Positions 1-64,000 of a stretch of DNA of 64,000 nt are shown here, one piece after another. Position 1 is the stretch's first letter. The number at the start of each line of letters is the position of its first letter. The notes beneath the pieces were generated by a model. The model was not told the origin of the DNA. It was given only the letters and a program-made list of their open reading frames with translations, and did no database searches. The position numbers and the translations under genes were made by a program. The DNA comes from Ferroplasma sp. (lineage in GTDB: Archaea > Thermoplasmatota > Thermoplasmata > Thermoplasmatales > Thermoplasmataceae): the NCBI RefSeq assembly GCF_031200575.1, contig NZ_CP133597.1, forward strand, positions 868,001 to 932,000, read 5' to 3'.

Positions 1-933
1 TTTCGCGTTGATTATTGCTGAAGTTTCCTGGTCCATCTGTCCCTTCTCATCAACAAACAATATTACTTTGTAGAGTTCGGAAACACGCTTCAAAGGCGCT
101 GACTTAATATCTATGGCATAAAAGCCGTATGGGGTTAACTCACACAGGACAGTCAGCAGGCGGGATTTCCCTTTGCCGTATGGGGCAATCATGTGCACGA
201 ACGGGAAGGAGGAATCCTTGAGAGCATCAAAAAGGATAGCTTTGAGCGTGTAAAGGGAGAGAACAATCTCGTCATCTGGCCTTAGTTCTACGTAAGTGTG
301 AATGAACCCTCTTATCTCATTGAAGAGCCCGTATTCCGAATCGTATCTTTGGGGTTTTCCTGGAAATTTGACTGGTTCTGTTTCCTCTTCCTGAAGTATT
401 CTATCCTTTTTTGTTTGAGCTATCTGCGGAGCCGGCACTACAGTGTACTCCTTTTCAGGATCTTCAGGATCCGGAACCTCAACACTATCCACAACCTCGA
501 AGGAACTATATCTATACTTCAGGAACCTGAACTGCCCATCGTCTGAAAACTCGGCATAATGGAAACCGTCAAGGTTAAAGCGTGTTTTATAAATGGCACT
601 CATGTTTTCCTGTTTTTCCTTATCACTTTTCTTGCTTGGTGTGAAGTTGATAACCTCAAGATAGAGGTTCGCACCCAGTTGTGCCTTGTATTTCCTTAGA
701 ATAGTTTTCGCGGTTTTCAATTCTTCATAGGTCAAGGTCTCTTTGTTGGCTAGTGCATGCCCCAGTTCCGTGTCGATTTTGTTGAAGCCCTTTCCGTTTT
801 CCTCGAAAGCGTGATCCGTATCCATGCCCGCAAGAAGCTTTAAGCCCCTCGCAATAGGATTTTCCCTCATTTCAGCTTCTTTGAATTTCTTTTTGGCATC
901 CTCTGCTGTATCTTTGTTATCCTTGCTTGTCAT
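1..933 (-). CDS. P-loop ATPase of an integrated element, C-terminus cut by the window edge
   Basis: The minus-strand frame opens with ATG at 933 and runs off the window edge, so about 311 residues are visible. The N-terminal ~220 residues are charged and unrecognised. They are followed by a Walker A motif (APYGKGKSR) and, about 45 residues later, a hydrophobic strand ending in VILFVDE, a Walker B. This spacing fits the helicase-type ATPases that accompany PrimPol proteins in archaeal plasmids and proviruses. The start codon directly follows the stop of the PrimPol gene (TAA-ATG), with a GGAGGAG Shine-Dalgarno inside the end of that gene, so the two are translated together. A replicative helicase role is inferred from the neighbour and P-loop; sensor and arginine-finger regions are outside the window. 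Confidence 0.75.
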   Translation of the reverse strand, partial: MTSKDNKDTAEDAKKKFKEAEMRENPIARGLKLLAGMDTDHAFEENGKGFNKIDTELGHALANKETLTYEELKTAKTILRKYKAQLGANLYLEVINFTPSKKSDKEKQENMSAIYKTRFNLDGFHYAEFSDDGQFRFLKYRYSSFEVVDSVEVPDPEDPEKEYTVVPAPQIAQTKKDRILQEEETEPVKFPGKPQRYDSEYGLFNEIRGFIHTYVELRPDDEIVLSLYTLKAILFDALKDSSFPFVHMIAPYGKGKSRLLTVLCELTPYGFYAIDIKSAPLKRVSELYKVILFVDEKGQMDQETSAIINAK

Positions 934-1911
934 TTATTCTCCTCCTAAAGCTTCAACCAGTTTTTCATAACTTAATCCAAAATTATTATGTGCTGCCGCT
1001 ATCACCTTCCAGAATAGCTCTCCTTGAATCTTTCCCGGAATGCTCTCTTCACATCCAATAACACCGGTAGAAACAGCTATCCACTGCAATGGGCCACCCC
1101 CTGTGCCATGCCTGAAGCAGTGCCAGGAATTTAAATCTAAGTCCACAAGAAAATTGCTACCGGTACTGGAGCCATGTATAGGATGCGGGCCTTGGAATTT
1201 CTGCCCGTTCTGCTTAAAATTTGAAAGATCAACAAGATCCTTCATTTCAAGGGATTCTGGATTTATTGGCTTTTTATATTCCGCCTTTGATCCGTTTTTA
1301 CCCAACTTTTCCTTACCATTAATAACCGGTGCAAATTTTTCCAGTAATTCCGATTTTTTTATTTTTAATGGTGGAACTAAATTAAAATATGTAGAACCAT
1401 AAATATTGCCGTTTGGATGAATTGATCCTGGTCCCAAGTTCTGCCCGCCTTTCCCTCTTATATAAGCTCCGTCAATCAATGGAATATTGCCTACCGGTTC
1501 ATCCTTTATTATAAAAATATCACAATAATGTCCTGGCTTACCGGTATTGTAGCTAAATGTATTTCCTAAAGATAAAACAGCTTTCCTTATGTGAGAATTG
1601 TCATCATCTATTCCAACTGACATTCCAGCAGGATGTATTAAACCCCAGTTGCCGCCGCTTATTAAGTGATTTAAAACATATGTAGATGTAACCGGATAAT
1701 TGTTTTTATGTTGCCAGTCCGGCTCTAAGGGGATCTTCTCATTAGGTTTTACTAAAATCGCATGTATCCGGGGAAATGGCATTAAAAAATTCATTGTCTC
1801 CTTTGCAATTTCAATTCTGTCAATAGAAAGGTTAATATTGTTAGATGTGTTATTTGTATTAGAATAGCCAGAATTAATTGGTTGGTGTCTTTCCCTGTTT
1901 CTATTTATCAT
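934..1911 (-). CDS. Primase-polymerase (PrimPol) with C-terminal zinc-finger-like region
   Basis: 325 residues. After a disordered Asn-rich N-terminus (1-30) comes a bifunctional primase/polymerase domain. The metal-binding acidic motif is GIDDD (about 100-104), a TGKPGHYC segment follows (about 123-130), and a GSIHPNG motif (S-x-H, about 162-168) matches the catalytic S-x-H of PrimPols. The C-terminal part has HPIHGS...NSWHCFRHGTGGG, like the His/Cys zinc-binding module downstream of PrimPol domains in mobile elements. It would prime and copy the element's DNA. It overlaps the upstream 54-residue gene by 4 bp (ATGA) and abuts the downstream ATPase gene, so all three look co-transcribed. Only the DNA polymerization activity is inferred. 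Confidence 0.85.
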   Translation of the reverse strand: MINRNRERHQPINSGYSNTNNTSNNINLSIDRIEIAKETMNFLMPFPRIHAILVKPNEKIPLEPDWQHKNNYPVTSTYVLNHLISGGNWGLIHPAGMSVGIDDDNSHIRKAVLSLGNTFSYNTGKPGHYCDIFIIKDEPVGNIPLIDGAYIRGKGGQNLGPGSIHPNGNIYGSTYFNLVPPLKIKKSELLEKFAPVINGKEKLGKNGSKAEYKKPINPESLEMKDLVDLSNFKQNGQKFQGPHPIHGSSTGSNFLVDLDLNSWHCFRHGTGGGPLQWIAVSTGVIGCEESIPGKIQGELFWKVIAAAHNNFGLSYEKLVEALGGE

Positions 1912-2072
1912 TTGTTATTCGCCTCCATTGCTAGCAGTTTGTCCCATGTCCCTAGTTTTGTTATGAACTCAGCACTGTCCATGCTATCCGGTTCTGATAA
2001 AATCAATGATTTTACAGGCTCTGGTAGCTTCATCGCCTTTTGTTTCAATTGTACAATGGATACCCTGGTCAT
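1908..2072 (-). CDS. Small protein of the element (54 aa), paralogue of the 46-aa gene at 2552
   Basis: ATG at 2072 has a GGGGGT Shine-Dalgarno 4 nt upstream; the TGA stop overlaps the PrimPol start by 4 bp. The N-terminal half, VSIVQLKQKAMKLPEPVKSL, is nearly repeated in the mini-gene at 2552-2692 (ISIISLKQKALELPEPVTSL), so this is a real conserved peptide family. The C-terminus is unlike the paralogue. The function is unknown. A short amphipathic helix followed by LPEPV could be a partner-binding peptide for the replication proteins, which is speculation. Too small for routine gene callers. Confidence 0.7.
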   Translation of the reverse strand: MTRVSIVQLKQKAMKLPEPVKSLILSEPDSMDSAEFITKLGTWDKLLAMEANNK

Positions 2073-2118
2073 TTGGACCCCCTTGGCTCTATTGTGATAC
2101 CTATCAATAGCAGTGATT

Positions 2119-2271
2119 TCATTTTTTATCGCCCCTTAACCGTTCAAGTTCTTTCATGGCCGCAATCCTTGTAAAGTCCGAAACAGAGTTGTAGTTCTCG
2201 TTGTTAGCTATGACAACTTTTATCTGTTGAAATAAAGAATCAGGAATTTTAACATCCTTCCAGATTTTCAT
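2119..2271 (-). CDS. Ribbon-helix-helix (RHH) transcription regulator, 50 aa
   Basis: A 50-residue protein with the layout of CopG/Arc-type RHH repressors: an N-terminal strand (KDVKIPDSL), helix 1 (FQQIKVVIANN), a turn (YNSVSDF) and helix 2 (TRIAAMKELERL). It is a paralogue of the divergent gene at 2380-2547; both share KDVKIP..L and a SVS(D/E)F turn. The ATG at 2271 lies 16 bp from an 18-bp perfect palindrome. It probably leads the operon continuing into the 54-aa gene, PrimPol and ATPase, and so may control replication of the element. DNA target and autoregulation are inferred from the palindrome. Confidence 0.75.
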   Translation of the reverse strand: MKIWKDVKIPDSLFQQIKVVIANNENYNSVSDFTRIAAMKELERLRGDKK

Positions 2272-2286
2272 ATCATGTACCTCTTG

Positions 2287-2304
2287 TTAGACATATATGT
2301 CTAA
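2287..2304. promoter_or_regulatory. 18-bp palindromic operator between divergent RHH genes
   Basis: TTAGACATATATGTCTAA is a perfect inverted repeat in the 108-bp space between the two RHH genes. A 13-base copy of its right part, CATATATGTCTAA, lies at 2333-2345, giving a second imperfect site 40 bp away. RHH dimers usually bind short symmetric sites in series, so these are likely operators for one or both regulators. Confidence 0.7.
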
Positions 2305-2379
2305 ATACATTTTTTGCTTATAAATATTTCGCCATATATGTCTAATATCTTTTTTATACTCTCATAATATAAGACATGC

Positions 2380-2547
2380 ATGGCGAAAACGTATAAAGAT
2401 GTGAAAATTCCATCAGATCTGTATTTTAACATTAAGAATTTTATCGAAAAGTATTCAGAATTAGGCTTCAGGTCTGTTTCAGAATTTGTCAATTCTGCTT
2501 CCAGGATTGAGATGGAACGTATAGAAGACAGAAAACGTAACGAATAA
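2380..2547 (+). CDS. Ribbon-helix-helix (RHH) transcription regulator, 55 aa
   Basis: Begins MAKTYKDVKIPSDLYFNIKN and has the RHH order: strand (KDVKIP), helix (DLYFNIKNFIEKYSEL), turn (FRSVSEF), helix (VNSASRIEMERIED). It is transcribed away from its paralogue at 2119-2271, and the palindrome at 2287-2304 lies upstream of both. The reverse strand here is also open, but the RHH pattern and similarity to the partner favour this frame. Two related RHH proteins may compete for the same operator, as in plasmid copy-number or lysogeny switches; that is inference. Confidence 0.75.
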   Translation: MAKTYKDVKIPSDLYFNIKNFIEKYSELGFRSVSEFVNSASRIEMERIEDRKRNE

Positions 2548-2551
2548 TTCA

Positions 2552-2692
2552 TTATTCTTCCCTCCTGAAGCTATATTTTTTTACATTTTTCTCAAGCATG
2601 CCCCTGTTATACCTGCCAATATCAAGGGATGTGACAGGTTCCGGCAACTCTAGCGCTTTCTGTTTCAAGGAGATAATTGAAATTGAGCTCAT
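2552..2692 (-). CDS. Small protein of the element (46 aa), paralogue of the 54-aa gene at 1908
   Basis: ATG at 2692 overlaps the TGA stop of the upstream KYEW-type gene by 4 bp (ATGA). The first 20 residues (SSISIISLKQKALELPEPVT) closely match those of the gene at 1908-2072; the tail is short and basic (KKYSFRREE). Its 3' end converges on the RHH gene ending at 2547, 4 bp away. Both copies sit directly after another element gene with an ATGA overlap, which argues for translation. Function unknown. Confidence 0.6.
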   Translation of the reverse strand: MSSISIISLKQKALELPEPVTSLDIGRYNRGMLEKNVKKYSFRREE

Positions 2693-2859
2693 TGCTGGCC
2701 CTCCTGTTTAGATATCCGCAGAGTTCCATCCGGTTCTATGTTAATATCTACCGTCATGTACTGCTCCAGTGCATTAGCTTTAGTCCATGTATTCTGGATA
2801 GCCACGTATAAACTATCATTCTGCCAAATCAAATACCATTCATATTTTGTTACACTCAT
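2689..2859 (-). CDS. Short KYEW-type protein (56 aa), truncated paralogue of the gene at 4085
   Basis: The start at 2859 is chosen because the protein then begins MSVTKYEWYLIWQNDSLYVA, matching the start of the 239-residue protein at 4085-4804; upstream ATGs give a non-conserved extension. Similarity covers about 43 residues, through YMTVD, then ends in a different short tail. It may be a single-domain version or a shortened duplicate. It is divergent from the winged-helix gene at 2987 and forms, with it, the first copy of a duplicated module. The domain is not recognised. Confidence 0.6.
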   Translation of the reverse strand: MSVTKYEWYLIWQNDSLYVAIQNTWTKANALEQYMTVDINIEPDGTLRISKQEGQQ

Positions 2860-2986
2860 AATAACCCTATGCATAGCGTGAGCATAAGTTAAGGAGTTTA
2901 CAAAAACGCTTACCGCTATCATTTAATAAAAACGTTTATTACTATTAAAACGAAATGTTTAAGTCTAAGCGTATGCTTGCTCAAAT

Positions 2987-4009
2987 ATGATAAGGGAAAA
3001 GAAACATTCAAATTTGGATAAACCTGGAAAAATTAAAGGCAGAATCCTGATGGAGCTAATACAGCCTTTGGAAGACGAACCTGCACCACTGATCCGATCC
3101 CATTTCCCAGAACCGAAATCAATGAGCAGAGAAGAACTCAGGGAAAGAACAGGTTTGTCAAGAGAGGGGCTAAAATATCATTTGAAGGATCCGAAAACCG
3201 GGCTCATTCCTAATGGGATAGTTCGGGAAGAACGGGGAAAATTCTCAATCGGGTTCAGAAATGCCGAAAGTGTAGAAAAGGCCGTTAACTACCTCTGCAA
3301 ATGGGATAAGGTAAGGGAATCTGTGGAACAGTACTTTGCAGAGTCTTTCATGTCCGTGTTCGGAGAAATCTATCATTGCAAAATGCACGATCTTGAACAG
3401 TTAAGTCCTGATGAGTTTGAAGATTATAACCGCTTCATGCAAAAATCAAGGGCAATCATGGACGAATGGAAAAGACCGGATATAGACTATAAAGCTCTTC
3501 ATCTAGCTAAGGAGCTGTTAAGAATCAGAAGAGGGGAGAAAAAACCAGGGTTCATGTTCATCTACTGGAGATTAGCTTTTCATTTCTATGGGATTGCTTA
3601 CTATGGGAAACCGGAAAAAATGACCGCCGAAAGCCTGAGCCTCGATGGGATGCCAGATTTCAAGATGTACGAACTGGTTAACATGGAACTTAAAAAGGAT
3701 AAAGGATTCTTCGATACTGAACTTAGACAGGCGATAAGAAGAGGTTTGCTTGACGAAGGTTATTGGATTTCACCCGGTGTAAAAGTAGAACATTCTTTTG
3801 GGGCTTTCAAAGATATCTGTTTAACAGAACAGGTCATGTTCCGGTATCTGCAAATTGATTTACAATTGAGGTCGTTGCCCATAACCGAACTGGACAAAAC
3901 ACAAACTGATATTTTCAACGCGTTAAAAGATAAAGTGCCGCTGGGGTATGAAGTGATTTATAAGGATAACAGAGAAGTCATAACAAGATGGACCGGTAAA
4001 TTGGATTGA
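2987..4009 (+). CDS. Winged-helix protein of the element (copy 1, 340 aa)
   Basis: Residues ~15-100 look like a winged helix-turn-helix: KIKGRILMELIQPL, then REELRERTGLSREGLKYHLKD as the putative recognition region, then a wing (GIVREERGKFSIGF). The remaining ~240 residues are alpha-helical (AVNYLCKWDKVRESVEQYFAESFMSVFGE...), without a recognised domain. The paralogue at 4935-5930 matches almost end to end, except that this copy has an insertion (DEPAPLIRSHFPEPKS) before the HTH. It is probably a DNA-binding regulator or replication-associated protein. It is divergent from a KYEW-type gene in both copies, suggesting mutual regulation. Exact function unknown. Confidence 0.75.
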   Translation: MIREKKHSNLDKPGKIKGRILMELIQPLEDEPAPLIRSHFPEPKSMSREELRERTGLSREGLKYHLKDPKTGLIPNGIVREERGKFSIGFRNAESVEKAVNYLCKWDKVRESVEQYFAESFMSVFGEIYHCKMHDLEQLSPDEFEDYNRFMQKSRAIMDEWKRPDIDYKALHLAKELLRIRRGEKKPGFMFIYWRLAFHFYGIAYYGKPEKMTAESLSLDGMPDFKMYELVNMELKKDKGFFDTELRQAIRRGLLDEGYWISPGVKVEHSFGAFKDICLTEQVMFRYLQIDLQLRSLPITELDKTQTDIFNALKDKVPLGYEVIYKDNREVITRWTGKLD

Positions 4010-4084
4010 CTTCTATTTTCTTGCAAATTTAATTAATATATTAGTAAAGGTATAGTCTAAAAGCATTTATATGACCTTATCTTT

Positions 4085-4804
4085 TTACCTCCAAATCTCA
4101 ATAACAACCTGTATTTTTCTCAGGTTATTTGCCAATTTTATCACAATAGTTTTTTGCTTTTTCATTGTTCTCTTTGAAATCTTTTGGTGTGCTGTATTCC
4201 ACAGCTTTTCGCGTTTAATGTATAGCCCATCCACTGCAGCTTGGCCTCTCGCATCTATAGAAGGGGGGACGTCTGGATCTATTCCTGATATTCCCGATCT
4301 GATTATAAACTTTTTAGAAAGCATATCCCTGGTAAAGTAGCCCCCCGGATTTCTTTTCTTAAGCTTCTTCTGGTTGATAACTACTATATCATCTTTGTAT
4401 CTCGGATTACGGCAAACATCCTCTTCGGAATACCATATACCAAGGTTTGAAAGCATAGGGCACAGCATGTTATTGCAACCTTTCTGGTATAAGGGGCAAC
4501 TGCCATTTTCCGGTCCATGTTTTGACTTTACCAAGCCTATGGCATACTTCTTGACTGACTCTATATTTCTCTTATTCAATCCTTTGATTTTCTCTATTCC
4601 AAAGTCTTCTAACATTATTTTACAACCCTCAATTTTAACTATTCCTGACTTTATGAGTATGAAGTTCTTTCCTTCCGATTCTATCCGAACATCTACCGTC
4701 ATGTACAGGCACAATCCGTTGGCTTTAGTCCATGGATTCTGGATAGCCACGTATAAACTATCATTCTTCCAAATCACATACCATTCATATTTTGTTACAC
4801 TCAT
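4085..4804 (-). CDS. KYEW-type protein with Cys cluster (239 aa)
   Basis: Begins MSVTKYEWYVIWKNDSLYVA, like the 56-residue protein at 2689. The middle holds a cysteine cluster, GSCPLYQKGCNNMLCPMLSN followed by another Cys in EEDVCRNPRY, which could bind zinc or an Fe-S centre. The C-terminal third is very basic (KISKRTMKKQKT...). A basic tail plus a metal-binding cluster suggests nucleic-acid contact. The gene is divergent from the winged-helix gene at 4935. I do not recognise the family; the Cys arrangement is seen, the metal is inferred. Confidence 0.65.
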   Translation of the reverse strand: MSVTKYEWYVIWKNDSLYVAIQNPWTKANGLCLYMTVDVRIESEGKNFILIKSGIVKIEGCKIMLEDFGIEKIKGLNKRNIESVKKYAIGLVKSKHGPENGSCPLYQKGCNNMLCPMLSNLGIWYSEEDVCRNPRYKDDIVVINQKKLKKRNPGGYFTRDMLSKKFIIRSGISGIDPDVPPSIDARGQAAVDGLYIKREKLWNTAHQKISKRTMKKQKTIVIKLANNLRKIQVVIEIWR

Positions 4805-4934
4805 AATAACCCTATTCGTATCAGGAATATATGTTAAGGAGTTTTAAAAAACGCTTACCGGGTGTTTGTTACCTACACAGCGTATTCCTACTTTAAAACG
4901 AAAAATTTAATCACAACCTTACGCTTACTAAATT

Positions 4935-5930
4935 ATGTCAGAAATAAAAAAACATGCAAACATAGCCGCCCCGGGCAAGGTAAAAGGAAGAATCATTATG
5001 GAACTCATACAGCCCCTAAAGAAATATCCTGAACCGATATCCAAGGATGAATTAAGGGAAACGATCGGCTTAACTAGAGAGAACCTCAAGTTTCATCTCA
5101 TGGATCGACAAACAGGGTTGGTACCCAATGGTATAGTAAAAGAGCGCCTTGGTATACTCACCCTGAACTTCCGGGATACTGAAAGCGTAGTGAAAGCAGT
5201 AAATTACATAGCTACGCGGAAAGCAATAAGGGAGGCCATAGAGGCATATTTCGCTGAGGCTTTTATTTCAGTATACGGCGAGTTCTTTCATTGTGATATG
5301 TATGACTTGGAGCAATTATCCCCGGAATATTGGGATTTGTACAATGACCTTAACGAAAAAGCTCTCCAAGAAATGGAAGAACAAAAACGTCTAAGGATTG
5401 GATACAAAGAGATAGATATTGCAAAGAAGCTGCTTGAAATAAGGAGAGGAAAAAACGACGCAGGTTTCATGTTCTTGTATGCCGAGTATGCCCTATTCCT
5501 CCATACCAAGTTGGGAACTATATCGCCTAAAAAACTATGTGCAGAGCAACTAACGCTATCCCAAGTACCCAATCATCTAATGTATAGCTGGGTGGAACTC
5601 TTTTTAAAGAATGACATAGAGTCATTCAATGATTTACTAAGGCGGGTAATAAGGAATGGCATGATAGAAGTTACTAACCCTGAGGAGGCAGGGGTCTTCC
5701 CGTATCGCCCGTTCAGTCTATTTGATAGTAAAGTACCTTCCTCCGAGCGTGTCTTGTTTAACTATATAGAAGGGAGAAGGAATATCGAAGCATACAATAT
5801 TGAAGACCTAGAGGAGATACAGAATGTACTGGTTAAGGAGATGCAGGGGAAGACACCATTAAGCTATGAGGTCATTCAGAGTACAGAGAACAAAATTATT
5901 TTGAGACGCACTGGTAGAGATGATCTATAG
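4935..5930 (+). CDS. Winged-helix protein of the element (copy 2, 331 aa)
   Basis: Paralogue of the gene at 2987. The N-terminus KKHANIAAPGKVKGRIIMEL is followed by an HTH (SKDELRETIGLTRENLKFHLMD) and a wing (GIVKERLGILTLNF). The long helical C-terminal region again contains the conserved stretch YFAEAFISVYGEFFHCDMYD and ends in the shared LSYEVIQSTENKIILRRTG. It lacks the insertion of copy 1. It is the last recognisable gene of the element; the next gene (6063) is chromosomal metabolism. Ligand, DNA site and role are unknown. Confidence 0.75.
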   Translation: MSEIKKHANIAAPGKVKGRIIMELIQPLKKYPEPISKDELRETIGLTRENLKFHLMDRQTGLVPNGIVKERLGILTLNFRDTESVVKAVNYIATRKAIREAIEAYFAEAFISVYGEFFHCDMYDLEQLSPEYWDLYNDLNEKALQEMEEQKRLRIGYKEIDIAKKLLEIRRGKNDAGFMFLYAEYALFLHTKLGTISPKKLCAEQLTLSQVPNHLMYSWVELFLKNDIESFNDLLRRVIRNGMIEVTNPEEAGVFPYRPFSLFDSKVPSSERVLFNYIEGRRNIEAYNIEDLEEIQNVLVKEMQGKTPLSYEVIQSTENKIILRRTGRDDL

Positions 5931-6062
5931 TGAACTTTTATTTTCTTATAAATTCCATTAATATATTAATAAACGCATATTTTCTTTAAATACACTTTCA
6001 TAGTATAATAAGGGACTTGATTATGTTCATAATGGAATACGGACAGACCCATAAAGTTAGTA

Positions 6063-7238
6063 TTAAATTTTATTCAGTGCCTGTGCAAGGTCATTTACCA
6101 GGTCTTCATAATCTTCGATTCCCACTGAGAGTCTTATTAGATTGTCTGTAATGCCGGATTTTTTTCTTTCCTCCTCGGTCATTTCGCTGTGTGTTGTTTC
6201 AGCAGGAATGGTAATAAGGCTTTCTACACCTCCAAGACTCACTGCTGGCATGGGTATTTCAAGGTTTTGAATAAATTTGTGTGATTCTTCAATTCCCCCT
6301 TTAAGCTTGAAAGAAATCATACCGCCAAATCCTCTTAGGTTGTCTTTCGCGATTTCATAGTAATTCCCGGATATCAATCCAGGATAGTACACCTCCTCTA
6401 TCTTATCAGAACCTTCCAAGAATTCGGCAATTTTCAGGCCGTTTGAGTTATGTTTCTCCATCCTGAGCCCCAGCGTTTTAAGTCCACGATATGCCAGATA
6501 AGCCTGGAAAGCATCAGGAGAGGCTCCTAAAGTCTTTCTCATATCAACTATCCCGCTGTAATATTTTTCATCATTGCATCCCACCACACCTATGAGTACA
6601 TCTGAATGACCGCCAATATATTTTGTTCCACTGTGTATTATAATATCCGCACCGAAATCCACTGGCGTCTGGTTAAAGGGAGAGGCAAAGGTTGCATCGA
6701 CAACAAGTGTTATACTGTTTTTTCTGCAATAAGCACCTATTTTCTTTATATCCAGAACATCCATCAGGGGGTTCGGGATAGATTCTATATATATCATTTT
6801 ATAATCTTTCTTTTCTATATTAAGGCTATTCATGTCTTCCACTGAAACCATATCCACATTTATGCCATATGATTTGAGGGTTCTGGCAAAGAAGTAATAT
6901 GTCTGCCCATAAAGTACATTTATTGCCAGCATCCTATCCCCGCTCTTCATTACTGATAGCACTGTTGCAGTAATTGCACCCATGCCGGTGGAGAAGGCAA
7001 CTGCATACTCAGTTTTTTCCAGTGATTTGTATTTCCCCTCAAAGGATTGGACAGTTGGATTTCCCCATCTTGAATAAAGAAATGATGATCTGCTTGTATT
7101 ATCAGCAATTATATTTTTTGAGTTATTGGGGTATCTGTATGTGGAATCCTCAAAAATTGGCGTTGTTACATTTCCTATTTCTGGTATATACAGTTCTCCT
7201 GCATGTACTGCTCTGGAGTTAAAACCTTTAACACTCAT
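6063..7238 (-). CDS. Cystathionine gamma-synthase/lyase family PLP enzyme
   Basis: 391 residues, full length for the Cys/Met-metabolism PLP family (transsulfuration enzymes). It begins FNSRAVHAGE, typical of this family. It has the cofactor-contact region YSRWGNPTVQSFE, FSTGMGAITATVLS and the Schiff-base lysine in SGTKYIGGHSDVLIG. It acts on cysteine, homocysteine or cystathionine in the cytosol; synthase, gamma-lyase or methionine gamma-lyase cannot be separated from sequence alone. It is transcribed alone, and a 21-bp inverted repeat overlaps its start codon, pointing to strong control. It is divergent from an APC-type amino acid permease. Confidence 0.9.
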   Translation of the reverse strand: MSVKGFNSRAVHAGELYIPEIGNVTTPIFEDSTYRYPNNSKNIIADNTSRSSFLYSRWGNPTVQSFEGKYKSLEKTEYAVAFSTGMGAITATVLSVMKSGDRMLAINVLYGQTYYFFARTLKSYGINVDMVSVEDMNSLNIEKKDYKMIYIESIPNPLMDVLDIKKIGAYCRKNSITLVVDATFASPFNQTPVDFGADIIIHSGTKYIGGHSDVLIGVVGCNDEKYYSGIVDMRKTLGASPDAFQAYLAYRGLKTLGLRMEKHNSNGLKIAEFLEGSDKIEEVYYPGLISGNYYEIAKDNLRGFGGMISFKLKGGIEESHKFIQNLEIPMPAVSLGGVESLITIPAETTHSEMTEEERKKSGITDNLIRLSVGIEDYEDLVNDLAQALNKI

Positions 7239-7257
7239 GGTAATATATTATTACCAT
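7237..7257. promoter_or_regulatory. 21-bp inverted repeat overlapping the PLP-enzyme start codon
   Basis: Arms ATGGTAATA and TATTACCAT flank a 3-bp spacer (TAT). The repeat covers the ATG of the minus-strand gene, hence the probable transcription start of a leaderless mRNA, and lies 80 bp from the divergent permease. A bound repressor here would block initiation; an Lrp-like or sulfur-amino-acid regulator is a reasonable guess. Confidence 0.65.
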
Positions 7258-7337
7258 ATATAATAATTTATTTATACAGTCATAAACATTTGAGAGGATA
7301 TCGGTACTTTGATTTATCAAATCATTATATGCAATAA

Positions 7338-8702
7338 ATGGCATCCTACGAATTGAAAAGAATTCTTGGCCTGAGATCTGCTGTTATAATAAACCTTGGG
7401 GCCATAATCGGCGCTGGAATATTCGTTATAATAGGAATAGCCGCAGGAAAGGCTGGACCTGCCATAATACTTTCTATTTTCATATCTGCTATTATAGCCA
7501 TATTTACGGGATTAAGCTTTTCAGAAATTGCGCAGCATATTTCCAAGGAAGGGGGAGTATATGAATATGCAAAAGAATCTTTTGCTCCCTCTGCAGGCTT
7601 TATTGGTGGAACCATGTGGACCTTTTCTAATATGATTGCCATCTCTGCAGTATCATTGAGCATGGGCAGTTACATAAACTCATTATTTCACCTTCATCTT
7701 AATTTAATTTTTTATGGAATTCCGGTAATAATCTTCTTTGCCGTTCTAAATCTACTTGGAATAAAGAATTCCGCCAGAACACTGTCAATTCTAGTAGTAG
7801 TAAATGTAATAATTTTAATAATATTTATTATTTCTGGATTATTCTATTTTAAAGTTCAGAATTTCACTAATTTCGCTCCAGGAGGTTTTACCGGCATCAT
7901 GGAGGGTTCTGCCCTTATATTCTTCGCCTTTACCGGATTTTCCAGAATCACAACCGTGGGGGATGAGGTTAAGAATCCTGAAAAAAATATACCGAAAGCT
8001 ATTATTCTTTCTATAGTTATTTCCTCAGCACTCTATTCAGCTGTAGCGGTGGTTGCCATAGGATTGATACCTGCATCAAATCTGGCATCAGCATCGGCAC
8101 CATTATCAGCTGCTATCAATGTTCTGCATAATCCATATCTGATTGTAATCATAGCTGTAGGAGGAATAACCGCTACTGCCGGCGTTGTTTTAACAGGGAT
8201 ACTTGGAACCAGCAGGGTTCTTTTTGCCATGGGCAGGGATAGGGAAATACCGCAAAGCTTTGGCAAAATAGATAAATTCGGAACCCCATTCTACTCTATC
8301 CTTCTTTCAATGGCAATAAGCCTGTTATTTGTATATTTTGTGGGATTTTCAACAATCATTGAGGCATCCAATGTTTCTGTATTAATAGCATATTCAATAA
8401 TAGACTTTTCAGCTATAGTTCTCTGGAAGAAGGTTAAAAGGGACAATCCAGTACATCTTAGAGAACAAAAATATTTCTTCATAATACCTTTGCTTGGAAT
8501 TGTAACAATTTTTATTACCATTGCATACCTGGGTTCCCACGCTATAGAAATCAGCCTTTCTGTATTATTGATTGTTTCTGTTATTTACGGATTAAAATAT
8601 ATACTTGAATCAAGAAATGTTATTAAATCGGCAAAAAAGATAATTCCACGCATAAGTGAGGTCAGGGTATTCGGCAGGACCCGCTACAGAATTAAAAAAT
8701 AA
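7338..8702 (+). CDS. APC-superfamily amino acid permease
   Basis: 454 residues with about 12 hydrophobic segments. The first membrane helix carries the APC signature GAIIGAGIFVIIG, the unwound glycine-rich substrate-binding region, and the sixth region has FFAFTGFSRITTVGDEVKNPEKNIPKAI, the hallmark cytoplasmic loop of amino acid permeases. It imports an amino acid by proton or cation coupling at the cytoplasmic membrane; substrate unknown. It is divergent from the transsulfuration enzyme, which may hint at sulfur amino acids. It is followed 91 bp later by isocitrate dehydrogenase. Confidence 0.9.
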   Translation: MASYELKRILGLRSAVIINLGAIIGAGIFVIIGIAAGKAGPAIILSIFISAIIAIFTGLSFSEIAQHISKEGGVYEYAKESFAPSAGFIGGTMWTFSNMIAISAVSLSMGSYINSLFHLHLNLIFYGIPVIIFFAVLNLLGIKNSARTLSILVVVNVIILIIFIISGLFYFKVQNFTNFAPGGFTGIMEGSALIFFAFTGFSRITTVGDEVKNPEKNIPKAIILSIVISSALYSAVAVVAIGLIPASNLASASAPLSAAINVLHNPYLIVIIAVGGITATAGVVLTGILGTSRVLFAMGRDREIPQSFGKIDKFGTPFYSILLSMAISLLFVYFVGFSTIIEASNVSVLIAYSIIDFSAIVLWKKVKRDNPVHLREQKYFFIIPLLGIVTIFITIAYLGSHAIEISLSVLLIVSVIYGLKYILESRNVIKSAKKIIPRISEVRVFGRTRYRIKK

Positions 8703-8793
8703 GGTAAGCACAGTATCCAGTAAGTTGATTTTACAAATTATTTGTAATAAGAGAAATATTAATAATTCATATACCGATGTCTACAGGATTTAT

Positions 8794-9972
8794 ATGGGGA
8801 AAATAACATTCGAAAATGGAAAGTGGAAAGTACCTGATAGCCCTACAATTCTTTATACCGATGGAGATGGTATAGGTCCTGAGATAATGGATGCAACAAG
8901 GAAAGTTGTTGATGCAGCCGTTAAAAAGGCATATAAAAATAAAAAAATAGAATGGAAGGAAATCCTTGTGGGAGATAAAGCCCTTAAAGAAAAAAATGAT
9001 AGGTTTCCCCAGGAATCACAGGATGCCATAAACGAATACCGTGTACTGTTAAAAGCCCCACTGGGAACACCCATAGGCACCGGTTTTAAATCAATAAACG
9101 TTAGAATCAGGCTCATGCTAGACCTCTATTCAAATATAAGGCCTGTAAATTATATGAAAGGACTGGAAAGCCCGCTCAAGCACCCAGAAAATGTAAATCT
9201 AACCATATTCAGGGAAAATACAGATGACCTTTACATGGGCATAGAATGGAAATATGACAGCCCTGAAGCTGCCGAGATAAGAAAATTCCTCATGGATAAA
9301 TTCCAGATCCATATAAGTGACGACTCTGGAATAGGCATCAAGCCCATGAGCAGGGCGAAAACACAGAGAATTACCAGGGCAGCTGCCAAATTTGCCATAG
9401 AGAACAATAAAAAGAAAATAACCATAATGCACAAGGGGAATGTAATGAAATACACGGAGGGCGCATTCAGGGAATGGGCGTATGAAACCCTGGAAAACGA
9501 ATTCGGGGACTATGTTTCAAAGGACGATTCCAGCAAAATACTGGTAAATGACATGATAGCCGATAACATGTTCCAGCAGATTATAACCAGGCCTGAAAAC
9601 TATGAGGTTATAATCGCTCCCAATATTGACGGAGACTACATATCCGATGCAGCAGGAGCCCTGATAGGAAATATAGGCACACTTGGCGGTGCAAACGTAG
9701 GCGATAACGGTGGAATGTTCGAGGCAGTCCACGGAACGGCACCGAAATATACAGGAATGGATGTCGCTGATCCTCTTGGTCTCATAAGGGGAGCACAGCT
9801 CATGCTCAAGTACATGAACTGGCATGAAGCTCACGATGTTATAGAAAGGGCAATAGGGACAGCCATAGAAACAAAAAAAGTTACACAGGACCTTGCAAAA
9901 TTCTTCAATGTAAAACCAATGGGAACAAAGGAATTTGGAGAAAGCCTGGTAACCATAATAGAAAATATATGA
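8794..9972 (+). CDS. icd: Isocitrate dehydrogenase
   Basis: The start at 8794 (MGKITFENGKWKVPDSPTIL) gives 392 residues, close to the family length; the longer frame reading through the upstream spacer is not needed. Motifs are YTDGDGIGPEIM (N-terminus), the isocitrate-binding SINVRIRLMLDLYSNIRP, FRENTDDLYMGIEW, KGNVMKYTEG, NIDGDYISDAAGALIG and FEAVHGTAPKY. It oxidises isocitrate to 2-oxoglutarate in the TCA cycle. The cofactor is probably NADP, as in most archaeal homologues, but this was not settled residue by residue. Confidence 0.95.
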   Translation: MGKITFENGKWKVPDSPTILYTDGDGIGPEIMDATRKVVDAAVKKAYKNKKIEWKEILVGDKALKEKNDRFPQESQDAINEYRVLLKAPLGTPIGTGFKSINVRIRLMLDLYSNIRPVNYMKGLESPLKHPENVNLTIFRENTDDLYMGIEWKYDSPEAAEIRKFLMDKFQIHISDDSGIGIKPMSRAKTQRITRAAAKFAIENNKKKITIMHKGNVMKYTEGAFREWAYETLENEFGDYVSKDDSSKILVNDMIADNMFQQIITRPENYEVIIAPNIDGDYISDAAGALIGNIGTLGGANVGDNGGMFEAVHGTAPKYTGMDVADPLGLIRGAQLMLKYMNWHEAHDVIERAIGTAIETKKVTQDLAKFFNVKPMGTKEFGESLVTIIENI

Positions 9973-10003
9973 TATTCCTGGAGAAATTCCTACCAGGCAA
10001 ATC

Positions 10004-10249
10004 TTATCTATTATTATTTTCCATCTTTTCAATAGATTTTTCATAGTTTTTTAATATAAGCAATTCAGCTAGTACCAGAAACCCGCCTATGGCTAAAACT
10101 GTTAAAATACCATTGATTACTATTCCCGTTTTAAGGTTAAGATAGGATGTACTGATCCTGAGTGCCACGGTTATAATTCCGAATGGGAGCAAAACCTTTC
10201 TATGTTTCCATGTAAATCTTTCATAATCGTTCTGGCTAAGTACAGTCAT
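10004..10249 (-). CDS. Small membrane protein (81 aa)
   Basis: A soluble N-terminal piece (SQNDYERFTWKHRKV) is followed by two hydrophobic segments (LLPFGIITVALRI and TGIVINGILTVLAIGGFLVLAELLIL) and a charged C-terminal tail. Probably a two-helix membrane protein. It converges on icd, 31 bp apart, and is divergent from the permease at 10496. No family recognised. Confidence 0.6.
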   Translation of the reverse strand: MTVLSQNDYERFTWKHRKVLLPFGIITVALRISTSYLNLKTGIVINGILTVLAIGGFLVLAELLILKNYEKSIEKMENNNR

Positions 10250-10373
10250 TTAATTTATATTACCTGGCTGTATAAAATATCATTGCTGGATTCAAATATA
10301 ATGTGTCCATGATATTCAATACTATATGCAGATATAAAATTTCATAATTATCTCTCATTTGTTAATATGAATA

Positions 10374-10397
10374 TTTAAATTCTTGTTTAAATTCTTG
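10374..10397. repeat. Perfect tandem 12-mer (TTTAAATTCTTG x2)
   Basis: Two adjacent identical copies of TTTAAATTCTTG lie in the 225-246 bp space upstream of the permease gene, about 100 bp before its start. They could be paired regulator sites or a TATA-like element duplicated by slippage. The rest of the spacer shows nothing coding. Confidence 0.5.
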
Positions 10398-10495
10398 TTA
10401 TACATTTTCAATGTTGGTGGTGTTAATACCGGAAATAAAGTGTAAATTCACATTTTTGAAGGGAAGTATTATATATGCTTTCCTTATCCATATTT

Positions 10496-12190
10496 ATGGA
10501 AGATTTAGATAATAAAGTTTTGGGAAAGAGGACCAAAACTGGAATGAGACGAGGAATGAGCACCCACGAGGCAATAATGTTTGGAATAGGTGGGGCAGTG
10601 GGATCAGGTATTCTGTTTGCAGCTGCCGGTGGGACATCATACGCCGGGCCAGCAGTTATAATATCATGGATCCTTGCAGCTGTATTTATAGTTCTTGTTA
10701 CACTCCCATTCGCAGAATACTCTGCAATGTTTCCAAGATCTGGAATCAGTGCCAGGGTTGCATATTATTCCTATGGTTCATACGGCGGATTTATGTCCGG
10801 ATGGGGATTGCTAATATGGGCTGCAACCATACCTGCTATCGAGGCGGTGGCAGTATCAACCTATGCATCACTGTATTTCCCTTTTCTGTACAATGCGACT
10901 ACCGGAGTTTTAACGGGCTATGGCATATTTTTGGCTATATTACTACTGCTGGGATTCTTCGCACTAAATATGGTTGGAATTTCAAGATTCGGGAAATTTA
11001 ATAAGTTCCTGACCTGGGTAAAAATAGGGGTGGTTGTTGCGTTTATAGTAATACTCCCAATGTTTATATGGCACTGGGGTAATTTTACCTCAGGCCTTAC
11101 AGGTGCAAGCAGTGCGGGAGGATTTTCAGGATTCCTTCCATCAGTGGGAGGATTATTCATAGCAATACCAGCTTCAGGTATACTATTCTCCTTCGGTGGA
11201 TACAGACAGGTTGCTGATATGGCAGGAGAGGTTAAAAATCCAGGAAAGACCATGCCAAAAATTATCGGCACGGTTCTGCTGGTTCAATCCCTGCTGTATA
11301 TAGGAATGGCTGTGGTGATAGTCGGTACAGTCAGCTGGGCAGGATTCGGCATACAGACCGGAGACTGGAGCTTTGTCGGGGCTCTTGGCTCTCCATTATC
11401 GTCCATAATTCATGCAAATATAGTTCCCGGTATGACAGTGGGTGAAGCAGATCTACTTGGAGGTATGGTTATAGTGTTCTTCCTGTTTGCAATATTTTCG
11501 CCAGGTGGGACCCTTGGAGTATACCTGACCGGTGCCAGCAGAATTATATTCGGGTATTCAGAGGAGGATGCACTTCCTGGAGCCTTTAGAAAAACAACCA
11601 AGCATGGTGCTCCTTACTTCGCATTAATACTGGCACTGGTGCTGGCAATTATATTCCTGTTACCGCTGCCATCATGGTATGCCCTTGTTGATTTTGTCGT
11701 GGTTGCTGCAGTGGCAAACTTTGCCGTTGCCTCCATATCCCTGCCTGTATTGAGAAGGCTTTATCCTAACGTGGAAAGGCCATTCAAAATACCATACCCA
11801 ATGTTATGGAGTTTTGTGGCTTTCGAGGTCGCAACATACCTTATATACTGGTCCACATTCCCAACAACACTTTATGCACTGGGCGCAGTACTTGCAGGTT
11901 CTGTGATTTTCATATACCAGGCCAGCAGGAAGCACTTCATGGGGCTCAACCTAAAGAATTCAGCATGGATACCTGTATACATAGCCGGCATGATACTTCT
12001 ATCATACCTCGGAGGATCGCCTACAGGTGGAATAAATCTCATAGCATACCCATTCGACTACGTGGTTCTTGGTATATATGCTGCAATATTCTTCTTTATA
12101 GGACTTAACAGTGCACCCAAAGAGCCACTTATGTCTGCGGAGGCATTGCTGGATCCAGCAAAGGAAGTGGACGCAGAAGCAGAGTACTGA
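10496..12190 (+). CDS. APC-superfamily amino acid permease, large (564 aa)
   Basis: The start at 10496 is preferred because a TTATATAT box at about 10469-10476 lies 20-27 bp upstream, as expected for a leaderless transcript; an ATG 21 bp earlier is possible. About 12-14 membrane segments are visible. The first carries GIGGAVGSGILFAAAG; the sixth region reads FSFGGYRQVADMAGEVKNPGKTMPK, a standard APC permease loop. The C-terminus is an acidic cytoplasmic tail (LLDPAKEVDAEAEY). It resembles the long archaeal permeases of acidophiles. Substrate unknown. Confidence 0.9.
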   Translation: MEDLDNKVLGKRTKTGMRRGMSTHEAIMFGIGGAVGSGILFAAAGGTSYAGPAVIISWILAAVFIVLVTLPFAEYSAMFPRSGISARVAYYSYGSYGGFMSGWGLLIWAATIPAIEAVAVSTYASLYFPFLYNATTGVLTGYGIFLAILLLLGFFALNMVGISRFGKFNKFLTWVKIGVVVAFIVILPMFIWHWGNFTSGLTGASSAGGFSGFLPSVGGLFIAIPASGILFSFGGYRQVADMAGEVKNPGKTMPKIIGTVLLVQSLLYIGMAVVIVGTVSWAGFGIQTGDWSFVGALGSPLSSIIHANIVPGMTVGEADLLGGMVIVFFLFAIFSPGGTLGVYLTGASRIIFGYSEEDALPGAFRKTTKHGAPYFALILALVLAIIFLLPLPSWYALVDFVVVAAVANFAVASISLPVLRRLYPNVERPFKIPYPMLWSFVAFEVATYLIYWSTFPTTLYALGAVLAGSVIFIYQASRKHFMGLNLKNSAWIPVYIAGMILLSYLGGSPTGGINLIAYPFDYVVLGIYAAIFFFIGLNSAPKEPLMSAEALLDPAKEVDAEAEY

Positions 12191-12213
12191 ACGACCATAT
12201 ATATTTTTTATAA

Positions 12214-13278
12214 TTAATATTCATTTTTTATAATTTCTATAGAAACATCTATTTTATTTTCTGTATACCTTTTAATATTCTCTACACATCTCTTTTTTAT
12301 AGCTTCCAGGAAGTTTTTATCATATCCAGTAATCTGCATTACCTGAAGAACAGTATTGGCACCACTGATTTTTGATGCCATATCGTTTCCCAATCCACTA
12401 TCTATGGCAACTGATGCCAGGAAATCGAAATTTACGCTGCTGTTTGAGGAATGCAGATCCATATTATTATCAGCCAGTTTGGACATTTTTCCAGGCATGC
12501 CTGCAACAACGATTTTTTTGATTCCAGCATCCACTGCCCTTTTTAAGGAGAACCCAAGGAAATCACCTATTTCAATAAACTGCTCATCATGCAGATATGG
12601 AAATAACTTCTTAACTGCAGCATCGCTCCTTCCTCCAGTGCTAAAAACCAGAAAATTCATGCCCATTCTGGATGCCACCCGTATCCCCAGCACAATAGAA
12701 GCCTTCCAGGAGGAATCTGAAAATGGTATTACTATCCCCCTGGTTCCAAGTATGGATATCCCCCCTATAATCCCAAGCTTTGGGTTGCATGTTTTTTTTG
12801 CTACCTCTGACCCTCCAGGAGCATAAATTGTAACTTTCACGCCCTTATGAATGGCATAAGACTCCATGATTTCCCCAACAGCATTCCGCATCATCTTTAG
12901 GGGAACCGGATTTATTGCAGGATTTCCTGGCTTTATGGGCAGGCCCTCCTTTGTGACCGTTCCTATTCCCTCACCGCCTGCTATTATTATCCCGCCCTCT
13001 TCTGTGAGTTCCACCTTTGAATATATGTATAACCCTGTTGTTACATCAGGATCATCGCCTCCATCTTTTTTAACAGAGGCTATGCAGTATCCTTTTTCTA
13101 TACTCTGATTTTCTATTGTAAAATTCGCGGTTTGTTTTACAGGCAGATTAATTTCCACCCTATTCACAATTTCCCCTGTAAGAAGCATAATAAGAGCGGC
13201 TTTTGTGGCAGCAGTGGCACATGCCCCAGTTGTATACCCGTACCTTAAATTTGTCCTGTCAGGATTTTCAATATACAT
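12214..13278 (-). CDS. cbiD: Cobalt-precorrin-5B C1-methyltransferase
   Basis: The start at 13278 gives MYIENPDRTNLRYGYTTGACATAATKAAL, the family N-terminus (354 aa); an upstream ATG at 13329 would overlap cbiC by over 60 bp. Further family features are VKKDGGDDPDVTTG and GEGIGTVTKEGLPI...GNPAINPVP. It methylates C1 of cobalt-precorrin-5B with SAM in the anaerobic (early cobalt insertion) route to cobalamin. It overlaps cbiC by 11 bp and is the last gene of the cbiJ-cbiC-cbiD run. Confidence 0.95.
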   Translation of the reverse strand: MYIENPDRTNLRYGYTTGACATAATKAALIMLLTGEIVNRVEINLPVKQTANFTIENQSIEKGYCIASVKKDGGDDPDVTTGLYIYSKVELTEEGGIIIAGGEGIGTVTKEGLPIKPGNPAINPVPLKMMRNAVGEIMESYAIHKGVKVTIYAPGGSEVAKKTCNPKLGIIGGISILGTRGIVIPFSDSSWKASIVLGIRVASRMGMNFLVFSTGGRSDAAVKKLFPYLHDEQFIEIGDFLGFSLKRAVDAGIKKIVVAGMPGKMSKLADNNMDLHSSNSSVNFDFLASVAIDSGLGNDMASKISGANTVLQVMQITGYDKNFLEAIKKRCVENIKRYTENKIDVSIEIIKNEY

Positions 13279-13867
13279 TTTTGTACGCTTCCATTGCATT
13301 GAATATTGCTGCAGCAACTGCAGATCCACCCTTCATGCTTAGATTTGTTATAAAATTTCCATTAAATGAAAGCAGTTTTGATTTGGACTCCAGTGCTGAT
13401 ACGAATCCCACAGGAACACCGATTATTAATTCAGGTTTGCATGATCCTTCATGTACGGTTTCCAGAAGCGATAAGAGGGCAGTTGGGGCATCTCCAATTA
13501 TATATAAAGCATCCGGGTATTCCCTGCATGCCTTTTTAATTGACAGGTAAGATCTTGATAGCCCCCTATTTTTTGCATTTTCTATTACATCATGGTCATT
13601 AATAAAACATTTCCTCCTTGCATGCCGTGGGATTCCTGCATATACCATGTTGATATCTGTTATTACCATTCCTCCATTCCTGATATATTCAAGGGAACTT
13701 TCAAAATACCTTGAGAAAACAAGGGATCTTCCAATATCGAAGTCTGCCGTAGCATGTACGGTCCTTACTATAATATCCGATTTCAATGATCTGTCAAGTC
13801 CCATTTCACTCCTGATATAAGAGAAGCTTCTAGAATAAATCTCTGAAGGACTGAGGGTACCATCCAT
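13268..13867 (-). CDS. cbiC: Cobalt-precorrin-8 methylmutase
   Basis: 199 residues, normal for CbiC/CobH. It carries VRTVHATADFDIGRSLVFS (the conserved VHATGDxD region), VITDINMVYAGIPR, ALYIIGDAPTALLSLLE and the glycine-rich VPVGFVSALESKSKL and NLSMKGGSAVAAAIFNA. It moves the C11 methyl to C12, forming cobyrinate. It starts 2 bp after cbiJ ends and overlaps cbiD by 11 bp, so the three genes form an operon. Confidence 0.95.
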   Translation of the reverse strand: MDGTLSPSEIYSRSFSYIRSEMGLDRSLKSDIIVRTVHATADFDIGRSLVFSRYFESSLEYIRNGGMVITDINMVYAGIPRHARRKCFINDHDVIENAKNRGLSRSYLSIKKACREYPDALYIIGDAPTALLSLLETVHEGSCKPELIIGVPVGFVSALESKSKLLSFNGNFITNLSMKGGSAVAAAIFNAMEAYKNVY

Positions 13868-13869
13868 AA

Positions 13870-14631
13870 TTATTTTATTTCCATATCATTTAAAATCTTT
13901 TTTATTTCCGCGGTATTTTCACATACTATCTTCCAGTTGAAGTTTTTTCTGGATATAATTATGACATCTATCCCCAGGGAGAGGGCAGCATTAACTTTCG
14001 GTTCTGCATTGAATCCGCTATCCTTTGTAATTAGGGTATCTATTCTGTAATATTGCATTAATGCCTTATTGAGGTTTTCATCAAAGTTCCCCTCCATTGC
14101 AATTATATGGTCCTTTCTGACCCCGAGTTTTATAAGCAAGGCAATATTTTCAGGGTCAGGTATTATGCGCACGTAGGCATTCCTGTTATTAATAAGGCCT
14201 TTTAATTTCTCTATGTAATTAATTCCTGTGGTAATAAGGACGTTATTGCCTTTCATTGCTCTTTCTTCTGCAGACTCATAGTTTTCCGCATAGAATATCC
14301 TTTTATTCTTAATCCTAATGCCCCTGCGCTCGTACCTGATAAGTGGAATGTCGAGCTCCTGGGATACCCTTATGCATGTTTCATGAAGGGAATCAGCGTA
14401 TGGATGCGACCCATCTATAAGCGCTTTAATGGAATCTTTTCTGCATATTGCTATAATGGAATTATAGTCGAGCTTTCCCATTTTGCTATTTATACCGGCC
14501 TCCCACAATTTTAAAACTCCGTCGGATGTGGTGGCAGTTGCAAGTATATCAAAGCCAGAGCCCGAAAGCTCCATTGCAAGTTTTTTCGAATCTGAGGTTC
14601 CGTCGAAAAGCATAATCATATTTACTGCCAC
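13870..14631 (-). CDS. cbiJ: Cobalt-precorrin-6A reductase
   Basis: About 249-253 residues. The N-terminus IMLFDGTSDSKKLAMELSGSGFDILATATTSDG fits the family's nucleotide-binding fold, and LIDGSHPYADSLHETC matches the conserved (D)ATHPYA motif; LITTGINYIEKL and ITKDSGFNAEPKVNAALSLGIDVIII also fit. It reduces the macrocycle with NAD(P)H. A GTG at 14631 shares a base with the stop of the zinc-ribbon gene (TAGTG), and an ATG at 14619 is an alternative start. Either way it is coupled to that gene. Confidence 0.9.
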   Translation of the reverse strand: MAVNMIMLFDGTSDSKKLAMELSGSGFDILATATTSDGVLKLWEAGINSKMGKLDYNSIIAICRKDSIKALIDGSHPYADSLHETCIRVSQELDIPLIRYERRGIRIKNKRIFYAENYESAEERAMKGNNVLITTGINYIEKLKGLINNRNAYVRIIPDPENIALLIKLGVRKDHIIAMEGNFDENLNKALMQYYRIDTLITKDSGFNAEPKVNAALSLGIDVIIISRKNFNWKIVCENTAEIKKILNDMEIK

Positions 14632-14819
14632 TATTTTTTTGCCTCTCTTAATTCTTTCTGAAACTTTTCAATGTCCTTTAACCTGACCTCAAGAACAAAG
14701 GCCCCGACGTAATTGCAATCATCACATTTATATACAGGCCCTGCAATTCCACCGGCAACCCAGTTAAGCTTTAGTGAACCACATTGGGGGCATATTCTTA
14801 CGTTCCTGTACTCATCCAT
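14631..14819 (-). CDS. Zinc-ribbon protein (62 aa)
   Basis: The start at 14819 gives MDEYRNVRICPQCGSLKLNW; an ATG 12 bp upstream adds MCSY. Two CxxC knuckles, ICPQCGS and KCDDCNY, are 21 residues apart and form a classic zinc ribbon. The C-terminus is a short helix rich in Lys/Glu. Small archaeal zinc ribbons of this kind are conserved but mostly uncharacterised. It leads the cobalamin run and overlaps cbiJ by one base, yet no direct link to cobalamin is known. Confidence 0.8.
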   Translation of the reverse strand: MDEYRNVRICPQCGSLKLNWVAGGIAGPVYKCDDCNYVGAFVLEVRLKDIEKFQKELREAKK

Positions 14820-14979
14820 ATATGAACACATATTGAAACCGTATTTAACTATTTTCAGGCGTGATTTGGTATTATTACACTAAGCCGGCATCCTTCTTGG
14901 CTAACCCAGGGGATTTCTTGCGTAAGAGTTTAAAATATCTGGGGTGGTAAGTATTTAATCGAATTATGAATATATGTGC

Positions 14980-15729
14980 ATGGAGTATACTGACATAAAT
15001 CTGGTTGAGGAGAATGGCACAATTGTTATATATTTCAACAGGGAAAAGCAGCTTAATACAATAACAGTACATATGGTTGGCGAAATAATCCACGCAATGA
15101 AAAGTGTAAGTAATAGTTGCAGGTCAATCATAATCGGCGGAAGGAATAATTTTTCTGCAGGTGCGGACGTTGCCCAGTTTCAGAATATGGACACACGCAG
15201 TGCATATGAATTTCATATAAAACTCAATGAACTGGCGCTGTTTTTCAGGAGCTATCCGAGGCCTGTAATATCATTTCTGAATGGATATGTGCTTGGGGGT
15301 GGTCTGGAGCTATCACTTTCTACAGATATAAGAGTATGTTCTGAAAATGCTGTACTGGGCCAGCCGGAAATAAACCTTGGCATAAACGCCGGTGCGGGTG
15401 GCAATGTTATACTTCCCTCTGTTATAGGGCGCAACAGGGCCCTGTATATGATACTTACTGGGGAAAAGATAACTGCCGCCCAGGCATATGATTTTGGCCT
15501 TGTGGATCTACTTTCTGACAATTCCGAGTTAGAGGCCAGAAGGATAGCAACCCTGATAAATAGGATGCCGGAGGATACAGTATCCATTGCAAAGCGGACA
15601 GTAAATAATGTAACAAGTAAGGGCCTCGAAATGAAACTGGATTACGAAGCGGCACTCTTTGGCATACTTCAATCAGAAAAATATACAAGGGAGAGGATAG
15701 ATGGGTTTATGCAGAAAAAAAGAAAGTAA
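14980..15729 (+). CDS. Enoyl-CoA hydratase/isomerase (crotonase) family protein
   Basis: 249 residues from ATG 14980 (an ATG at 14974 adds two residues). A TTTAAT box at about 14953 is suitably placed for a leaderless start. Crotonase features are FSAGADVAQF (first oxyanion-hole segment), NGYVLGGGLELSLSTDIRV (second, glycine-rich) and the acidic region GQPEINLGINAGAGGNVILP, which keeps Glu in the catalytic area. It probably hydrates or isomerises an acyl-CoA in the cytosol; the specific substrate is unknown. The gene stands alone. Confidence 0.9.
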   Translation: MEYTDINLVEENGTIVIYFNREKQLNTITVHMVGEIIHAMKSVSNSCRSIIIGGRNNFSAGADVAQFQNMDTRSAYEFHIKLNELALFFRSYPRPVISFLNGYVLGGGLELSLSTDIRVCSENAVLGQPEINLGINAGAGGNVILPSVIGRNRALYMILTGEKITAAQAYDFGLVDLLSDNSELEARRIATLINRMPEDTVSIAKRTVNNVTSKGLEMKLDYEAALFGILQSEKYTRERIDGFMQKKRK

Positions 15730-15822
15730 TAATTCATTTTTATTAAAATTATAAATATACGTTCCAGAAGAATTATTTTATATTGTTAATTTTTATAGTG
15801 TTAGCATTGAATAATCTTTAAG

Positions 15823-16176
15823 TTATTCCTCTATTTCTATAAAGCCTGCCTGCTCTCTGAGGTTGTAAGTTTTAAGAGTATATTTTTCCATAGGTAAATC
15901 TGGGGCAATGAAAGGGGGCTTTACCATTTTTCCTGTATCCAGCTCAAAGGATGCATTATGGCATGGGCAAACAACATGCTTTCCATCACCTGCTACATTT
16001 CCCAGTATGCATTTTAGATGGGAACATATGCCATTTATTCCGAACAACTTTCCATTTTGCTTTGTTATAAACACCACTTCACCATTTCCAAGATTTATAG
16101 ATACATGGTTTCCAGAATTTTCCAGTGCTTTCATACCTAATATTTTTCTCCACGACATAACATCCAATTTCATCAT
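15823..16176 (-). CDS. Rieske-type [2Fe-2S] ferredoxin
   Basis: It holds both Rieske ligand boxes: C-S-H in GICSHLKCILGN and C-P-C-H in VVCPCHNASFELDTG, i.e. CxH...CxxH. This is a small soluble Rieske protein without a membrane anchor, like sulredoxin or dioxygenase-type ferredoxins. Start candidates are 16176, 16173 and 16158. A TTATAAAT box at about 16179-16187 would place a leaderless start at 16158 (MSWRKILGM). It probably carries electrons to an oxygenase or respiratory partner not in this window. Confidence 0.85.
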   Translation of the reverse strand: MMKLDVMSWRKILGMKALENSGNHVSINLGNGEVVFITKQNGKLFGINGICSHLKCILGNVAGDGKHVVCPCHNASFELDTGKMVKPPFIAPDLPMEKYTLKTYNLREQAGFIEIEE

Positions 16177-16296
16177 TCGATTTATAACTTTTTGACAAAT
16201 GGTTTCTATTAATATAAATTTCAAACCAATATGAAACTGGACAATGTGAATGATAATCCATGATAAATAATTTATATCCTGTACTTATTCATACTT

Positions 16297-16674
16297 ATGT
16301 TTATCAAGGACAAAAGTAAATACGGGTTCCAGGACACTGTTAAAATTGTTAAGGATTTTCTGAAGAGTAGGAATTTCGAAATATTTGCAGAAATAGACCA
16401 CAGAAAAAATGCCATAAACGCCGGAATGGACATGCAGAATGAAACCGTGCTTATCTTCGGTTCCCCCTCTTCAGGAACCCTTCTAATGGAAGAAAATCCC
16501 GAAATAGGCATTGAACTGCCTGCGAAATTGCTTATATATTCAACGAATAACGATGTTTACCTTCTTTACAAAAATCCTGAGGAGCTAATAGATACATATA
16601 AAATAAGAGATCAAAAGGATGTGCTGAAAAAACTCAAAGTACTTTTTGATAATATCATCAACACTGTTTCATAA
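16297..16674 (+). CDS. DUF302 domain protein (125 aa)
   Basis: It matches the DUF302 pattern: a helix plus FEIFAEIDHRKNAINAGM, then LIFGSPSSGTLLMEENPEIGIELPAKLLIYS and VYLLYKNPEEL. These small alpha/beta proteins are found in bacteria and archaea; they form dimers and their role is unsettled. No signal peptide is visible. It is divergent from the Rieske gene with about 120 bp between, so promoters may be shared. Confidence 0.85.
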   Translation: MFIKDKSKYGFQDTVKIVKDFLKSRNFEIFAEIDHRKNAINAGMDMQNETVLIFGSPSSGTLLMEENPEIGIELPAKLLIYSTNNDVYLLYKNPEELIDTYKIRDQKDVLKKLKVLFDNIINTVS

Positions 16675-16989
16675 ACACATCATATAAAACATGTTTTATC
16701 GGGTTTAATAAAAAACGGTTTATATTTAACTTTTCCCCGGTTTAACGGATATTAATCACGTTTCATAATTTCCTGACCCACGGGGAATTCTCAGCCCGGC
16801 CCCTGATCAGATGGTCATTGCAATGTGACTCGCAATATGCTGTATCTGAAGCCCATTGAAGGCCAGGTAGCTTATAGTCTTACGTCGTCATATATATTCA
16901 TGAATCGTATATACTATTAATAAGACGTATGATAATTAATGCATTGCTTTTAAATCTTTCATTAATGCCGCAAATGAATTTGTAAAAAT
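16675..16989. other. 315-bp intergenic region with a GC-richer core (about 16740-16870)
   Basis: Both ends are ordinary AT-rich spacer, but 16770-16870 is clearly richer in G and C. One plus-strand frame between stops (about 16749-16859) reads 37 residues including THGEFSARPLIRWSLQCD, without a start codon. This could be the relic of a transposase or other gene, or a structured non-coding RNA. No convincing long hairpin or known RNA motif was found. Confidence 0.4.
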
Positions 16990-18153
16990 TTATACAAGCT
17001 CCAGTGTCAGCGTGTGTCCACCCCCTCCACCGTGGCATATTGTGGCAAGTCCAGTTTTCATTTTCCTGCTCTGGAGTGCATTGATCAGTGTTACTATTAT
17101 CCTTGAACCACTGTTGCCCAGTGGATGGCCGATGGCTATTGCACCACCATTTACATTAAACCTATCATTTTCTACGCCGAGCTGATCCCTGACTATCAGT
17201 GATGCAACCGAAAATGCCTCATTATGTTCTACCAGGTCATAATAGTCTATTTTTTTATGCTGTTTTTCAAGCAATTTTTTTGTTGCTGGTATTGGAGCCT
17301 CAACAAAGTCCCTGGTATCAAGAGATGCAGAACTGAAACCGGTAATTTTGGCAATAGGTTTTAAACCATACTCCTTTAATCCTTTTTCAGATGAAAGCAG
17401 AAGTGCGGATGCACCATCCGATAACTGTGATGAATTGCCTGCGGTCAGTATCCCGTTACGGTCAAATGCCGAATTAAGTTTTGCCAGGTCTTCCATGGAT
17501 GTTTTTCTCATACCCTCATCCTTTTCCAGATTTTCCAGTTTCACAATTTCCTTTGCAAATTCTCCGGATTCTGTTGCTCTGATGGCCCTGTTCTGGCTTT
17601 CTACAGAGAATTCATCAGCCCGTTCCCTTGTTAGCCCATATTTCCTGGCTGAATGTTCTGCTGACACTCCCATATGCTCACCATACATAGCATCAACCAG
17701 TCCATCGTTCAGCATCGAATCCTCAATTTTTAGATTTTTATAGAGCAACTGCTTCGGCCCCCACCTGAATTCAGCAGGCAGTATTAATGGCGAATTGCTC
17801 ATATTCTCAAATCCACCTGAAATAATTATATCATGTTCCCCAAGCATAATCTCTCTGGCTGCATTTTCTGTTGCAAGCATGCCAGAGGCACACACAACAT
17901 TGACTGTGTTCTTTGTTACCTCTGGTTTTAGCCCTGCATGGAATGCTGCCTGTCCGGCCGGATTCTGACCAACATTAGCCTGGATGACATTTCCCATTAT
18001 CACCTCCTCGATGAGGTTACTGTCAATTCCGGAATCCCTAATAACCGCCTTAATTGCAGCCGCACCCAGCTCGGTAGCTTTTACTTTTGAAAGTGATTTC
18101 CCGAATTTCCCTATGGGTGTACGTTTTGCTGAAACGATATATACATCTTCCAT
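16990..18153 (-). CDS. Acetyl-CoA C-acetyltransferase (thiolase)
   Basis: The start at 18153 (MEDVYIVSAKRTPIGKFGKSL) matches the thiolase N-terminus and gives 387 residues. Catalytic residues are visible: Cys in NVVCASGM, His in HNEAFSVAS, GHPLGNSGSR and the C-terminal Cys in CHGGGGGHTLTLE. It resembles bacterial AtoB-type biosynthetic thiolases rather than the archaeal thiolase linked to HMG-CoA synthase and a DUF35 protein, which are absent here. It could supply acetoacetyl-CoA for mevalonate or break down acyl-CoA. Monocistronic. Confidence 0.92.
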   Translation of the reverse strand: MEDVYIVSAKRTPIGKFGKSLSKVKATELGAAAIKAVIRDSGIDSNLIEEVIMGNVIQANVGQNPAGQAAFHAGLKPEVTKNTVNVVCASGMLATENAAREIMLGEHDIIISGGFENMSNSPLILPAEFRWGPKQLLYKNLKIEDSMLNDGLVDAMYGEHMGVSAEHSARKYGLTRERADEFSVESQNRAIRATESGEFAKEIVKLENLEKDEGMRKTSMEDLAKLNSAFDRNGILTAGNSSQLSDGASALLLSSEKGLKEYGLKPIAKITGFSSASLDTRDFVEAPIPATKKLLEKQHKKIDYYDLVEHNEAFSVASLIVRDQLGVENDRFNVNGGAIAIGHPLGNSGSRIIVTLINALQSRKMKTGLATICHGGGGGHTLTLELV

Positions 18154-18310
18154 GTGTTCAGTATATTCTATATCTTTATGTATTTTATTATCGACAATAA
18201 CCGTCAACCGCATATTATGTAATACTATCTACGTAACCATAAATTTCAAATCCGGTATATTCACTATATGGGATAGATAAATTTAATAATGACAGAATTA
18301 TCTTAACTGG

Positions 18311-18817
18311 ATGTCAGATCAAAATAATGGAGATTTCGAGAATGGAACAGAACCACAGGCAGATCATGAAACACCGCCAGAACAGAATACTGTTCCACGA
18401 AAAGAGCCTAAAAATAAATCTAATATTAAACTTTATATAGAAATAGTCATAATATTGATAGGTATCGTACTTATAGCAGTTGCCTCAATACAGGTTAAGA
18501 GTATAGGGCATGTTAAGTGGAATGGGTTTTCAGAAATTGCCTTTCCTCTAAGCATCATATTCATAGTTTCTCCGGCCGTTCTGTACTTCAAAAAATTAAG
18601 GGCAATGAAACCTGCTATTGCAGTGATCATTATCATGCTGGTTGGGATTCTCATCATGTACATCCTTCTTGTACCATATAAGATGTTTACAGTTCATTTT
18701 GGATTGCTCGGGGATGTGATAGTAGAATATCTTATAGGTGTATTTCTCCTGATTTTCATGGTGTCCCATATGACAAAGGTGCATCTGATTAAAAATAATA
18801 AGTTAGGAAACCGATAA
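18311..18817 (+). CDS. Membrane protein with acidic N-terminal tail (168 aa)
   Basis: The first ~45 residues are hydrophilic and disordered (DQNNGDFENGTEPQADHE...), followed by about four hydrophobic segments (IEIVIILIGIVLIAVAS; IAFPLSIIFIVSPAVLYF; AIAVIIIMLVGILIMYILLV; VEYLIGVFLLIFMVS). No family recognised. The 180-bp spacer after it holds nothing I can support. Single gene, unknown function. Confidence 0.6.
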   Translation: MSDQNNGDFENGTEPQADHETPPEQNTVPRKEPKNKSNIKLYIEIVIILIGIVLIAVASIQVKSIGHVKWNGFSEIAFPLSIIFIVSPAVLYFKKLRAMKPAIAVIIIMLVGILIMYILLVPYKMFTVHFGLLGDVIVEYLIGVFLLIFMVSHMTKVHLIKNNKLGNR

Positions 18818-19001
18818 TAAATATTTTTTTGCTTCATTTATAATTAATTCTCTATATTTTTCTAATTGTTATCAAATAATAATTTTCATCATTTCTTTCT
18901 ATCCTTATACTGGTTTTCCAATTAATGCTAAGAATTTCATATAAGTGGCCCTTTATATTTAACCTAAAATCGAAAAATTCTGTATTAATGGGGAAAGTTA
19001 C

Positions 19002-19307
19002 TTATTTAATTTTTGAGATGTATAATGTAAGGTCTCTGATTGACTTAACATATGCAATTTCCCCCTTTGCAAATGTTTCCTGGGGGTCATCAGGTACAGC
19101 TTTCCACAGCTGTGAGTCAACTGAAATCTCATAGGAATTATTTTTCAGTATACTCTTAATTTCCCCAGTTTTTCCGATCAACGAATCCTTGCCAGTTGCC
19201 GGTTTCCTTCTGAATGGATGCCTGAGCCAGAATCTTGAAAACCATGCTCCGATAAAGAATGCTACTATTGTATCAATTATGTATCCTATTATTACTATTT
19301 GGCTCAT
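19002..19307 (-). CDS. NfeD-like membrane protein (101 aa)
   Basis: One N-terminal membrane helix (IVIIGYIIDTIVAFFIGAWF) is followed by an OB-fold-like NfeD C-terminal domain: SLIGKTGEIKSI, VDSQLWKAVPDD and FAKGEIAYVKSIRDLTLYI. NfeD proteins usually partner with membrane stomatin/prohibitin-like proteins; none is in this window. This is the short NfeD1b-like form lacking the protease domain. Confidence 0.8.
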   Translation of the reverse strand: MSQIVIIGYIIDTIVAFFIGAWFSRFWLRHPFRRKPATGKDSLIGKTGEIKSILKNNSYEISVDSQLWKAVPDDPQETFAKGEIAYVKSIRDLTLYISKIK

Positions 19308-19426
19308 AGAAATTCAATGCAATCTTCATATATTAAATTTCATATTAAATTTTTATAACCATATTATAACGTTCTACTGGAGCCATTATAGAGAAATAAA
19401 TTTATATTTCAGCTATATTTATTCTC

Positions 19427-19876
19427 ATGGATAAGTACCCGTTAAATAAATATTACAGTGTCGATAATGTCCTGTTACCAGGTGAGAGTGTCCTGGCACA
19501 GTATACATTAATTTATTTGACTAATAGAAGAATAATTTTTTCCAGGTTATTCCATAAATATTATGAATCATTTAATTACAGTGATATTAGAAGTATCCAT
19601 GAAGGCGTTTCACGAATTGTATATATTTATTTTTTAGTGGGAATAGCATATATATCTTTCTCTCTATTTTTTATGTTCTATCTGAACGATTTCTATTCCA
19701 TTACTTTAATATTTTTTTTGGCGTTTGGTATATATTTTATTGCTTCTACAATTGTTATCAGGTCTCAAAAACTAATTATTATAAAACATGGAAATAGAAT
19801 TCTAAGACTAAAAGCCCCAGATAGGTATAATACAATTCAAATGCTTAACCGCCTGAGAAGCCAGGTTAGTAATTGA
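19427..19876 (+). CDS. Membrane protein with a PH-like domain (149 aa)
   Basis: Residues 15-55 (LLPGESVLAQYTLIYLTNRRIIFS) fit the bacterial-type PH domain pattern GE.....L.LTNRR. Two membrane helices follow (IVYIYFLVGIAYISFSLFFMF and ITLIFFLAFGIYFIASTIVI), then a second strand-rich piece (KLIIIKHGNRILRLKAPD). Such proteins are membrane-associated scaffolds of unknown role. The gene lies 68 bp before the SDR gene. Confidence 0.55.
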   Translation: MDKYPLNKYYSVDNVLLPGESVLAQYTLIYLTNRRIIFSRLFHKYYESFNYSDIRSIHEGVSRIVYIYFLVGIAYISFSLFFMFYLNDFYSITLIFFLAFGIYFIASTIVIRSQKLIIIKHGNRILRLKAPDRYNTIQMLNRLRSQVSN

Positions 19877-19943
19877 ATGGTAAACTTTTAGTTGTTCTGT
19901 ATTTTAATGGAAATCTATTTTAAACCGTGCCACATTTGATATT

Positions 19944-20651
19944 ATGTCAGGAAAGAACATTCTTTTAGCCGGTACAGGGGAGCTAGGCAAGGCACTTGCC
20001 TATGAACTTCTTTTAAATGGAAACCGGGTCATAATTAACTCCCGCAACAATAAAAAACTGGAGCAAATTGTTTCAGAATACTCAGTTTATGGAAAAATAA
20101 ATTATATAGCAAAGGAATTAAATGACGAAAAGAGCTGTGAAGAATTAATAGTGAATTCACTTAAAACATTAAAGTCAATAGATTCCCTCGTAGTAATGGT
20201 TGGTGGATTTGTGGAAGATAGCGTAGAAAACCTCGATGGACTGGATACAATGATTTTGAATCATTTAAAAATCCCCATGTATCTGGCAAAGCATGCAATA
20301 AAACATATGAATTATGGTTCTTCAATTATATTTGTAAGTAATTCAGCAAGTTCTGTAAAGAATAAGCCAAACCTGCTTTCATATTCCATATCGAAATACG
20401 CCCTGGAAAAGGCCGCCAGGATAATCGCCCTTGAACTTCAGGGGAAGGGGATCAGGGTAAATGTTGTTGCCCCTGAATATATTATTCAGAATTTTCAAAT
20501 TGGCAGGGATTATACAAAAATGAGAAAATACGGAGATGTTGAAACGCCTCCTGAGGACATTTCCAACGTTATTACTTTCTTAATTGACGGAAAATCTTCA
20601 TGGATCAATGGAGCCGTAATACCTGTGGATGGGGGCCATAGCCTGAAATGA
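19944..20651 (+). CDS. Short-chain dehydrogenase/reductase (SDR)
   Basis: 235 residues, classical SDR size. The cofactor glycine motif is AGTGELGKALA, NAG is replaced by MVGGF, the catalytic Ser lies in IIFVSNSASS, and the Tyr/Lys pair is YSISKYALEKAAR. VNVVAPEYI and the terminal GAVIPVDGG are standard SDR features. NAD(P)-dependent reduction of an unknown carbonyl substrate is expected. Its stop overlaps the next start by 4 bp (ATGA), linking it to the uracil-DNA glycosylase. Confidence 0.9.
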   Translation: MSGKNILLAGTGELGKALAYELLLNGNRVIINSRNNKKLEQIVSEYSVYGKINYIAKELNDEKSCEELIVNSLKTLKSIDSLVVMVGGFVEDSVENLDGLDTMILNHLKIPMYLAKHAIKHMNYGSSIIFVSNSASSVKNKPNLLSYSISKYALEKAARIIALELQGKGIRVNVVAPEYIIQNFQIGRDYTKMRKYGDVETPPEDISNVITFLIDGKSSWINGAVIPVDGGHSLK

Positions 20652-21313
20652 ATTACGATGAATTGAATAAATGCATAGTCAATTGCAGAAAATGCAAGAG
20701 ACTCGTTGATTACAGAAATACCCGGGAGATCCCGGCCAGGTATTCTGGAGAAGAATACTGGAATAAACCGATAACAGGGTATGGTGATATAAATGGTAAA
20801 ATACTGGTAATAGGTTTGGCCCCAGCTTTCAATGGGGGCAACAGAACAGGAAGAATTTTCACCGGAGATCATAGTTCAGACTTTCTTATATCTTCGCTTT
20901 ATGAGGTGGGACTGACCAGTATACCAACCTCTGAAAACAGGAATGATGGCCTAAAATACAATGATATGTACATTACCTTAGCATTGAAATGTGCCCCACC
21001 TGATAATAAACCATTAAATGTTGAACTTAATAACTGCAGCAGTTACATGCATCAGGAAATAGATCAGATGAAAAACGTAAGGGCAATTATATGCCTGGGA
21101 AAAATTGCTTTCGATGCCGTCATTAAATATTATAAAAGTAGAGGGACTAATACAAAAAACATCAAATTCGGGCATGGAGTATATTATGATATTTCAGGGA
21201 TTCGATTATATGGGTGCTACCATCCCAGTCCACGGAACGTCAATACAGGACTGCTGAAAAAGGATGATTTTATATCGCTCTTCAGATCAGTTAGAGAATA
21301 TGCGGAGTCCTAA
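20648..21313 (+). CDS. Family 5 uracil-DNA glycosylase
   Basis: 221 residues. It has GLAPAFNGGNRTGRIFTGD (family 5 motif A, with Ala where family 1 has the catalytic acid) and YHPSPRNVNTG (the DNA-intercalation motif). Cysteines at NCRKCKRL, ALKCAPP and NNCSSY can bind the 4Fe-4S cluster of families 4 and 5. It removes uracil and related damaged bases from DNA, useful where heat and acid speed up deamination. It is translationally coupled to the SDR. Confidence 0.92.
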   Translation: MNYDELNKCIVNCRKCKRLVDYRNTREIPARYSGEEYWNKPITGYGDINGKILVIGLAPAFNGGNRTGRIFTGDHSSDFLISSLYEVGLTSIPTSENRNDGLKYNDMYITLALKCAPPDNKPLNVELNNCSSYMHQEIDQMKNVRAIICLGKIAFDAVIKYYKSRGTNTKNIKFGHGVYYDISGIRLYGCYHPSPRNVNTGLLKKDDFISLFRSVREYAES

Positions 21314-21327
21314 TATCCTTAATAAAC

Positions 21328-21669
21328 CTATTCCTTTTTATGATAAATCCATCTATCGTCTTCCAGATGCAGGTAGCCACCATTTCTTAGATATACCCTG
21401 ATTATCTTCCTTGATCCTGTATTTATCTCTTCATAGTTATGTCTGCAAATCCTGCTTCTCTTTATGATTTTTCTTACACATTCCATTCTGGCTCCACATT
21501 TATTCAGTCCCTTTTTTAAATTGGTTATATTATCTTTTTCGTTTTTTAATTTTTGCTTTTCTTTTGTTATATATCCTGGTTCAAATCTTTCCCGGGATGA
21601 ATGCTTTCTCCTACGGACAAATGTGGCCCTTTTGGGTATATACATTCCTTTTCTAGGCGATACTGCCAT
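21328..21669 (-). CDS. Basic hypothetical protein (113 aa)
   Basis: Very rich in Arg and Lys, with three Cys (KCGARMEC and RICRHN) that could bind zinc, and a beta-rich C-terminus (KIIRVYLRNGGYLHLEDDRWIYH). This suggests nucleic-acid binding, but no family is recognised. The IS256 element starts 43 bp upstream of its start codon; a TTTTAATATTA box remains between them, so the promoter may be intact. Confidence 0.5.
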   Translation of the reverse strand: MAVSPRKGMYIPKRATFVRRRKHSSRERFEPGYITKEKQKLKNEKDNITNLKKGLNKCGARMECVRKIIKRSRICRHNYEEINTGSRKIIRVYLRNGGYLHLEDDRWIYHKKE

Positions 21670-21712
21670 ATTTTTATCAATTGAAAAATAATATTAAAAC
21701 CTATGTTTAATA

Positions 21713-22974
21713 GATAATGTAATTATCTTGCTGTAAATTTAAAATGACTCTTTGCAATATCATAATGAGGTAAACAAAATGACAAATGCAAAGAGTCAAT
21801 TAATAAGTATACAGGAATTAATAAAGCTTTTCATAAATGATAGAAAAGAGGGAAAGAAGGAATTGATTACATGGTTTTTAAACAATGTAATGGATCAGGA
21901 GGCCATTGAACAGCTGAATGCTGATAAATATGAAAGGAACAATAAAAGGACAGGATACAGGAATGGAACCAAGAAGAGGAAATTAAAGACTGTGGATGGT
22001 GAGCTGATCCTGGATAAGCCTGATATAAGGTCAGGTTCATTCACAACCACTGTATTTGACAAGTATTCAACTGTAGAAAAGGCTTTAGACTCTGTAATAG
22101 TTGAGTCATATATTAACGGGGTATCAACCAGGTCAGTAAACAATATAATAAATAATCTAGGAGTAAATGTATCTCCTGAGTATGTATCATCCTTGAATAA
22201 GGACCTTGATGCCAAGGTTAAAGAGTTCTTAGAAACAAGGATAGAGGAACAGATAAGATACCTGTACATAGATGCAACATACTTTAAAGTCAGGGAAAAT
22301 AGTAAATACAGGTCAATGGCATTATACACATCAATAGGTGTAAACAGCAATGGAATAAGGCAGCTCCTATCAATGGACATATACAATTCAGAGGATGAGA
22401 TGGACTGGAATAACTTCTTCTTCAAGCTTCAGGAAAGGGGATTAACAGGAGTACAATTGGTAATATCAGATGGCCATGCAGGAATAAGGAAGGCAGTAAC
22501 AGAATCATTCCCCGGTTCACTGTGGCAGTACTGCCATTTCCATTTCCTTAAGAATTTAAGAAAGACCATGGGAAAGGAACAGTGGAAGGATATATCAAAG
22601 ATAGTGTCAGAGGCTCTAATGGATGAATCACTGTTCAAGATAGCAATAGACAGGATGGAGGAAATGAAGCTTGACAAGTCCATTGACATGTTCTATAAAT
22701 GGTATGATTCATTATATTCATACATATCATTCCCTGGAGAACATAGCAGGAAGCTGCATACTAACAATGTGACAGAGAGATTCAATAAGGAGTTGAAGAG
22801 AAGGACAAGGAAGATAGGTGCATTTCCCAATAGTGATTCATTGATGAGATTGGTTGTTTCAATAGCAATGAACATCAATGAAGAATGGCTGTTAAGGAAA
22901 TACATAAATATGGAGGTAGATTAAGGATAATGGTAAAGGGTCATTTGAATTTACAGTAACCATATTACATTATC
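21713..22974 (+). mobile_element. IS256-family insertion sequence, complete (1262 bp)
   Basis: The ends are imperfect inverted repeats of about 45 bp. Left begins GATAATGTAATTATCTTGCT and the reverse complement of the right end begins GATAATGTAATATGGTTACT; both continue with CTGTAAATT(T/C)AAA and a TGAC(T/C)CTTT block. The element is flanked by an 8-bp direct repeat, GTTTAATA, at 21705-21712 and 22975-22982, the target-site duplication expected for this family. The intact transposase and exact duplication indicate a recent, probably active insertion. Confidence 0.95.
21779..22924 (+). CDS. IS256-family (mutator-type) DDE transposase
   Basis: The start at 21779 has a GAGGT ribosome binding site 7 nt upstream; an earlier in-frame ATG at 21752 lies in the repeat. 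381 residues. DDE catalytic residues are recognisable as Asp in YLYIDATYFKVRE, Asp in LVISDGHAGIRKAV and Glu in NNVTERFNKELKRR. The family hallmark YCHFHFLKNLRK (C/H region between the second D and the E) is present. No frameshift or internal stop, so it is probably functional. It catalyses cut-and-paste or copy-out transposition of the surrounding element. Confidence 0.95.
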   Translation: MTNAKSQLISIQELIKLFINDRKEGKKELITWFLNNVMDQEAIEQLNADKYERNNKRTGYRNGTKKRKLKTVDGELILDKPDIRSGSFTTTVFDKYSTVEKALDSVIVESYINGVSTRSVNNIINNLGVNVSPEYVSSLNKDLDAKVKEFLETRIEEQIRYLYIDATYFKVRENSKYRSMALYTSIGVNSNGIRQLLSMDIYNSEDEMDWNNFFFKLQERGLTGVQLVISDGHAGIRKAVTESFPGSLWQYCHFHFLKNLRKTMGKEQWKDISKIVSEALMDESLFKIAIDRMEEMKLDKSIDMFYKWYDSLYSYISFPGEHSRKLHTNNVTERFNKELKRRTRKIGAFPNSDSLMRLVVSIAMNINEEWLLRKYINMEVD

Positions 22975-23000
22975 GTTTAATACGAGTTTTCTATAAAATT

Positions 23001-23921
23001 TCAGTAATTATAATACTTTATCAATTTATCAATTCCCTCGTCCAGGGATATCCTTGCCTTGAAGCCTATCTTCTCCTCAGTCTTCCTTATGTCTGCCTTT
23101 GTGTAGTAGACATATGTATCCTTCATGGGGTTCTCAATGTATTCAGGCTTTATATCCTTGTTAAGGTGCCTATTGAGTATCTTTACCAGTTCATTCAGTG
23201 TGTAGTTCTTTCCTGTCCCAACGTTGTAAACATTGAACTTCCTGTTGTTCTCTGCTGCAAGGATTAGTGCATTGACTAAATCCTCTATGAAGACAAAGTC
23301 CCTCTTCTGCTCTCCATCACCGTAGAGGACAGGGCTAATATTGTCATGCATTGCCCAGAGGAACTGGGATACCAAGTTTGCATATATTTTCTTTGACCTC
23401 TCATTGTATCCATACACAGAGAAGAACCTCATTCCTGATACGCTCATGTCATAGAGGTTGCAGTAAAGGTTTGCTATCCTCTCCATTGCTATCCTTGCCT
23501 CTGTGTAGTAATCTGATACTTTAGGTATAACATCCTCCTTCTGCTCCTCTATCCCATTGTATATGGATGATGTTGATGCGTATACTATGGGTATTCTCTT
23601 AGGCTTTGCATACTCCAGCACTGTTATCAAGTCATCTATGGCATTTGCCATTAGATGTGGATTGTTTTTGTACATTGGTGATGATGAGTATATTCCAATA
23701 TGGAAGATATAGTCAGGATTTATCTCATAGTCATTTATGTTCTTTACCCTGTCCTTTATGAATTCCACCTTCCCTATTGAATTATCTAAATTATGAATTG
23801 ACCCTGTCTGTAGGTCATCAAGAGCATATACATGGTTTTCCCTTGCTAATGTGTTTACTAAATTGGATCCAATGAATCCTGCACCTCCTGTGACTAAAAT
23901 TTCCTTATTCTTAATTGACAT
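23001..23921 (-). CDS. NAD-dependent sugar epimerase/dehydratase
   Basis: 306 residues of the extended SDR type. The Rossmann motif is TGGAGFIGSNL at the N-terminus, with VYALDDLQTGS for NAD ribose contact. The substrate half has FFSVYGYNERSKK and YGDGEQKRDFVFIEDLVNALIL, typical of UDP-glucose 4-epimerase-like enzymes. The catalytic Tyr is placed in SDYYTEARIAMERI; the usual YxxxK is not obvious (Arg follows), so catalytic competence should be viewed with care. It probably makes a nucleotide sugar for glycans. It lies 26 bp beyond the IS256 end. Confidence 0.85.
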   Translation of the reverse strand: MSIKNKEILVTGGAGFIGSNLVNTLARENHVYALDDLQTGSIHNLDNSIGKVEFIKDRVKNINDYEINPDYIFHIGIYSSSPMYKNNPHLMANAIDDLITVLEYAKPKRIPIVYASTSSIYNGIEEQKEDVIPKVSDYYTEARIAMERIANLYCNLYDMSVSGMRFFSVYGYNERSKKIYANLVSQFLWAMHDNISPVLYGDGEQKRDFVFIEDLVNALILAAENNRKFNVYNVGTGKNYTLNELVKILNRHLNKDIKPEYIENPMKDTYVYYTKADIRKTEEKIGFKARISLDEGIDKLIKYYNY

Positions 23922-24132
23922 GGAGGGTAATCCAATGTTTGTATAAATAAGTTTATTAAGATTGATACTGGTCTTTACCTTTACCGCTATAACTGGCTGA
24001 AAAGAACCATTAATTTGTTGGAAATAATGATAGAGCCATATGGAATAAATAATACACTCATCTGGAGTTTGAAAGTCTGCTGAACTGTTTATACAATACT
24101 CAATCTTTAAGTTTAATTTGCAATCACATTAT

Positions 24133-24915
24133 ATGGATGTTCGTACAGTAGAGGATTCATCTGAGATAACGGATTTTATGGATGTTATTAAATCTGCATG
24201 GAGATCAGACAGTGCATTATCTGGATTTAAAGATACAATACATTCCATGGCATTCCACGGTGGTTTTGTTTTAGGGGCATACGATGATGGGAGACTTATA
24301 GGCATGAGCTTTTCGTATCCAGGTTACAGGCATGGGGAGGTATATCTTTATTCCCATATGACCGGGGTTCTTGATCAGAAAAAGTACTCCGGAGCTGGCT
24401 ATATGATGAAAATGAAGCAAAAAGAGCTTGCCATTAAATACGGATATAAAATGATAGCATGGACATTCGATCCGGTTATGAGCCTGAACGGTTATTTTAA
24501 TATAGGAAAGCTTGGTGCAGTAGCAAGAAATTATCTTGATAATTTTTATGGTTCCATGAAAGATGGCATCAACGCTGGATTACCCACTGATAGGCTGGTG
24601 GCAGAATGGCATATGGGCGAAAATTATGATGTATCGTATAAAAATGTCCAGTTTATTAACCATGTCCATGAATATAGCATGGAATTTCTGGATATTCCTC
24701 TTGGTGAAACAGTAGGTGTGAGAATGATACGGAATTTCCTGGACTTCAAGTTATCCAACATTGAAGATGCAATCAGGGTAAAACTTCTTTTACGGGAAAA
24801 ATTCCACATGCTTTTTTCAAAAGATTACACAATTGTAAATTTTGATAGGGAGAACAATGCATATATATTTAAGAGAAATTTTAAATTAAATAGAGATAAT
24901 ATTTTTTCTGATTAG
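24133..24915 (+). CDS. GNAT-like acetyltransferase-fold protein
   Basis: Start at 24133 (MDVRTVEDSSE). It has a GNAT core: GGFVLGAYDDGRLIGMSFSYPG (beta strands 2-4), then YSHMTGVLDQKKYSGAGYMMKMKQKELAIKYGYKMIAWTFDP, where the acetyl-CoA loop is atypical (KYSGAGYMM instead of RGxGIG). The second half is a separate domain. It resembles predicted GNAT proteins of about 260-280 residues of unknown substrate. Its 3' end overlaps ppsA by 4 bp in convergent orientation. Confidence 0.7.
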   Translation: MDVRTVEDSSEITDFMDVIKSAWRSDSALSGFKDTIHSMAFHGGFVLGAYDDGRLIGMSFSYPGYRHGEVYLYSHMTGVLDQKKYSGAGYMMKMKQKELAIKYGYKMIAWTFDPVMSLNGYFNIGKLGAVARNYLDNFYGSMKDGINAGLPTDRLVAEWHMGENYDVSYKNVQFINHVHEYSMEFLDIPLGETVGVRMIRNFLDFKLSNIEDAIRVKLLLREKFHMLFSKDYTIVNFDRENNAYIFKRNFKLNRDNIFSD

Positions 24916-27272
24916 GGTAGATCCCAATCAGGGTCTGTCTGCACCTTTCCCAATGCAGCTTCCAGCTGTATTCTCTTTTCTACAGATGCAACCATCTTTC
25001 TTACATGGACAACTGCATCGGGATTAACAGAAATATCATCTATACCAGATCTCACAAGGAAATCAACTATTTCATCGTACTGTGAAGGCGCCTGGCCACA
25101 TATTGATACTATTTTTCCATCCCTGTGTGCAATTTTTATTAGATACCGGATCGCCCTTTTCACTGCAAGGTCACGTTCGTCGAACATGGAGCTCATTTTT
25201 CCGTTGTTTCTGTCAGATCCAAGAAGAAGCATTGTAAGGTCATTTGAACCTATTGAATATCCGTCCACATACTGGTTAAATTTATCCGCGAGAACAATAT
25301 TGCTTGGTATTTCTGACATTAGAAACAGCTTGAAATCCTTGGTTCTTTCCAGGCCATTATCCTCCATTATTTTTACTACCTTCTTTAATTCCTCCACGGT
25401 TCTGGTAAAAGGTATCATTACCCATAGATTCTTTAGAAGGTATTCATCCCTGGCCTTCTTGATGGCCTTCAATTCCAGTTTAAAGGCCTCCCTGTACCTT
25501 TCGTCATAATACCTTGAGGCACCCCTCCATCCCAGGAGAGGATTATCCTCCTCTGGCTCGAATTCCGACCCACCCTTCAGGCTTTTATATTCATCTGACT
25601 TGAAATCTGAGAAACGAAGGACCACTGGCCTTGGTGCAAAGTCCCTGCATACTCTTGCCAGTTCAGAGGACAGCTTATCAACGAAATAGTCACCCCTTCC
25701 ACTCTTGATAAGTGAAAGTGGATGCTCTCCTATTTCAGCCCATATGAATTCCTCCCTCATAAGGCCTATTCCATCGGATGGCAACTTCGATACCCTCTCT
25801 GATAGCTGTGGTTCACCCATATTAACCAGAACCTTTGTGCCGGTTATTATATCGCTTTCATAGGAAACAGGTGCAGTTGTCTCAGCAGGTGCACTGAATT
25901 CCGTAATTCCACCCAGATATACAAGACCATTCTTGGCATCCACAGTGATTGTCTCTCCATCCCTTAGGCTCTCTGTTGCCTTCTGACCGAATGAGGATGT
26001 TCCCACTATACAGGGAACCCCAAGTTCCCTGGAAATTATAGCGGCATGGCAAGTTAACCCTCCCTCATCTGTTATAATCGCACGGGCCTTTCCCATTATC
26101 GGTACCCAGTCAGGAGCCGTCATCTTTGTAACAAGTATGTCTCCCTCCCTGAATTTCTCCATCTCGTCCACATTCAGAAGTACCCTGGCAGTACCTGATA
26201 TTTTCCCTGGCGATGCCGGCAACCCCTTTAAAATTACATCATTCTCATCTGCTTCCTTTTCCTGTTCCATCTTTTTTTCACCGTTATTATTTTTCCACAC
26301 AGTCTCAAATCTTGCCTGCAAAACATATATTTTATGGTCAAAAGAATCTCTGGCCCATTCTATGTCCATGCTATTTCCATAGTGTTTCTCAAGCTGTATT
26401 CCATAATTAGCCAGTTCCATTATTTCACTGTCTGAAATGGACTGCCTTTCTGCCATTTCCGAATCAACTATCAGTTCCTCTGTACCTCCTGTTTCAAGGC
26501 ATTTAAGCATTTTGCTCTTGTTTGTTATAATTCTCTCTTCTATTTTCATTGTGTTTTTGTCCACGTAGAATGTATCAGGCGTAACAACACCACCCACAAT
26601 ATATTCCCCAAGGCCATAGCTGGATTCAATAATTATTCTGGAACTGTCCCCGTTTGAAACATCCACGGTAAACATCACACCGGAGACCTCAGAAAATAAC
26701 TGTTTCTGAACTGCAACGGCAAGTGCAACGTTGAAATGGTCGAAATGTTTCTTTTCCCTGTAATATATGGCCCTGGGAGAGAAGAGACTGGCAAAACATT
26801 CCTTTATATTCTGAACCACATCGTCCTCTCCATGTATGTTGAGATATGTATCCTGTTCCCCGGCGAAGCTTGCATCAGGGAGATCCTCAGATGTTGCCGA
26901 AGACCTGACAGCGACATAAATATTTTTTTCTTTTTCTATGAGCTTCCTGTAGTATTCCCTTATTTCCTGCCCCAGGGTGTGATTAAAATGTGAACTGAGG
27001 AATAGCTCCCTGATTTTTTCACTTGCGTCCTTAAGCTTTTTTGAGTTATCAATGTCCGTGCCTTTTATTATACTAAGAATTTTTTCGTCCAGGTTATTTT
27101 CTTTTATGAATTCTCTGTATGCAAGGCTGGTGGTGGAAAATCCGTTTGGAACCGGGACCGATTTCAATTTTACCATCTCACCCAGATTGGCTGACTTGCC
27201 TCCAACTATTGGCACATCTTCTTTTGAAATTTCACTAAACCACAGTATTCTCGCACTGGTTCTATCTGTCAT
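24912..27272 (-). CDS. ppsA: Phosphoenolpyruvate synthase
   Basis: 786 residues from ATG 27272. Order: N-terminal ATP-grasp-like nucleotide domain (VPIVGGKSANLGEM, VRSSATSEDLPDASFAGEQDTYLNI), phospho-histidine swivelling domain with GGLTCHAAIISRELGVPCIVGT, and C-terminal TIM barrel (LLGWRGASRYYD, SIGSNDLTMLLLGSDRN, ICGQAPSQY, ISVNPDAV). It converts pyruvate, ATP and water to PEP, AMP and phosphate for gluconeogenesis. The 290-bp AT-rich stretch upstream holds no gene. Confidence 0.97.
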   Translation of the reverse strand: MTDRTSARILWFSEISKEDVPIVGGKSANLGEMVKLKSVPVPNGFSTTSLAYREFIKENNLDEKILSIIKGTDIDNSKKLKDASEKIRELFLSSHFNHTLGQEIREYYRKLIEKEKNIYVAVRSSATSEDLPDASFAGEQDTYLNIHGEDDVVQNIKECFASLFSPRAIYYREKKHFDHFNVALAVAVQKQLFSEVSGVMFTVDVSNGDSSRIIIESSYGLGEYIVGGVVTPDTFYVDKNTMKIEERIITNKSKMLKCLETGGTEELIVDSEMAERQSISDSEIMELANYGIQLEKHYGNSMDIEWARDSFDHKIYVLQARFETVWKNNNGEKKMEQEKEADENDVILKGLPASPGKISGTARVLLNVDEMEKFREGDILVTKMTAPDWVPIMGKARAIITDEGGLTCHAAIISRELGVPCIVGTSSFGQKATESLRDGETITVDAKNGLVYLGGITEFSAPAETTAPVSYESDIITGTKVLVNMGEPQLSERVSKLPSDGIGLMREEFIWAEIGEHPLSLIKSGRGDYFVDKLSSELARVCRDFAPRPVVLRFSDFKSDEYKSLKGGSEFEPEEDNPLLGWRGASRYYDERYREAFKLELKAIKKARDEYLLKNLWVMIPFTRTVEELKKVVKIMEDNGLERTKDFKLFLMSEIPSNIVLADKFNQYVDGYSIGSNDLTMLLLGSDRNNGKMSSMFDERDLAVKRAIRYLIKIAHRDGKIVSICGQAPSQYDEIVDFLVRSGIDDISVNPDAVVHVRKMVASVEKRIQLEAALGKVQTDPDWDLP

Positions 27273-27564
27273 CAAGTAAAAATTCGTTTTTGATATTTAA
27301 CTACTACCTATAATGATAACAATTTTTCGGCAATTCACGTGTATAATATATAGTAAAAGTTTCATAAAGTTAAATTGAAAAAACATAAAATGAACATAAT
27401 ATGTATCATGAGCCAATATTTTTAACTGTTTCAAGCATATTATGAATAAGATTATTATAAGCGACATTAAAACAATATATTTAAATATATAAATTGACTT
27501 ACCTACAACATTTTAAACTTTTTCTAATGCACAAATTTTAACTAATAGGGAAACATAATCAATT

Positions 27565-28155
27565 ATGTTGGAAGACAAATTCATTACAGTGCAGGATTCA
27601 AAAATACACTATATAGAGGACGGAAATGGAACACCAATTATTTTTTGCCATGGCGCAAGATTCAATGCCAGAACCTATGAAGAAACAGGAACAATACAGA
27701 CGGCAGTGGATGCCGGTTATCATGCAATTTCTGTAGATTTTCCGGGCTATGGAAAATCAGAAAATCTTTCTACCGACCTTTTTACATTCATATCGGAGTT
27801 TATGGGGGCCATGAAACTTGAACAGGCCGTCGTTCTCGGCGCATCCATGGGCGGGGAGGCTGCGGTTGGATTTGCAACAAAATATCCAGAAAAGACCCGG
27901 GCCCTTATACTTGTTGGGGCTGTGGGAGTAACAGACATGGAATCTGGCCTCAGTATGATTGCAGATAAGCCCACCCTCCTAATCTGGGGTAAAAATGATG
28001 CCATATCAGCTCCTTCAAATTATGAAATCATAATGCGTTATAATACGGCTGCAGAATTCTCTAACATAGGAAGGCAGCACGCCTGCTATCTCGACGACCC
28101 TAAGGGATTCAATGACAGAATAAAAGCCTTTCTTGAGGAAATAAAAGGTAAATAG
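27565..28155 (+). CDS. Short alpha/beta hydrolase (196 aa)
   Basis: It has IIFCHGARFNARTYEE (oxyanion region), SVDFPGYGKSEN, the nucleophile elbow GASMGGEAAVGFA and a late acid/His region (LLIWGKNDAISAP; IGRQHACYLDD). At 196 residues it is shorter than usual, because the lid domain between strands 6 and 7 is almost absent. The catalytic His is probably in RQHACY. Substrate unknown; an esterase or dienelactone-hydrolase-like role is possible. Confidence 0.8.
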   Translation: MLEDKFITVQDSKIHYIEDGNGTPIIFCHGARFNARTYEETGTIQTAVDAGYHAISVDFPGYGKSENLSTDLFTFISEFMGAMKLEQAVVLGASMGGEAAVGFATKYPEKTRALILVGAVGVTDMESGLSMIADKPTLLIWGKNDAISAPSNYEIIMRYNTAAEFSNIGRQHACYLDDPKGFNDRIKAFLEEIKGK

Positions 28156-28179
28156 ATTATATACTTTATATCCAGATTT

Positions 28180-29142
28180 TTAAATGAAATGCCTTATAAA
28201 TGAAAGTATCTCCAGCCGGATCCCAAACTCGTTTACAGTTTTTTTAACATATTTTATGGCGGCTATATTGCTGAGGTTTAATATCCTTCCTGCCTGTATA
28301 TTTGACACCAGCCTGGAAAGCCTGTAATAATAACCAAATTCATCCATAATACGATGCCTGTATGCATTTCCTGCATCTTCAATGCCATACTTTTTTATAC
28401 ATTCATACAGTATTTCAGCACTTCTCAATGATGGAACAATCCCCTCCCCAGTGATCGGTGAAACCGTTCCTATGGCCTCTCCCACTCCTATAACATTTCC
28501 ATTTTGAATGTAACTGAATTGCGGGGACATTCTAATATTTCTGGAGGTTATTCTTACAGGTATGTATTTTCTAACCGTATCCAGGTCAGCCTTAGAGAGC
28601 GACCCGGCACCTATATGGTATCTGTTTCCAAGAGGAAAACTCCAGAAGTACCCCCTACCACCTTCGAAAAAATAAAAATAAAAATCCCTGTGATCAGAGC
28701 TATCTGTTAAATATTCCAGAGTAAAATACTGTGAGTCTCCCGGGGATTTGCCAAGATAGGATCTAGAAATGCCTGTTGCATCGATAATTAATCCTCCCTT
28801 ATTTCTATTGATTTTTGATATTTCAATACTATTTCTGCCATCCTCTTCCAGTTTATTTTTATCAAATGTACAGAGCCCGGACGGGTCAAGTATCCTGTCA
28901 TCAAACTTATTCCCTGCAAATGTTATTTGATTTGCACGTGAAAATACGTATTTTTCGAAGTCAATATTTATCAGTGACATATACTTCTGCATTATGTTTT
29001 CGTTTGTTGCGTATCCGCAGGGTATGTAGAATTTTTCCTTCTTTATATCAAATCCGGTAACATCAAATCCATCGTTTTTTAAACGCCAGTACAGGTATAA
29101 TCCTGAAATGCCCAATCCGGCTATTCTTATCCTTTCTTCCAC
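28180..29142 (-). CDS. Geranylgeranyl-reductase-like FAD protein
   Basis: 320 residues. The FAD Rossmann motif is IAGLGISGLYLYWRL; the second FAD motif is VIGVGEAIGTVSPITGEGIVPSLRSAEIL, typical of geranylgeranyl reductases (GD/E-A-G..P...GEGI). The central part contains YFWSFPLGNRYHIGAG. It is shorter than usual GGRs (about 390-450), with a reduced substrate domain, so it may reduce another isoprenoid chain. It is divergent from the dtxR-like gene, which has the 20-bp palindrome on its own side. Confidence 0.75.
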   Translation of the reverse strand: MEERIRIAGLGISGLYLYWRLKNDGFDVTGFDIKKEKFYIPCGYATNENIMQKYMSLINIDFEKYVFSRANQITFAGNKFDDRILDPSGLCTFDKNKLEEDGRNSIEISKINRNKGGLIIDATGISRSYLGKSPGDSQYFTLEYLTDSSDHRDFYFYFFEGGRGYFWSFPLGNRYHIGAGSLSKADLDTVRKYIPVRITSRNIRMSPQFSYIQNGNVIGVGEAIGTVSPITGEGIVPSLRSAEILYECIKKYGIEDAGNAYRHRIMDEFGYYYRLSRLVSNIQAGRILNLSNIAAIKYVKKTVNEFGIRLEILSFIRHFI

Positions 29143-29241
29143 ACCCTGATATTTGTGTTTGTATAAAGATTTTTATTATGCTTATGCATACAAAGGAAAC
29201 TATACATAAAATTTTTATAGAATTTTATTAACGAAAAGATT

Positions 29242-29261
29242 TAATTAGGTATACCTAATTA
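29242..29261. promoter_or_regulatory. 20-bp perfect palindrome, DtxR-type metal box
   Basis: TAATTAGGTATACCTAATTA is perfectly self-complementary and matches the TTAGG...CCTAA core of archaeal and bacterial DtxR/IdeR boxes. It ends 6 bp before the dtxR-like start codon, which suggests autorepression by blocking initiation of a leaderless transcript. Confidence 0.85.
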
Positions 29262-29267
29262 TGTTTT

Positions 29268-29891
29268 ATGAATTTCAAGAACAATGAAGAGGATTATGTT
29301 AAAACAATCTTTTCTTTATCAGAGGCATTCGAGGTGGCCAACGAAAATCAGATAAGCCGGGATTTAAATGTGTCAATGGCCACAGTTTCAGAATACCTTA
29401 ATAAACTTGAAAGAAAGAAAATTATCAGAAGGGATGGCAGGAATATAACCCTTACACGGGAAGGCTATGCCATGGCCATACCAGTGATTAAAAAACACAG
29501 GATATCAGAGGTATTCGCTGTCAAAATGCTGGAAGTTCCCTGGGAATATTCGCACTCTGCTGTAATGGATATTGAACATACCATTGAGGATAGATACTTT
29601 GACAATTTTATTAAAAACCTCGGCAATCCTTTAAAATGCCCCCATGGAAACTCCATATACAATATGACCAAAATAGATGACATAAAAGCACTTCTTGCAG
29701 GTGATGGAAAATACAGGATAAGCCGTATTGTTTATGAGGACACATCAATGCTAAAAAAAATGGCAGATCTGGGGATGTATCCTGACACAATTGTGGAGAT
29801 CATACAGGGAGATTTAGTTACTCTCTCAAATAACAACGGGGAGCTGAAACTATCACCTGTAATGTCCAGAACTATAATGTTAGTTAAATAA
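29268..29891 (+). CDS. DtxR/MntR-family metal-dependent regulator
   Basis: 207 residues. Residues 1-65 form the winged helix: EEDYVKTIFSLSEAFEVANENQISRDLNVSMATVSEYLNKLERKKII. The dimerisation/metal domain follows, with candidate ligands in KKHRISEVFAVKMLEV, SAVMDIEHTIEDRYFDNF and KCPHGNSI; the last ~70 residues resemble the SH3/FeoA-like third domain. It senses Fe2+ or Mn2+ and represses uptake genes. The palindrome immediately upstream suggests autoregulation. No metal transporter lies adjacent. Confidence 0.92.
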   Translation: MNFKNNEEDYVKTIFSLSEAFEVANENQISRDLNVSMATVSEYLNKLERKKIIRRDGRNITLTREGYAMAIPVIKKHRISEVFAVKMLEVPWEYSHSAVMDIEHTIEDRYFDNFIKNLGNPLKCPHGNSIYNMTKIDDIKALLAGDGKYRISRIVYEDTSMLKKMADLGMYPDTIVEIIQGDLVTLSNNNGELKLSPVMSRTIMLVK

Positions 29892-30027
29892 GGTGGCATA
29901 CCTTCTCTATGTTTTAAATGGAATAAAAGCACTGTAACATTGGATATAGAGTATAACCTGAATCAATATCCTGTTTGTTTGGTTTGTTAGTTATAACAAT
30001 TTTTATTTCTCATTTAATAGGATAGAA

Positions 30028-30804
30028 TTATTTCTTGGCGGTCTTAACTGACCTCTTGGTTGATATAGATCGCTTCCTGACCGTCATATTATTCTCCAGA
30101 AGGAAACGGTATTTCTCAAGTAAGGATTTAAAATTATCATTGGCTGAATTCAGGAGCTGTATAGTATCATCAAGTGTCCTTTCCTTAATTTCATGCATCT
30201 GAAGCTTCTGTTCAAGCCCATAATTCTTCGTCTTTAATTCCTCTATGAACCCGTTTCTGCCTGCCAGTGTGTTTTCAAGGTCTTTTATTGCTGATTCCTG
30301 TTTTTTTGACATGGATGTAAGATCTGAATTAACCTTTTCAACTTCCTGAATCTTGGCCTGCATGTCAAGCACAGATTTATTTTTCTCATCCAGTTCCTGT
30401 TTGAGCTTCATTATAGCATTCTGATTCGATTCTGTAATATTTTCAAGGTCATCCCTGAGCTGGCCGTTTTCCTGCTCCAGTTTTTCTATGGTAGAGGCAT
30501 TTTCAGTGATAATATTCCTATTTTTTTCCAGTTCTGCATTTCTATCCTCCAGTTCAAGCTGCATATTCTGCATCTGTTTTTTAGAAGATTCCAGGGCCTC
30601 ATTGGTGTTTAGAAGCGATTGTTTTAGCGATTCATTTTCCTTTTGAAGTTCTGCCTTCTCCCTATCAGCATCATCAATTCTGCCCTCAAGTTCATTAATG
30701 TGGGATTTTAATTTTTCATTATCTGCCTCCAGATTCTCCATATCGGAGTGCATTTTCTGTATCTGATCCTGAAATTCTTCCAGCTGTTTTTTAGCGCTTG
30801 CCAT
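30028..30804 (-). CDS. Long coiled-coil protein (258 aa)
   Basis: Almost the whole chain is heptad-patterned coiled coil rich in Glu, Lys, Gln, Asn and Leu (QLEEFQDQIQKMHSDMENLEADNEKLKSH...). It ends in a short basic tail with repeated Ser/Thr-Lys-Arg (RKRSISTKRSVKTAKK), which could bind DNA or membranes. No ATPase head, so it is not an SMC protein. A structural or nucleoid-related role is possible but unsupported. Monocistronic. Confidence 0.75.
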   Translation of the reverse strand: MASAKKQLEEFQDQIQKMHSDMENLEADNEKLKSHINELEGRIDDADREKAELQKENESLKQSLLNTNEALESSKKQMQNMQLELEDRNAELEKNRNIITENASTIEKLEQENGQLRDDLENITESNQNAIMKLKQELDEKNKSVLDMQAKIQEVEKVNSDLTSMSKKQESAIKDLENTLAGRNGFIEELKTKNYGLEQKLQMHEIKERTLDDTIQLLNSANDNFKSLLEKYRFLLENNMTVRKRSISTKRSVKTAKK

Positions 30805-31021
30805 ACTGGAATATATATTAAAGTGTATATAATTCTTTGTATATGAATTTAAAAATTAGCCCGGTAAATATTATGATAACAAGCTACAAAATCTTAATAA
30901 ATAAATTATAAGAATACAGAGCATAAATTTCTATATTGATTGATTTGATTACATTTCAAATAAAATTCACAGGTTAATCAGTTAAATTAATATAAGATAT
31001 AATTATTTATTATAGATAACT

Positions 31022-31609
31022 ATGTTACAGATAGGAGAATTAGCACCGGATTTTGAAACAGACACATATTTTCCAGAAAAGAAGGAGATAAAGACTATTA
31101 AATTATCAGATTACAGAGGTAAATGGGTAATTCTTACATTCTACCCGGGGGACTTTACCTTTGTCTGCGCCACCGATATAGAGGCGCTCATGGGTTCATA
31201 CGACAAGTTTTTGAAAGAAGGTGCCCAGGTATTCGGCATCAGTGAGGATTCAGTGTTCTCACACAAGGCGTGGTGTGACACATCTCCAAGGGTAAGCAAG
31301 AGCAAAATTCCTCTGATAGACGATTATACAAAGGAAATAGCAAAGAATTACGGGTTCCTTGACACAAAGGGATATCAGGCACAGAGAGGCCTCGTAATAA
31401 TTGATCCCGAGGGGAAAATACAGTACGAAGCCATGTTCAATGATGGTCTGGGAAAGGATGTCAGGCATATCTATGGTGCATTTATGGGACTGAAAACCTT
31501 GCATGATGCTCCAGAAGAAGCAGGCCATATGTGTGCCATACCTGCTGACTGGACACCGGGAGAATCACCACTGGATATAAATATAGTAAGAGACATAGGA
31601 AAACTTTAA
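31022..31609 (+). CDS. AhpC/Prx-type peroxiredoxin (2-Cys)
   Basis: 195 residues. The peroxidatic site is YPGDFTFVCATD (usual form FVCPTE; here Ala and Asp replace Pro and Glu, but Pro-x3-Thr-x2-Cys is kept). The resolving Cys lies in GHMCAIPADWTPGE near the C-terminus. It reduces hydrogen peroxide and organic peroxides in the cytosol. It is followed 53 bp downstream by a TrmB-family regulator on the same strand. Confidence 0.93.
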   Translation: MLQIGELAPDFETDTYFPEKKEIKTIKLSDYRGKWVILTFYPGDFTFVCATDIEALMGSYDKFLKEGAQVFGISEDSVFSHKAWCDTSPRVSKSKIPLIDDYTKEIAKNYGFLDTKGYQAQRGLVIIDPEGKIQYEAMFNDGLGKDVRHIYGAFMGLKTLHDAPEEAGHMCAIPADWTPGESPLDINIVRDIGKL

Positions 31610-31661
31610 TTTTTTTATTAATCAATATAAATATTTATTTATATCTTTACAATAAACCTAT

Positions 31662-32687
31662 ATGACCGGTGAAGAACTATTTGAAAAATTATCAAAGTTT
31701 GGATTATCACCCTACGAAATTAAAGTTTATAAAACATTGTTGTTGAACGGACCTCAAACGTCTACATCCATTGTGTCTACTGCTGGAGTTCCACAGCCCA
31801 GAGTTTATGATCTTTTCAACAATTTGCTCACAAAAGGGCTAATAGAAATTAGTCCAGGGAAGAAAAAGATATACCGTGCAGTGCCTGTTGATGTGGCCCT
31901 GACAAGGATAATAGGAGAGATGACATCATACAGGGATGAACTCTCAGAGTTTATCAAAAGTTCTGAACCAGAAACAACCAAATACAATCCTTACCTGTGG
32001 TATATGGACAATATTAACCTAATAAGAGAGCAAATGAAAAATATGGTTATGAATGCCCAATCAGAAATTATAGTGTCATTGCGCCTTCCGCTTCTACGGT
32101 ACCTGGATAAATATCTTCTTGAGGCAGCTGATCGTGGGCTCTCTGTAATTATAACAGTATTTCCAGATTCTGACAGATATGATATTAGCCAGCTGGTCAC
32201 AAAGGCAGTGATAAAGAGGAGGCCTGGCATTTCACCGGAGATTATGATAATGGACAGGGATGAGGCAATAGTATACGTTGATAATATAAGCACGAAAACC
32301 AAATATGCCATAGATTTCCAGGAACAGGAAATGATTCATATCATAAATTATTATTACTATAATGTGGTCTGGAAACCTTCCATATACATTTCTAAATTTC
32401 AGATTAAGGACTCATGGGACTTTAAGACCTCATGGATATCATGCGAGGCTATCAATGTGTTCATGAATAATGGATACCGCCTCACCGGGCATGTTATAGG
32501 AGACACACAGAATGGCGAGGTAGATATAAGCGGTAACATAAAGGGGACTGATGTCATTCCCGGATACAAAAACTCCTATCTTATAGAGACAGATGAAAGG
32601 GTTTTTACAGTTGGGGGAAGGCTTACCCGTATAGAGGATATAAGAATGGACCTGCTCGAGCTTCATGCAGAAAAAATCCAGCAGTAA
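31662..32687 (+). CDS. TrmB-family transcriptional regulator
   Basis: 341 residues. The N-terminal winged helix (FGLSPYEIKVYKTLLLNGPQTSTSIVSTAGVPQPRVYDLFNNLLTKGLIEISPGKKKIYRAV) is the TrmB signature. A helix linker leads to a C-terminal sugar-binding-like domain. TrmB proteins regulate sugar transport and glycolysis/gluconeogenesis. No ABC sugar transporter is adjacent; the nearest same-strand neighbours are a peroxiredoxin and a glycosyltransferase. Confidence 0.9.
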   Translation: MTGEELFEKLSKFGLSPYEIKVYKTLLLNGPQTSTSIVSTAGVPQPRVYDLFNNLLTKGLIEISPGKKKIYRAVPVDVALTRIIGEMTSYRDELSEFIKSSEPETTKYNPYLWYMDNINLIREQMKNMVMNAQSEIIVSLRLPLLRYLDKYLLEAADRGLSVIITVFPDSDRYDISQLVTKAVIKRRPGISPEIMIMDRDEAIVYVDNISTKTKYAIDFQEQEMIHIINYYYYNVVWKPSIYISKFQIKDSWDFKTSWISCEAINVFMNNGYRLTGHVIGDTQNGEVDISGNIKGTDVIPGYKNSYLIETDERVFTVGGRLTRIEDIRMDLLELHAEKIQQ

Positions 32688-32764
32688 AAATAGAAATTTA
32701 TCCCATCCATTCAAATAATAAAATTCAAATATTTTAAATTGGATAATATTATGTACGTTGGTTT

Positions 32765-33520
32765 ATGATATCCAGTGCATCAGTTGTAATACCTGCTCTT
32801 AACGAAAAAGATAACCTGAACAGACTTATTCCAGCACTTAAGCATGGTAATGTTAGTTCAATATATGTCATAGATGATAGTTCCTCTGACGGTACAGAGG
32901 AATTGAAGAAGAAATACCCCGATGTGCATTTTCTGATCCGTAGCGGGCGGCTCGGGCTTATAAGTGCAGAAATAGATGGAATGAGGCTGACCGATACAGA
33001 CTATGTTGTTGTCATGGATGCAGATCTTTCACACAGGCCTGAGGATGTACCGGGAATGATTGAACAGGCAATTAAGACATCATCCGACCTTGTAATTGGG
33101 TCAAGATATATGGAAAGCGGGATTACCAACGATGAATTCATCAGGCAGGTAATCAGCAAAATCGCCAATATGCTTTTCAGGATATCATTTGATGTGGATC
33201 TGCATGATTGCACCTCAGGCTTCAGGGTATATAGCAGAAGGGCATGCAATTATCTCGGGAAACAGATAGATATTGAAAATGGCTATGTTGGGCAGGTAGA
33301 TATAGTGAGCAGGTTGCGGCATGAAGGCTTCAAAATTACCGAATACCCGGTTGTTTTTGTGAAAAGAACAGAGGGAAAATCAAAATTGAAGATGCGTGAA
33401 ATAGTGAATTTCTTCCTTTTCGTTGTATATAATAAAAAGATGTTCAGATTCCTTATGAGCCTTGCCGGCCTGGTAATTGTCATGGTAATTATTTCATACC
33501 TGATTATCCGTTTTATCTAA
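32765..33520 (+). CDS. Family 2 glycosyltransferase, dolichol-phosphate-mannose-synthase-like
   Basis: 251 residues. GT-A features are SVVIPALNEKDNLNRLIP, YVIDDSSSDGTEEL (nucleotide sugar binding), VVMDADLSHRPEDVP (DxD-type metal site) and VIGSRYMESG. One C-terminal membrane helix (FLMSLAGLVIVMVIISYLIIRFI) anchors it. It probably loads a sugar onto a dolichyl-phosphate carrier for glycan synthesis. The 3' end overlaps the convergent flavoprotein gene by 27 bp. Confidence 0.9.
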   Translation: MISSASVVIPALNEKDNLNRLIPALKHGNVSSIYVIDDSSSDGTEELKKKYPDVHFLIRSGRLGLISAEIDGMRLTDTDYVVVMDADLSHRPEDVPGMIEQAIKTSSDLVIGSRYMESGITNDEFIRQVISKIANMLFRISFDVDLHDCTSGFRVYSRRACNYLGKQIDIENGYVGQVDIVSRLRHEGFKITEYPVVFVKRTEGKSKLKMREIVNFFLFVVYNKKMFRFLMSLAGLVIVMVIISYLIIRFI

Positions 33521-34810
33521 TCCCAGACTTGCCGCTATGATAATAGGGTCCCAGACAGGCCCGTATTCTGGCTCATAACCAAGATCACTGTATAAAAGGT
33601 CATAAAGTGTCATATGCCCGGAAATTGCGTTTGCAAGAACATTTAATCTCCATGCTGAGTTTTCCATTCCTATTATCTGGGCTCCCACAAGCTTCCCTGA
33701 TTTCTTTTCATACACAATCTTTACATATACATCTGAACCATGAAGGTAATTAGATTTATCCTTTGCCTTTATGAGCACGCTGTCACTCTCAATTCCTGAC
33801 ATGCCGGCTGCGTTGCTATTGATGCCGGTATATCCCACCTGGTATCCAAAGACATTTATAATGGTTGTACCGAGAGCCCCGGGAAATATTCTCCTGTTTC
33901 CGAACAAATTTATTCCTATTGTTCTTCCCATTTTGTTGGCTACCTGTGCGAGCGGATAGTATCCGTAACTGCCTGTAACTGGGTCCCGGGTTGCCACATT
34001 GTCCCCACCTGCATATATATCGTCATCAGATGTCTGTAAATACTCGTTTACCTTTATCAGTCCATTACCTGTCAATTCTATTCCGGCCTTTTCTGCCAGT
34101 TCTACTGAGGGCTTAATTCCTGTGGCAAAGATAATATAATCTGTGGTGAATGAGTCCATGGTAGTTTTAACTATGTATTTGCCTGCTGATTCTGATATGG
34201 ATTCCGGTACAGAATTGTATTCAATATTGCTATTGTTTCCTATTGCAATTTTATTTAAAATCTCTCCCATGTCAGGGTCAAGATATGGAAGCAGGTATTC
34301 ATGCTTCGATATCAATTTAACCCTGTACTTCCTTGAAAGCAGTGAGAATAATTCAGTGCCAAGAACACCTGCCCCAATAACTGTAATGTTCTCTACACCT
34401 GGCAGCTTATCCTTTATGGCAATAGCGCTTTCCATATTCCTCAGTGATATACCCATTCCCCTGAATTCTTCAGGTATTCTCGGTGATGCGCCAGTTGCAA
34501 GCACGAGCTTATCATAATTATATATTTTGCCACCAGCCTCAACATATTTTTTGGCTGTATCTATTGCAGTTACAGATATTCCCGTAAGTACATTTATATC
34601 CCTGTGCTCCGTGAATTCCGTTACCGGATAATGAAGCAGATCCTTAAAATTATCAAAGTAACCTGATAGGTAATATGGCATGCCACATTCTGCATATGAA
34701 ACATAGCCTGTTTTTTCAAGCACTGTTATTTTTGCATTCTTATCCATACGCCTGGCCTTTGAGGCTGCTGACATACCGGCTGCGCCGCCTCCTATTACTA
34801 CTATATTCAT
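33494..34810 (-). CDS. CoA-disulfide reductase / NADH oxidase-like flavoprotein
   Basis: 438 residues. FAD motif NIVVIGGGAAGMSAA at the N-terminus, the single active-site cysteine in SYAECGMPYYLSG (about residue 43), NAD(P) motif ITVIGAGVLGTELF, second FAD motif IYAGGDNVAT and the C-terminal dimerisation domain ending in DLGYEPEYGPVWDPI. The single Cys marks the CoADR/Nox/Npx group, which reduces CoA disulfide, polysulfide or oxygen. The promoter lies beside a hairpin element (34831-34871). Confidence 0.9.
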   Translation of the reverse strand: MNIVVIGGGAAGMSAASKARRMDKNAKITVLEKTGYVSYAECGMPYYLSGYFDNFKDLLHYPVTEFTEHRDINVLTGISVTAIDTAKKYVEAGGKIYNYDKLVLATGASPRIPEEFRGMGISLRNMESAIAIKDKLPGVENITVIGAGVLGTELFSLLSRKYRVKLISKHEYLLPYLDPDMGEILNKIAIGNNSNIEYNSVPESISESAGKYIVKTTMDSFTTDYIIFATGIKPSVELAEKAGIELTGNGLIKVNEYLQTSDDDIYAGGDNVATRDPVTGSYGYYPLAQVANKMGRTIGINLFGNRRIFPGALGTTIINVFGYQVGYTGINSNAAGMSGIESDSVLIKAKDKSNYLHGSDVYVKIVYEKKSGKLVGAQIIGMENSAWRLNVLANAISGHMTLYDLLYSDLGYEPEYGPVWDPIIIAASLGLDKTDNQV

Positions 34811-34830
34811 AAAAGTAAATCATGAATGTT

Positions 34831-34871
34831 TATTTAACTCTTGAGCGTGAAGACTCCTTTCTGGGAAGGAG
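34831..34871 (-). repeat. Hairpin element, copy A
   Basis: Read on the minus strand: a 6-bp stem hairpin (CTCCTT/AAGGAG, loop of 6) is followed after 6 nt by CGCTCAAGAGTTAAATA. The same arrangement occurs at 63587-63626 with CGCTTAAGAGTTAAATA (16 of 17 identical). Either this is the end of an IS200/IS605-type element or a conserved promoter-proximal element: the TTAAATA part lies about 28 bp before the flavoprotein start, where a TATA box is expected. Confidence 0.5.
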
Positions 34872-34883
34872 ATAATAGGGTGA

Positions 34884-35013
34884 AGTTTCCAGTATATTAA
34901 GGCGTTGTATCATGATTTAGAATTACCAATAGATCAATGCAGTGAGCACAGCAACATTCAGGGAATTAAAGGAGGATTTCCCTGAACTTAAAAATGGATT
35001 AAATTCAATTTAA
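34884..35013 (+). pseudogene. Short coding relic with a single-base frameshift
   Basis: One frame reads LYHDLELPIDQCSEHSNIQG then IKGGFP and a stop; removing one T from the TTT before CCC joins it to FPELKNGLNSI and a TAA at 35011. No start codon exists at the 5' end. The composition looks like the end of a lost gene, possibly a transposase, but no family is certain. It lies between the hairpin element and the acidic microprotein in a 445-bp region without other genes. Confidence 0.35.
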
Positions 35014-35055
35014 TTATAAATTAAAAAATAATACCATATAATTATATTTTAGGGC

Positions 35056-35127
35056 TTATTCATCGTCTTCGTCTTCTTCTTCATCATCATCGTCGTCTTC
35101 ATCGTAATGCATTATGAAACTGACCAT
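35056..35127 (-). CDS. Extremely acidic microprotein (23 aa)
   Basis: ATG at 35127 has a near-perfect Shine-Dalgarno (GGAGGTG) 5 nt upstream, unusual in a genome where most genes look leaderless. The peptide begins MVSFIMHYDE and continues as 14 almost uninterrupted Asp/Glu residues, then TAA. The strong ribosome site on an isolated tiny ORF argues for translation. It might mimic nucleic acid or bind a basic protein or metal, but nothing is known. The alternative is a repeat-like GAT/GAA/GAC tract read by chance. Confidence 0.55.
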   Translation of the reverse strand: MVSFIMHYDEDDDDDEEEDEDDE

Positions 35128-35255
35128 TGATGCACCTCCTCAGGGCATAATCAATATACATATTAATAAATGTTGTGGTTTCATACTGATATATTACAAT
35201 GAGGTTCTATTTATAGTACCGGTGAAATCTTTATATGCTGAAGTTATGAAGTACC

Positions 35256-36197
35256 ATGTATACAATAAAAGAGGAAGAACTGGCAATTGATGCCTTAAAA
35301 AACAATCCGCCTGGAGACCCATATGTTAGAAAGATAATAACTTTGGAAAATAATGTTAATAACCGTACACCGGTTTTTATAGGACTCCCAGGATTCTTCG
35401 GTTCAGGGAACAGTTTCCTCAATAAAAATTATACCAATCTGGATTTTATGGATGTATTGACCAGATTGCAAAATGATTTTAGCTTTATAATAGTTCTTCC
35501 TGATACCATGACTAAGTTCGGTGGAAACCAGTTTGTTGATTCCAGTGCAGTTGGGGACTATGAAACATACATTACCAGGGATCTTACGAAACATATAAAA
35601 TCAAAATATGGTAGTAGGGACATATTCCTCTTTGGGAAATCATCTGGAGGCTTCGGATCTATATCTCTGGTGCTTGATCGCCCAGACCTCTACGCAGGTT
35701 TCATAGACATATCTGGTGATTCATATTTTTCTTATTGTTATATGCCAGATTTTTCTACTGCCTATATGGAAATAAGGGAATCGGGCATTGACGGATTTAT
35801 TGATTCATACAGAAAAAGCTACACCCACACGCAGAACCAGATAACAGCTTACAATGTTATTGCAATGGCAGCATTTTACTCTCCTGAGAACACAACCATA
35901 AGACTTCCCTTTTCCATTGAAACCGGTGAACTTAATCATGAAATCTGGGAAAGATGGCTTAAATTCGATCCTGTAAACAGGCTTGTAAACGAAATAGACA
36001 GGTTAAAGGGAAAAAAGATTATACTGCAAACAGGCAATCATGATGAATTTAGAATAAATATCGGCATGAATATTATACACAATAAATTAGAAAAAAGCAA
36101 TATGGAACATGTATACAAAGAATATCCTGCAGGCCATTTTAACACCAATTACTTCTATCTTGACTCTTTCCCAGAAATTCTCAAAAATTATAAATGA
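35256..36197 (+). CDS. Esterase (alpha/beta hydrolase, esterase-D-like)
   Basis: 313 residues. VFIGLPGFFGSGNSFLNKN is the oxyanion region, FLFGKSSGGFGSISLVLDRPDLYAGFIDISGD carries the GxSxGG nucleophile elbow, and ILQTGNHDEFRINI and YPAGHFNTNYF supply the likely acid and His. It fits the putative esterase group of the esterase-D/antigen-85 superfamily. No signal peptide. Substrate unknown. Confidence 0.8.
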   Translation: MYTIKEEELAIDALKNNPPGDPYVRKIITLENNVNNRTPVFIGLPGFFGSGNSFLNKNYTNLDFMDVLTRLQNDFSFIIVLPDTMTKFGGNQFVDSSAVGDYETYITRDLTKHIKSKYGSRDIFLFGKSSGGFGSISLVLDRPDLYAGFIDISGDSYFSYCYMPDFSTAYMEIRESGIDGFIDSYRKSYTHTQNQITAYNVIAMAAFYSPENTTIRLPFSIETGELNHEIWERWLKFDPVNRLVNEIDRLKGKKIILQTGNHDEFRINIGMNIIHNKLEKSNMEHVYKEYPAGHFNTNYFYLDSFPEILKNYK

Positions 36198-36261
36198 ACT
36201 ATATTATATGTAAAAAGGCTATGCCATAATTATTAAACGTTTTTAAAAATAAGTTTTGGAT

Positions 36262-36567
36262 TTATCCCTTCCATATACCTATTCCAAGTCCTATAAGGAA
36301 AAGTACTGTTACAATAGTTATGGCACCAACATGGCCAAGACTGACAAGGCCGGGTGCCTTGTCTATGTTATTTGAAATAAATTTTACCACATAGGAAGAT
36401 ACCTTGCTAAAGGATATTTTTGGAATAAACGACAGTCCAGCATAACTGGCAAGCACAAATGCTATAATCAGCAATACGGCAGAAACTATGCCTTTTTTAA
36501 TTGCCAGTCCAAACAGCAATCCATCTATAAACGTGATTAATAATAATATATACCCTGATATCTCCAT
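36262..36567 (-). CDS. Small membrane protein (101 aa)
   Basis: Three hydrophobic segments (YILLLITFIDGLLFGLAI; VSAVLLIIAFVLASYAGLSF; AITIVTVLFLIGLGIGIWKG) with an amphipathic stretch between the second and third. No family recognised. It is divergent from the UbiA gene, with about 105 bp between the start codons. Confidence 0.6.
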   Translation of the reverse strand: MEISGYILLLITFIDGLLFGLAIKKGIVSAVLLIIAFVLASYAGLSFIPKISFSKVSSYVVKFISNNIDKAPGLVSLGHVGAITIVTVLFLIGLGIGIWKG

Positions 36568-36673
36568 AAATATAAAAACAAAATTTTATATTTAAATCTT
36601 TGTATACATTTTTAATCCGATCTAAAATAGACATTAACAAAAATATATTATTAATGCAATTATTACAGTCTAA

Positions 36674-37486
36674 ATGAATAAATGGCTAAAAATCACAAGA
36701 CCAGTAAATGGTTTTATGGGATTTTTCTCAATATACATAGTAGGCTTCATAGCTGTGAACATACATATAGCCAGATTCTTACTTCCAATTTCCCTGGGTG
36801 CCATAAGTGTATTTCTGGTCACTGCTGGCGGGAATATTATAAATGATATAAGTGACCTTGAAACAGACCGTTCCAATCATCCTGACAGGCCCCTTCCGTC
36901 CGGTACAATTTCTCGAAAGGCTGCATACTATATGGCAGTTTCATTCTTCATTGCAGGATTTATTGTTTCTTTATTTGTATCATTGTTTATCAGTTCTATT
37001 GTGGTACTGGTAGAGGTATTACTGGTTAGCTATGAGTTTAAAACTAAAAAAATGGGTTTGCCTGGGAACATCACAATAAGCCTCCTTATAGGTATGATAT
37101 TTCTCTATGGCGGATTCATAACAGATACGCTTTCCAAGATGATTTTATTATTCTTTCTGGCATTTTTTTCCAACATGTCCCGTGAAATTATGAAGGATAT
37201 AGAGGATATAAATGGAGACATTGATAGAAATACTCTCCCGAAGAGAATTGGCATACCCAGGGCCAAGATAGTTTCCGGGTCATTTATTGTCCTTACTATT
37301 GTTGTATCATTTCTTCCCTATTATTTTCACATACTCTCTATATACTATCTTTATGCTGTTCTATTAGACGACATGCTCTTTGCCCTCACCCTGATTTACC
37401 TGTATAAAAATGTATCAAAGGGGCAGCAGATATCGAAAGTTGCCATGATATGGGGCATGGCATGCTTCCTGCTAGGTGGTTTTTAA
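36674..37486 (+). CDS. UbiA-family prenyltransferase, probable DGGGP synthase
   Basis: 270 residues with about 8 membrane helices. The first Asp-rich motif is NIINDISDLETDRSNHPDRPLPSGTIS and the second is DIEDINGDIDRNTLPKRIG, which bind Mg2+ and the prenyl diphosphate. This pattern matches (S)-2,3-di-O-geranylgeranylglyceryl phosphate synthase, the second ether-bond enzyme of archaeal lipids. Other UbiA members (e.g. quinone prenyltransferases) remain possible. Confidence 0.88.
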   Translation: MNKWLKITRPVNGFMGFFSIYIVGFIAVNIHIARFLLPISLGAISVFLVTAGGNIINDISDLETDRSNHPDRPLPSGTISRKAAYYMAVSFFIAGFIVSLFVSLFISSIVVLVEVLLVSYEFKTKKMGLPGNITISLLIGMIFLYGGFITDTLSKMILLFFLAFFSNMSREIMKDIEDINGDIDRNTLPKRIGIPRAKIVSGSFIVLTIVVSFLPYYFHILSIYYLYAVLLDDMLFALTLIYLYKNVSKGQQISKVAMIWGMACFLLGGF

Positions 37487-37556
37487 ATAAAAATTATTAC
37501 ATAAAATATTCCCACTGAACTGCTTAAAAACATTTTAAAGCACCAGTCATAATAAG

Positions 37557-37639
37557 CGCGGGGAATGGGATTTGAACCCATGCTCTCATTTCGAGAAACA
37601 GCTTAGCAGGCTGCCGCCGTACCACTGGGCCATCCCCGC
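37557..37639 (-). tRNA. tRNA-Ser (GCT anticodon)
   Basis: The acceptor stem GCGGGGA pairs with the 3' end, the anticodon loop reads CTGCTAA (anticodon GCU), and a long variable arm (a class II tRNA trait) follows. The T loop is GGGTTCAAATCCC and the discriminator is G, as expected for serine. No intron; CCA is not encoded. Its 5' end is only 3 bp downstream of the stop codon of the 53-aa gene, so the two are probably on one transcript. Confidence 0.96.
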
Positions 37640-37642
37640 ATT

Positions 37643-37804
37643 TCAAGCAGGATATCTATCCTGCAGATCATTAGCTATTTCTTCCAGTATTTCCTCAAAG
37701 TTTTCATTTTCCATGCTGACAACCTCCCCGCTGGGAAGTGTCATACGTACATAGTAAATTTCACCATCCTTGGATATTTCAATATCGGCGAGACTATCTC
37801 CCAT
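37643..37804 (-). CDS. Small conserved-looking protein (53 aa) directly upstream of tRNA-Ser
   Basis: ATG at 37804 begins MGDSLADIEISKDGEIYYVR, then MTLPSGEVVSMENENFEEIL and a helix ending RYPA. Two beta strands plus an acidic helix give a compact small fold. Codon pattern looks coding and the TGA stop is 3 bp before the tRNA. No family recognised. It may be an accident of a promoter region, but the regular composition supports a real gene. Confidence 0.6.
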   Translation of the reverse strand: MGDSLADIEISKDGEIYYVRMTLPSGEVVSMENENFEEILEEIANDLQDRYPA

Positions 37805-37933
37805 ACACCTATAATTATTAGCCGTATATTATGTTTTTCAATATCCTGGTCCTATTTATATAGTAATTTCATGCTTATTATCAGTCTAAAAGGTGACCAC
37901 AGTAACAAAAAATTTTAAATTTTATCCAAATTA

Positions 37934-38521
37934 TTAGAGCAGATGGCCCATCTTATCCTTCTTTGTTTCTAAATAAAACTTATCGAATTCTGTGGGCTCT
38001 ATTATGAGTGGAATCCTCTTTACAATTTTTATTCCGTTGTCCTCCAGGAATTTAATTTTTTCAGGGTTATTGGTCATTAGCTGGACAGATTTTATTTTGA
38101 AATATTTGATAACATCGGTTGCAAAAGTGTACGTTCTGTTATCGGCAGGAAGACCCTGTTCTATATTTGCCTCCACAGTATCCAGTCCACTATCTTCCAG
38201 GTGATATGCCCTGATTTTATTTAGCAGCCCAATGCCGCGCCCTTCCTGTCTGAGATATATGAGCATGCCATAATCCTGTTTTCCTATATATTTCAATGAT
38301 GTCAAAAGCTGATCCCTGCAATCACATCTCATTGATCCGAACACATCCCCAGTCAGGCATTCTGAGTGTATTCTTACCGGTACATTTTCCTTGCCTTTTA
38401 CATCTCCGTGTACCAAAACTGCATGATCCTTATTTTCATCATTTTTGAAAACGTATATTTCAAATTCACCGAATCTGGTGGGTAATTTAGCCTTAGAATA
38501 AAATTCTAACATGTTTGTCAA
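37934..38521 (-). CDS. ribA: GTP cyclohydrolase II
   Basis: 195 residues, normal for the single-domain enzyme. Zinc ligands are C-x10-C-x-C in [16 protein letters not shown]; the catalytic region is [22 protein letters not shown] with the arginine and following residues conserved; [13 protein letters not shown] and LMTNNPEKI close the domain. It opens GTP to start riboflavin synthesis. Many archaea use ArfA instead, so the bacterial-type enzyme is notable. The riboflavin kinase is elsewhere, at 58125. Confidence 0.95.
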
Positions 38522-38670
38522 AAGAAATTGCTAAATTCTATAAAAAGATATTTGAAAATTTTTTTTATGGTAGTTAAATCAAACTACGCTGAAAGTTATT
38601 TCATTATTTATATATAATAAACGGTCCATCCATGTGTGTAATTAATAATGCTGAATATAATCCTCTATCC

Positions 38671-39831
38671 TCATAGCGCTTCTTCTGTTATTATATACCT
38701 GCGGCCAACCTTAAATATATACACGTTTTTATTTCCAGAAAGATTCTTTTCCAGCCTATTCTTATACAGATATGTTTCATCAGGATCCATACTTAACCTA
38801 AAAAATACTTTACCTGCATCTATTCTTTCCAGTATTCTTTCAATTTCAAGATTTTCTGAATAATCAATTATGGAATACTGCCTTCCCGGAAAAGAACTGT
38901 TATAAGAATTTCCGGCAAAAATATACCTGCGGCTGTCAGAATACAAAAGTGGCCAGTCAGGGTCTACTATATTATTCAGCAGCCTGGCGTATATTACAGA
39001 TATATCTGGCAGGATAAGATAATCCATACCTGTATATTCAGGTTCTGGCTTTTTATTTAATTCTGCCGGAATACCGGATATCTTAATATTTTGCGGAAGA
39101 ATAACTGCAGTAGATTCTGCTGTTGATAATGATGTTGAATAAAGTGTTAGTCTGTTCAGGTTTCCGTTTATTGATATATACTCCTTTTCGCCCTTTAATG
39201 GTATGTTTTCCCATTTAATATGTGGTGGGAGGTCTATTGCATATCCCGTAATTCCATGGGCGTTATCTATGATATCCATGGGATTTGGAGAGAGCTGTGA
39301 AAAATATTTTTCACGTGAATTCTGCGGCCTTAACGGGTCGCTGAATATTATTTTACCGGTGAAATCACCTTTATACCTAAAAAAATCCTCATTTATAAAA
39401 TCCGCACTGGAATCATAGGGAATCCTGTTAAGCATGGACATGAAATACCTGCTTCTGTCCATTTCTATGCCGGTAATTTTAGAATTAGATGAGAACATTA
39501 TATCCTGCATTCCTGCCCCGCTTCCCGCATCTATTATGCTGTTCCCCTTCAATCTCTCTGACCTGTATTTCCCCACAATTTCCGGCGTGGAATACATAGA
39601 GGAATAATGGTCAAGGAACAGCTGTTCAGAATGTGAAAATTTCCTGGAGACCCTTATTCTGGATCTGGCAAATTCCAATAAAAGTTTGAAATCAGGATTT
39701 CTGGATTTATTAATTGTTTCTGGCCCATAGCCATCCCTGATCATTTGAACAATGTTATCAATCTCGCCGTTAACGTATTCATAGAATTTCCTGGACTGGT
39801 AAACTCTCTCCAGAAACTTTTCCAGGTTCAT
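38671..39831 (-). CDS. SAM methyltransferase with THUMP-like C-terminal domain
   Basis: 386 residues. The SAM motif is NSIIDAGSGAGMQDIMFSSNSKITGIEMDRSRYFM, followed by DFINEDFF and IIFSDPLRPQ (motif IV-like DPxRP). The C-terminal ~120 residues (YLILPDISVIYARLL...DPDWPLLYSDSRRYIF...GKVFFRLSMDP) match the THUMP-like domain found with this methyltransferase group, so an RNA substrate is plausible. It overlaps the upstream AhpD-like gene by 4 bp. Confidence 0.8.
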   Translation of the reverse strand: MNLEKFLERVYQSRKFYEYVNGEIDNIVQMIRDGYGPETINKSRNPDFKLLLEFARSRIRVSRKFSHSEQLFLDHYSSMYSTPEIVGKYRSERLKGNSIIDAGSGAGMQDIMFSSNSKITGIEMDRSRYFMSMLNRIPYDSSADFINEDFFRYKGDFTGKIIFSDPLRPQNSREKYFSQLSPNPMDIIDNAHGITGYAIDLPPHIKWENIPLKGEKEYISINGNLNRLTLYSTSLSTAESTAVILPQNIKISGIPAELNKKPEPEYTGMDYLILPDISVIYARLLNNIVDPDWPLLYSDSRRYIFAGNSYNSSFPGRQYSIIDYSENLEIERILERIDAGKVFFRLSMDPDETYLYKNRLEKNLSGNKNVYIFKVGRRYIITEEAL

Positions 39832-40166
39832 TTTTTTTCAAACTGGTTTATTGCATCAATTAAACTATTCATTTCCATTAGTGCCTGTGAGCCATACATC
39901 AGTACTGTTACATAGCCCACTTCCATTAACTCCTTTCTGGTGGCTCCTGCCTTTAATGCCTCATTCACATGATATGAAATGCACCATTCGCATCTTGCAG
40001 CTATTCCCAGTGCAAGTGCCAGGAATTCCTTTGTTTTTGTATCCAGGGACCCATTTTTCATTGTTGCCCCCATAAAATTCATAAAGGAGCTGGTGAAATC
40101 TTTGTTATCCTTATCTGCTTCCATTATAACCCTGTTAACTTCCTGTAATTTTTTGTTTGCGTCCAT
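39828..40166 (-). CDS. AhpD-like carboxymuconolactone decarboxylase-family protein
   Basis: 112 residues, all alpha. KTKEFLALALGIAARCEWCISYHVNEALKAGATRKELMEV carries the redox CxxC (CEWC) and the nearby His typical of AhpD-like alkylhydroperoxidases. It likely helps reduce peroxides or thiol intermediates. It is coupled by a 4-bp overlap to the methyltransferase. Confidence 0.9.
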   Translation of the reverse strand: MDANKKLQEVNRVIMEADKDNKDFTSSFMNFMGATMKNGSLDTKTKEFLALALGIAARCEWCISYHVNEALKAGATRKELMEVGYVTVLMYGSQALMEMNSLIDAINQFEKK

Positions 40167-40351
40167 ATATATCCTTTATTAATCATATCTCCGTATATTA
40201 AGATGTTTATGGGATACTGGAACTATTTCATTGCATCTGAGGGGCTCTAAACTTTCTAATTTGATAGAATGGGCTATCGATACAGTACTCCCACAGAAAT
40301 AAGAAGAGAAACAATAATCTCATATAATGCAATAACCTGCATGTATTGAAT

Positions 40352-41194
40352 ATGTTGCTTGATGGGAAAAACGTTGCAAATGAGAAAATGTCCAGGATCA
40401 GAACCGAAATTGATGCTATAAAGGATAAGTATAAGATTAATCCAGCATTGCGCCTACTTCAGGTGGGCAATGACCCTGCAAGTACTATTTATGCCAATTC
40501 AAAGATTAAAAGGGGAAAAAGGCTGGGCATTGAGGTAGAACTTGAAAGATTTGATACAATAAACCAGTCTGATTTTGTAGATCATATAAAATCTATTAAT
40601 GCCAGGGATGATATAAATGGTATTATGATTGAATCGCCATTACCTGACGGAATGAATTTTTATGACGCCGTGAACAATATAAGTTTTTACAAGGACTCTG
40701 ATGGAATGACAGCTTATAATCAGGGAAACCTTGCAATGAAAAATGAAATGATAGCACCTGCCACCGCCAGGGCGGTGGTTGATATACTTGAATATTATAA
40801 TATAGAGGAAAAACGTGCATGCATAATCAACAGGTCCCCTGTTGTGGGGCGCCCCCTTTCAATGCTTCTTCTTAATAGGGATTATACAGTTACTGTATGC
40901 CACAGTAAAACACCTGATCTTAGGGCAGTTTGCATGGAGAACAATGTTGTTATAGTAGCCGTGGGGATTCCTGAATTTCTGGATAAAACTTACGTAACAG
41001 AGGAATCCACTGTTGTAGATGTGGGTATTAACTATTCCGGTGAAAAGATATCAGGCGATGCTGATTTCCCTGCCCTGGAGGGTATTGTGAAGAATATTAC
41101 ACCTGTCCCAGGCGGGGTTGGGATTGTTACAGCAACAGACATATTCGAAAATTTTCTTAACGGACTTAAATTTCAGCTTAAAAATATTAAATAA
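40352..41194 (+). CDS. folD: Methylenetetrahydrofolate dehydrogenase/cyclohydrolase
   Basis: Start at ATG 40352 (MLLDGKNVANEKMSRIR), 280 residues. The active-site Tyr and Lys are in STIYANSKIKRGKRLGI; the NADP fold is RACIINRSPVVGRPLSMLLL; the C-terminal PGGVGIVTATD is standard. The usual QLPLP motif reads ESPLP, so the conserved Gln is Glu, and DVDG reads DSDG. It interconverts methylene-, methenyl- and formyl-tetrahydrofolate. Single gene. Confidence 0.92.
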   Translation: MLLDGKNVANEKMSRIRTEIDAIKDKYKINPALRLLQVGNDPASTIYANSKIKRGKRLGIEVELERFDTINQSDFVDHIKSINARDDINGIMIESPLPDGMNFYDAVNNISFYKDSDGMTAYNQGNLAMKNEMIAPATARAVVDILEYYNIEEKRACIINRSPVVGRPLSMLLLNRDYTVTVCHSKTPDLRAVCMENNVVIVAVGIPEFLDKTYVTEESTVVDVGINYSGEKISGDADFPALEGIVKNITPVPGGVGIVTATDIFENFLNGLKFQLKNIK

Positions 41195-41238
41195 ATCAGT
41201 TAAACAAATATTTATAAACCAGTCAACACTGTTTTTTT

Positions 41239-41508
41239 ATGTTCAATATCCAGCAGGCTGTTGATGAATTTATATATTCAAAATTTATAAATGATGTCAA
41301 TGAAATATACGTTTTAAAGGGTTTTTACGACATTAACATTAATGATTCAATTTATTACCGGATAAATATGATGGTGATTCAGAATGAAAGGCTTATAATT
41401 TTCAGGTTAAGCACCAGAATTTGCTCAATAAATATTGGGGATATAAATCGCCTAAGAATTTTCCTGGATTACAGAAAGCTAAATTTCAAAATAAGTGCCA
41501 GGCAGTAA
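41239..41508 (+). CDS. Hypothetical protein (89 aa)
   Basis: Preceded by TATTTATAAACC about 25 bp upstream, fitting a leaderless start. Alpha/beta composition with a core IYYRINMMVIQNERLIIFRLSTRICSINIGDINRLRIF, faintly like the beta-strand pattern of a PH-like domain (compare NERLIIF with TNRRIIF at 19427). No firm family. It ends 1 bp before the convergent 264-aa gene. Confidence 0.5.
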   Translation: MFNIQQAVDEFIYSKFINDVNEIYVLKGFYDININDSIYYRINMMVIQNERLIIFRLSTRICSINIGDINRLRIFLDYRKLNFKISARQ

Positions 41509-41509
41509 G

Positions 41510-42304
41510 TTATCTGGGTTTTTGCCCGTTTCTGTACAACGGATATTTCCTCTGCCCTGAATTATGGGTCCTGTACTGTTTCAACGTATTTACGGGCATC
41601 TTGCCTGCATGTATCTCAGACAGTAGCTTTCCAGCGGAAGCGGCGGCTACCCTAACACTTTCGGCAACCGGATAAAGATCCCATTCATTTTCCCCATGTG
41701 CCAGAAGATTCCTGATATTCAGGGAGAGCCTGAACATGAGCCCCTCCGGTCTGGCCAGAAATTTTGTTGCCCAGCGTAGCAGTGAGTTTTCAGAACCAAG
41801 AAATGGTTCACCGTTTACAAAAATATCATTTCTCCCAAGGCCATTCAGCCTAATATACAGTTTAAGCCTCCTGTAATCATAATTTTCTAGCACTATGTCT
41901 TCACCTCCATATCTGGATATGACAATCCTGCTTCCCAGCCATTTTGAATATGCACATCGCATTGCCATTTCAAGCAGAAGGTAGAGATCAAGTGTGGCAA
42001 GCTCGTTGAACCTTCCAAGGGCAATGAGTTCCAGTGTATCCTTCCTGAGTTTTTCCAGCTTCGGTGGAAGAATGCCGGTAAAATTAGCCTCCTTAACAAT
42101 TAATGCAGGCAGGTTAGCAAGAAAGAATCCCAGTGCGTTTTCCCGGGAGCATTTTAATCCGGTCTCCAAACTCTTATTGTTATATGTTATAAAGCCCCCA
42201 TTGCAGCTGATTTTTTGAAGCGATGCATTAATCATTGCCCTGTCATAACTTTCAGGATACTGGAAAAAATCGAAAACCTGATCCATGATATATTCTTCAT
42301 ACAT
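41510..42304 (-). CDS. Alpha-helical protein with an R-N-x3-H (HEPN-like) motif
   Basis: 264 residues, mostly helical. Near the C-terminus, NIRNLLAHGENEWDLYPVAE contains R-N-L-L-A-H (about 198-203), the arrangement of the HEPN RNase motif RNxxxH on the last long helix. An earlier helix bundle (DLYLLLEMAMRCAYSKWLG) could supply the partner helices. HEPN proteins often act in defence or RNA processing. The match is by motif only. No toxin partner or nucleotidyltransferase is adjacent. Confidence 0.55.
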   Translation of the reverse strand: MYEEYIMDQVFDFFQYPESYDRAMINASLQKISCNGGFITYNNKSLETGLKCSRENALGFFLANLPALIVKEANFTGILPPKLEKLRKDTLELIALGRFNELATLDLYLLLEMAMRCAYSKWLGSRIVISRYGGEDIVLENYDYRRLKLYIRLNGLGRNDIFVNGEPFLGSENSLLRWATKFLARPEGLMFRLSLNIRNLLAHGENEWDLYPVAESVRVAAASAGKLLSEIHAGKMPVNTLKQYRTHNSGQRKYPLYRNGQKPR

Positions 42305-42422
42305 AGCAGTTCTATACTTTTATTATATTTTATCCTAACGGGAAAAGCATAATCAGAATTTATATTATATGTATCCCAGTATCTTTGAATATTCAGTAAA
42401 TATTCAAATAAACTTTAAATAT

Positions 42423-43391
42423 TTATTCAGAAAAGTAAATTATCCTGGAGCCTTCAAAATCGAAATCGAAATCAATGTTTCTTAGACCCAGTTCATCAAG
42501 TTTTTTCCTGTTCCAGCTATCCACAATGAATACAAGGAATCCTCCTCCTCCAGCACCTATGAGATTGCCCCCGTAAGCCCCAAGCTTCAGTGCCCTGGCG
42601 TAATACTCATCAATGGCAGGCGTGGATATTTTCTCATATAGCAATTTCTTTGAATGCCAGTTATGATCAAGAATTGTACCTAATTTTTTAATATCCATGT
42701 CATATAAATAATGGTAAAAATCCTGTGAATACCCCTTCATTTTTTCATATTCATCCAGGTGTGAAGTTATCTCCTTCCTTATATTATGATGGATCTCCCC
42801 GGAATTATGGTCTATTCCAGTATAAAGCAGGGCCATATTGTCCTTCAATTTTTCCAGTTTATCATGATCAAGGGTAACCGGATTGACATAAACTGAATCA
42901 TTCTCATTGAATTTAAGCATATTGATTCCTCCGAATGATGCCATGTACTGGTCCTGCATTCCTCCAGGTTCCCGGAGTATATTCCTTTCAATTTCAATAG
43001 CTTCCTCTGCAAGCCTTTCCCTGCTGGCAAATTCAGACTTATATGCATGCAAGGCGTTCAGAAGGCCAACAAGAAATGTGGAGCTAGAACCAAGACCTGT
43101 GCCAGTGGATGGTATATCTGAGACGCTGAGTATTTCGATCCCGCCATCTATGTCAAGAAGCTTCATGGCCTCCCTAACACTGGGGTGCCTGATCTCTTCA
43201 ACAGTATCCACTATCTCAGTCTTTGAATACGATACCCTGATTTTGTGATCGAACTTTTTATTTACAATAATATATATGTATTTATTTATGGCAGCCGAAA
43301 CCAGCAGCCCACCGTATTTACGATAATATTCTGGTATGTCAGTGCTTCCTCCCACAAGGCCTATTCTCAGTGGAGTTTTAGTTATAATCAT
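42423..43391 (-). CDS. GHMP kinase, heptose-7-phosphate kinase-like
   Basis: 322 residues. The N-terminal TPLRIGLVGGSTDIPEYYRKYGG and the glycine-rich ATP loop SVSDIPSTGTGLGSSSTFLVGLLNAL match D-glycero-D-manno-heptose 7-phosphate kinases (HddA type); GGMQDQYMASFGG and NLIGAGGGGFLVF also fit. It phosphorylates heptose 7-phosphate at C1. It lies 40 bp downstream of gmhA in an apparent operon. Other sugar kinases of this branch (e.g. fucokinase-like) are possible, but the neighbour favours heptose. Confidence 0.88.
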   Translation of the reverse strand: MIITKTPLRIGLVGGSTDIPEYYRKYGGLLVSAAINKYIYIIVNKKFDHKIRVSYSKTEIVDTVEEIRHPSVREAMKLLDIDGGIEILSVSDIPSTGTGLGSSSTFLVGLLNALHAYKSEFASRERLAEEAIEIERNILREPGGMQDQYMASFGGINMLKFNENDSVYVNPVTLDHDKLEKLKDNMALLYTGIDHNSGEIHHNIRKEITSHLDEYEKMKGYSQDFYHYLYDMDIKKLGTILDHNWHSKKLLYEKISTPAIDEYYARALKLGAYGGNLIGAGGGGFLVFIVDSWNRKKLDELGLRNIDFDFDFEGSRIIYFSE

Positions 43392-43431
43392 TATGAGGGT
43401 AATTTAAATATTTATAAAAAATTATCCTTAA

Positions 43432-43980
43432 TCAATAATTCTCATCAATCAATGCACATATCATATGTATTGCAGTTATGTGCACCTCCTGTATGATGGA
43501 TGTTGTGTCTGTATCCGCATGAAAAACCTCCCGGCATATTCCTGTGAGTTTTCCTCCAGTTTTGCCGGTAAATCCAAGAGTGTATGCCCCAATTATATTT
43601 GCCTCCTTTATAGCTGTGATCACATTTTCTGAATTGCCAGAAGTACTTATTCCCACAACATAATCTGCGCCGGTGCAAAGGGCTTTTACCTGCCTTGAAA
43701 ATATGTCCCTGTAAGAATAATCATTGCCAATAGCGGTAAGTGCAGATGTGTTTGTTGTAAGTGCAATTGCTGGAAGCGGTATTCTTTCCTTTATGAAATG
43801 CCCCGTAAGCTCAGCTACAAAATGCTGTGCATCTGCAGCGGATCCACCATTGCCGAAAACTAGCAGTTTTCCACCATTTTTGAATGTACGGACAATATCA
43901 TTGGCTATCCTCTTAATTTGAGAATTATCTATATTTTTCCTGGCTTTGATGCCCTCTTCCTTATAAGCTTCAAGATCCAT
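43432..43980 (-). CDS. gmhA: Phosphoheptose isomerase
   Basis: 182 residues, SIS domain. FGNGGSAADAQHFVAELTGHF, ALTTNTSALTAIGNDY and GISTSGNSENVITAIKEA are GmhA hallmarks, with Glu in the QEVHITAIHMIC helix providing catalytic residues. It turns sedoheptulose 7-phosphate into heptose 7-phosphate, the substrate of the next gene. Heptose would be used in a surface or protein glycan. Confidence 0.92.
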   Translation of the reverse strand: MDLEAYKEEGIKARKNIDNSQIKRIANDIVRTFKNGGKLLVFGNGGSAADAQHFVAELTGHFIKERIPLPAIALTTNTSALTAIGNDYSYRDIFSRQVKALCTGADYVVGISTSGNSENVITAIKEANIIGAYTLGFTGKTGGKLTGICREVFHADTDTTSIIQEVHITAIHMICALIDENY

Positions 43981-44251
43981 GTTCTGTAAATGGAAAAATA
44001 TTATTAAATCTATCCTTTAACCTCTATAAATCAATTTAACCATGAAATTAGGAAATGCAACATTGGGATACATAAGAACTTTTATTATCATAGCCAAATG
44101 TAACATCATTGTTATTAACATATAACCATATAATTACTGATTCCCTGTGGGGATAAATCGGATATGCTATTAAACATACCAGAACACCTTAATGGAGAGG
44201 TTAATTTCAATATTAGAAAAAATTTAATTATATAATGCTATAACCCTAGCA

Positions 44252-44809
44252 ATGTCATATATACTGTTTCCGAAAAATATCGAGTTAAAGGATAACAGAA
44301 GTATATATATAGATAGGAATACGGTAAAGGATGAGGAATCATTTTCATTACTTATACCTGAAAGTAAATCAGATATGATTATCCAGTTCCTTAAAACCCA
44401 TAGGGGCTTTGCAAATGCAACTCCAAGCTTTGACCATGGAGAAGATTATGGAATTTCAAAAATAATAAAGGCACCCTGGGAACTTCATCTTAGGATATAC
44501 AATGAATCTTATTTTCCAGGTTATTCAAGAATACAGGCCCATATTGAGATCGCGCGTAGGTATTTTCAGCATCTGAATTTTAGCTATGTACAGCCGGTTA
44601 TTTATGAGCCATACAGGTTTTATAAGTCTGTATTCGATGAATTTATACTTGCCTATAGAACAAGATACATGGTGGAAAATATACGGGAAAATTACTGGTT
44701 CAGGCTTATGAATCCCGAACTGCTTATTCCATGGTCTCCAGTGGCCTTACTGAAGACCACTGCAGGCATGGTTTCTGATAAGTTAAAGGAATATTTTTCC
44801 AGAGAATGA
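44252..44809 (+). CDS. Hypothetical protein (185 aa)
   Basis: Soluble alpha/beta protein rich in aromatic residues (ELHLRIYNESYFPGYSRIQAHIEIARRYFQHLNFSYVQPVIYEPYRFYKS). No signal peptide or membrane helix. I do not recognise the family. It lies in a run with 270 bp of AT-rich spacer before it and the ClC leader region after it. Confidence 0.6.
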   Translation: MSYILFPKNIELKDNRSIYIDRNTVKDEESFSLLIPESKSDMIIQFLKTHRGFANATPSFDHGEDYGISKIIKAPWELHLRIYNESYFPGYSRIQAHIEIARRYFQHLNFSYVQPVIYEPYRFYKSVFDEFILAYRTRYMVENIRENYWFRLMNPELLIPWSPVALLKTTAGMVSDKLKEYFSRE

Positions 44810-44875
44810 GCATGGTATACATAGCATTTAAAGGTAACCAAGTATTTATATAAACTGTTGTTATTCCAATTAAAT

Positions 44876-44971
44876 ATGGGGGGATTCATTCCATTCTACT
44901 GCAGTGGTATTCGGAAGGGTTTCAGTATATTAAATTATAAAAAATCACTTTTTATGAAGGTGTTTCTGTAA
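44876..44971 (+). CDS. 31-aa leader ORF of the ClC gene
   Basis: TTTATATAAA at 44845-44854 puts the expected transcription start on the ATG at 44876, so a leaderless mRNA would begin with this ORF. It reads MGGFIPFYCSGIRKGFSI... and stops with TAA at 44969-44971, one base before the ClC ATG at 44973. Near its end it contains AAGGTG, a Shine-Dalgarno for the ClC gene. Translation of the leader would therefore run over the ClC ribosome site. Regulation is inferred. Confidence 0.5.
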   Translation: MGGFIPFYCSGIRKGFSILNYKKSLFMKVFL

Positions 44972-44972
44972 A

Positions 44973-46739
44973 ATGAATCTTAAACTTTCGTCACTGCCAT
45001 ATTTTGAGAGATGGTTCATTGTAGGGGCTATTATCGGAATAGTGGCTGGTCTCGGTGCTCTGGCATTCTATTATGCAATAAGGCTTTTTGAAATTATCTT
45101 CTTCACACATATTGTGGGCATGCCAATTCCCCGGCCCCTGGGAGAAGGTGGATCTGCCGTATACCATTTTTTTGCACTGCGTTATTATCTTATTCCCGTA
45201 GTAGTTGCGGCAGGAGGTCTTCTGAGCGGTATAATAGTTTATACATTTGACCCCTCTGCAGAGGGTCACGGCACTGATGCTGCAATAAGAGCATTTCATA
45301 ACAACCACGGAAAGATAAAACGGAGAACACCGGTTGTGAAGACAATAGCATCGGCAATTACCATAGGGTCTGGTGGAAGTGCCGGTAGAGAGGGACCAAC
45401 TGCCCTGATTGCTGCGGGCATAGGATCATTTCTGGCTGATGTTCTGGGGCTCAGCCCCAAGGATCGGAGAATAGCGGTGGCAGTTGGAATAGGTGCGGGT
45501 ATAGGAACAATATTCAAGGCACCAATAGGCGGTTCAGTTCTTGGGGCAGAAATACTATACAGACGTGACTTTGAGTCGGAGGTGATATTCCCATCCCTTG
45601 TGGCATCTTCCATAGGTTATTCCATATTTGCTTCGGTGGTTGGGTTTGAACCAATATTCGGTGATTACGTTGAGGCGTTTAATGTTTTGAGGTTACCATT
45701 TTACGCAGTCCTTGGTCTTGTTGCTGGAGTAATGTCTATACTGTACATTAGAACGTTTTATGGGCTAAGGAATGTCTTCAAAAAATGGCATGTGCCAAAT
45801 CATGTAAAACCCATGATAGGCGGTGCTGTGGTAGGAATTATAGCTCTTCTATTCCCGGAGATACTGGGAACTGGATATGGATGGGTAGAAATACTTGAAC
45901 TTGGGAAATTCAATGAACTTGTGACATTCGGACTGCCTGTACTTATTATATTGATTATGCTTCCCTTTGTCAAAATTATAGCAACATCATTTACAGTATC
46001 TTCTGGGGGCAGCGGTGGAGTTTTTGCCCCTGGTATTTTCATAGGGGCATCACTGGGGGCCCTTTTTGGTGTTCTCTTCCACTTCTTTGTGCCGGGCATC
46101 GTTCCTGTGGTAGCACCATTTGTCATAATAGGGATGCTCTCATTCTTTGGTGCAGCTGGCAAGGTTCCCCTGGCTGTTATACTGATGGTGGTGGAAATGA
46201 CCGGAAGTCTACAGCTTCTCCCCGGGGCAATGCTGGCTGTCTCTATTGCATACATAGTCTCAGGGACAAAATATTCCATATACGAGTCACAGGTAGAACA
46301 GAGGCGCGATTCCCCTGCCAATATGGGAGAATACCATACTCCGCTTCTTCTTGAAATGAAGGTATCCAGCCTAAAAATAAGAAATGATATATACGCTGAC
46401 CTTTACTATACCATATATAGGGCGGATAATATAATGAAGGAAAATGACCTTCTCTCGCTTCCTGTGGTTTATCATGATAAGCTCATGGGGGCTGTGTATC
46501 TATATGACATTGATAATAAATCATACGGTTATGTAAAGGATTATTACAAACCTGGGATTTCCTATGTTAAACTTGATAATAGTGCCGAAAACGCCTGGGA
46601 GCTCATGATGAGGAACAGAACGAAATGGTGCGCAGTTGTTGAAAACGGGAAATTTATGGGCATTATTACACTGGAATCTATACTGGATAGATATGAGGAA
46701 AATGTAAAGACTATAAGGGCACAGGAATCTGAACAATAG
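44973..46739 (+). CDS. ClC-family chloride channel or H+/Cl- antiporter with CBS domains
   Basis: 588 residues: a ClC membrane core (about 1-430) and a C-terminal tandem CBS-like region (ADNIMKENDLLSLPVVYHDKLMGAVYL; TKWCAVVENGKFMGIITLESILDRYEE). The second selectivity motif is GREGP (about 138-142) with the gating Glu at about 140, suggesting antiport. GSGGSGGVFAPG is the third. In acidophiles ClC proteins may help balance charge at low external pH. Translation is probably coupled to the leader ORF. Confidence 0.93.
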   Translation: MNLKLSSLPYFERWFIVGAIIGIVAGLGALAFYYAIRLFEIIFFTHIVGMPIPRPLGEGGSAVYHFFALRYYLIPVVVAAGGLLSGIIVYTFDPSAEGHGTDAAIRAFHNNHGKIKRRTPVVKTIASAITIGSGGSAGREGPTALIAAGIGSFLADVLGLSPKDRRIAVAVGIGAGIGTIFKAPIGGSVLGAEILYRRDFESEVIFPSLVASSIGYSIFASVVGFEPIFGDYVEAFNVLRLPFYAVLGLVAGVMSILYIRTFYGLRNVFKKWHVPNHVKPMIGGAVVGIIALLFPEILGTGYGWVEILELGKFNELVTFGLPVLIILIMLPFVKIIATSFTVSSGGSGGVFAPGIFIGASLGALFGVLFHFFVPGIVPVVAPFVIIGMLSFFGAAGKVPLAVILMVVEMTGSLQLLPGAMLAVSIAYIVSGTKYSIYESQVEQRRDSPANMGEYHTPLLLEMKVSSLKIRNDIYADLYYTIYRADNIMKENDLLSLPVVYHDKLMGAVYLYDIDNKSYGYVKDYYKPGISYVKLDNSAENAWELMMRNRTKWCAVVENGKFMGIITLESILDRYEENVKTIRAQESEQ

Positions 46740-46788
46740 GAAATCCTCTTGACCAAAATATAAATAATATGATTGAAATGTGGAATAT

Positions 46789-47460
46789 ATGCAAATAAAG
46801 ATGCCCCGGCTCAGAAGGATATTCCTGATATCATTTATAATAGAGCTTGCCGGATTTGCCATAATATCATCACTGCCAATACATGATCCGGCACTTTACG
46901 CCAGTTTCAAGTCCGAGGATAATTCCATTATATCGCAATCATTTTTCCCCATGTGGCTTAGCATTTTCCCACATAATCTGCTTATTGCATCAATAGAATT
47001 TATACCCATAATAGGCATTTTTATGTTTTTATTCTCAATAGGGTCAACAGCCTCAGTAATAGCAGTTGAGGGCACTTCAACCCATATAAATGGTTTTGCT
47101 ATATTTGCCAGCCTAATGCTGCTTCCACATTCATGGCTGGAGCTTCCTGCATATGCAGTTGCAGTAAGTACCGACATTTATATATTTTATTATCTGATAA
47201 AGGGTACCCTGAGGGATAACTATCTGAAAATTATTTACATGTACCTGTTTATTGTGCTAGAGCTCGCATTTGCAGGGGCAATAGAGACTTCAGAAATTCT
47301 CCTGGAAGAATCTGCCCATCCATTTGATGCTTTCTATATGTGGATTCCATCTGTATTCATAATTGCCCTTCTTATATGGCTTTTCAGACGTATTAATTCG
47401 GCTGAGTACGGGCATAAGCAGGAGCAGCAGCCTGATGAGTACGATTTCAACCAGTTTTAA
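46789..47460 (+). CDS. SpoIIM-like (DUF95) membrane protein
   Basis: The start at 46789 is placed 25 bp after an AAATATAAATAATAT box. 223 residues with about six hydrophobic segments. The signature is FAIFASLMLLPHSWLELPAYAVAVS, matching the PHG(I)FELPA core of SpoIIM/DUF95 proteins. The archaeal role is unknown; some homologues are linked to ABC exporters or cell-envelope remodelling. The gene follows ClC on the same strand. Confidence 0.75.
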   Translation: MQIKMPRLRRIFLISFIIELAGFAIISSLPIHDPALYASFKSEDNSIISQSFFPMWLSIFPHNLLIASIEFIPIIGIFMFLFSIGSTASVIAVEGTSTHINGFAIFASLMLLPHSWLELPAYAVAVSTDIYIFYYLIKGTLRDNYLKIIYMYLFIVLELAFAGAIETSEILLEESAHPFDAFYMWIPSVFIIALLIWLFRRINSAEYGHKQEQQPDEYDFNQF

Positions 47461-47484
47461 ATATAAATAATATATACTCTTTAA

Positions 47485-48291
47485 GTGAAAGTCGGATATT
47501 TTGGTGAACCTGGTGCATACAGCAATATGGCTGCAATGCGCATGGCATCCGGAGACTATGTACCATTGGACTCTGTACGTACCGTATTTAGAGCACTTCA
47601 GGATCATAGTATAGATGTCGGTGTCGTCCCAGTGGAAAATTCTATTGAGGGTGCAGTAAACCAGACATATGACTTTCTCTTTAAAACAGATTTTTATATT
47701 GTGAAGGAGTATTATCTAAGGGTAAGGCACTGCCTTATTGGAAAACCGGATTCAAAGCTAAATGATATAAAATATGCGATCTCACATCCACAGGCTCTGG
47801 CCCAGTGTTCAGATTTCATATACAGTCATGGGTTAAAGACTATCAGTGAGTACGACACAGCGGGAAGCGTTAAAATCGTAAAGGATGGTACTGATAGTTC
47901 TCGAGCCGCCATAGCCAGTGAACTTGCAGCTGGAATATATGGAATGAAGATACTGGCAAGGAATATAGAAAACAACAATTCTAATTATACAAGGTTTTTC
48001 CTCATGTCTAGAAATCCTGTTTCCCCAGAGGGAAGAGCAAAAATATCAATTGTATTTTCAACAGAGAACAAAGCAGGGTCACTTTACAGCGTTCTTAAAG
48101 TATTCAATGAATATGAAATTAATATGACGAAAATTGAATCCAGGCCTGTTCAGTATAATCCCTTCAATTACATATTTTTTATAGATATAGAAAGAAATAA
48201 AAATTCAGATGCAGCTCTTTCTAGAATAAAAGATATAACCAGTCCTTTCAAGGTGCTTGGAGTTTATGAAATGGCATCTATCAACGAATAA
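47485..48291 (+). CDS. pheA: Prephenate dehydratase
   Basis: Starts with GTG at 47485, about 25 bp after a TTTAAATATAAA box. 268 residues. VGYFGEPGAYSNMAAM, VVPVENSIEGAVNQTYDFL and NNSNYTRFFLMSR (the TRF catalytic region) mark the dehydratase domain; the last ~75 residues are an ACT domain (GSLYSVLKVFNEYEINMTKIESRP) for phenylalanine feedback. It makes phenylpyruvate in Phe synthesis. Monofunctional, without chorismate mutase. Confidence 0.95.
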   Translation: MKVGYFGEPGAYSNMAAMRMASGDYVPLDSVRTVFRALQDHSIDVGVVPVENSIEGAVNQTYDFLFKTDFYIVKEYYLRVRHCLIGKPDSKLNDIKYAISHPQALAQCSDFIYSHGLKTISEYDTAGSVKIVKDGTDSSRAAIASELAAGIYGMKILARNIENNNSNYTRFFLMSRNPVSPEGRAKISIVFSTENKAGSLYSVLKVFNEYEINMTKIESRPVQYNPFNYIFFIDIERNKNSDAALSRIKDITSPFKVLGVYEMASINE

Positions 48292-48347
48292 CCATTATGG
48301 AATACTTACAGCATAAACATTTATTTACAATGTAATAATATAAACTT

Positions 48348-48800
48348 ATGTTAACCTTTGAGGATTCCTTTGAAGTAAAAACAAAACCTGAAAATGCATA
48401 CAGCCAGGTAGCGGATATGGAAGAACTTGTCAAACTGGTGCCGGATCTGATAAGCCACGAAAAGGTAAGTGATACTGAAATGAAGCTTACAGCGAAGGCC
48501 GGAGTTTCATTTATCAAGGGCAAATTTGACCTTATACTGGATGTTACTGATAAAACCGAAAATCAGGAAATAACACTTAAGGGCAGGGGCAACGGTTCAG
48601 GTGCATCCGTAGATTTTACTCTCAACTTCAGGTTCACAGGTGATGGTGACACTACAAAGGTGGACTGGAAGGCTGATATGAATGTAGTAGGAACTGCCGC
48701 CAGTATGGGTGCAAGAATGATGAAAAGCGCATCACAGAAATATATAACAAAACTGGTTAAAAGCTATAAAAAAGCCCTGGAAGGGGAAGCGGCGGAATAA
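48348..48800 (+). CDS. CoxG-like SRPBCC protein
   Basis: 150 residues, START/SRPBCC fold. FEDSFEVKTKPENAYSQVADMEELVKLVPDL, then MKLTAKAGVSFIKGKFDLILDV and DWKADMNVVGTAASMGARMM, match carbon monoxide dehydrogenase subunit G family members. In archaea without CO dehydrogenase these proteins are of unknown role. It is 3 bp from the next gene, which suggests co-translation. Confidence 0.85.
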   Translation: MLTFEDSFEVKTKPENAYSQVADMEELVKLVPDLISHEKVSDTEMKLTAKAGVSFIKGKFDLILDVTDKTENQEITLKGRGNGSGASVDFTLNFRFTGDGDTTKVDWKADMNVVGTAASMGARMMKSASQKYITKLVKSYKKALEGEAAE

Positions 48801-48802
48801 AA

Positions 48803-49066
48803 ATGCCTGTTGATAGCCGGATATTCAACTCATCTAAAAATATTGATACTAAGAACAATATACTGGATTTTCTGGAGAATAACAGGGAAAATGCATATAC
48901 ATTAAAAGAACTGAAAGATCACCTGGGAAAGGATCATGAGGAGTGGATGGTACATATGGAGCTAACATCCCTTATCTGGGCCGGCAAGGTGGAATACCGG
49001 GATATTTATGACAGTGCGGGCAAACTTGTCCGGTATTTCAAAATCAATGCAGAAAATAAGAAATAA
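48803..49066 (+). CDS. Winged-helix-like protein (87 aa)
   Basis: NNILDFLENNRENAYTLKELKDHLGKDHEEWMVHMELTSLIWAGKVEYRDI fits a small winged HTH (three helices plus a wing). The start is 2 bp after the CoxG-like stop, so it is part of that operon. The DNA target is unknown; it might be a protein-protein adaptor instead. Confidence 0.7.
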   Translation: MPVDSRIFNSSKNIDTKNNILDFLENNRENAYTLKELKDHLGKDHEEWMVHMELTSLIWAGKVEYRDIYDSAGKLVRYFKINAENKK

Positions 49067-49118
49067 ATTATATTTTTCATGAAAGTCAAATTTAAATTGT
49101 ATTACTGCTTTAACCTGC

Positions 49119-49643
49119 ATGATATATGAATTTGAGGGGAGGGTTCCCAAAATAGGAAACAATACGTATATTTTTGAAAATGCCACCGTAATTGGAGATG
49201 TACAGATAGGCGATAATGTATGGATAGGACCTGGAGCAGTTCTCCGTGGAGATTACGGCACCATCAGTGTTGGATCATATTCTGCAATAGAGGACAATTG
49301 CGTAATACATGCAAGGCCAGGTGAAAAAACCGTTATTGGGGATCATGTAACCGTGGGGCATCTGTCAGTAATCCACACAGGCAGGATAGGTGATTATGCA
49401 GTTATAGGCATGAATTCAACGGTTTCAGATTTCGCAACTATTGGTGAGTGGGCCGCAATAGGGGAGGGTGCTGTTGTCAAAAACAATAGTGTAATACCAG
49501 AAAAATCAATTGCAGTTGGTATACCTGCTAAAGTTGTCAGTACCGTAACTGAGAATTATATGCAGTTATGGAAAAAATATAAAGAGAATTATAACACCTT
49601 TTGCAACCGTTACGCAAAAAATCTTAAAGATCACCCTATGTAA
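49119..49643 (+). CDS. Gamma-carbonic-anhydrase-like hexapeptide protein
   Basis: 174 residues: a left-handed beta-helix of hexapeptide repeats (VIGDVQIGDNVWIGPGAVLRGD...). Candidate zinc ligands are His in DNCVIHARPGE and in VTVGHLSVIHTG, matching the gamma-carbonic anhydrase (CamH-like) family. A C-terminal amphipathic helix follows. It may hydrate CO2 or serve another ligand. It is the third gene after CoxG and the wHTH. Confidence 0.9.
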   Translation: MIYEFEGRVPKIGNNTYIFENATVIGDVQIGDNVWIGPGAVLRGDYGTISVGSYSAIEDNCVIHARPGEKTVIGDHVTVGHLSVIHTGRIGDYAVIGMNSTVSDFATIGEWAAIGEGAVVKNNSVIPEKSIAVGIPAKVVSTVTENYMQLWKKYKENYNTFCNRYAKNLKDHPM

Positions 49644-49663
49644 TCTGTTAAAAATAGAGAATT

Positions 49664-50134
49664 TTAGTTATATTTCGATACAACTTCTTCTATCTTTTTA
49701 TAATCTGGCTCTTTTCCTGCATCTTCACTTACCCATCTGTATACAACCTTTCCTGTTTTATCAAGGACGAATACAGACCTCTTTGATGCGGTTAATTTAT
49801 TCAGGTTAAGGAAATTTTGATATAAAACTCCGTATTTTTCTGATATTTCTCTGTTTCCGTCACTGAGCAGGTCAAACTGAAGGTTGTTTTTTGTTGCAAA
49901 TTCCTTCAGAGAGAATGGTGAATCCACACTTATTCCCACTACCTTTGCATTCAATTTATTGAAATTTGCCATAGAATCTCTGAATGTGCACATTTCCTTT
50001 GTACAAACAGATGTAAATGCACCAGGGAAAAATGCCAGAACTGTCACATTTCCCTTATAATCCGATAACTTTCTGCTCTTCAATCCTGTATCAAGTGCCT
50101 CAAAATCAGGGGCCATTTCTCCTTCGTTTACCAT
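49664..50134 (-). CDS. AhpE/Bcp-type peroxiredoxin
   Basis: 156 residues. FFPGAFTSVCTKEMCTFRDSM has the peroxidatic Cys in the P-x3-T-x2-C pattern, and a second Cys 5 residues later (CTKEMC), as in PrxQ/Bcp enzymes. It reduces peroxides with thiol donors. It is a different subfamily from the AhpC-like enzyme at 31022. Convergent with the carbonic anhydrase gene, 20 bp apart. Confidence 0.93.
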   Translation of the reverse strand: MVNEGEMAPDFEALDTGLKSRKLSDYKGNVTVLAFFPGAFTSVCTKEMCTFRDSMANFNKLNAKVVGISVDSPFSLKEFATKNNLQFDLLSDGNREISEKYGVLYQNFLNLNKLTASKRSVFVLDKTGKVVYRWVSEDAGKEPDYKKIEEVVSKYN

Positions 50135-50273
50135 ATTAATCCTTTATATATATAATCAGTATATAAAAAGATGATGTGGCAGAGGTTAAAAAAACTTATT
50201 TATTAATTACTATTTGAGGAGTTTTAAGGCAGTCAGAATAAATGTTTTTTATGTCTGTCTATTAAAAACAGCA

Positions 50274-50951
50274 CTACCTGTTAAAAAACGTCCTGCTACT
50301 TTCTGGTATCCTGTTCCATTCCTGCATATATTCCACAATATCTTTTTCAGTGTTTATATGGCTCCCGAGCATTTTTATCAAATTGTATGGGACAGAGATT
50401 GCACCAACGCCCATCATTCCGGCTCGGACTATATGCTCCGGGTTTGTAATATTGGTAACAAGCACTTTGGAATCAAATTTGCTGTTTTTAAATGTTTCAG
50501 AGGCAATATAGGCAAGTTCCATGCCATCCTTCCCGTTGATCTCTATTGCGCCTGTTCTTATGGAAACATATTCGGCATAGTTCTGCGCTGCCATAAGTGC
50601 CTGTACAGAGTTATAAACAGAGGATGCCGAACATTTTACTTTCTTGTCGTTCAGTTTTAGCATTGCCTTTAAACCCACAAAAGTTGCAGGGATTTTTACT
50701 ATTACATTCATTCCCAGGGAATGTATTTTCAATGCCTGTGACATTATTGTATCATAATCCTGTGCAACAACCTGTATGTGAACTTCCCCGTTAACAGCTT
50801 TTATTATGCTCCCTATCACCTGCTCTGTTGTACTCCCCTTACATACCTCATGTGCAATTGAAGAGGGGTCGGTGGTAACCCCATCTATAAATCCGTAATC
50901 CGAAATCTCCTTTATCTCATTTAAATCACAGCTGTCAAGAAAGAATTTCAT
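50274..50951 (-). CDS. Transaldolase / fructose-6-phosphate-aldolase family (TalC-like)
   Basis: 225 residues, the small type of transaldolase. FFLDSCDLNEIKEISDYGFIDGVTTDPSSIA is the N-terminus, with TTDPS for the usual TTNPS; the Schiff-base Lys lies in NVIVKIPAT; SVYNSVQALMAAQNYAEYVS and GVGAISVPYNLI complete the barrel. It probably serves the non-oxidative pentose phosphate route, or aldol reactions. Monocistronic. Confidence 0.9.
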   Translation of the reverse strand: MKFFLDSCDLNEIKEISDYGFIDGVTTDPSSIAHEVCKGSTTEQVIGSIIKAVNGEVHIQVVAQDYDTIMSQALKIHSLGMNVIVKIPATFVGLKAMLKLNDKKVKCSASSVYNSVQALMAAQNYAEYVSIRTGAIEINGKDGMELAYIASETFKNSKFDSKVLVTNITNPEHIVRAGMMGVGAISVPYNLIKMLGSHINTEKDIVEYMQEWNRIPESSRTFFNR

Positions 50952-51096
50952 TTTAATCTGGTTATAATTATTTTTTTATATATATAGCTATTTGTTATCC
51001 GTTCAAATCCAGGGGGTTAATCATAACCAGTTATAGATATATACATAAAATTAAAACTTTAAGAAATAATTAATAATATAATTATAATAACCTTTT

Positions 51097-51330
51097 ATGG
51101 ATATTGAAAGCATGAAGGATGTCAAGAACATAACCGAGAAAAATATCAAGGATATGTATTCTGATACGATTGAAAATTTCACGGTCAACAGCATAGTAAA
51201 TAACAGTGATAGATACGATGTGTCAACAGAATTCGATCTATCTGGATATCACTATACAGTTTATCTTAGCATAGACACTGAGGGTAATGTTACCAAATTC
51301 AGCCAGATTGCCAAGACCAAAATAGAATAA
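51097..51330 (+). CDS. Hypothetical protein (77 aa)
   Basis: Begins MDIESMKDVKNITEKNIKDMYSDTIENFTV and continues with alternating strands (VNSIVNNSDRYDVSTEFDL; YHYTVYLSIDTEGNVTKFS). A helix plus beta-sheet fold, somewhat like PepSY-type or ligand-binding domains, but unassigned. TATAATTATAATA upstream supports the start. Confidence 0.55.
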   Translation: MDIESMKDVKNITEKNIKDMYSDTIENFTVNSIVNNSDRYDVSTEFDLSGYHYTVYLSIDTEGNVTKFSQIAKTKIE

Positions 51331-51375
51331 CAGTTAGTCGGAAATATTTTAATAAGTGCTTAGCCATATGCTTAT

Positions 51376-51885
51376 ATGAAAATCATAGAGAATGCCTGGA
51401 AGGTTCCACTTACCAACGGCGGGATATTTAGAATTGTTGTAAATGATAGCAGTATAGAGTTTTACCGTATATTTTCCGGAAAATACATAGCGGAGGAACT
51501 GAAATTAAAGAAAGATATGGAGTATATAGATTCCTTAATAGTACCGGGAGCAACAGACCCCGTGGAACCGGAGGACCTCTTTAACAGAATAAAAAATATG
51601 GTACAGAAAATAACCAGTGAATACTACGAAAAAAACCAGGCTAAAACAGATGAAATATCAAAAAACAAAACAGCACAGCAGTATGAAAAAATAAATTTAA
51701 CAGATATCAAAAATATTAGTTTATCCGATTTAACTGATGATAAATTCCCCGAGCTGATAATCAACGATGAAAGGTTTCTTATGCCCTTTGAAAACTTTAC
51801 ACATCCTTCAAATGATGATAAAAGCAGGTATAAAGAATATAGTAAAATAATACTTGATATAAAAAATAGTGCTGGAATTAAATAA
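51376..51885 (+). CDS. Hypothetical protein (169 aa)
   Basis: N-terminal beta-rich part (VPLTNGGIFRIVVNDSSIEFYRIFSGKYIAEELKL), then a charged, Lys/Asn-rich region (KNQAKTDEISKNKTAQQYEKINLT) and a short C-terminal domain. No membrane helix. No family recognised. It ends 3 bp before the convergent hydrolase gene. Confidence 0.55.
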   Translation: MKIIENAWKVPLTNGGIFRIVVNDSSIEFYRIFSGKYIAEELKLKKDMEYIDSLIVPGATDPVEPEDLFNRIKNMVQKITSEYYEKNQAKTDEISKNKTAQQYEKINLTDIKNISLSDLTDDKFPELIINDERFLMPFENFTHPSNDDKSRYKEYSKIILDIKNSAGIK

Positions 51886-51888
51886 TTT

Positions 51889-52602
51889 TTATCTCTGGCC
51901 GGAAACTTTCTTGTTTATAATGCTGGCAAATTTGCCTGGCAAGTCAATAAAGGGGGTGTGGCCTGCACCATCTATAACGATTATCTGGCTTCCTCTTATC
52001 CCCTTATTTAATTTTTCTCCATAGTCGAGGGATATAACCCTATCTTCCCTGCCCCAGATAATGGTTGTAGGGCATTTAATTGCGGCAAGTTCTTCCATGG
52101 TAATTTTTTCCACACTGCGGGCATTATTCTTCATAATCCGTTCTAATGCGTCTCTGTTTTTATAATTCCTCACCTTCAGTATAGAATCAATAAAACCCTT
52201 AACTACTTCAGGTCCACGCTCTCCTGGTGTGGGAGATATGCCGGCGCTGTCTACCAGGAAGAGCATATCAGGATTTGATACTGTGGAGGCAAATTTCAAA
52301 GATATCCAGCCGCCGTATGAGTTCCCAACCATGGAAAAATTTTCCAGCCCAAGGCTGTCCACCAGGGACTTCACTGCATTTGCCTGCTGGCCTATTGTAT
52401 AATCAATTTCAGGCTTATCTGAATGACCGTGGCCCAGAAGATCCACAAGTATGGGCCTGATCCCATCATCCAGCAATGGCTCTATTTTCAGCCAGGTATT
52501 GCTGGTTCCACCCAGTCCGTGGAGGAAAATCACAGGGTAGCCACTATCCCTATCCAGAAATGATAGTTTTCCATATGGGGTCTGGCAGTATTTCCTCTGC
52601 AT
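51889..52602 (-). CDS. Alpha/beta hydrolase
   Basis: The start at 52602 (MQRKYCQTPYGKLSF) is 1 base after the TPR gene's stop; an in-frame ATG at 52626 would overlap it. About 237 residues. IFLHGLGGTSNTWLK is the oxyanion region, VDLLGHGHSDKP and MVGNSYGGWISLKFA the strand and nucleophile elbow (Ser in NSYGG), IIWGREDRVISLD the acid and IDGAGHTPFIDLP the catalytic His. Substrate unknown (esterase, haloperoxidase-like). Co-transcribed with the TPR protein. Confidence 0.9.
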   Translation of the reverse strand: MQRKYCQTPYGKLSFLDRDSGYPVIFLHGLGGTSNTWLKIEPLLDDGIRPILVDLLGHGHSDKPEIDYTIGQQANAVKSLVDSLGLENFSMVGNSYGGWISLKFASTVSNPDMLFLVDSAGISPTPGERGPEVVKGFIDSILKVRNYKNRDALERIMKNNARSVEKITMEELAAIKCPTTIIWGREDRVISLDYGEKLNKGIRGSQIIVIDGAGHTPFIDLPGKFASIINKKVSGQR

Positions 52603-52603
52603 T

Positions 52604-53332
52604 TCACTCACGTGATCTGGAGGCAATCTTCATGGCCTCATCAATATTTTCAAGCTCCATTGCAATGTCTGATACCGAATCATAGAGATACCCCATACTG
52701 GTTTTAAATTCCTTTTTATCCTTCTTTGTCTTTATGCCTGCCATTACGTCGTCTATTTTGTTCAGTGCTGTTTTGCCCAGTTCGAACGCAGCATTAATAT
52801 CGCTATCCCTGAGTATGTTTATCTTTCCGTAAAGTGCTTCAAAATAGTTTTCCCAATCTTCAGATTTCTCTGATAATTCCATGACCCTGTCGTAAATTTC
52901 CATGGCCGCCGTTTGCTTGGATTTAAGTGATGATAACGCCTCTGCCTTGGCATTATTGGACAGGGAAAAAAGCTGCACATCCTTTATCTCATCAGCTACA
53001 CCTATGGCCTGATCGAAGTATCCTATGGCGTCGTCGCGCTTTCCGCTATCAAGGTATATATAACCTATGTTAAGGAGGTCCATGATCTCGAGCTCCCGGT
53101 CACCCAGTTTTTTATGGAGATCAAGGGATTCCCTGGCATACTTAAGTGGATTTTCAGTGCTTTTATGATCCAATGAAAAGTAACACTGGGAAAGTTTATA
53201 GCAAATTTCTGCTTTTATATCATCCTCCTTTATGCTGTCGTAGGCCTTTGTGTATTCCCTTATGGCATCCATATACTTTTCCTTCTTTACAAAGTTATCT
53301 CCATTTTTTATATTTTCTTCATAATCTTCCAT
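52604..53332 (-). CDS. TPR-repeat protein (242 aa)
   Basis: About five tetratricopeptide-like helical pairs, e.g. AIREYTKAYDSIKEDDIKAEICYKLSQCYFSL, MDLLNIGYIYLDSGKRDDAIGYFDQAIGVAD and ALYGKINILRDSDINAAFELGKTALN. A scaffold for protein contacts. It starts 6 bp after the HMG-CoA reductase stop and precedes the hydrolase, giving an HMGR-TPR-hydrolase operon. The partner is unknown. Confidence 0.85.
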   Translation of the reverse strand: MEDYEENIKNGDNFVKKEKYMDAIREYTKAYDSIKEDDIKAEICYKLSQCYFSLDHKSTENPLKYARESLDLHKKLGDRELEIMDLLNIGYIYLDSGKRDDAIGYFDQAIGVADEIKDVQLFSLSNNAKAEALSSLKSKQTAAMEIYDRVMELSEKSEDWENYFEALYGKINILRDSDINAAFELGKTALNKIDDVMAGIKTKKDKKEFKTSMGYLYDSVSDIAMELENIDEAMKIASRSRE

Positions 53333-53338
53333 GTTTAT

Positions 53339-54571
53339 TCATCCTCTTATTTTTTCAATGATTTCCTTTGCTGCTGTATAGCTTATATTCTTTCTTAATA
53401 TCATTTCACCGGCAACCTTCTCAATCATGTCTCCGGTGGCACCTGCAGCTATTGCAATGTTTCTGGCATGCAGCTTCATATGCCCACTCTGTATACCCTC
53501 ATCTGCAAGTGCCCTCAGGGCAGCAAAATTCTGTGCTAGCCCTACAGATGCAAGTACTGTTGCGAATTCTGTGGACCCCGAAATTTTCATAATCTTCATG
53601 GCAAGCATTGCCTTCCTTGATGTTTTTGTGGCCCCTCCAACAGTGCCCACAGCAACAGGGATTTTTATTGATCCTATTAGATTTCCATCAGCATCTTTCC
53701 GGTAATCTGTGAGCGGCCCATAACCGTTTATTGATGCATAGGCATGGGCATTTGCCTCCTGTGCCCTGAAATCATTCATAGTGGCAAGCAGTACAGCATC
53801 TATCCCGTTCATTATTCCCTTGTTATGTGTTGTGGCCCTGTATATATCATGTTTTGCAAATTCATTGGCCATTATGATTCTATCAACTGTTTCCTGGCCC
53901 AGTTTTTTTCCATCAAATTTTGCATAGGCATATGTTACTCTCTCTGTGGTAAGGTTGCTCATAATTCTTAAATTTGATTTTGCACCTGTCAGTTCTTCGA
54001 TGTAACCTGAAACATATTCTAGCATTGTGTTAATTATGTTTGCCCCCATTGCGTCCGCAACATCAATCACCAGATTAACAATCAATTCATTATTTACATA
54101 ATGGACCTCAATGGATTTTGCACCGGCGTTCATGCTGGAAAGTGTTCTGGATCTTGTATTTGCCATTTCCAGTATTTTTTCCTTATTCTGAAATATTTTA
54201 ATTATAGCATAATCGGGATCGGGCACGTTGTAAAGTTCGATCTCTCCCCTCATTAAAGATGCTGTTGAATATGCTGTAAATCCCACGGGCCTTGCATATT
54301 TTGCACCATTCGAGCAGGCGGCAACAACTGATGGCTCCTCAAGGCTCATTGGGATCAAATAATCTCTGCCATTTATCCTAAAATTTGTTGCTATACCAAC
54401 GGGATAATCCATGACTGTGTATACATTTTCTATCATATTTCCCGCTGCATCCATGGGCATTCTGTAATCCATAGTTTCCATATCCTCTTCTGTTAATCCT
54501 GAAAATTCTTTTATGAGTTTTCTCCGATCTTCGATACTCATATTATGAAAGCCGTGTATCAATGAATCCAT
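53339..54571 (-). CDS. HMG-CoA reductase, class II type
   Basis: 410 residues, shorter than class I archaeal enzymes. The class II order is ENVYTVMDYPVGIATNFRINGRDYLIPMSLEEPSVVAACSNGAK, with catalytic Glu (EEPSVVA), Lys (HNKGIMNG), Asp (DVADAMGAN) and the late His (KLHARNIAIAAGA). It makes mevalonate from HMG-CoA with NAD(P)H, feeding isoprenoid lipids. The class II form in an archaeon fits Thermoplasmatales, known for this enzyme type. It heads an operon with TPR and hydrolase genes. Confidence 0.93.
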   Translation of the reverse strand: MDSLIHGFHNMSIEDRRKLIKEFSGLTEEDMETMDYRMPMDAAGNMIENVYTVMDYPVGIATNFRINGRDYLIPMSLEEPSVVAACSNGAKYARPVGFTAYSTASLMRGEIELYNVPDPDYAIIKIFQNKEKILEMANTRSRTLSSMNAGAKSIEVHYVNNELIVNLVIDVADAMGANIINTMLEYVSGYIEELTGAKSNLRIMSNLTTERVTYAYAKFDGKKLGQETVDRIIMANEFAKHDIYRATTHNKGIMNGIDAVLLATMNDFRAQEANAHAYASINGYGPLTDYRKDADGNLIGSIKIPVAVGTVGGATKTSRKAMLAMKIMKISGSTEFATVLASVGLAQNFAALRALADEGIQSGHMKLHARNIAIAAGATGDMIEKVAGEMILRKNISYTAAKEIIEKIRG

Positions 54572-54728
54572 ACCGAGTAATCATTTATATATTATTAACT
54601 TTTATCAGCGAATCCTATTTTCAGCTATATAATTCCTTAAATCAAATATGCTGTGCCAAATGTGCTTAATGAATGTATCATGAAGTTACCTTCATACTGT
54701 TATTGAAATGAAAAGCATATAAAACATC

Positions 54729-55550
54729 ATGGCATTATATAATATGCCCAGAAGCCCGTATAGCAGCTATAGAAAATATATTCGAAATTTCAAGGAAGAT
54801 TCCATTCTTGATTATCTGGGAAGCAATACAATTATCAAGGAAAACAACGAAAGCCATGCCCTGGACTTAATAGAGCTGATGGGAAATGATATAAAAAATA
54901 ATTTCAATTTCAGAATTGCAGGCAGTGCTATTTCAGCAATGAAACATGCATATACATCTGCGGTGAATGGCATGGCCAGTGCAGCATTTGAAAATACGCG
55001 ATTTTTTCTGGAGCGTGTTGCACTGCTTAAGGAAATTCAGGAAATGGAAACTGAAAACAATCCATATGAAATGGCACTGGAACACATGGAATGGCACAGG
55101 CTTGTAGATAAAAAATTTATAATATATGGTCTCCAGCAGTTTACCGGAAGGGTATGGCATTATACAGGGAAAGATTACATCCCCCGGGGAATATCTATTT
55201 TTCTAAGCGGTGTTCCACTTTGCGGTATCCATTCTAAATCCCTTGTAAAATATTCAAGGACTGTAGAAGAAATAGAAAATGAAACAGGCATTATAATAAG
55301 GGAAAAATGCGCAAAATGTGGTAGGGATGCAGTAAGGTTTACCATTGCACTTCCCAAGGCAGGGGCTATACTTGGCATGCTCGCCCTATACACTGGACAT
55401 GATGTTTCGGACCTTGGAAAGTTTTACGCTTCATATTCAAGGGTTCTCCATCCATATGGCTTTTATAACTACCCTGAAAATTATCTTGTCAATCTATGGA
55501 GCATGGACTTTATAAGGCTGGTTCTTGAGCTTCAAAAAATAATATTTTAA
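54729..55550 (+). CDS. Hypothetical protein with a CxxC pair (273 aa)
   Basis: N-terminal helical half (LIELMGNDIKNNFNFRIAGSAISAMKHAYTSAVNGMASAAFENTRFFLERVALL), then EKCAKCGRDAVRFTIALPKAG, with an isolated CxxC that could bind metal with other Cys or His (LCGIHSKSL). The helix pattern recalls HEPN-like bundles, but without the Rx4H motif. No recognised family. Its end overlaps the convergent SnoaL-like gene by 4 bp. Confidence 0.55.
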   Translation: MALYNMPRSPYSSYRKYIRNFKEDSILDYLGSNTIIKENNESHALDLIELMGNDIKNNFNFRIAGSAISAMKHAYTSAVNGMASAAFENTRFFLERVALLKEIQEMETENNPYEMALEHMEWHRLVDKKFIIYGLQQFTGRVWHYTGKDYIPRGISIFLSGVPLCGIHSKSLVKYSRTVEEIENETGIIIREKCAKCGRDAVRFTIALPKAGAILGMLALYTGHDVSDLGKFYASYSRVLHPYGFYNYPENYLVNLWSMDFIRLVLELQKIIF

Positions 55551-55900
55551 ACGTTCTGTCCATCAAAGTATGTATGCCTTTTTATGGCCTTCTTCCCATC
55601 AAATGTATAAACATCTACAAATTTTGTGTAGGATTCTCTCCCATCCTTCAGTGTTCCCTTGAATTGCCCCTCAACAATTACATATGGTTTATGGACTATT
55701 ATATTCGACAGTGTATGTTTTCCATTCTTTATAATCCTGTTATTCCTGTAAAAATCTTTGAAATCCTTCATTCCTTTTATAGGGCTATACCCTGGCCTTT
55801 CATAAACTATGTCTTCCGAAAATACGGAAAACAATGTTTCAAGATCATTGCCGTCCACGGCATCATAATATTTCCTTACAAGTTCTTCAAGTTCTTCCAT
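55547..55900 (-). CDS. SnoaL/NTF2-like protein (117 aa)
   Basis: The start at 55900 (MEELEELVRKYYDAVDGNDLETL) is preferred over an upstream GTG. The NTF2-like cone fold is visible: helix 1, then FSEDIVYERPGYSPIKGMKDFKDFYRN, and strands HTLSNIIVHKPYVIVEGQFKG and FVDVYTFDGKKAIKRHTYFD. These small proteins are enzymes or ligand binders; no catalytic residues can be assigned. Confidence 0.85.
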   Translation of the reverse strand: MEELEELVRKYYDAVDGNDLETLFSVFSEDIVYERPGYSPIKGMKDFKDFYRNNRIIKNGKHTLSNIIVHKPYVIVEGQFKGTLKDGRESYTKFVDVYTFDGKKAIKRHTYFDGQNV

Positions 55901-56082
55901 TGTTACCACTTCGCCCACAAATTTTTGCTGACTATTTTGGAATATTTATACTTCATGGTGCTGAATTAGGATATACGCTTGATAGTTATAACTTTTTTCG
56001 ATGCCATAAAGAACTTAAACAAAGTTTGCTTTATAAAAATCCCATAAAAAAGTTAAAGATACTGTTAATAATAATGTTTATA

Positions 56083-57000
56083 ATGTTAAAAAACAGAAGT
56101 ATTATTTCAATTGCAGACCTGTCTGATGAGGATATCAATGAAATATTCACAGAGGCAGATAAAATGCTTGAAAACCTCAATTCCGGGCAAAAAATGAATG
56201 ATATGGAATCCCGAATACTGGCCACCCTTTTCTATGAGCCAAGTACGAGAACCCGGCTGTCATTTGAATCTGCAATGCAGCGGCTAGGGGGGTCAGTCAT
56301 AAGTATGGCCGATTCTAAAACATCATCAACATCCAAGGGGGAAACACTGGCAGACACAGTTAGAATAGTTGAATCATACTCTGATATTATAGTTATAAGG
56401 CATCCACTTGAAGGCGCGGCCCTGCTTGCATCAAAATTTTCATCTAAACCTATAATAAATGCAGGGGATGGTTCAGGAGAGCATCCAACACAGACACTGA
56501 TTGACCTGTATACAATACGCAAAGAATCTGGGTCTATAGATGGAAAGACCATCACAATTATAGGTGATCTTAAGTACGGAAGAACAGTGCATTCATTGCT
56601 TTCGGCGCTGGCCAGGTACAGGGTCAAGGTAAATCTTGTTTCTCCGGAGAGCCTTGCCCTCCCAAGGCATGTGTATAATGAAATCAAGGATAAGTTAAAG
56701 GTTAACGTTTCCACAGACCTTGAGCCATTCCTGAGCCAGACAGACATATTATATGTTACCAGAATACAGAAAGAAAGATTTACCGATAAAAATGAATACG
56801 CCAGACTTATCGGTTCCTATAAAATCACAGGAAGAGAGGCGGATATGTTGCCCTCAGGGGCAATTGTAATGCACCCCCTACCCAGAGTTGATGAAATATC
56901 ACCTGAAGTTGATAACAGGGAATCAGCAAAATATTTCAGGCAGGCTTATTATGGTGTGCCGGTGAGAATGGCACTTATATCCATGATAGCAGGTGAATAA
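56083..57000 (+). CDS. pyrB: Aspartate carbamoyltransferase, catalytic chain
   Basis: The start at 56083 ([21 protein letters not shown]) gives 305 residues, the usual size; a longer open frame upstream is not coding. STRTR carbamoyl-phosphate motif in [34 protein letters not shown] loop equivalent; [12 protein letters not shown] and [10 protein letters not shown] near the C-terminus. It makes carbamoyl-aspartate. pyrI follows after 2 bp. Confidence 0.97.
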
Positions 57001-57002
57001 AG

Positions 57003-57458
57003 ATGGACAAAACATTAAAAATATCCAAAATAAAGGATGGAACAGTTATAGATCACATAGATGCAGGAAAGGCCCTGAAAGTGCTTAACATCCTGGGCAT
57101 AGACGAATCAAATTCCATAAGCATCGGGATAAGGGTGATGAGCGGAAAAATAGGATACAAGGACGTAATTAAAATTGAAAATAAATTCCTTGAAAAAATT
57201 GAACTGGACAAGATCGCATTGATAGCAAACAGGGCAACGATAAGCATTATCAAAAATTATGAAATAATAGAAAAATTCAGTCTCGATATGCCTGAAACAT
57301 TCAAAGGCATAGTAAAATGTGATAACCAGAACTGCATTACAAACGCCGGTGAGCCTGTCAGATCTGAATTCAGTACAGTTGAATCCAATCCTCTAACGAT
57401 TAAATGCATATACTGCAAGAAGGAAATGTCAGGGGATGAAATCCTGAGAAATATTTGA
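57003..57458 (+). CDS. pyrI: Aspartate carbamoyltransferase, regulatory chain
   Basis: 151 residues. The N-terminal nucleotide-binding domain is [28 protein letters not shown]; the zinc domain has Cys in [11 protein letters not shown] and [10 protein letters not shown] (four Cys). It gives CTP/ATP control to the catalytic chain. AGGTG, about 8 nt before its ATG, lies inside the end of pyrB, so translation is coupled. Confidence 0.97.
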
Positions 57459-57488
57459 ACTATCATTTAAAAGAATTTATAGTGTAAA

Positions 57489-58118
57489 CTACGGTTTAAA
57501 GATCAGGTATCCCCCAGAATTTTTCCATGTTTTTTTACCTTTTGGCATGTTTATATTTTCTTTTCCAAGGCCGTAAACAAATGTTTCATATTCCCCACCT
57601 TCCCCAGCAATATTTATTCTATACCTGCTTTCAAGTTCCTTTAAATGAATAAAATACCTTTCATTTATGGTTTGACCTAGGTCCGCCTCAGTGAAGCCTT
57701 CAGCAGAGACAGAAACTATCATTGCCCGTATATTGCGGAGGATAAGCTGTTCTATTATAAAGTCCTGCTTTTTCCTCCAGAGGGGCGAATAAACAATAGT
57801 GTGTGTTTTATAACATAACTTTTCTATTCTGGTTTTCTGGTAATCTGACGCTATGGCCCCGGTTACTATTGCGTCTATTTTCCCCATGCACACTCGGGAG
57901 ATGTATTCCATGTATTCTTCTTCTTTTATGTATTTTACAGGAAACCCTAGAAGTGATGCAGCATATTCAGAAACCCTGGAATTCGGGTAATGGAACATCA
58001 TAGAGTATTCTTCTGGTACAATAGTAATGCCATATTCTATTTCATATCCCTGTTCCGCAGCCATCATGGCAGATAAAAAGGAATCCTTGCCTCCTGAAAA
58101 TAAGGAAATCGCCTTCAT
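57489..58118 (-). CDS. Diphthine-ammonia ligase (Dph6-like)
   Basis: 209 residues. The PP-loop SLFSGGKDSFLSAMMAAEQGY at the N-terminus, then VTGAIASDYQKTRIEKLC and the C-terminal INIAGEGGEYETFVYG, match the adenine nucleotide alpha-hydrolase Dph6 family, which amidates diphthine on elongation factor 2. It is 6 bp downstream of the riboflavin kinase gene. Confidence 0.93.
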   Translation of the reverse strand: MKAISLFSGGKDSFLSAMMAAEQGYEIEYGITIVPEEYSMMFHYPNSRVSEYAASLLGFPVKYIKEEEYMEYISRVCMGKIDAIVTGAIASDYQKTRIEKLCYKTHTIVYSPLWRKKQDFIIEQLILRNIRAMIVSVSAEGFTEADLGQTINERYFIHLKELESRYRINIAGEGGEYETFVYGLGKENINMPKGKKTWKNSGGYLIFKP

Positions 58119-58124
58119 TAAAAC

Positions 58125-58787
58125 TCATTTATCCAGTGTTACTCTTATGGTTAGCCGGTCGTGGTCATTGAGATTTAGGTCCCTTCTCAGGAATTTTTCA
58201 GATATAATCTCTACTATATCGGTGTAACTGCTTCTTTCCGGGAATATGAGCCAGGCAGCAGTACCGTCAATCCTTCCCTGGAAGCATTTTACAGCACCGA
58301 ATGTTCTTTCATTATCCTTAAAACCATCAATGTGAATGCCATCTGCACTCCTTATTCTACGCAATACGTTTTCATATTCCGGGTAAATTTTTATATTCAG
58401 GGTTCCAGGGTATGGCTTTATTCCCAGCCTTGCCCTGAACTGGTTCATATATCCCTCCTGGGATATGTAGTATTTCCCCTCCCTTAGGCCACTCTGTATT
58501 TCTCCTCTTAACTCGAAATCCTGCCTCATTTCCAGAATGGAATTGAGTTCATTTAATTCTGAATAAAGCAGATCTAGCGATGGCTCCAGAAGCGTTATTT
58601 TCTGTTTTCTATTCTGAAGTGTTCTCTCTATATACTTTCCATCTGTTAATTCAATGATAAATCTTGAAGCGGTCTGCTGGCTTACATTAAGCTCTTCTGC
58701 AAGCTGTCCGGATGATAAATACACGGTATTTCCTGAACCGGATAGTTTTTTTAACACCTTTACAGTGTTATACAGGTTATAATCCAT
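58125..58787 (-). CDS. ribK: CTP-dependent riboflavin kinase with N-terminal HTH
   Basis: 220 residues. The first ~85 form a winged HTH (LSSGQLAEELNVSQQTASRFIIELTDGKYIERTL). The remaining part is the archaeal riboflavin kinase: GLREGKYYISQEGYMNQFRARLGIKPYPGTLNIKIYPE, then PERSSYTDIVEIISEKFLRRDLNLNDHDRLTIRV. It phosphorylates riboflavin to FMN using CTP and may also sense flavins at DNA through the HTH. It leads the dph6 gene. Confidence 0.93.
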   Translation of the reverse strand: MDYNLYNTVKVLKKLSGSGNTVYLSSGQLAEELNVSQQTASRFIIELTDGKYIERTLQNRKQKITLLEPSLDLLYSELNELNSILEMRQDFELRGEIQSGLREGKYYISQEGYMNQFRARLGIKPYPGTLNIKIYPEYENVLRRIRSADGIHIDGFKDNERTFGAVKCFQGRIDGTAAWLIFPERSSYTDIVEIISEKFLRRDLNLNDHDRLTIRVTLDK

Positions 58788-58854
58788 ATATGGATATGTT
58801 TATATTATATTTATATTGTTTTTAACATTTAAGGATGAAAGCCATAAAAATAAT

Positions 58855-59211
58855 TCAATAAAATTGAATTCTGTGTTCACCTGTAAGGGTCAGGCATCTT
58901 ATACCCCTTTTTTTCAATTTTTTCAAAAATTGCCTGTCATTGGTAAGCACTGCAGCACTCATATGTACTGCGGCCATCATAATGCAGAAATCACCCTCCC
59001 CGCTGGAATGAACATATTCAAACCTCCTGCTGTATTCCATGGCAGCTTTTGCGTACCATTTCGTTGTTCCCAGGCCTTTCAACTCTACCACCACGCATTC
59101 CGGAACGGCAGGAGACAGGGGTTCTGGAAACGCTTTTAGCTGGTATTCAAGGTCTATTCTATTCCTTATTGCGTAGATCAGCGAGTTTGTATCCAGAAGC
59201 ACTTTCTGCAT
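58855..59211 (-). CDS. PIN-domain protein (Fcf1/VapC-like)
   Basis: 118 residues. Acidic residues of the PIN fold are visible: KVLLDTNSLIYAIRN (first Asp), VPECVVVELKGLG (Glu), SSGEGDFCIMMAAV (Asp) and VLTNDRQFLKKLKKRGI (Asp). It shares one base (TAATG) with aIF2-beta, an arrangement known in other archaea, which suggests an RNA-processing role in rRNA or tRNA maturation rather than a toxin. No antitoxin gene is beside it. Confidence 0.88.
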   Translation of the reverse strand: MQKVLLDTNSLIYAIRNRIDLEYQLKAFPEPLSPAVPECVVVELKGLGTTKWYAKAAMEYSRRFEYVHSSGEGDFCIMMAAVHMSAAVLTNDRQFLKKLKKRGIRCLTLTGEHRIQFY

Positions 59212-59822
59212 TATTTTACAACTTCCCCTATGGCTATGTTTTTTCTAATTTTTTTAACAAGAACCTTTACATGTTCTCCCTTTTTAGTTCCGGGAACATA
59301 TATTGTAAAGTCGCCGTAGAATGCGTGCCCTTCACCAGAACGTCCTATCTCATTTATGGTAACGTTATACATCTTGCCCTCCGAAATCTGCTCCTCATTC
59401 TCCTTAATTTCCCTGGATGCCCTGATTGGATGTTCAGCTCCACACGCCTTACAAACCAGAAGATATGTACGTCCAACTTTTTCAATCGTTGTGTCAGGCG
59501 AGGAACATTCGTAACACAGTACATATGTTGCCATATATGCATTCAACTTATCTTTTATATCCTCCTCCCTAAGTTTTCTGTTTATCACAAGCCTTCTCCC
59601 GCTGATGCTGGCTCCAATCCCAAATTCCTTGGTCAGATATTTTACAAGGTCTTCAGGGTTCCTGTTCAGCATTTCAGCTATATCAAGAAAATTTCTGATA
59701 ATAGTTGCTTTTCCCTCGAATATAATTTCTGGTTCAGGAACCTTTAGCCTTTCCTCTGTATGTGTTTTGGACGATAGTACCCCTGATGCATCATTTAGCA
59801 ATTTATTATAATCGAATTCCAT
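59211..59822 (-). CDS. Translation initiation factor aIF2 beta with C-terminal TRAM domain
   Basis: 203 residues. The aIF2-beta domain has TIIRNFLDIAEMLNRNPEDLVKYLTKEFG and a zinc ribbon YVLCYECSSPDTTIEKVGRTYLLVCKACGAEHPI. The last ~65 residues are a TRAM domain (MYNVTINEIGRSGEGHAFYGDFTIYVPGTKKGEHVKVLVKKI), an RNA-binding fusion. It helps deliver initiator tRNA. It is co-transcribed with the PIN gene. Confidence 0.95.
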   Translation of the reverse strand: MEFDYNKLLNDASGVLSSKTHTEERLKVPEPEIIFEGKATIIRNFLDIAEMLNRNPEDLVKYLTKEFGIGASISGRRLVINRKLREEDIKDKLNAYMATYVLCYECSSPDTTIEKVGRTYLLVCKACGAEHPIRASREIKENEEQISEGKMYNVTINEIGRSGEGHAFYGDFTIYVPGTKKGEHVKVLVKKIRKNIAIGEVVK

Positions 59823-60064
59823 GATATATAATTGTAAAGAGGTTAATTAACATTGTTTTATTATATATTTTTAAAATTAAATGTACAATATATAAATAAT
59901 TATAGTAGAAAAATTCGCTATAAATTTATATATTATAATAAACCTTTGATTTAGGCTTTGTTGATGTTATATTTTTATTATTTAAATTAAATTTATATGT
60001 ACAAATTAAATAAAATGTCCTTACATTAGATAAATTTAAATATAACTATTTGTTAACTTTATTA

Positions 60065-60442
60065 ATGAATGAAAAGAATGAAAAATTGACAATAAGAATC
60101 TCAAACGATGAACTGGAGGAAATAGATTCTTTTCTTTCATACAATAACAGCTATACCAGCAGGTCTGAATTCATCAGAATGGCAGTTCTTGAATATATTT
60201 CAATTAAACGTGTAGGAATTATAACAAAAAATAATAGTATACATCCAGACCCACTAATAGAAAAGGCAGTGAGTAAAATGGTATCCGCTGGATTTTATAA
60301 AAGTATAGATGCAGCATACGAGGAGATAATAAGGGAGGCATGGAGAAGAAATATTGTTTCTGGCATGCTGAAGAACGCAGATGAGGAATATAGCAAAATA
60401 GAAAATATACTGGAGGGAGAAAAGAAATATGATAAATTATGA
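60065..60442 (+). CDS. RHH regulator, antitoxin-like (125 aa)
   Basis: The start at 60065 begins MNEKNEKLTIRISNDELEEI. The first ~55 residues are a ribbon-helix-helix domain (KLTIRISNDELEEIDSFLSYNNSYTSRSEFIRMAVLEYI). A second helical part, LIEKAVSKMVSAGFYKSIDAAYEEIIREAWRRN, resembles another RHH-like helix pair. It overlaps the downstream unknown gene by 14 bp, an architecture common in toxin-antitoxin and other regulator-effector pairs. The 230-bp spacer before it is AT-rich and empty. Confidence 0.7.
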   Translation: MNEKNEKLTIRISNDELEEIDSFLSYNNSYTSRSEFIRMAVLEYISIKRVGIITKNNSIHPDPLIEKAVSKMVSAGFYKSIDAAYEEIIREAWRRNIVSGMLKNADEEYSKIENILEGEKKYDKL

Positions 60443-60920
60443 AGAGTTAGAAACATTGCTGGAAAATACTGATTTCAGTTATTTCAGTATAGTATCGGAC
60501 AGCCATGAGGCGTACAGTAATTTGAAAGGGGATCTTAAGAGAATTTCAAGTTGTTTCGCGGTTCAGAAACTTGTAAATAAAGTTTCACTGGAGGAATATA
60601 CTGGAAAAAAGTATCAAAAGGTTGAGCAGGATGATGATATACTCATAGAGAGGGAAATAGAAAATTCAAGGTATAAGTTTATAAGAATGGGGGCATTTAA
60701 AAATCTTGAAGAAATAATATCAACAGCAATTTCTGTGCCTGCCATGTACGTATTTATTGACTCGGGAAATACATTTGAACAGCTATCATACGATCTTTCG
60801 AAGAAGGATATACCTAATTTACTTGTAAAATACAGGCATGGGAAATTCAAGGTGGATGATAAAATATTCCCATCAATAGAAAACCTCGGCGATTATATTA
60901 TGAAAGGTTATTATCTGTAA
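60429..60920 (+). CDS. Unknown partner of the RHH gene (163 aa)
   Basis: ATG at 60429 lies inside the RHH gene (14-bp overlap). Alpha/beta protein, hydrophilic, with CFAVQKLVNKVSLEEYTGKKYQKV, VPAMYVFIDSGNTFEQLSYDLSK and a final hydrophobic GYYL. No catalytic motif recognised; it does not fit PIN, RelE or MazF patterns. Position after an RHH protein suggests an effector or toxin, which is inference only. Its 3' end overlaps the convergent ABC ATPase gene by 23 bp. Confidence 0.55.
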   Translation: MINYEELETLLENTDFSYFSIVSDSHEAYSNLKGDLKRISSCFAVQKLVNKVSLEEYTGKKYQKVEQDDDILIEREIENSRYKFIRMGAFKNLEEIISTAISVPAMYVFIDSGNTFEQLSYDLSKKDIPNLLVKYRHGKFKVDDKIFPSIENLGDYIMKGYYL

Positions 60921-61797
60921 TTTTCCCATTTATAACAGAAACATATATATCTTCAAGGTTGTCATACTTTTCCACATAATCTATTATCAATCCCTGTTCC
61001 ATTAATTCGGCTATAATATCTGCATTGTTTACTTTGCCATTTTTTTCAATTATGAATACATTGCCATTTCTTGTATAATCTCGAATTTTATCTCCTAATA
61101 TGTTTATATTATTTTCAGCAGTGATCTTTATCAGGTCTCTTTCCGGTGCCATTGCGGAATCATATTCTATTTTTCCCCTGTTTATTATAATGGTTCTGTC
61201 ACAAAGTTCCCTTGCCTCGTAAATAAGGTGTGTGCTCAGTAGCACCAGATGGTCTTTAGCCAGTGATTTAATTATATTCCTTATATCCACCATTCCCTTA
61301 GGGTCCAGTCCAAAGGTTGGCTCGTCCAGTATTATAATTTCGGGGTTTCCCAGCATTGCAACAGACAGGGCCAATCTCTGTTTCATTCCTCTGGAGTAAC
61401 TTCCTGTTTTTCTGTACAGGAAACTGTTAATTTCAGTTAGGTCCTCCAGCCGTTTGACCTCTGATGCAAATTCCTCTTTGTTCAATCCCTTGATTTTAGC
61501 TGTGAATTCAAGTATCTCGTATCCAGTTAAATAACTGTAAAATTCAGGCTGTTCAATTAATGCTCCAACATTTTCCAGTGCCTTTTCCGGATACACTGAT
61601 ACATCAACGCTATTTAGCTCCACCTTTCCCTTTGAAGGTTTGATAATATTTGTTACAAGCTTAAGCATTGTCGTTTTTCCGGCTCCATTAGGGCCAAGCA
61701 GCCCTGTGCAGCCATGCCCCTCTATCTTTAAATTGATTGAATTCAGTGCACGTATTTTCCCATAGTTTTTTGTAAGCCCATCCATATATATTTCCAT
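60898..61797 (-). CDS. ABC transporter ATP-binding protein
   Basis: 299 residues. Walker A is GLLGPNGAGKTTML, the signature is YSRGMKQRLALSVA, Walker B is EIIILDEPTFGLDP, followed by the H-loop STHLIYEA. The C-terminal ~80 residues form an extra small domain, common in ABC-2-type exporters. It forms an export complex with the permease just upstream (TAATG overlap). Confidence 0.95.
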   Translation of the reverse strand: MEIYMDGLTKNYGKIRALNSINLKIEGHGCTGLLGPNGAGKTTMLKLVTNIIKPSKGKVELNSVDVSVYPEKALENVGALIEQPEFYSYLTGYEILEFTAKIKGLNKEEFASEVKRLEDLTEINSFLYRKTGSYSRGMKQRLALSVAMLGNPEIIILDEPTFGLDPKGMVDIRNIIKSLAKDHLVLLSTHLIYEARELCDRTIIINRGKIEYDSAMAPERDLIKITAENNINILGDKIRDYTRNGNVFIIEKNGKVNNADIIAELMEQGLIIDYVEKYDNLEDIYVSVINGKITDNNLS

Positions 61798-62618
61798 TAT
61801 GACACCTCTTTCCTGTCAAATAAGAGCATACCTATTACCAGTGCAACAACAGTATATATAATCATTATCATTCCGGATAACACTATGTCTGAGAAAGGTG
61901 CTGGATTAATATCAACATGTGACACGAAAGCATTTCCAGGATTTATGTTTATATATACTCTTTCTATTATGCTGCCAGCCTCATTTAGGAAGTAAACTGG
62001 GGTGTATTTATACAGAAGCTCTATTATAAAGGCACCCGCCTCAAATACTATATAATAAATGACAAATACAGTGATATACGCATAGGTATTTTTATTGAAT
62101 ATGGCACTTATGAGGAATGTCACTGCCATTATGCTGAGTATAAACAGTATTAGCATCAAAAAAGAGCTAAGAAAATATGTAACAGGTATAGTACCGAGCA
62201 GGTAAGTTAAGGTTGCAAGTTCAAATACAATGTATATGCCAATTATGAAAAGTGTTACAGTAAAAGCAGCAAAATACTTTCCAAAGAAGAGTTTATATCT
62301 GTTTATTGGAAGTGGGAATATATAATAGGCTGTTTTATTTTCTATTTCACTGGAAATTGCCGGTGAACCGAAAAATACTGAAGCAAATACAGGCACATAA
62401 AGCAACACAAGTGTCCATAGATAGTAAAACACTTCTACCTTTATAGAGCTGGGAAAAACCGACCCTCCAAGGAATTTTGGAAGATCATTAACATATTTTA
62501 CTGAAAAATACGACATCATGAAGCCTATTATTAGAATCAGAAACAGCATAAGAAAAAAACTTCTCGATCTGTAGTAATTCTTTATGTACTGGAAATAAAT
62601 TGTAGATGTTTTAGACAT
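61797..62618 (-). CDS. ABC-2-type permease
   Basis: 273 residues with six membrane helices, the first after a basic N-terminus (YFQYIKNYYRSRSFFLMLFLILIIGFM). The segment FFGSPAISSEIENKTAYYIFPLPINRYKLFFGKYFAAF is the conserved cytoplasmic loop of ABC-2 permeases that contacts the ATPase. The substrate is unknown. It lies 8 bp after the sequon-rich protein gene. Confidence 0.9.
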   Translation of the reverse strand: MSKTSTIYFQYIKNYYRSRSFFLMLFLILIIGFMMSYFSVKYVNDLPKFLGGSVFPSSIKVEVFYYLWTLVLLYVPVFASVFFGSPAISSEIENKTAYYIFPLPINRYKLFFGKYFAAFTVTLFIIGIYIVFELATLTYLLGTIPVTYFLSSFLMLILFILSIMAVTFLISAIFNKNTYAYITVFVIYYIVFEAGAFIIELLYKYTPVYFLNEAGSIIERVYININPGNAFVSHVDINPAPFSDIVLSGMIMIIYTVVALVIGMLLFDRKEVS

Positions 62619-62626
62619 ATATTTAC

Positions 62627-63490
62627 CTATAGTGTTGTTGTATTTAAGACTTTAAGCAGCGCAGAAATATTGCCAGTGCCCCTATAAAGTTCAATATGAA
62701 TCATATTATTTGTAGTGGTTACTGTATATTTTCCTCCAGTTAAGTTTGTAAATTCATTACTGGAAAGTGCTATTTTAATAAACGATTCGTCAAGAACCAG
62801 ATCGTTGTGGCTTGCCGGTATTAAATTGATGTATGTTCTGTTTGCTGTGGAATTAAGCGTTATATAACTAATAGTGGGTACAGTATTGTTAAATTTATAA
62901 TACAGTGAAACATTTGCAGTCTGGTTGAAATAACCCCTGTAACCCATAGCATCTTTTGAAGTAAGATGTGATGAAATAGAGGCATTAATTGCATTCTCTT
63001 CTCCGAGAACTATGTAATTACCAGAAGTATCATAAGCAAATATATTGATGCTAGTGTTTAAAAGGTTCCCACTCACATTTCCATTCAGAACATGTCCAAG
63101 CAATCCAGTTAAATTGACGTTTTCCATTTCGTAAACAGTTACATGGTCATATGTTGATGTCTTAACATTAGATCCGGAAAATATGTGTCCACTGTTCCCT
63201 GACAAATCGGCTTTCTGGGAGGATGAAGAAGTTATATTTGAATCGATCAACGCCGCAGATGATATATTTGCAACAATTCCCAGGCTGTTGCCATCCAGGA
63301 AAATATAATATTCAGTTCCATTAGAATTTACAGTAGATATCATAGTTGAATTGCCAGGTATATATTCAAATGGTTGAACAGATGTGGGGACATTTGATTT
63401 GCCATAATATTCATATGCAAAATACGCTGCCGGTGCAATTATTGCAGCAGCAATTATAATCACAACAATTTTGGTTGTCAGGGGTTTCAT
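62627..63490 (-). CDS. Sequon-rich surface protein with N-terminal membrane anchor (287 aa)
   Basis: A short basic N-terminus and one membrane helix (IVVIIIAAAIIAPAAYFAYEYY) are followed by an extracellular beta-rich region packed with Asn-X-Ser/Thr sequons (about 15 or more, such as NST, NGT, NIS, NLT, NVS, NTS, NAS, NQT). This suggests heavy N-glycosylation. It is the first gene of the ABC exporter operon, so it may be a receptor or partner of that exporter. No family recognised. Confidence 0.75.
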   Translation of the reverse strand: MKPLTTKIVVIIIAAAIIAPAAYFAYEYYGKSNVPTSVQPFEYIPGNSTMISTVNSNGTEYYIFLDGNSLGIVANISSAALIDSNITSSSSQKADLSGNSGHIFSGSNVKTSTYDHVTVYEMENVNLTGLLGHVLNGNVSGNLLNTSINIFAYDTSGNYIVLGEENAINASISSHLTSKDAMGYRGYFNQTANVSLYYKFNNTVPTISYITLNSTANRTYINLIPASHNDLVLDESFIKIALSSNEFTNLTGGKYTVTTTNNMIHIELYRGTGNISALLKVLNTTTL

Positions 63491-63586
63491 AATTATATAT
63501 ATAAATCAGGCTAAAAAGACTTTTCTAAATTATAAATATTAATATATCAAATTATATACTCCATGTTCCCTGAAGTGTATAATAAC

Positions 63587-63626
63587 TCCCTGTTACAGGG
63601 AAGGCTTTTCGCTTAAGAGTTAAATA
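63587..63626 (+). repeat. Hairpin element, copy B
   Basis: The hairpin TCCCTG-TTA-CAGGGA (63587-63601) is followed after 8 nt by CGCTTAAGAGTTAAATA (63610-63626). The arrangement matches the minus-strand copy at 34831-34871, and upstream bases share ATATACT and other blocks. It lies 24 bp before tRNA-Glu, so TTAAATA could also serve as its TATA box. Confidence 0.5.
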
Positions 63627-63649
63627 GAAAAAAGTGATACTGGTCATAA

Positions 63650-63724
63650 GCTCCGGTGGTGTAGCCAGGCCAAGCATTAGGGACTCTCAATCCCCCGACT
63701 CGGGTCCAAATCCCGGCCGGAGCA
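63650..63724 (+). tRNA. tRNA-Glu (CTC anticodon)
   Basis: 75 nt. The acceptor stem GCTCCGG pairs with CCGGAGC, the discriminator is A, the anticodon loop CTCTCAA holds CUC, and the T arm ends CCCGG. The sequence closely follows the known archaeal tRNA-Glu pattern. No intron and no encoded CCA. An RHH gene follows 95 bp downstream. Confidence 0.96.
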
Positions 63725-63819
63725 TGAAATTATGCAGTTGTTAAGTATTGATGGTCAGCTAGGTTGATGGTTTTAATTAATTTAAAAAACCTTATATCGT
63801 ATTAAGTATTAATAATATC

Positions 63820-63978
63820 ATGATAAGCTCTAACAAATATAATAAGATAAGTGTGTATATCAGGAAAGATGAAAAAGCTGTGATAGAGGAGAAAGCCCTT
63901 ATGGAAGGTGTGTCGGTTTCTAGATATCTTGTGCTGGCTGCTTTACATAATAACCTGAATTTTGAAAAATCGAAATAA
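63820..63978 (+). CDS. RHH-like protein (52 aa) after tRNA-Glu
   Basis: Begins MISSNKYNKISVYIRKDEKA; the strand KISVYI is followed by helix DEKAVIEEKALMEG, turn VSVSRY and helix LVLAALHNNLNF, the RHH layout seen in plasmid mobilisation and partition regulators. TTATATCG lies about 30 bp upstream. A plasmid-like RHH gene right after a tRNA suggests the edge of an integrated element. The window ends 22 bp later. Confidence 0.7.
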   Translation: MISSNKYNKISVYIRKDEKAVIEEKALMEGVSVSRYLVLAALHNNLNFEKSK

Positions 63979-64000
63979 AGAAAATTGTAGATTTTTAACT

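Follow-up and report, generated by a model that had tools for sequence, protein, structure and literature searches.

Two divergent gene pairs at the right end of a tRNA-integrated element

At the beginning of the 64,000-nucleotide stretch of Ferroplasma sp. DNA analyzed here (referred to as the window), a small gene, K, and a larger gene, W, are transcribed away from each other, and this arrangement occurs twice (K1–W1 and K2–W2; Table 1). The intergenic gaps measure 127 bp in K1–W1 and 130 bp in K2–W2, the DNA of the two copies aligns over 347 bp at 77% identity, and K1 and K2 are 74% identical over 47 codons. Thus, the duplicated divergent module described in the original prediction was recovered in full.

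The genome, a single contig of 1.86 Mb, carries a tRNA-Pro at 858124-858196 that is followed by a tyrosine integrase gene. Att repeats were located at genome position 858185, within this tRNA, and at 874040, corresponding to window 6040-6053, and they delimit an integrated element of 15.9 kb whose right end is occupied by both K–W pairs. From the left att site to the right one, the genes are the integrase, a type III restriction-modification pair, a helicase, primPol, S, RHH1, and RHH2, followed by the K–W block. The element therefore has what defines a tRNA-integrated plasmid with a tyrosine recombinase, namely, an integrase gene, an att repeat from the tRNA 3′ end, and replication genes in between. 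The restriction-modification pair (mod and res, genome 859953-864337, L027) is cargo of the element, and the G020 element carries genes looking like type I restriction at this place. The original prediction had noted neither the boundary of the element nor the RHH head of its replication operon, nor that K2 is a fusion, as described below.

The replication operon is presently headed by RHH1, and the order RHH1-S-primPol-helicase is shared with the G009 and G020 elements, while K-S-primPol occurs in other elements. The S family matched no known domain; it is multi-copy and spread through the class, with members in 38 of 300 class genomes and in 33 of the 117 from the order, and primPol orthologs adjoin S in many elements.

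Table 1. Features of the right part of the integrated element (window positions)
Feature	Position	Strand	Basis
primPol (primase-polymerase), downstream of the RHH1-S head	934..1911	-	PF09250 E=0.0098, Zn_ribbon_DnaG 0.0041, both under the curated cut-off
S, 54 aa (LPEPVKSLILSEPD), overlaps primPol	1908..2072	-	Family members usually lie behind K or RHH1 and ahead of primPol
RHH1, small ribbon-helix-helix-like, present head gene of the replication operon	2119..2271	-	Weak family matches only
RHH2, divergent paralog of RHH1	2380..2547	+	Divergent RHH2–RHH1 pair kept in G009, G020
S′, truncated second S copy, overlaps K1 end (ATGA)	2552..2692	-	S match only up to PEPVTSL
Block missing from G009/G020 elements, 3.4 kb	2554..5936	.	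Alignment gap between 1903-2567 and 5953/5975-6052; junction sequences
K1, AbrB/MazE-type small protein, 56 aa, ATG at 2859 (shared with K2)	2689..2859	-	K family profile
Conserved K-promoter/operator block, copy 1, contains AACGCTTACCG (putative operator)	2888..2915	+	
W1 TATA-like TTTAA, followed by motif TAAGCGTATGCTTGC before the start codon	2957..2980	+	Alignment with K2–W2 and G032
W1, 340 aa, weak N-terminal helix-turn-helix	2987..4009	+	HTH_20 match in G032 ortholog
Element-end motif copy (TATTTTCTTGCAAATTTAATTAATATATTAGTAA) after W1	4011..4050	+	Also before attR; in G020 before attR without W
K2, 239 aa, fusion of K domain (residues 1-47) and Cys-rich protein (64-239)	4085..4804	-	Halves match separately
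Conserved K-promoter/operator block, copy 2 (putative operator)	4833..4860	+	
W2 TATA-like ATTTAA and motif TTACGCTTAC	4904..4929	+	Alignment
W2, 331-aa paralog of W1	4935..5930	+	44% protein identity to W1; 43% to G032 protein
Element-end motif with palindrome ATTAATATATTAAT	5936..5973	+	Follows W2
attR core CGGACAGACCCATA, tRNA-Pro 3′ end	6040..6053	+	Same core at both ends in G009, G020

A conserved block in the intergenic gaps

The original prediction had pointed to conserved intergenic motifs, and these were confirmed (AACGCTTACCG at 2905 and 4850, and ACGCTTAC at 4921), together with a longer block far beyond chance. The 10-mer AACGCTTACCG alone is weak, as 9 of 100 window shuffles contained as many one-mismatch matches. 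The 24-base block GTTAAGGAGNTTNNAAAAACGCTTACC matched exactly twice in the window and never in the shuffles; among the 117 genomes of the order it occurs only three times, always in a K–W gap (two here and one in G032). Furthermore, it is invariant among these three gaps although the synonymous sites between W1 and its G032 counterpart are saturated (dS 1.6). TTTAA and ATTTAA upstream of W1 and W2 may be the TATA boxes of these genes, and AACGCTTACC and GCTTAC in the gaps (2860-2986 and 4805-4934) are candidate W-binding sites. A scan for sigma-70 promoters and terminators in the window stayed at shuffle level, the sigma-70 model not being meaningful for archaea.

K resembles AbrB/MazE-type proteins, and K2 is fused to a Cys-rich protein

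A profile of the K family matched AbrB/MazE/SpoVT in the PDB (7d2n, 4.6e-4) as well as C68 of pSSVx (3o27, 0.032) and C56 of pSSVi (7xi6), and PF04014 (MazE_antitoxin) was matched by seven of the nine family members (best 1e-7). Judged by these similarities, K is a small AbrB/MazE-type DNA-binding protein and a presumptive regulator. An AlphaFold2 model of K2 predicted a beta-beta-alpha-beta-beta arrangement in the first 51 residues (E9-13, E16-20, H23-28, E38-41, E47-51; pLDDT about 53-75), and Foldseek with this model returned MazE, SpoVT, C56, and C68 among its matches, none of which was significant. K1 alone gave no AbrB-family match to PF04014 or in the PDB profile search; this is due to a derived change common to K1 and K2, in which WKRK..R of the relatives has become YEWY..W. 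The change affects a 12-residue stretch of the N-terminal hairpin, which we take from work on AbrB to be DNA-contacting: K1 and K2 have one or two K/R and two acidic residues here, and the seven relatives have three to six K/R and at most one acidic residue. Having lost this basic patch, the K proteins of this element may not bind DNA.

K2 matches K1 only in its K domain. The remainder belongs to a separate family that stands alone in other elements, often after the helicase, and it keeps four cysteines and the GYFT-ML and GIDPD motifs; in G082, a Cys-rich protein without a K domain faces a different regulator-like gene together with a W remnant. To judge from its two halves, K2 is a fusion of a K domain with a Cys-rich element protein and no elongated K1. 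Thus, the sizes of 56 and 239 codons originally given for the two K-type genes were right, but the longer gene is not simply a longer version of the shorter.

W carries a weak helix-turn-helix signal

HTH_20 was matched by two of the eight W family members, with the best match (0.0012) in the G032 ortholog scoring 19.2 bits against a curated cut-off of 27, so that the winged-helix label first attached to W is reduced to a weak similarity. An AlphaFold2 model of W, made from an alignment of three rows, reached a pLDDT of 34 and was discarded. Close W homologs were found whole only opposite K. No W homologs were found in plasmids, phages, viral contigs, or genome contigs, the last two having been searched by short back-translated patterns, which makes for a weak absence. 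L035 was rejected as a W homolog, as it is an ABC ATPase, and a single weak PF18823 InPase match of the G073 W was disregarded. C-terminal W fragments occur in L018 at 6357-6659 (G032, directly beside a tRNA-Ala) and in L099 at 4901-4987 (G082, near the contig end); both appear to be remnants of further elements.

K usually heads replication operons in the order

A divergent regulator-sized partner was present in 17 of the 21 K loci of the order, those from one genome being not fully independent, compared with a baseline of 28% for genes in general (p about 6e-7). Since K is linked to a divergent gene in most loci and whole W genes lie only opposite K, the two appear to be functionally linked. 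The original prediction had proposed such a link, between either a regulator and its target or an effector and its control; the link and a regulatory K are retained, and the effector is not, as no toxin/antitoxin, defense, or effector domains were found among the neighbors of K–W. It had also named two findings that would speak against it, families occurring apart in most genomes and a 56-codon copy under no selection. The K and W families were not found apart, and K1 compared with K2 gives no sign of purifying selection.

K is usually the first gene of an S-primPol-helicase operon, K and S overlap, and primPol is the next gene in many elements. Its divergent partner, an ORF of 184-404 aa, recurs in many elements; an iterated profile recognized those in G073, G092, G025, and G024 as distant W relatives, and about half or more of the partners were not recognized as such. 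Two 404-aa ORFs in G073 had looked like a duplicated partner in tandem, but the proteins are unrelated and this reading was rejected. PrimPol and helicase are conserved among the elements while the divergent partners are diverse, so by analogy with phage immunity regions the partner would be the variable part.

A small repressor gene before primPol/helicase genes is the arrangement of pRN-type Sulfolobus plasmids, with their CopG/RHH-repA operons. Similarly, a small repressor-like gene heads the primPol/helicase operon here, directly before the replication genes (RHH1-S-primPol in this element). What differs is the extra S, the divergent RHH2 or W, and the integration into a tRNA by a tyrosine recombinase.

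The K–W block is specific to one lineage

In G009, this element is again present in tRNA-Pro (98% identity over 10.5 kb, 84% over S-RHH, and 90% at attR), and G020 carries a more distant version in the same tRNA. Both lack the sequence from 2554 to about 5936, and thus the K–W block, which lies between RHH2 and attR, is lineage-specific; RHH2–RHH1-S-primPol is the only replication-operon head in these two elements. A close counterpart of the block makes up the right end in G032 (L017 9548-11050), with the order S-K–W-end motif-tRNA. It shares S-K–W, the same intergenic block, the end motif, and an adjacent tRNA, and W1 is 81% identical to its W, whereas G032 has one copy only, a basic K, a complete S, and a tRNA-Asp.

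The motif TATTTT..TTGCAAATT..ATTAATATATTA follows both W1 and W2, and in G020 it precedes attR without any W. Together with the G032 right-end order and the truncated S′, this fits two W-type ends added beside an older end. No att core remains after W1, so that tandem integration is a route that we infer, and insertion of a ready-made double K–W block would look similar. K coding sequences are 84% identical between the copies versus 56% for W (first 124 bp), which points to a recent exchange or conversion of K together with its promoter, the W genes being old paralogs.

Two minor features were seen at these ends. In three elements (window 5957-5970, L017 11038, and L087 10376), the palindrome ATTAATATATTAAT is found immediately inside the right end; it is possibly an integrase arm or terminator site. 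A tRNA T-arm-like sequence is present between RHH2 and attR of the G020 element (L087, about 10425-10465, reverse strand), perhaps a scar of an earlier integration.

A putative control switch of integrative plasmids

On balance, K–W is probably a control switch heading the replication operon of Thermoplasmatales integrative plasmids, with two extra heads in the present element whose replication genes have been lost. K would be the first gene of the operon K-S-primPol-helicase, and W, as a helix-turn-helix regulator, would be transcribed the opposite way, both promoters and the shared operators being predicted in the 130-bp gap. The putative operator blocks would be placed upstream of the start of K and, for W, between its TATA-like box and its start; a regulator bound at these places could both repress W and govern the operon led by K. 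In the likeliest case, the promoters are repressed or balanced by K and W, which would keep the integrated element quiet and limit its copy number. The operon in this element is now headed by the other switch, RHH2–RHH1, so that the K–W heads, both within 2.6-5.9 kb, are extra. These may have been left by related G032-type elements that integrated side by side at this end and lost their replication genes, a deletion having joined K to the Cys-rich protein. Both W proteins may still work in trans against incoming relatives, and the two heads would accordingly represent either retained immunity or decay.

A stronger version of the immunity proposal, that regulators of rival plasmids are kept as a stack by which W1 and W2 shut down the replication operon of any incoming relative with the same operator, is in our view unlikely, even if loss of the K DNA-binding patch while W and both operators are kept would fit it. 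We give similarly little credence to the idea that both heads are simply the decaying, functionless remains of old integrations. S′ is truncated, K2 is fused, W fragments lie at other element ends, and K1 and K2 have lost basic residues and changed in a neutral-like manner: they differ by about 17 nonsynonymous and 5 synonymous substitutions, and, with these small numbers, omega ≤ 0.2 was rejected (p = 0.003) and neutrality was not. However, W1 and W2 are full-length and open, both copies keep an intact operator block, and omega is 0.065 for W1 versus the G032 W and 0.27 for the K2 Cys half versus G082, these being interspecies values and as such no proof of selection since arrival here. For K1 versus the G032 K, omega is 0.30. 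K1 and K2 look relaxed, and W seems to be under purifying selection.

Still less probable is a role of W as the replication initiator, with the K–W gap as origin, K as copy-control repressor, and two origins kept after recombination with a relative. In relatives, the gap is found next to the replication operon; it contains repeated motifs, and winged helix-turn-helix proteins as initiators of some plasmids have been discussed (PMC6563490). Nevertheless, the G009 and G020 elements manage without W, having only RHH2–RHH1; the partner proteins are diverse where primPol and helicase are conserved; and W lies away from the operon, with no further gene between it and attR. A toxin-antitoxin pair of a MazE-like K and S, with the block kept by addiction, is very improbable despite the MazE_antitoxin match of K and its overlap with the small gene S, since S lacks toxin similarity, also follows RHH1 in the replication operon, is truncated beside K1, and is missing beside K2, and no toxin family, such as the adjacent toxin gene of MazEF, was found among the neighbors.

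Returning to the control switch, the phrase "undescribed system" used originally was too strong, because the design resembles plasmid replication and copy control in Sulfolobus plasmids, where the AbrB-like C68 of pSSVx binds the gap that separates its gene from the divergent CopG gene orf60 (PMC5569661). Common to both are a small AbrB-type protein, whose profile matches C68 and C56, a plasmid-like element, and a divergent partner. Unlike C68, K stands with S at the head of a replication operon, and the gene opposite encodes a large helix-turn-helix protein instead of CopG; moreover, primPol and helicase are separate genes here, and K1 and K2 have no basic patch. What may be new is the common control module of these integrative plasmids, an AbrB-type K and a 54-aa S before primPol with a variable regulator opposite; as far as the searched literature shows, the K-S module is undescribed, and outside subscription journals no publication on these elements was found. 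In the lambdoid cI/cro region and the SSV1 F55 switch, regulators and shared operators head the replication or early operon, and the regulator type is swapped between relatives. The regulators at the operon head, the predicted shared operators, and the swapped types are alike here; there is no sequence relation. Heads of this kind are swapped between elements and can accumulate at an element end, and if W does give immunity, archaeal plasmids would have a homoimmunity stack in the style of phages.

Finally, L019, an 11.6-kb contig of G031, contains two different integrases, K, primPol, helicase, the Cys protein, and a second W-like N-terminal part, and may be a composite element.
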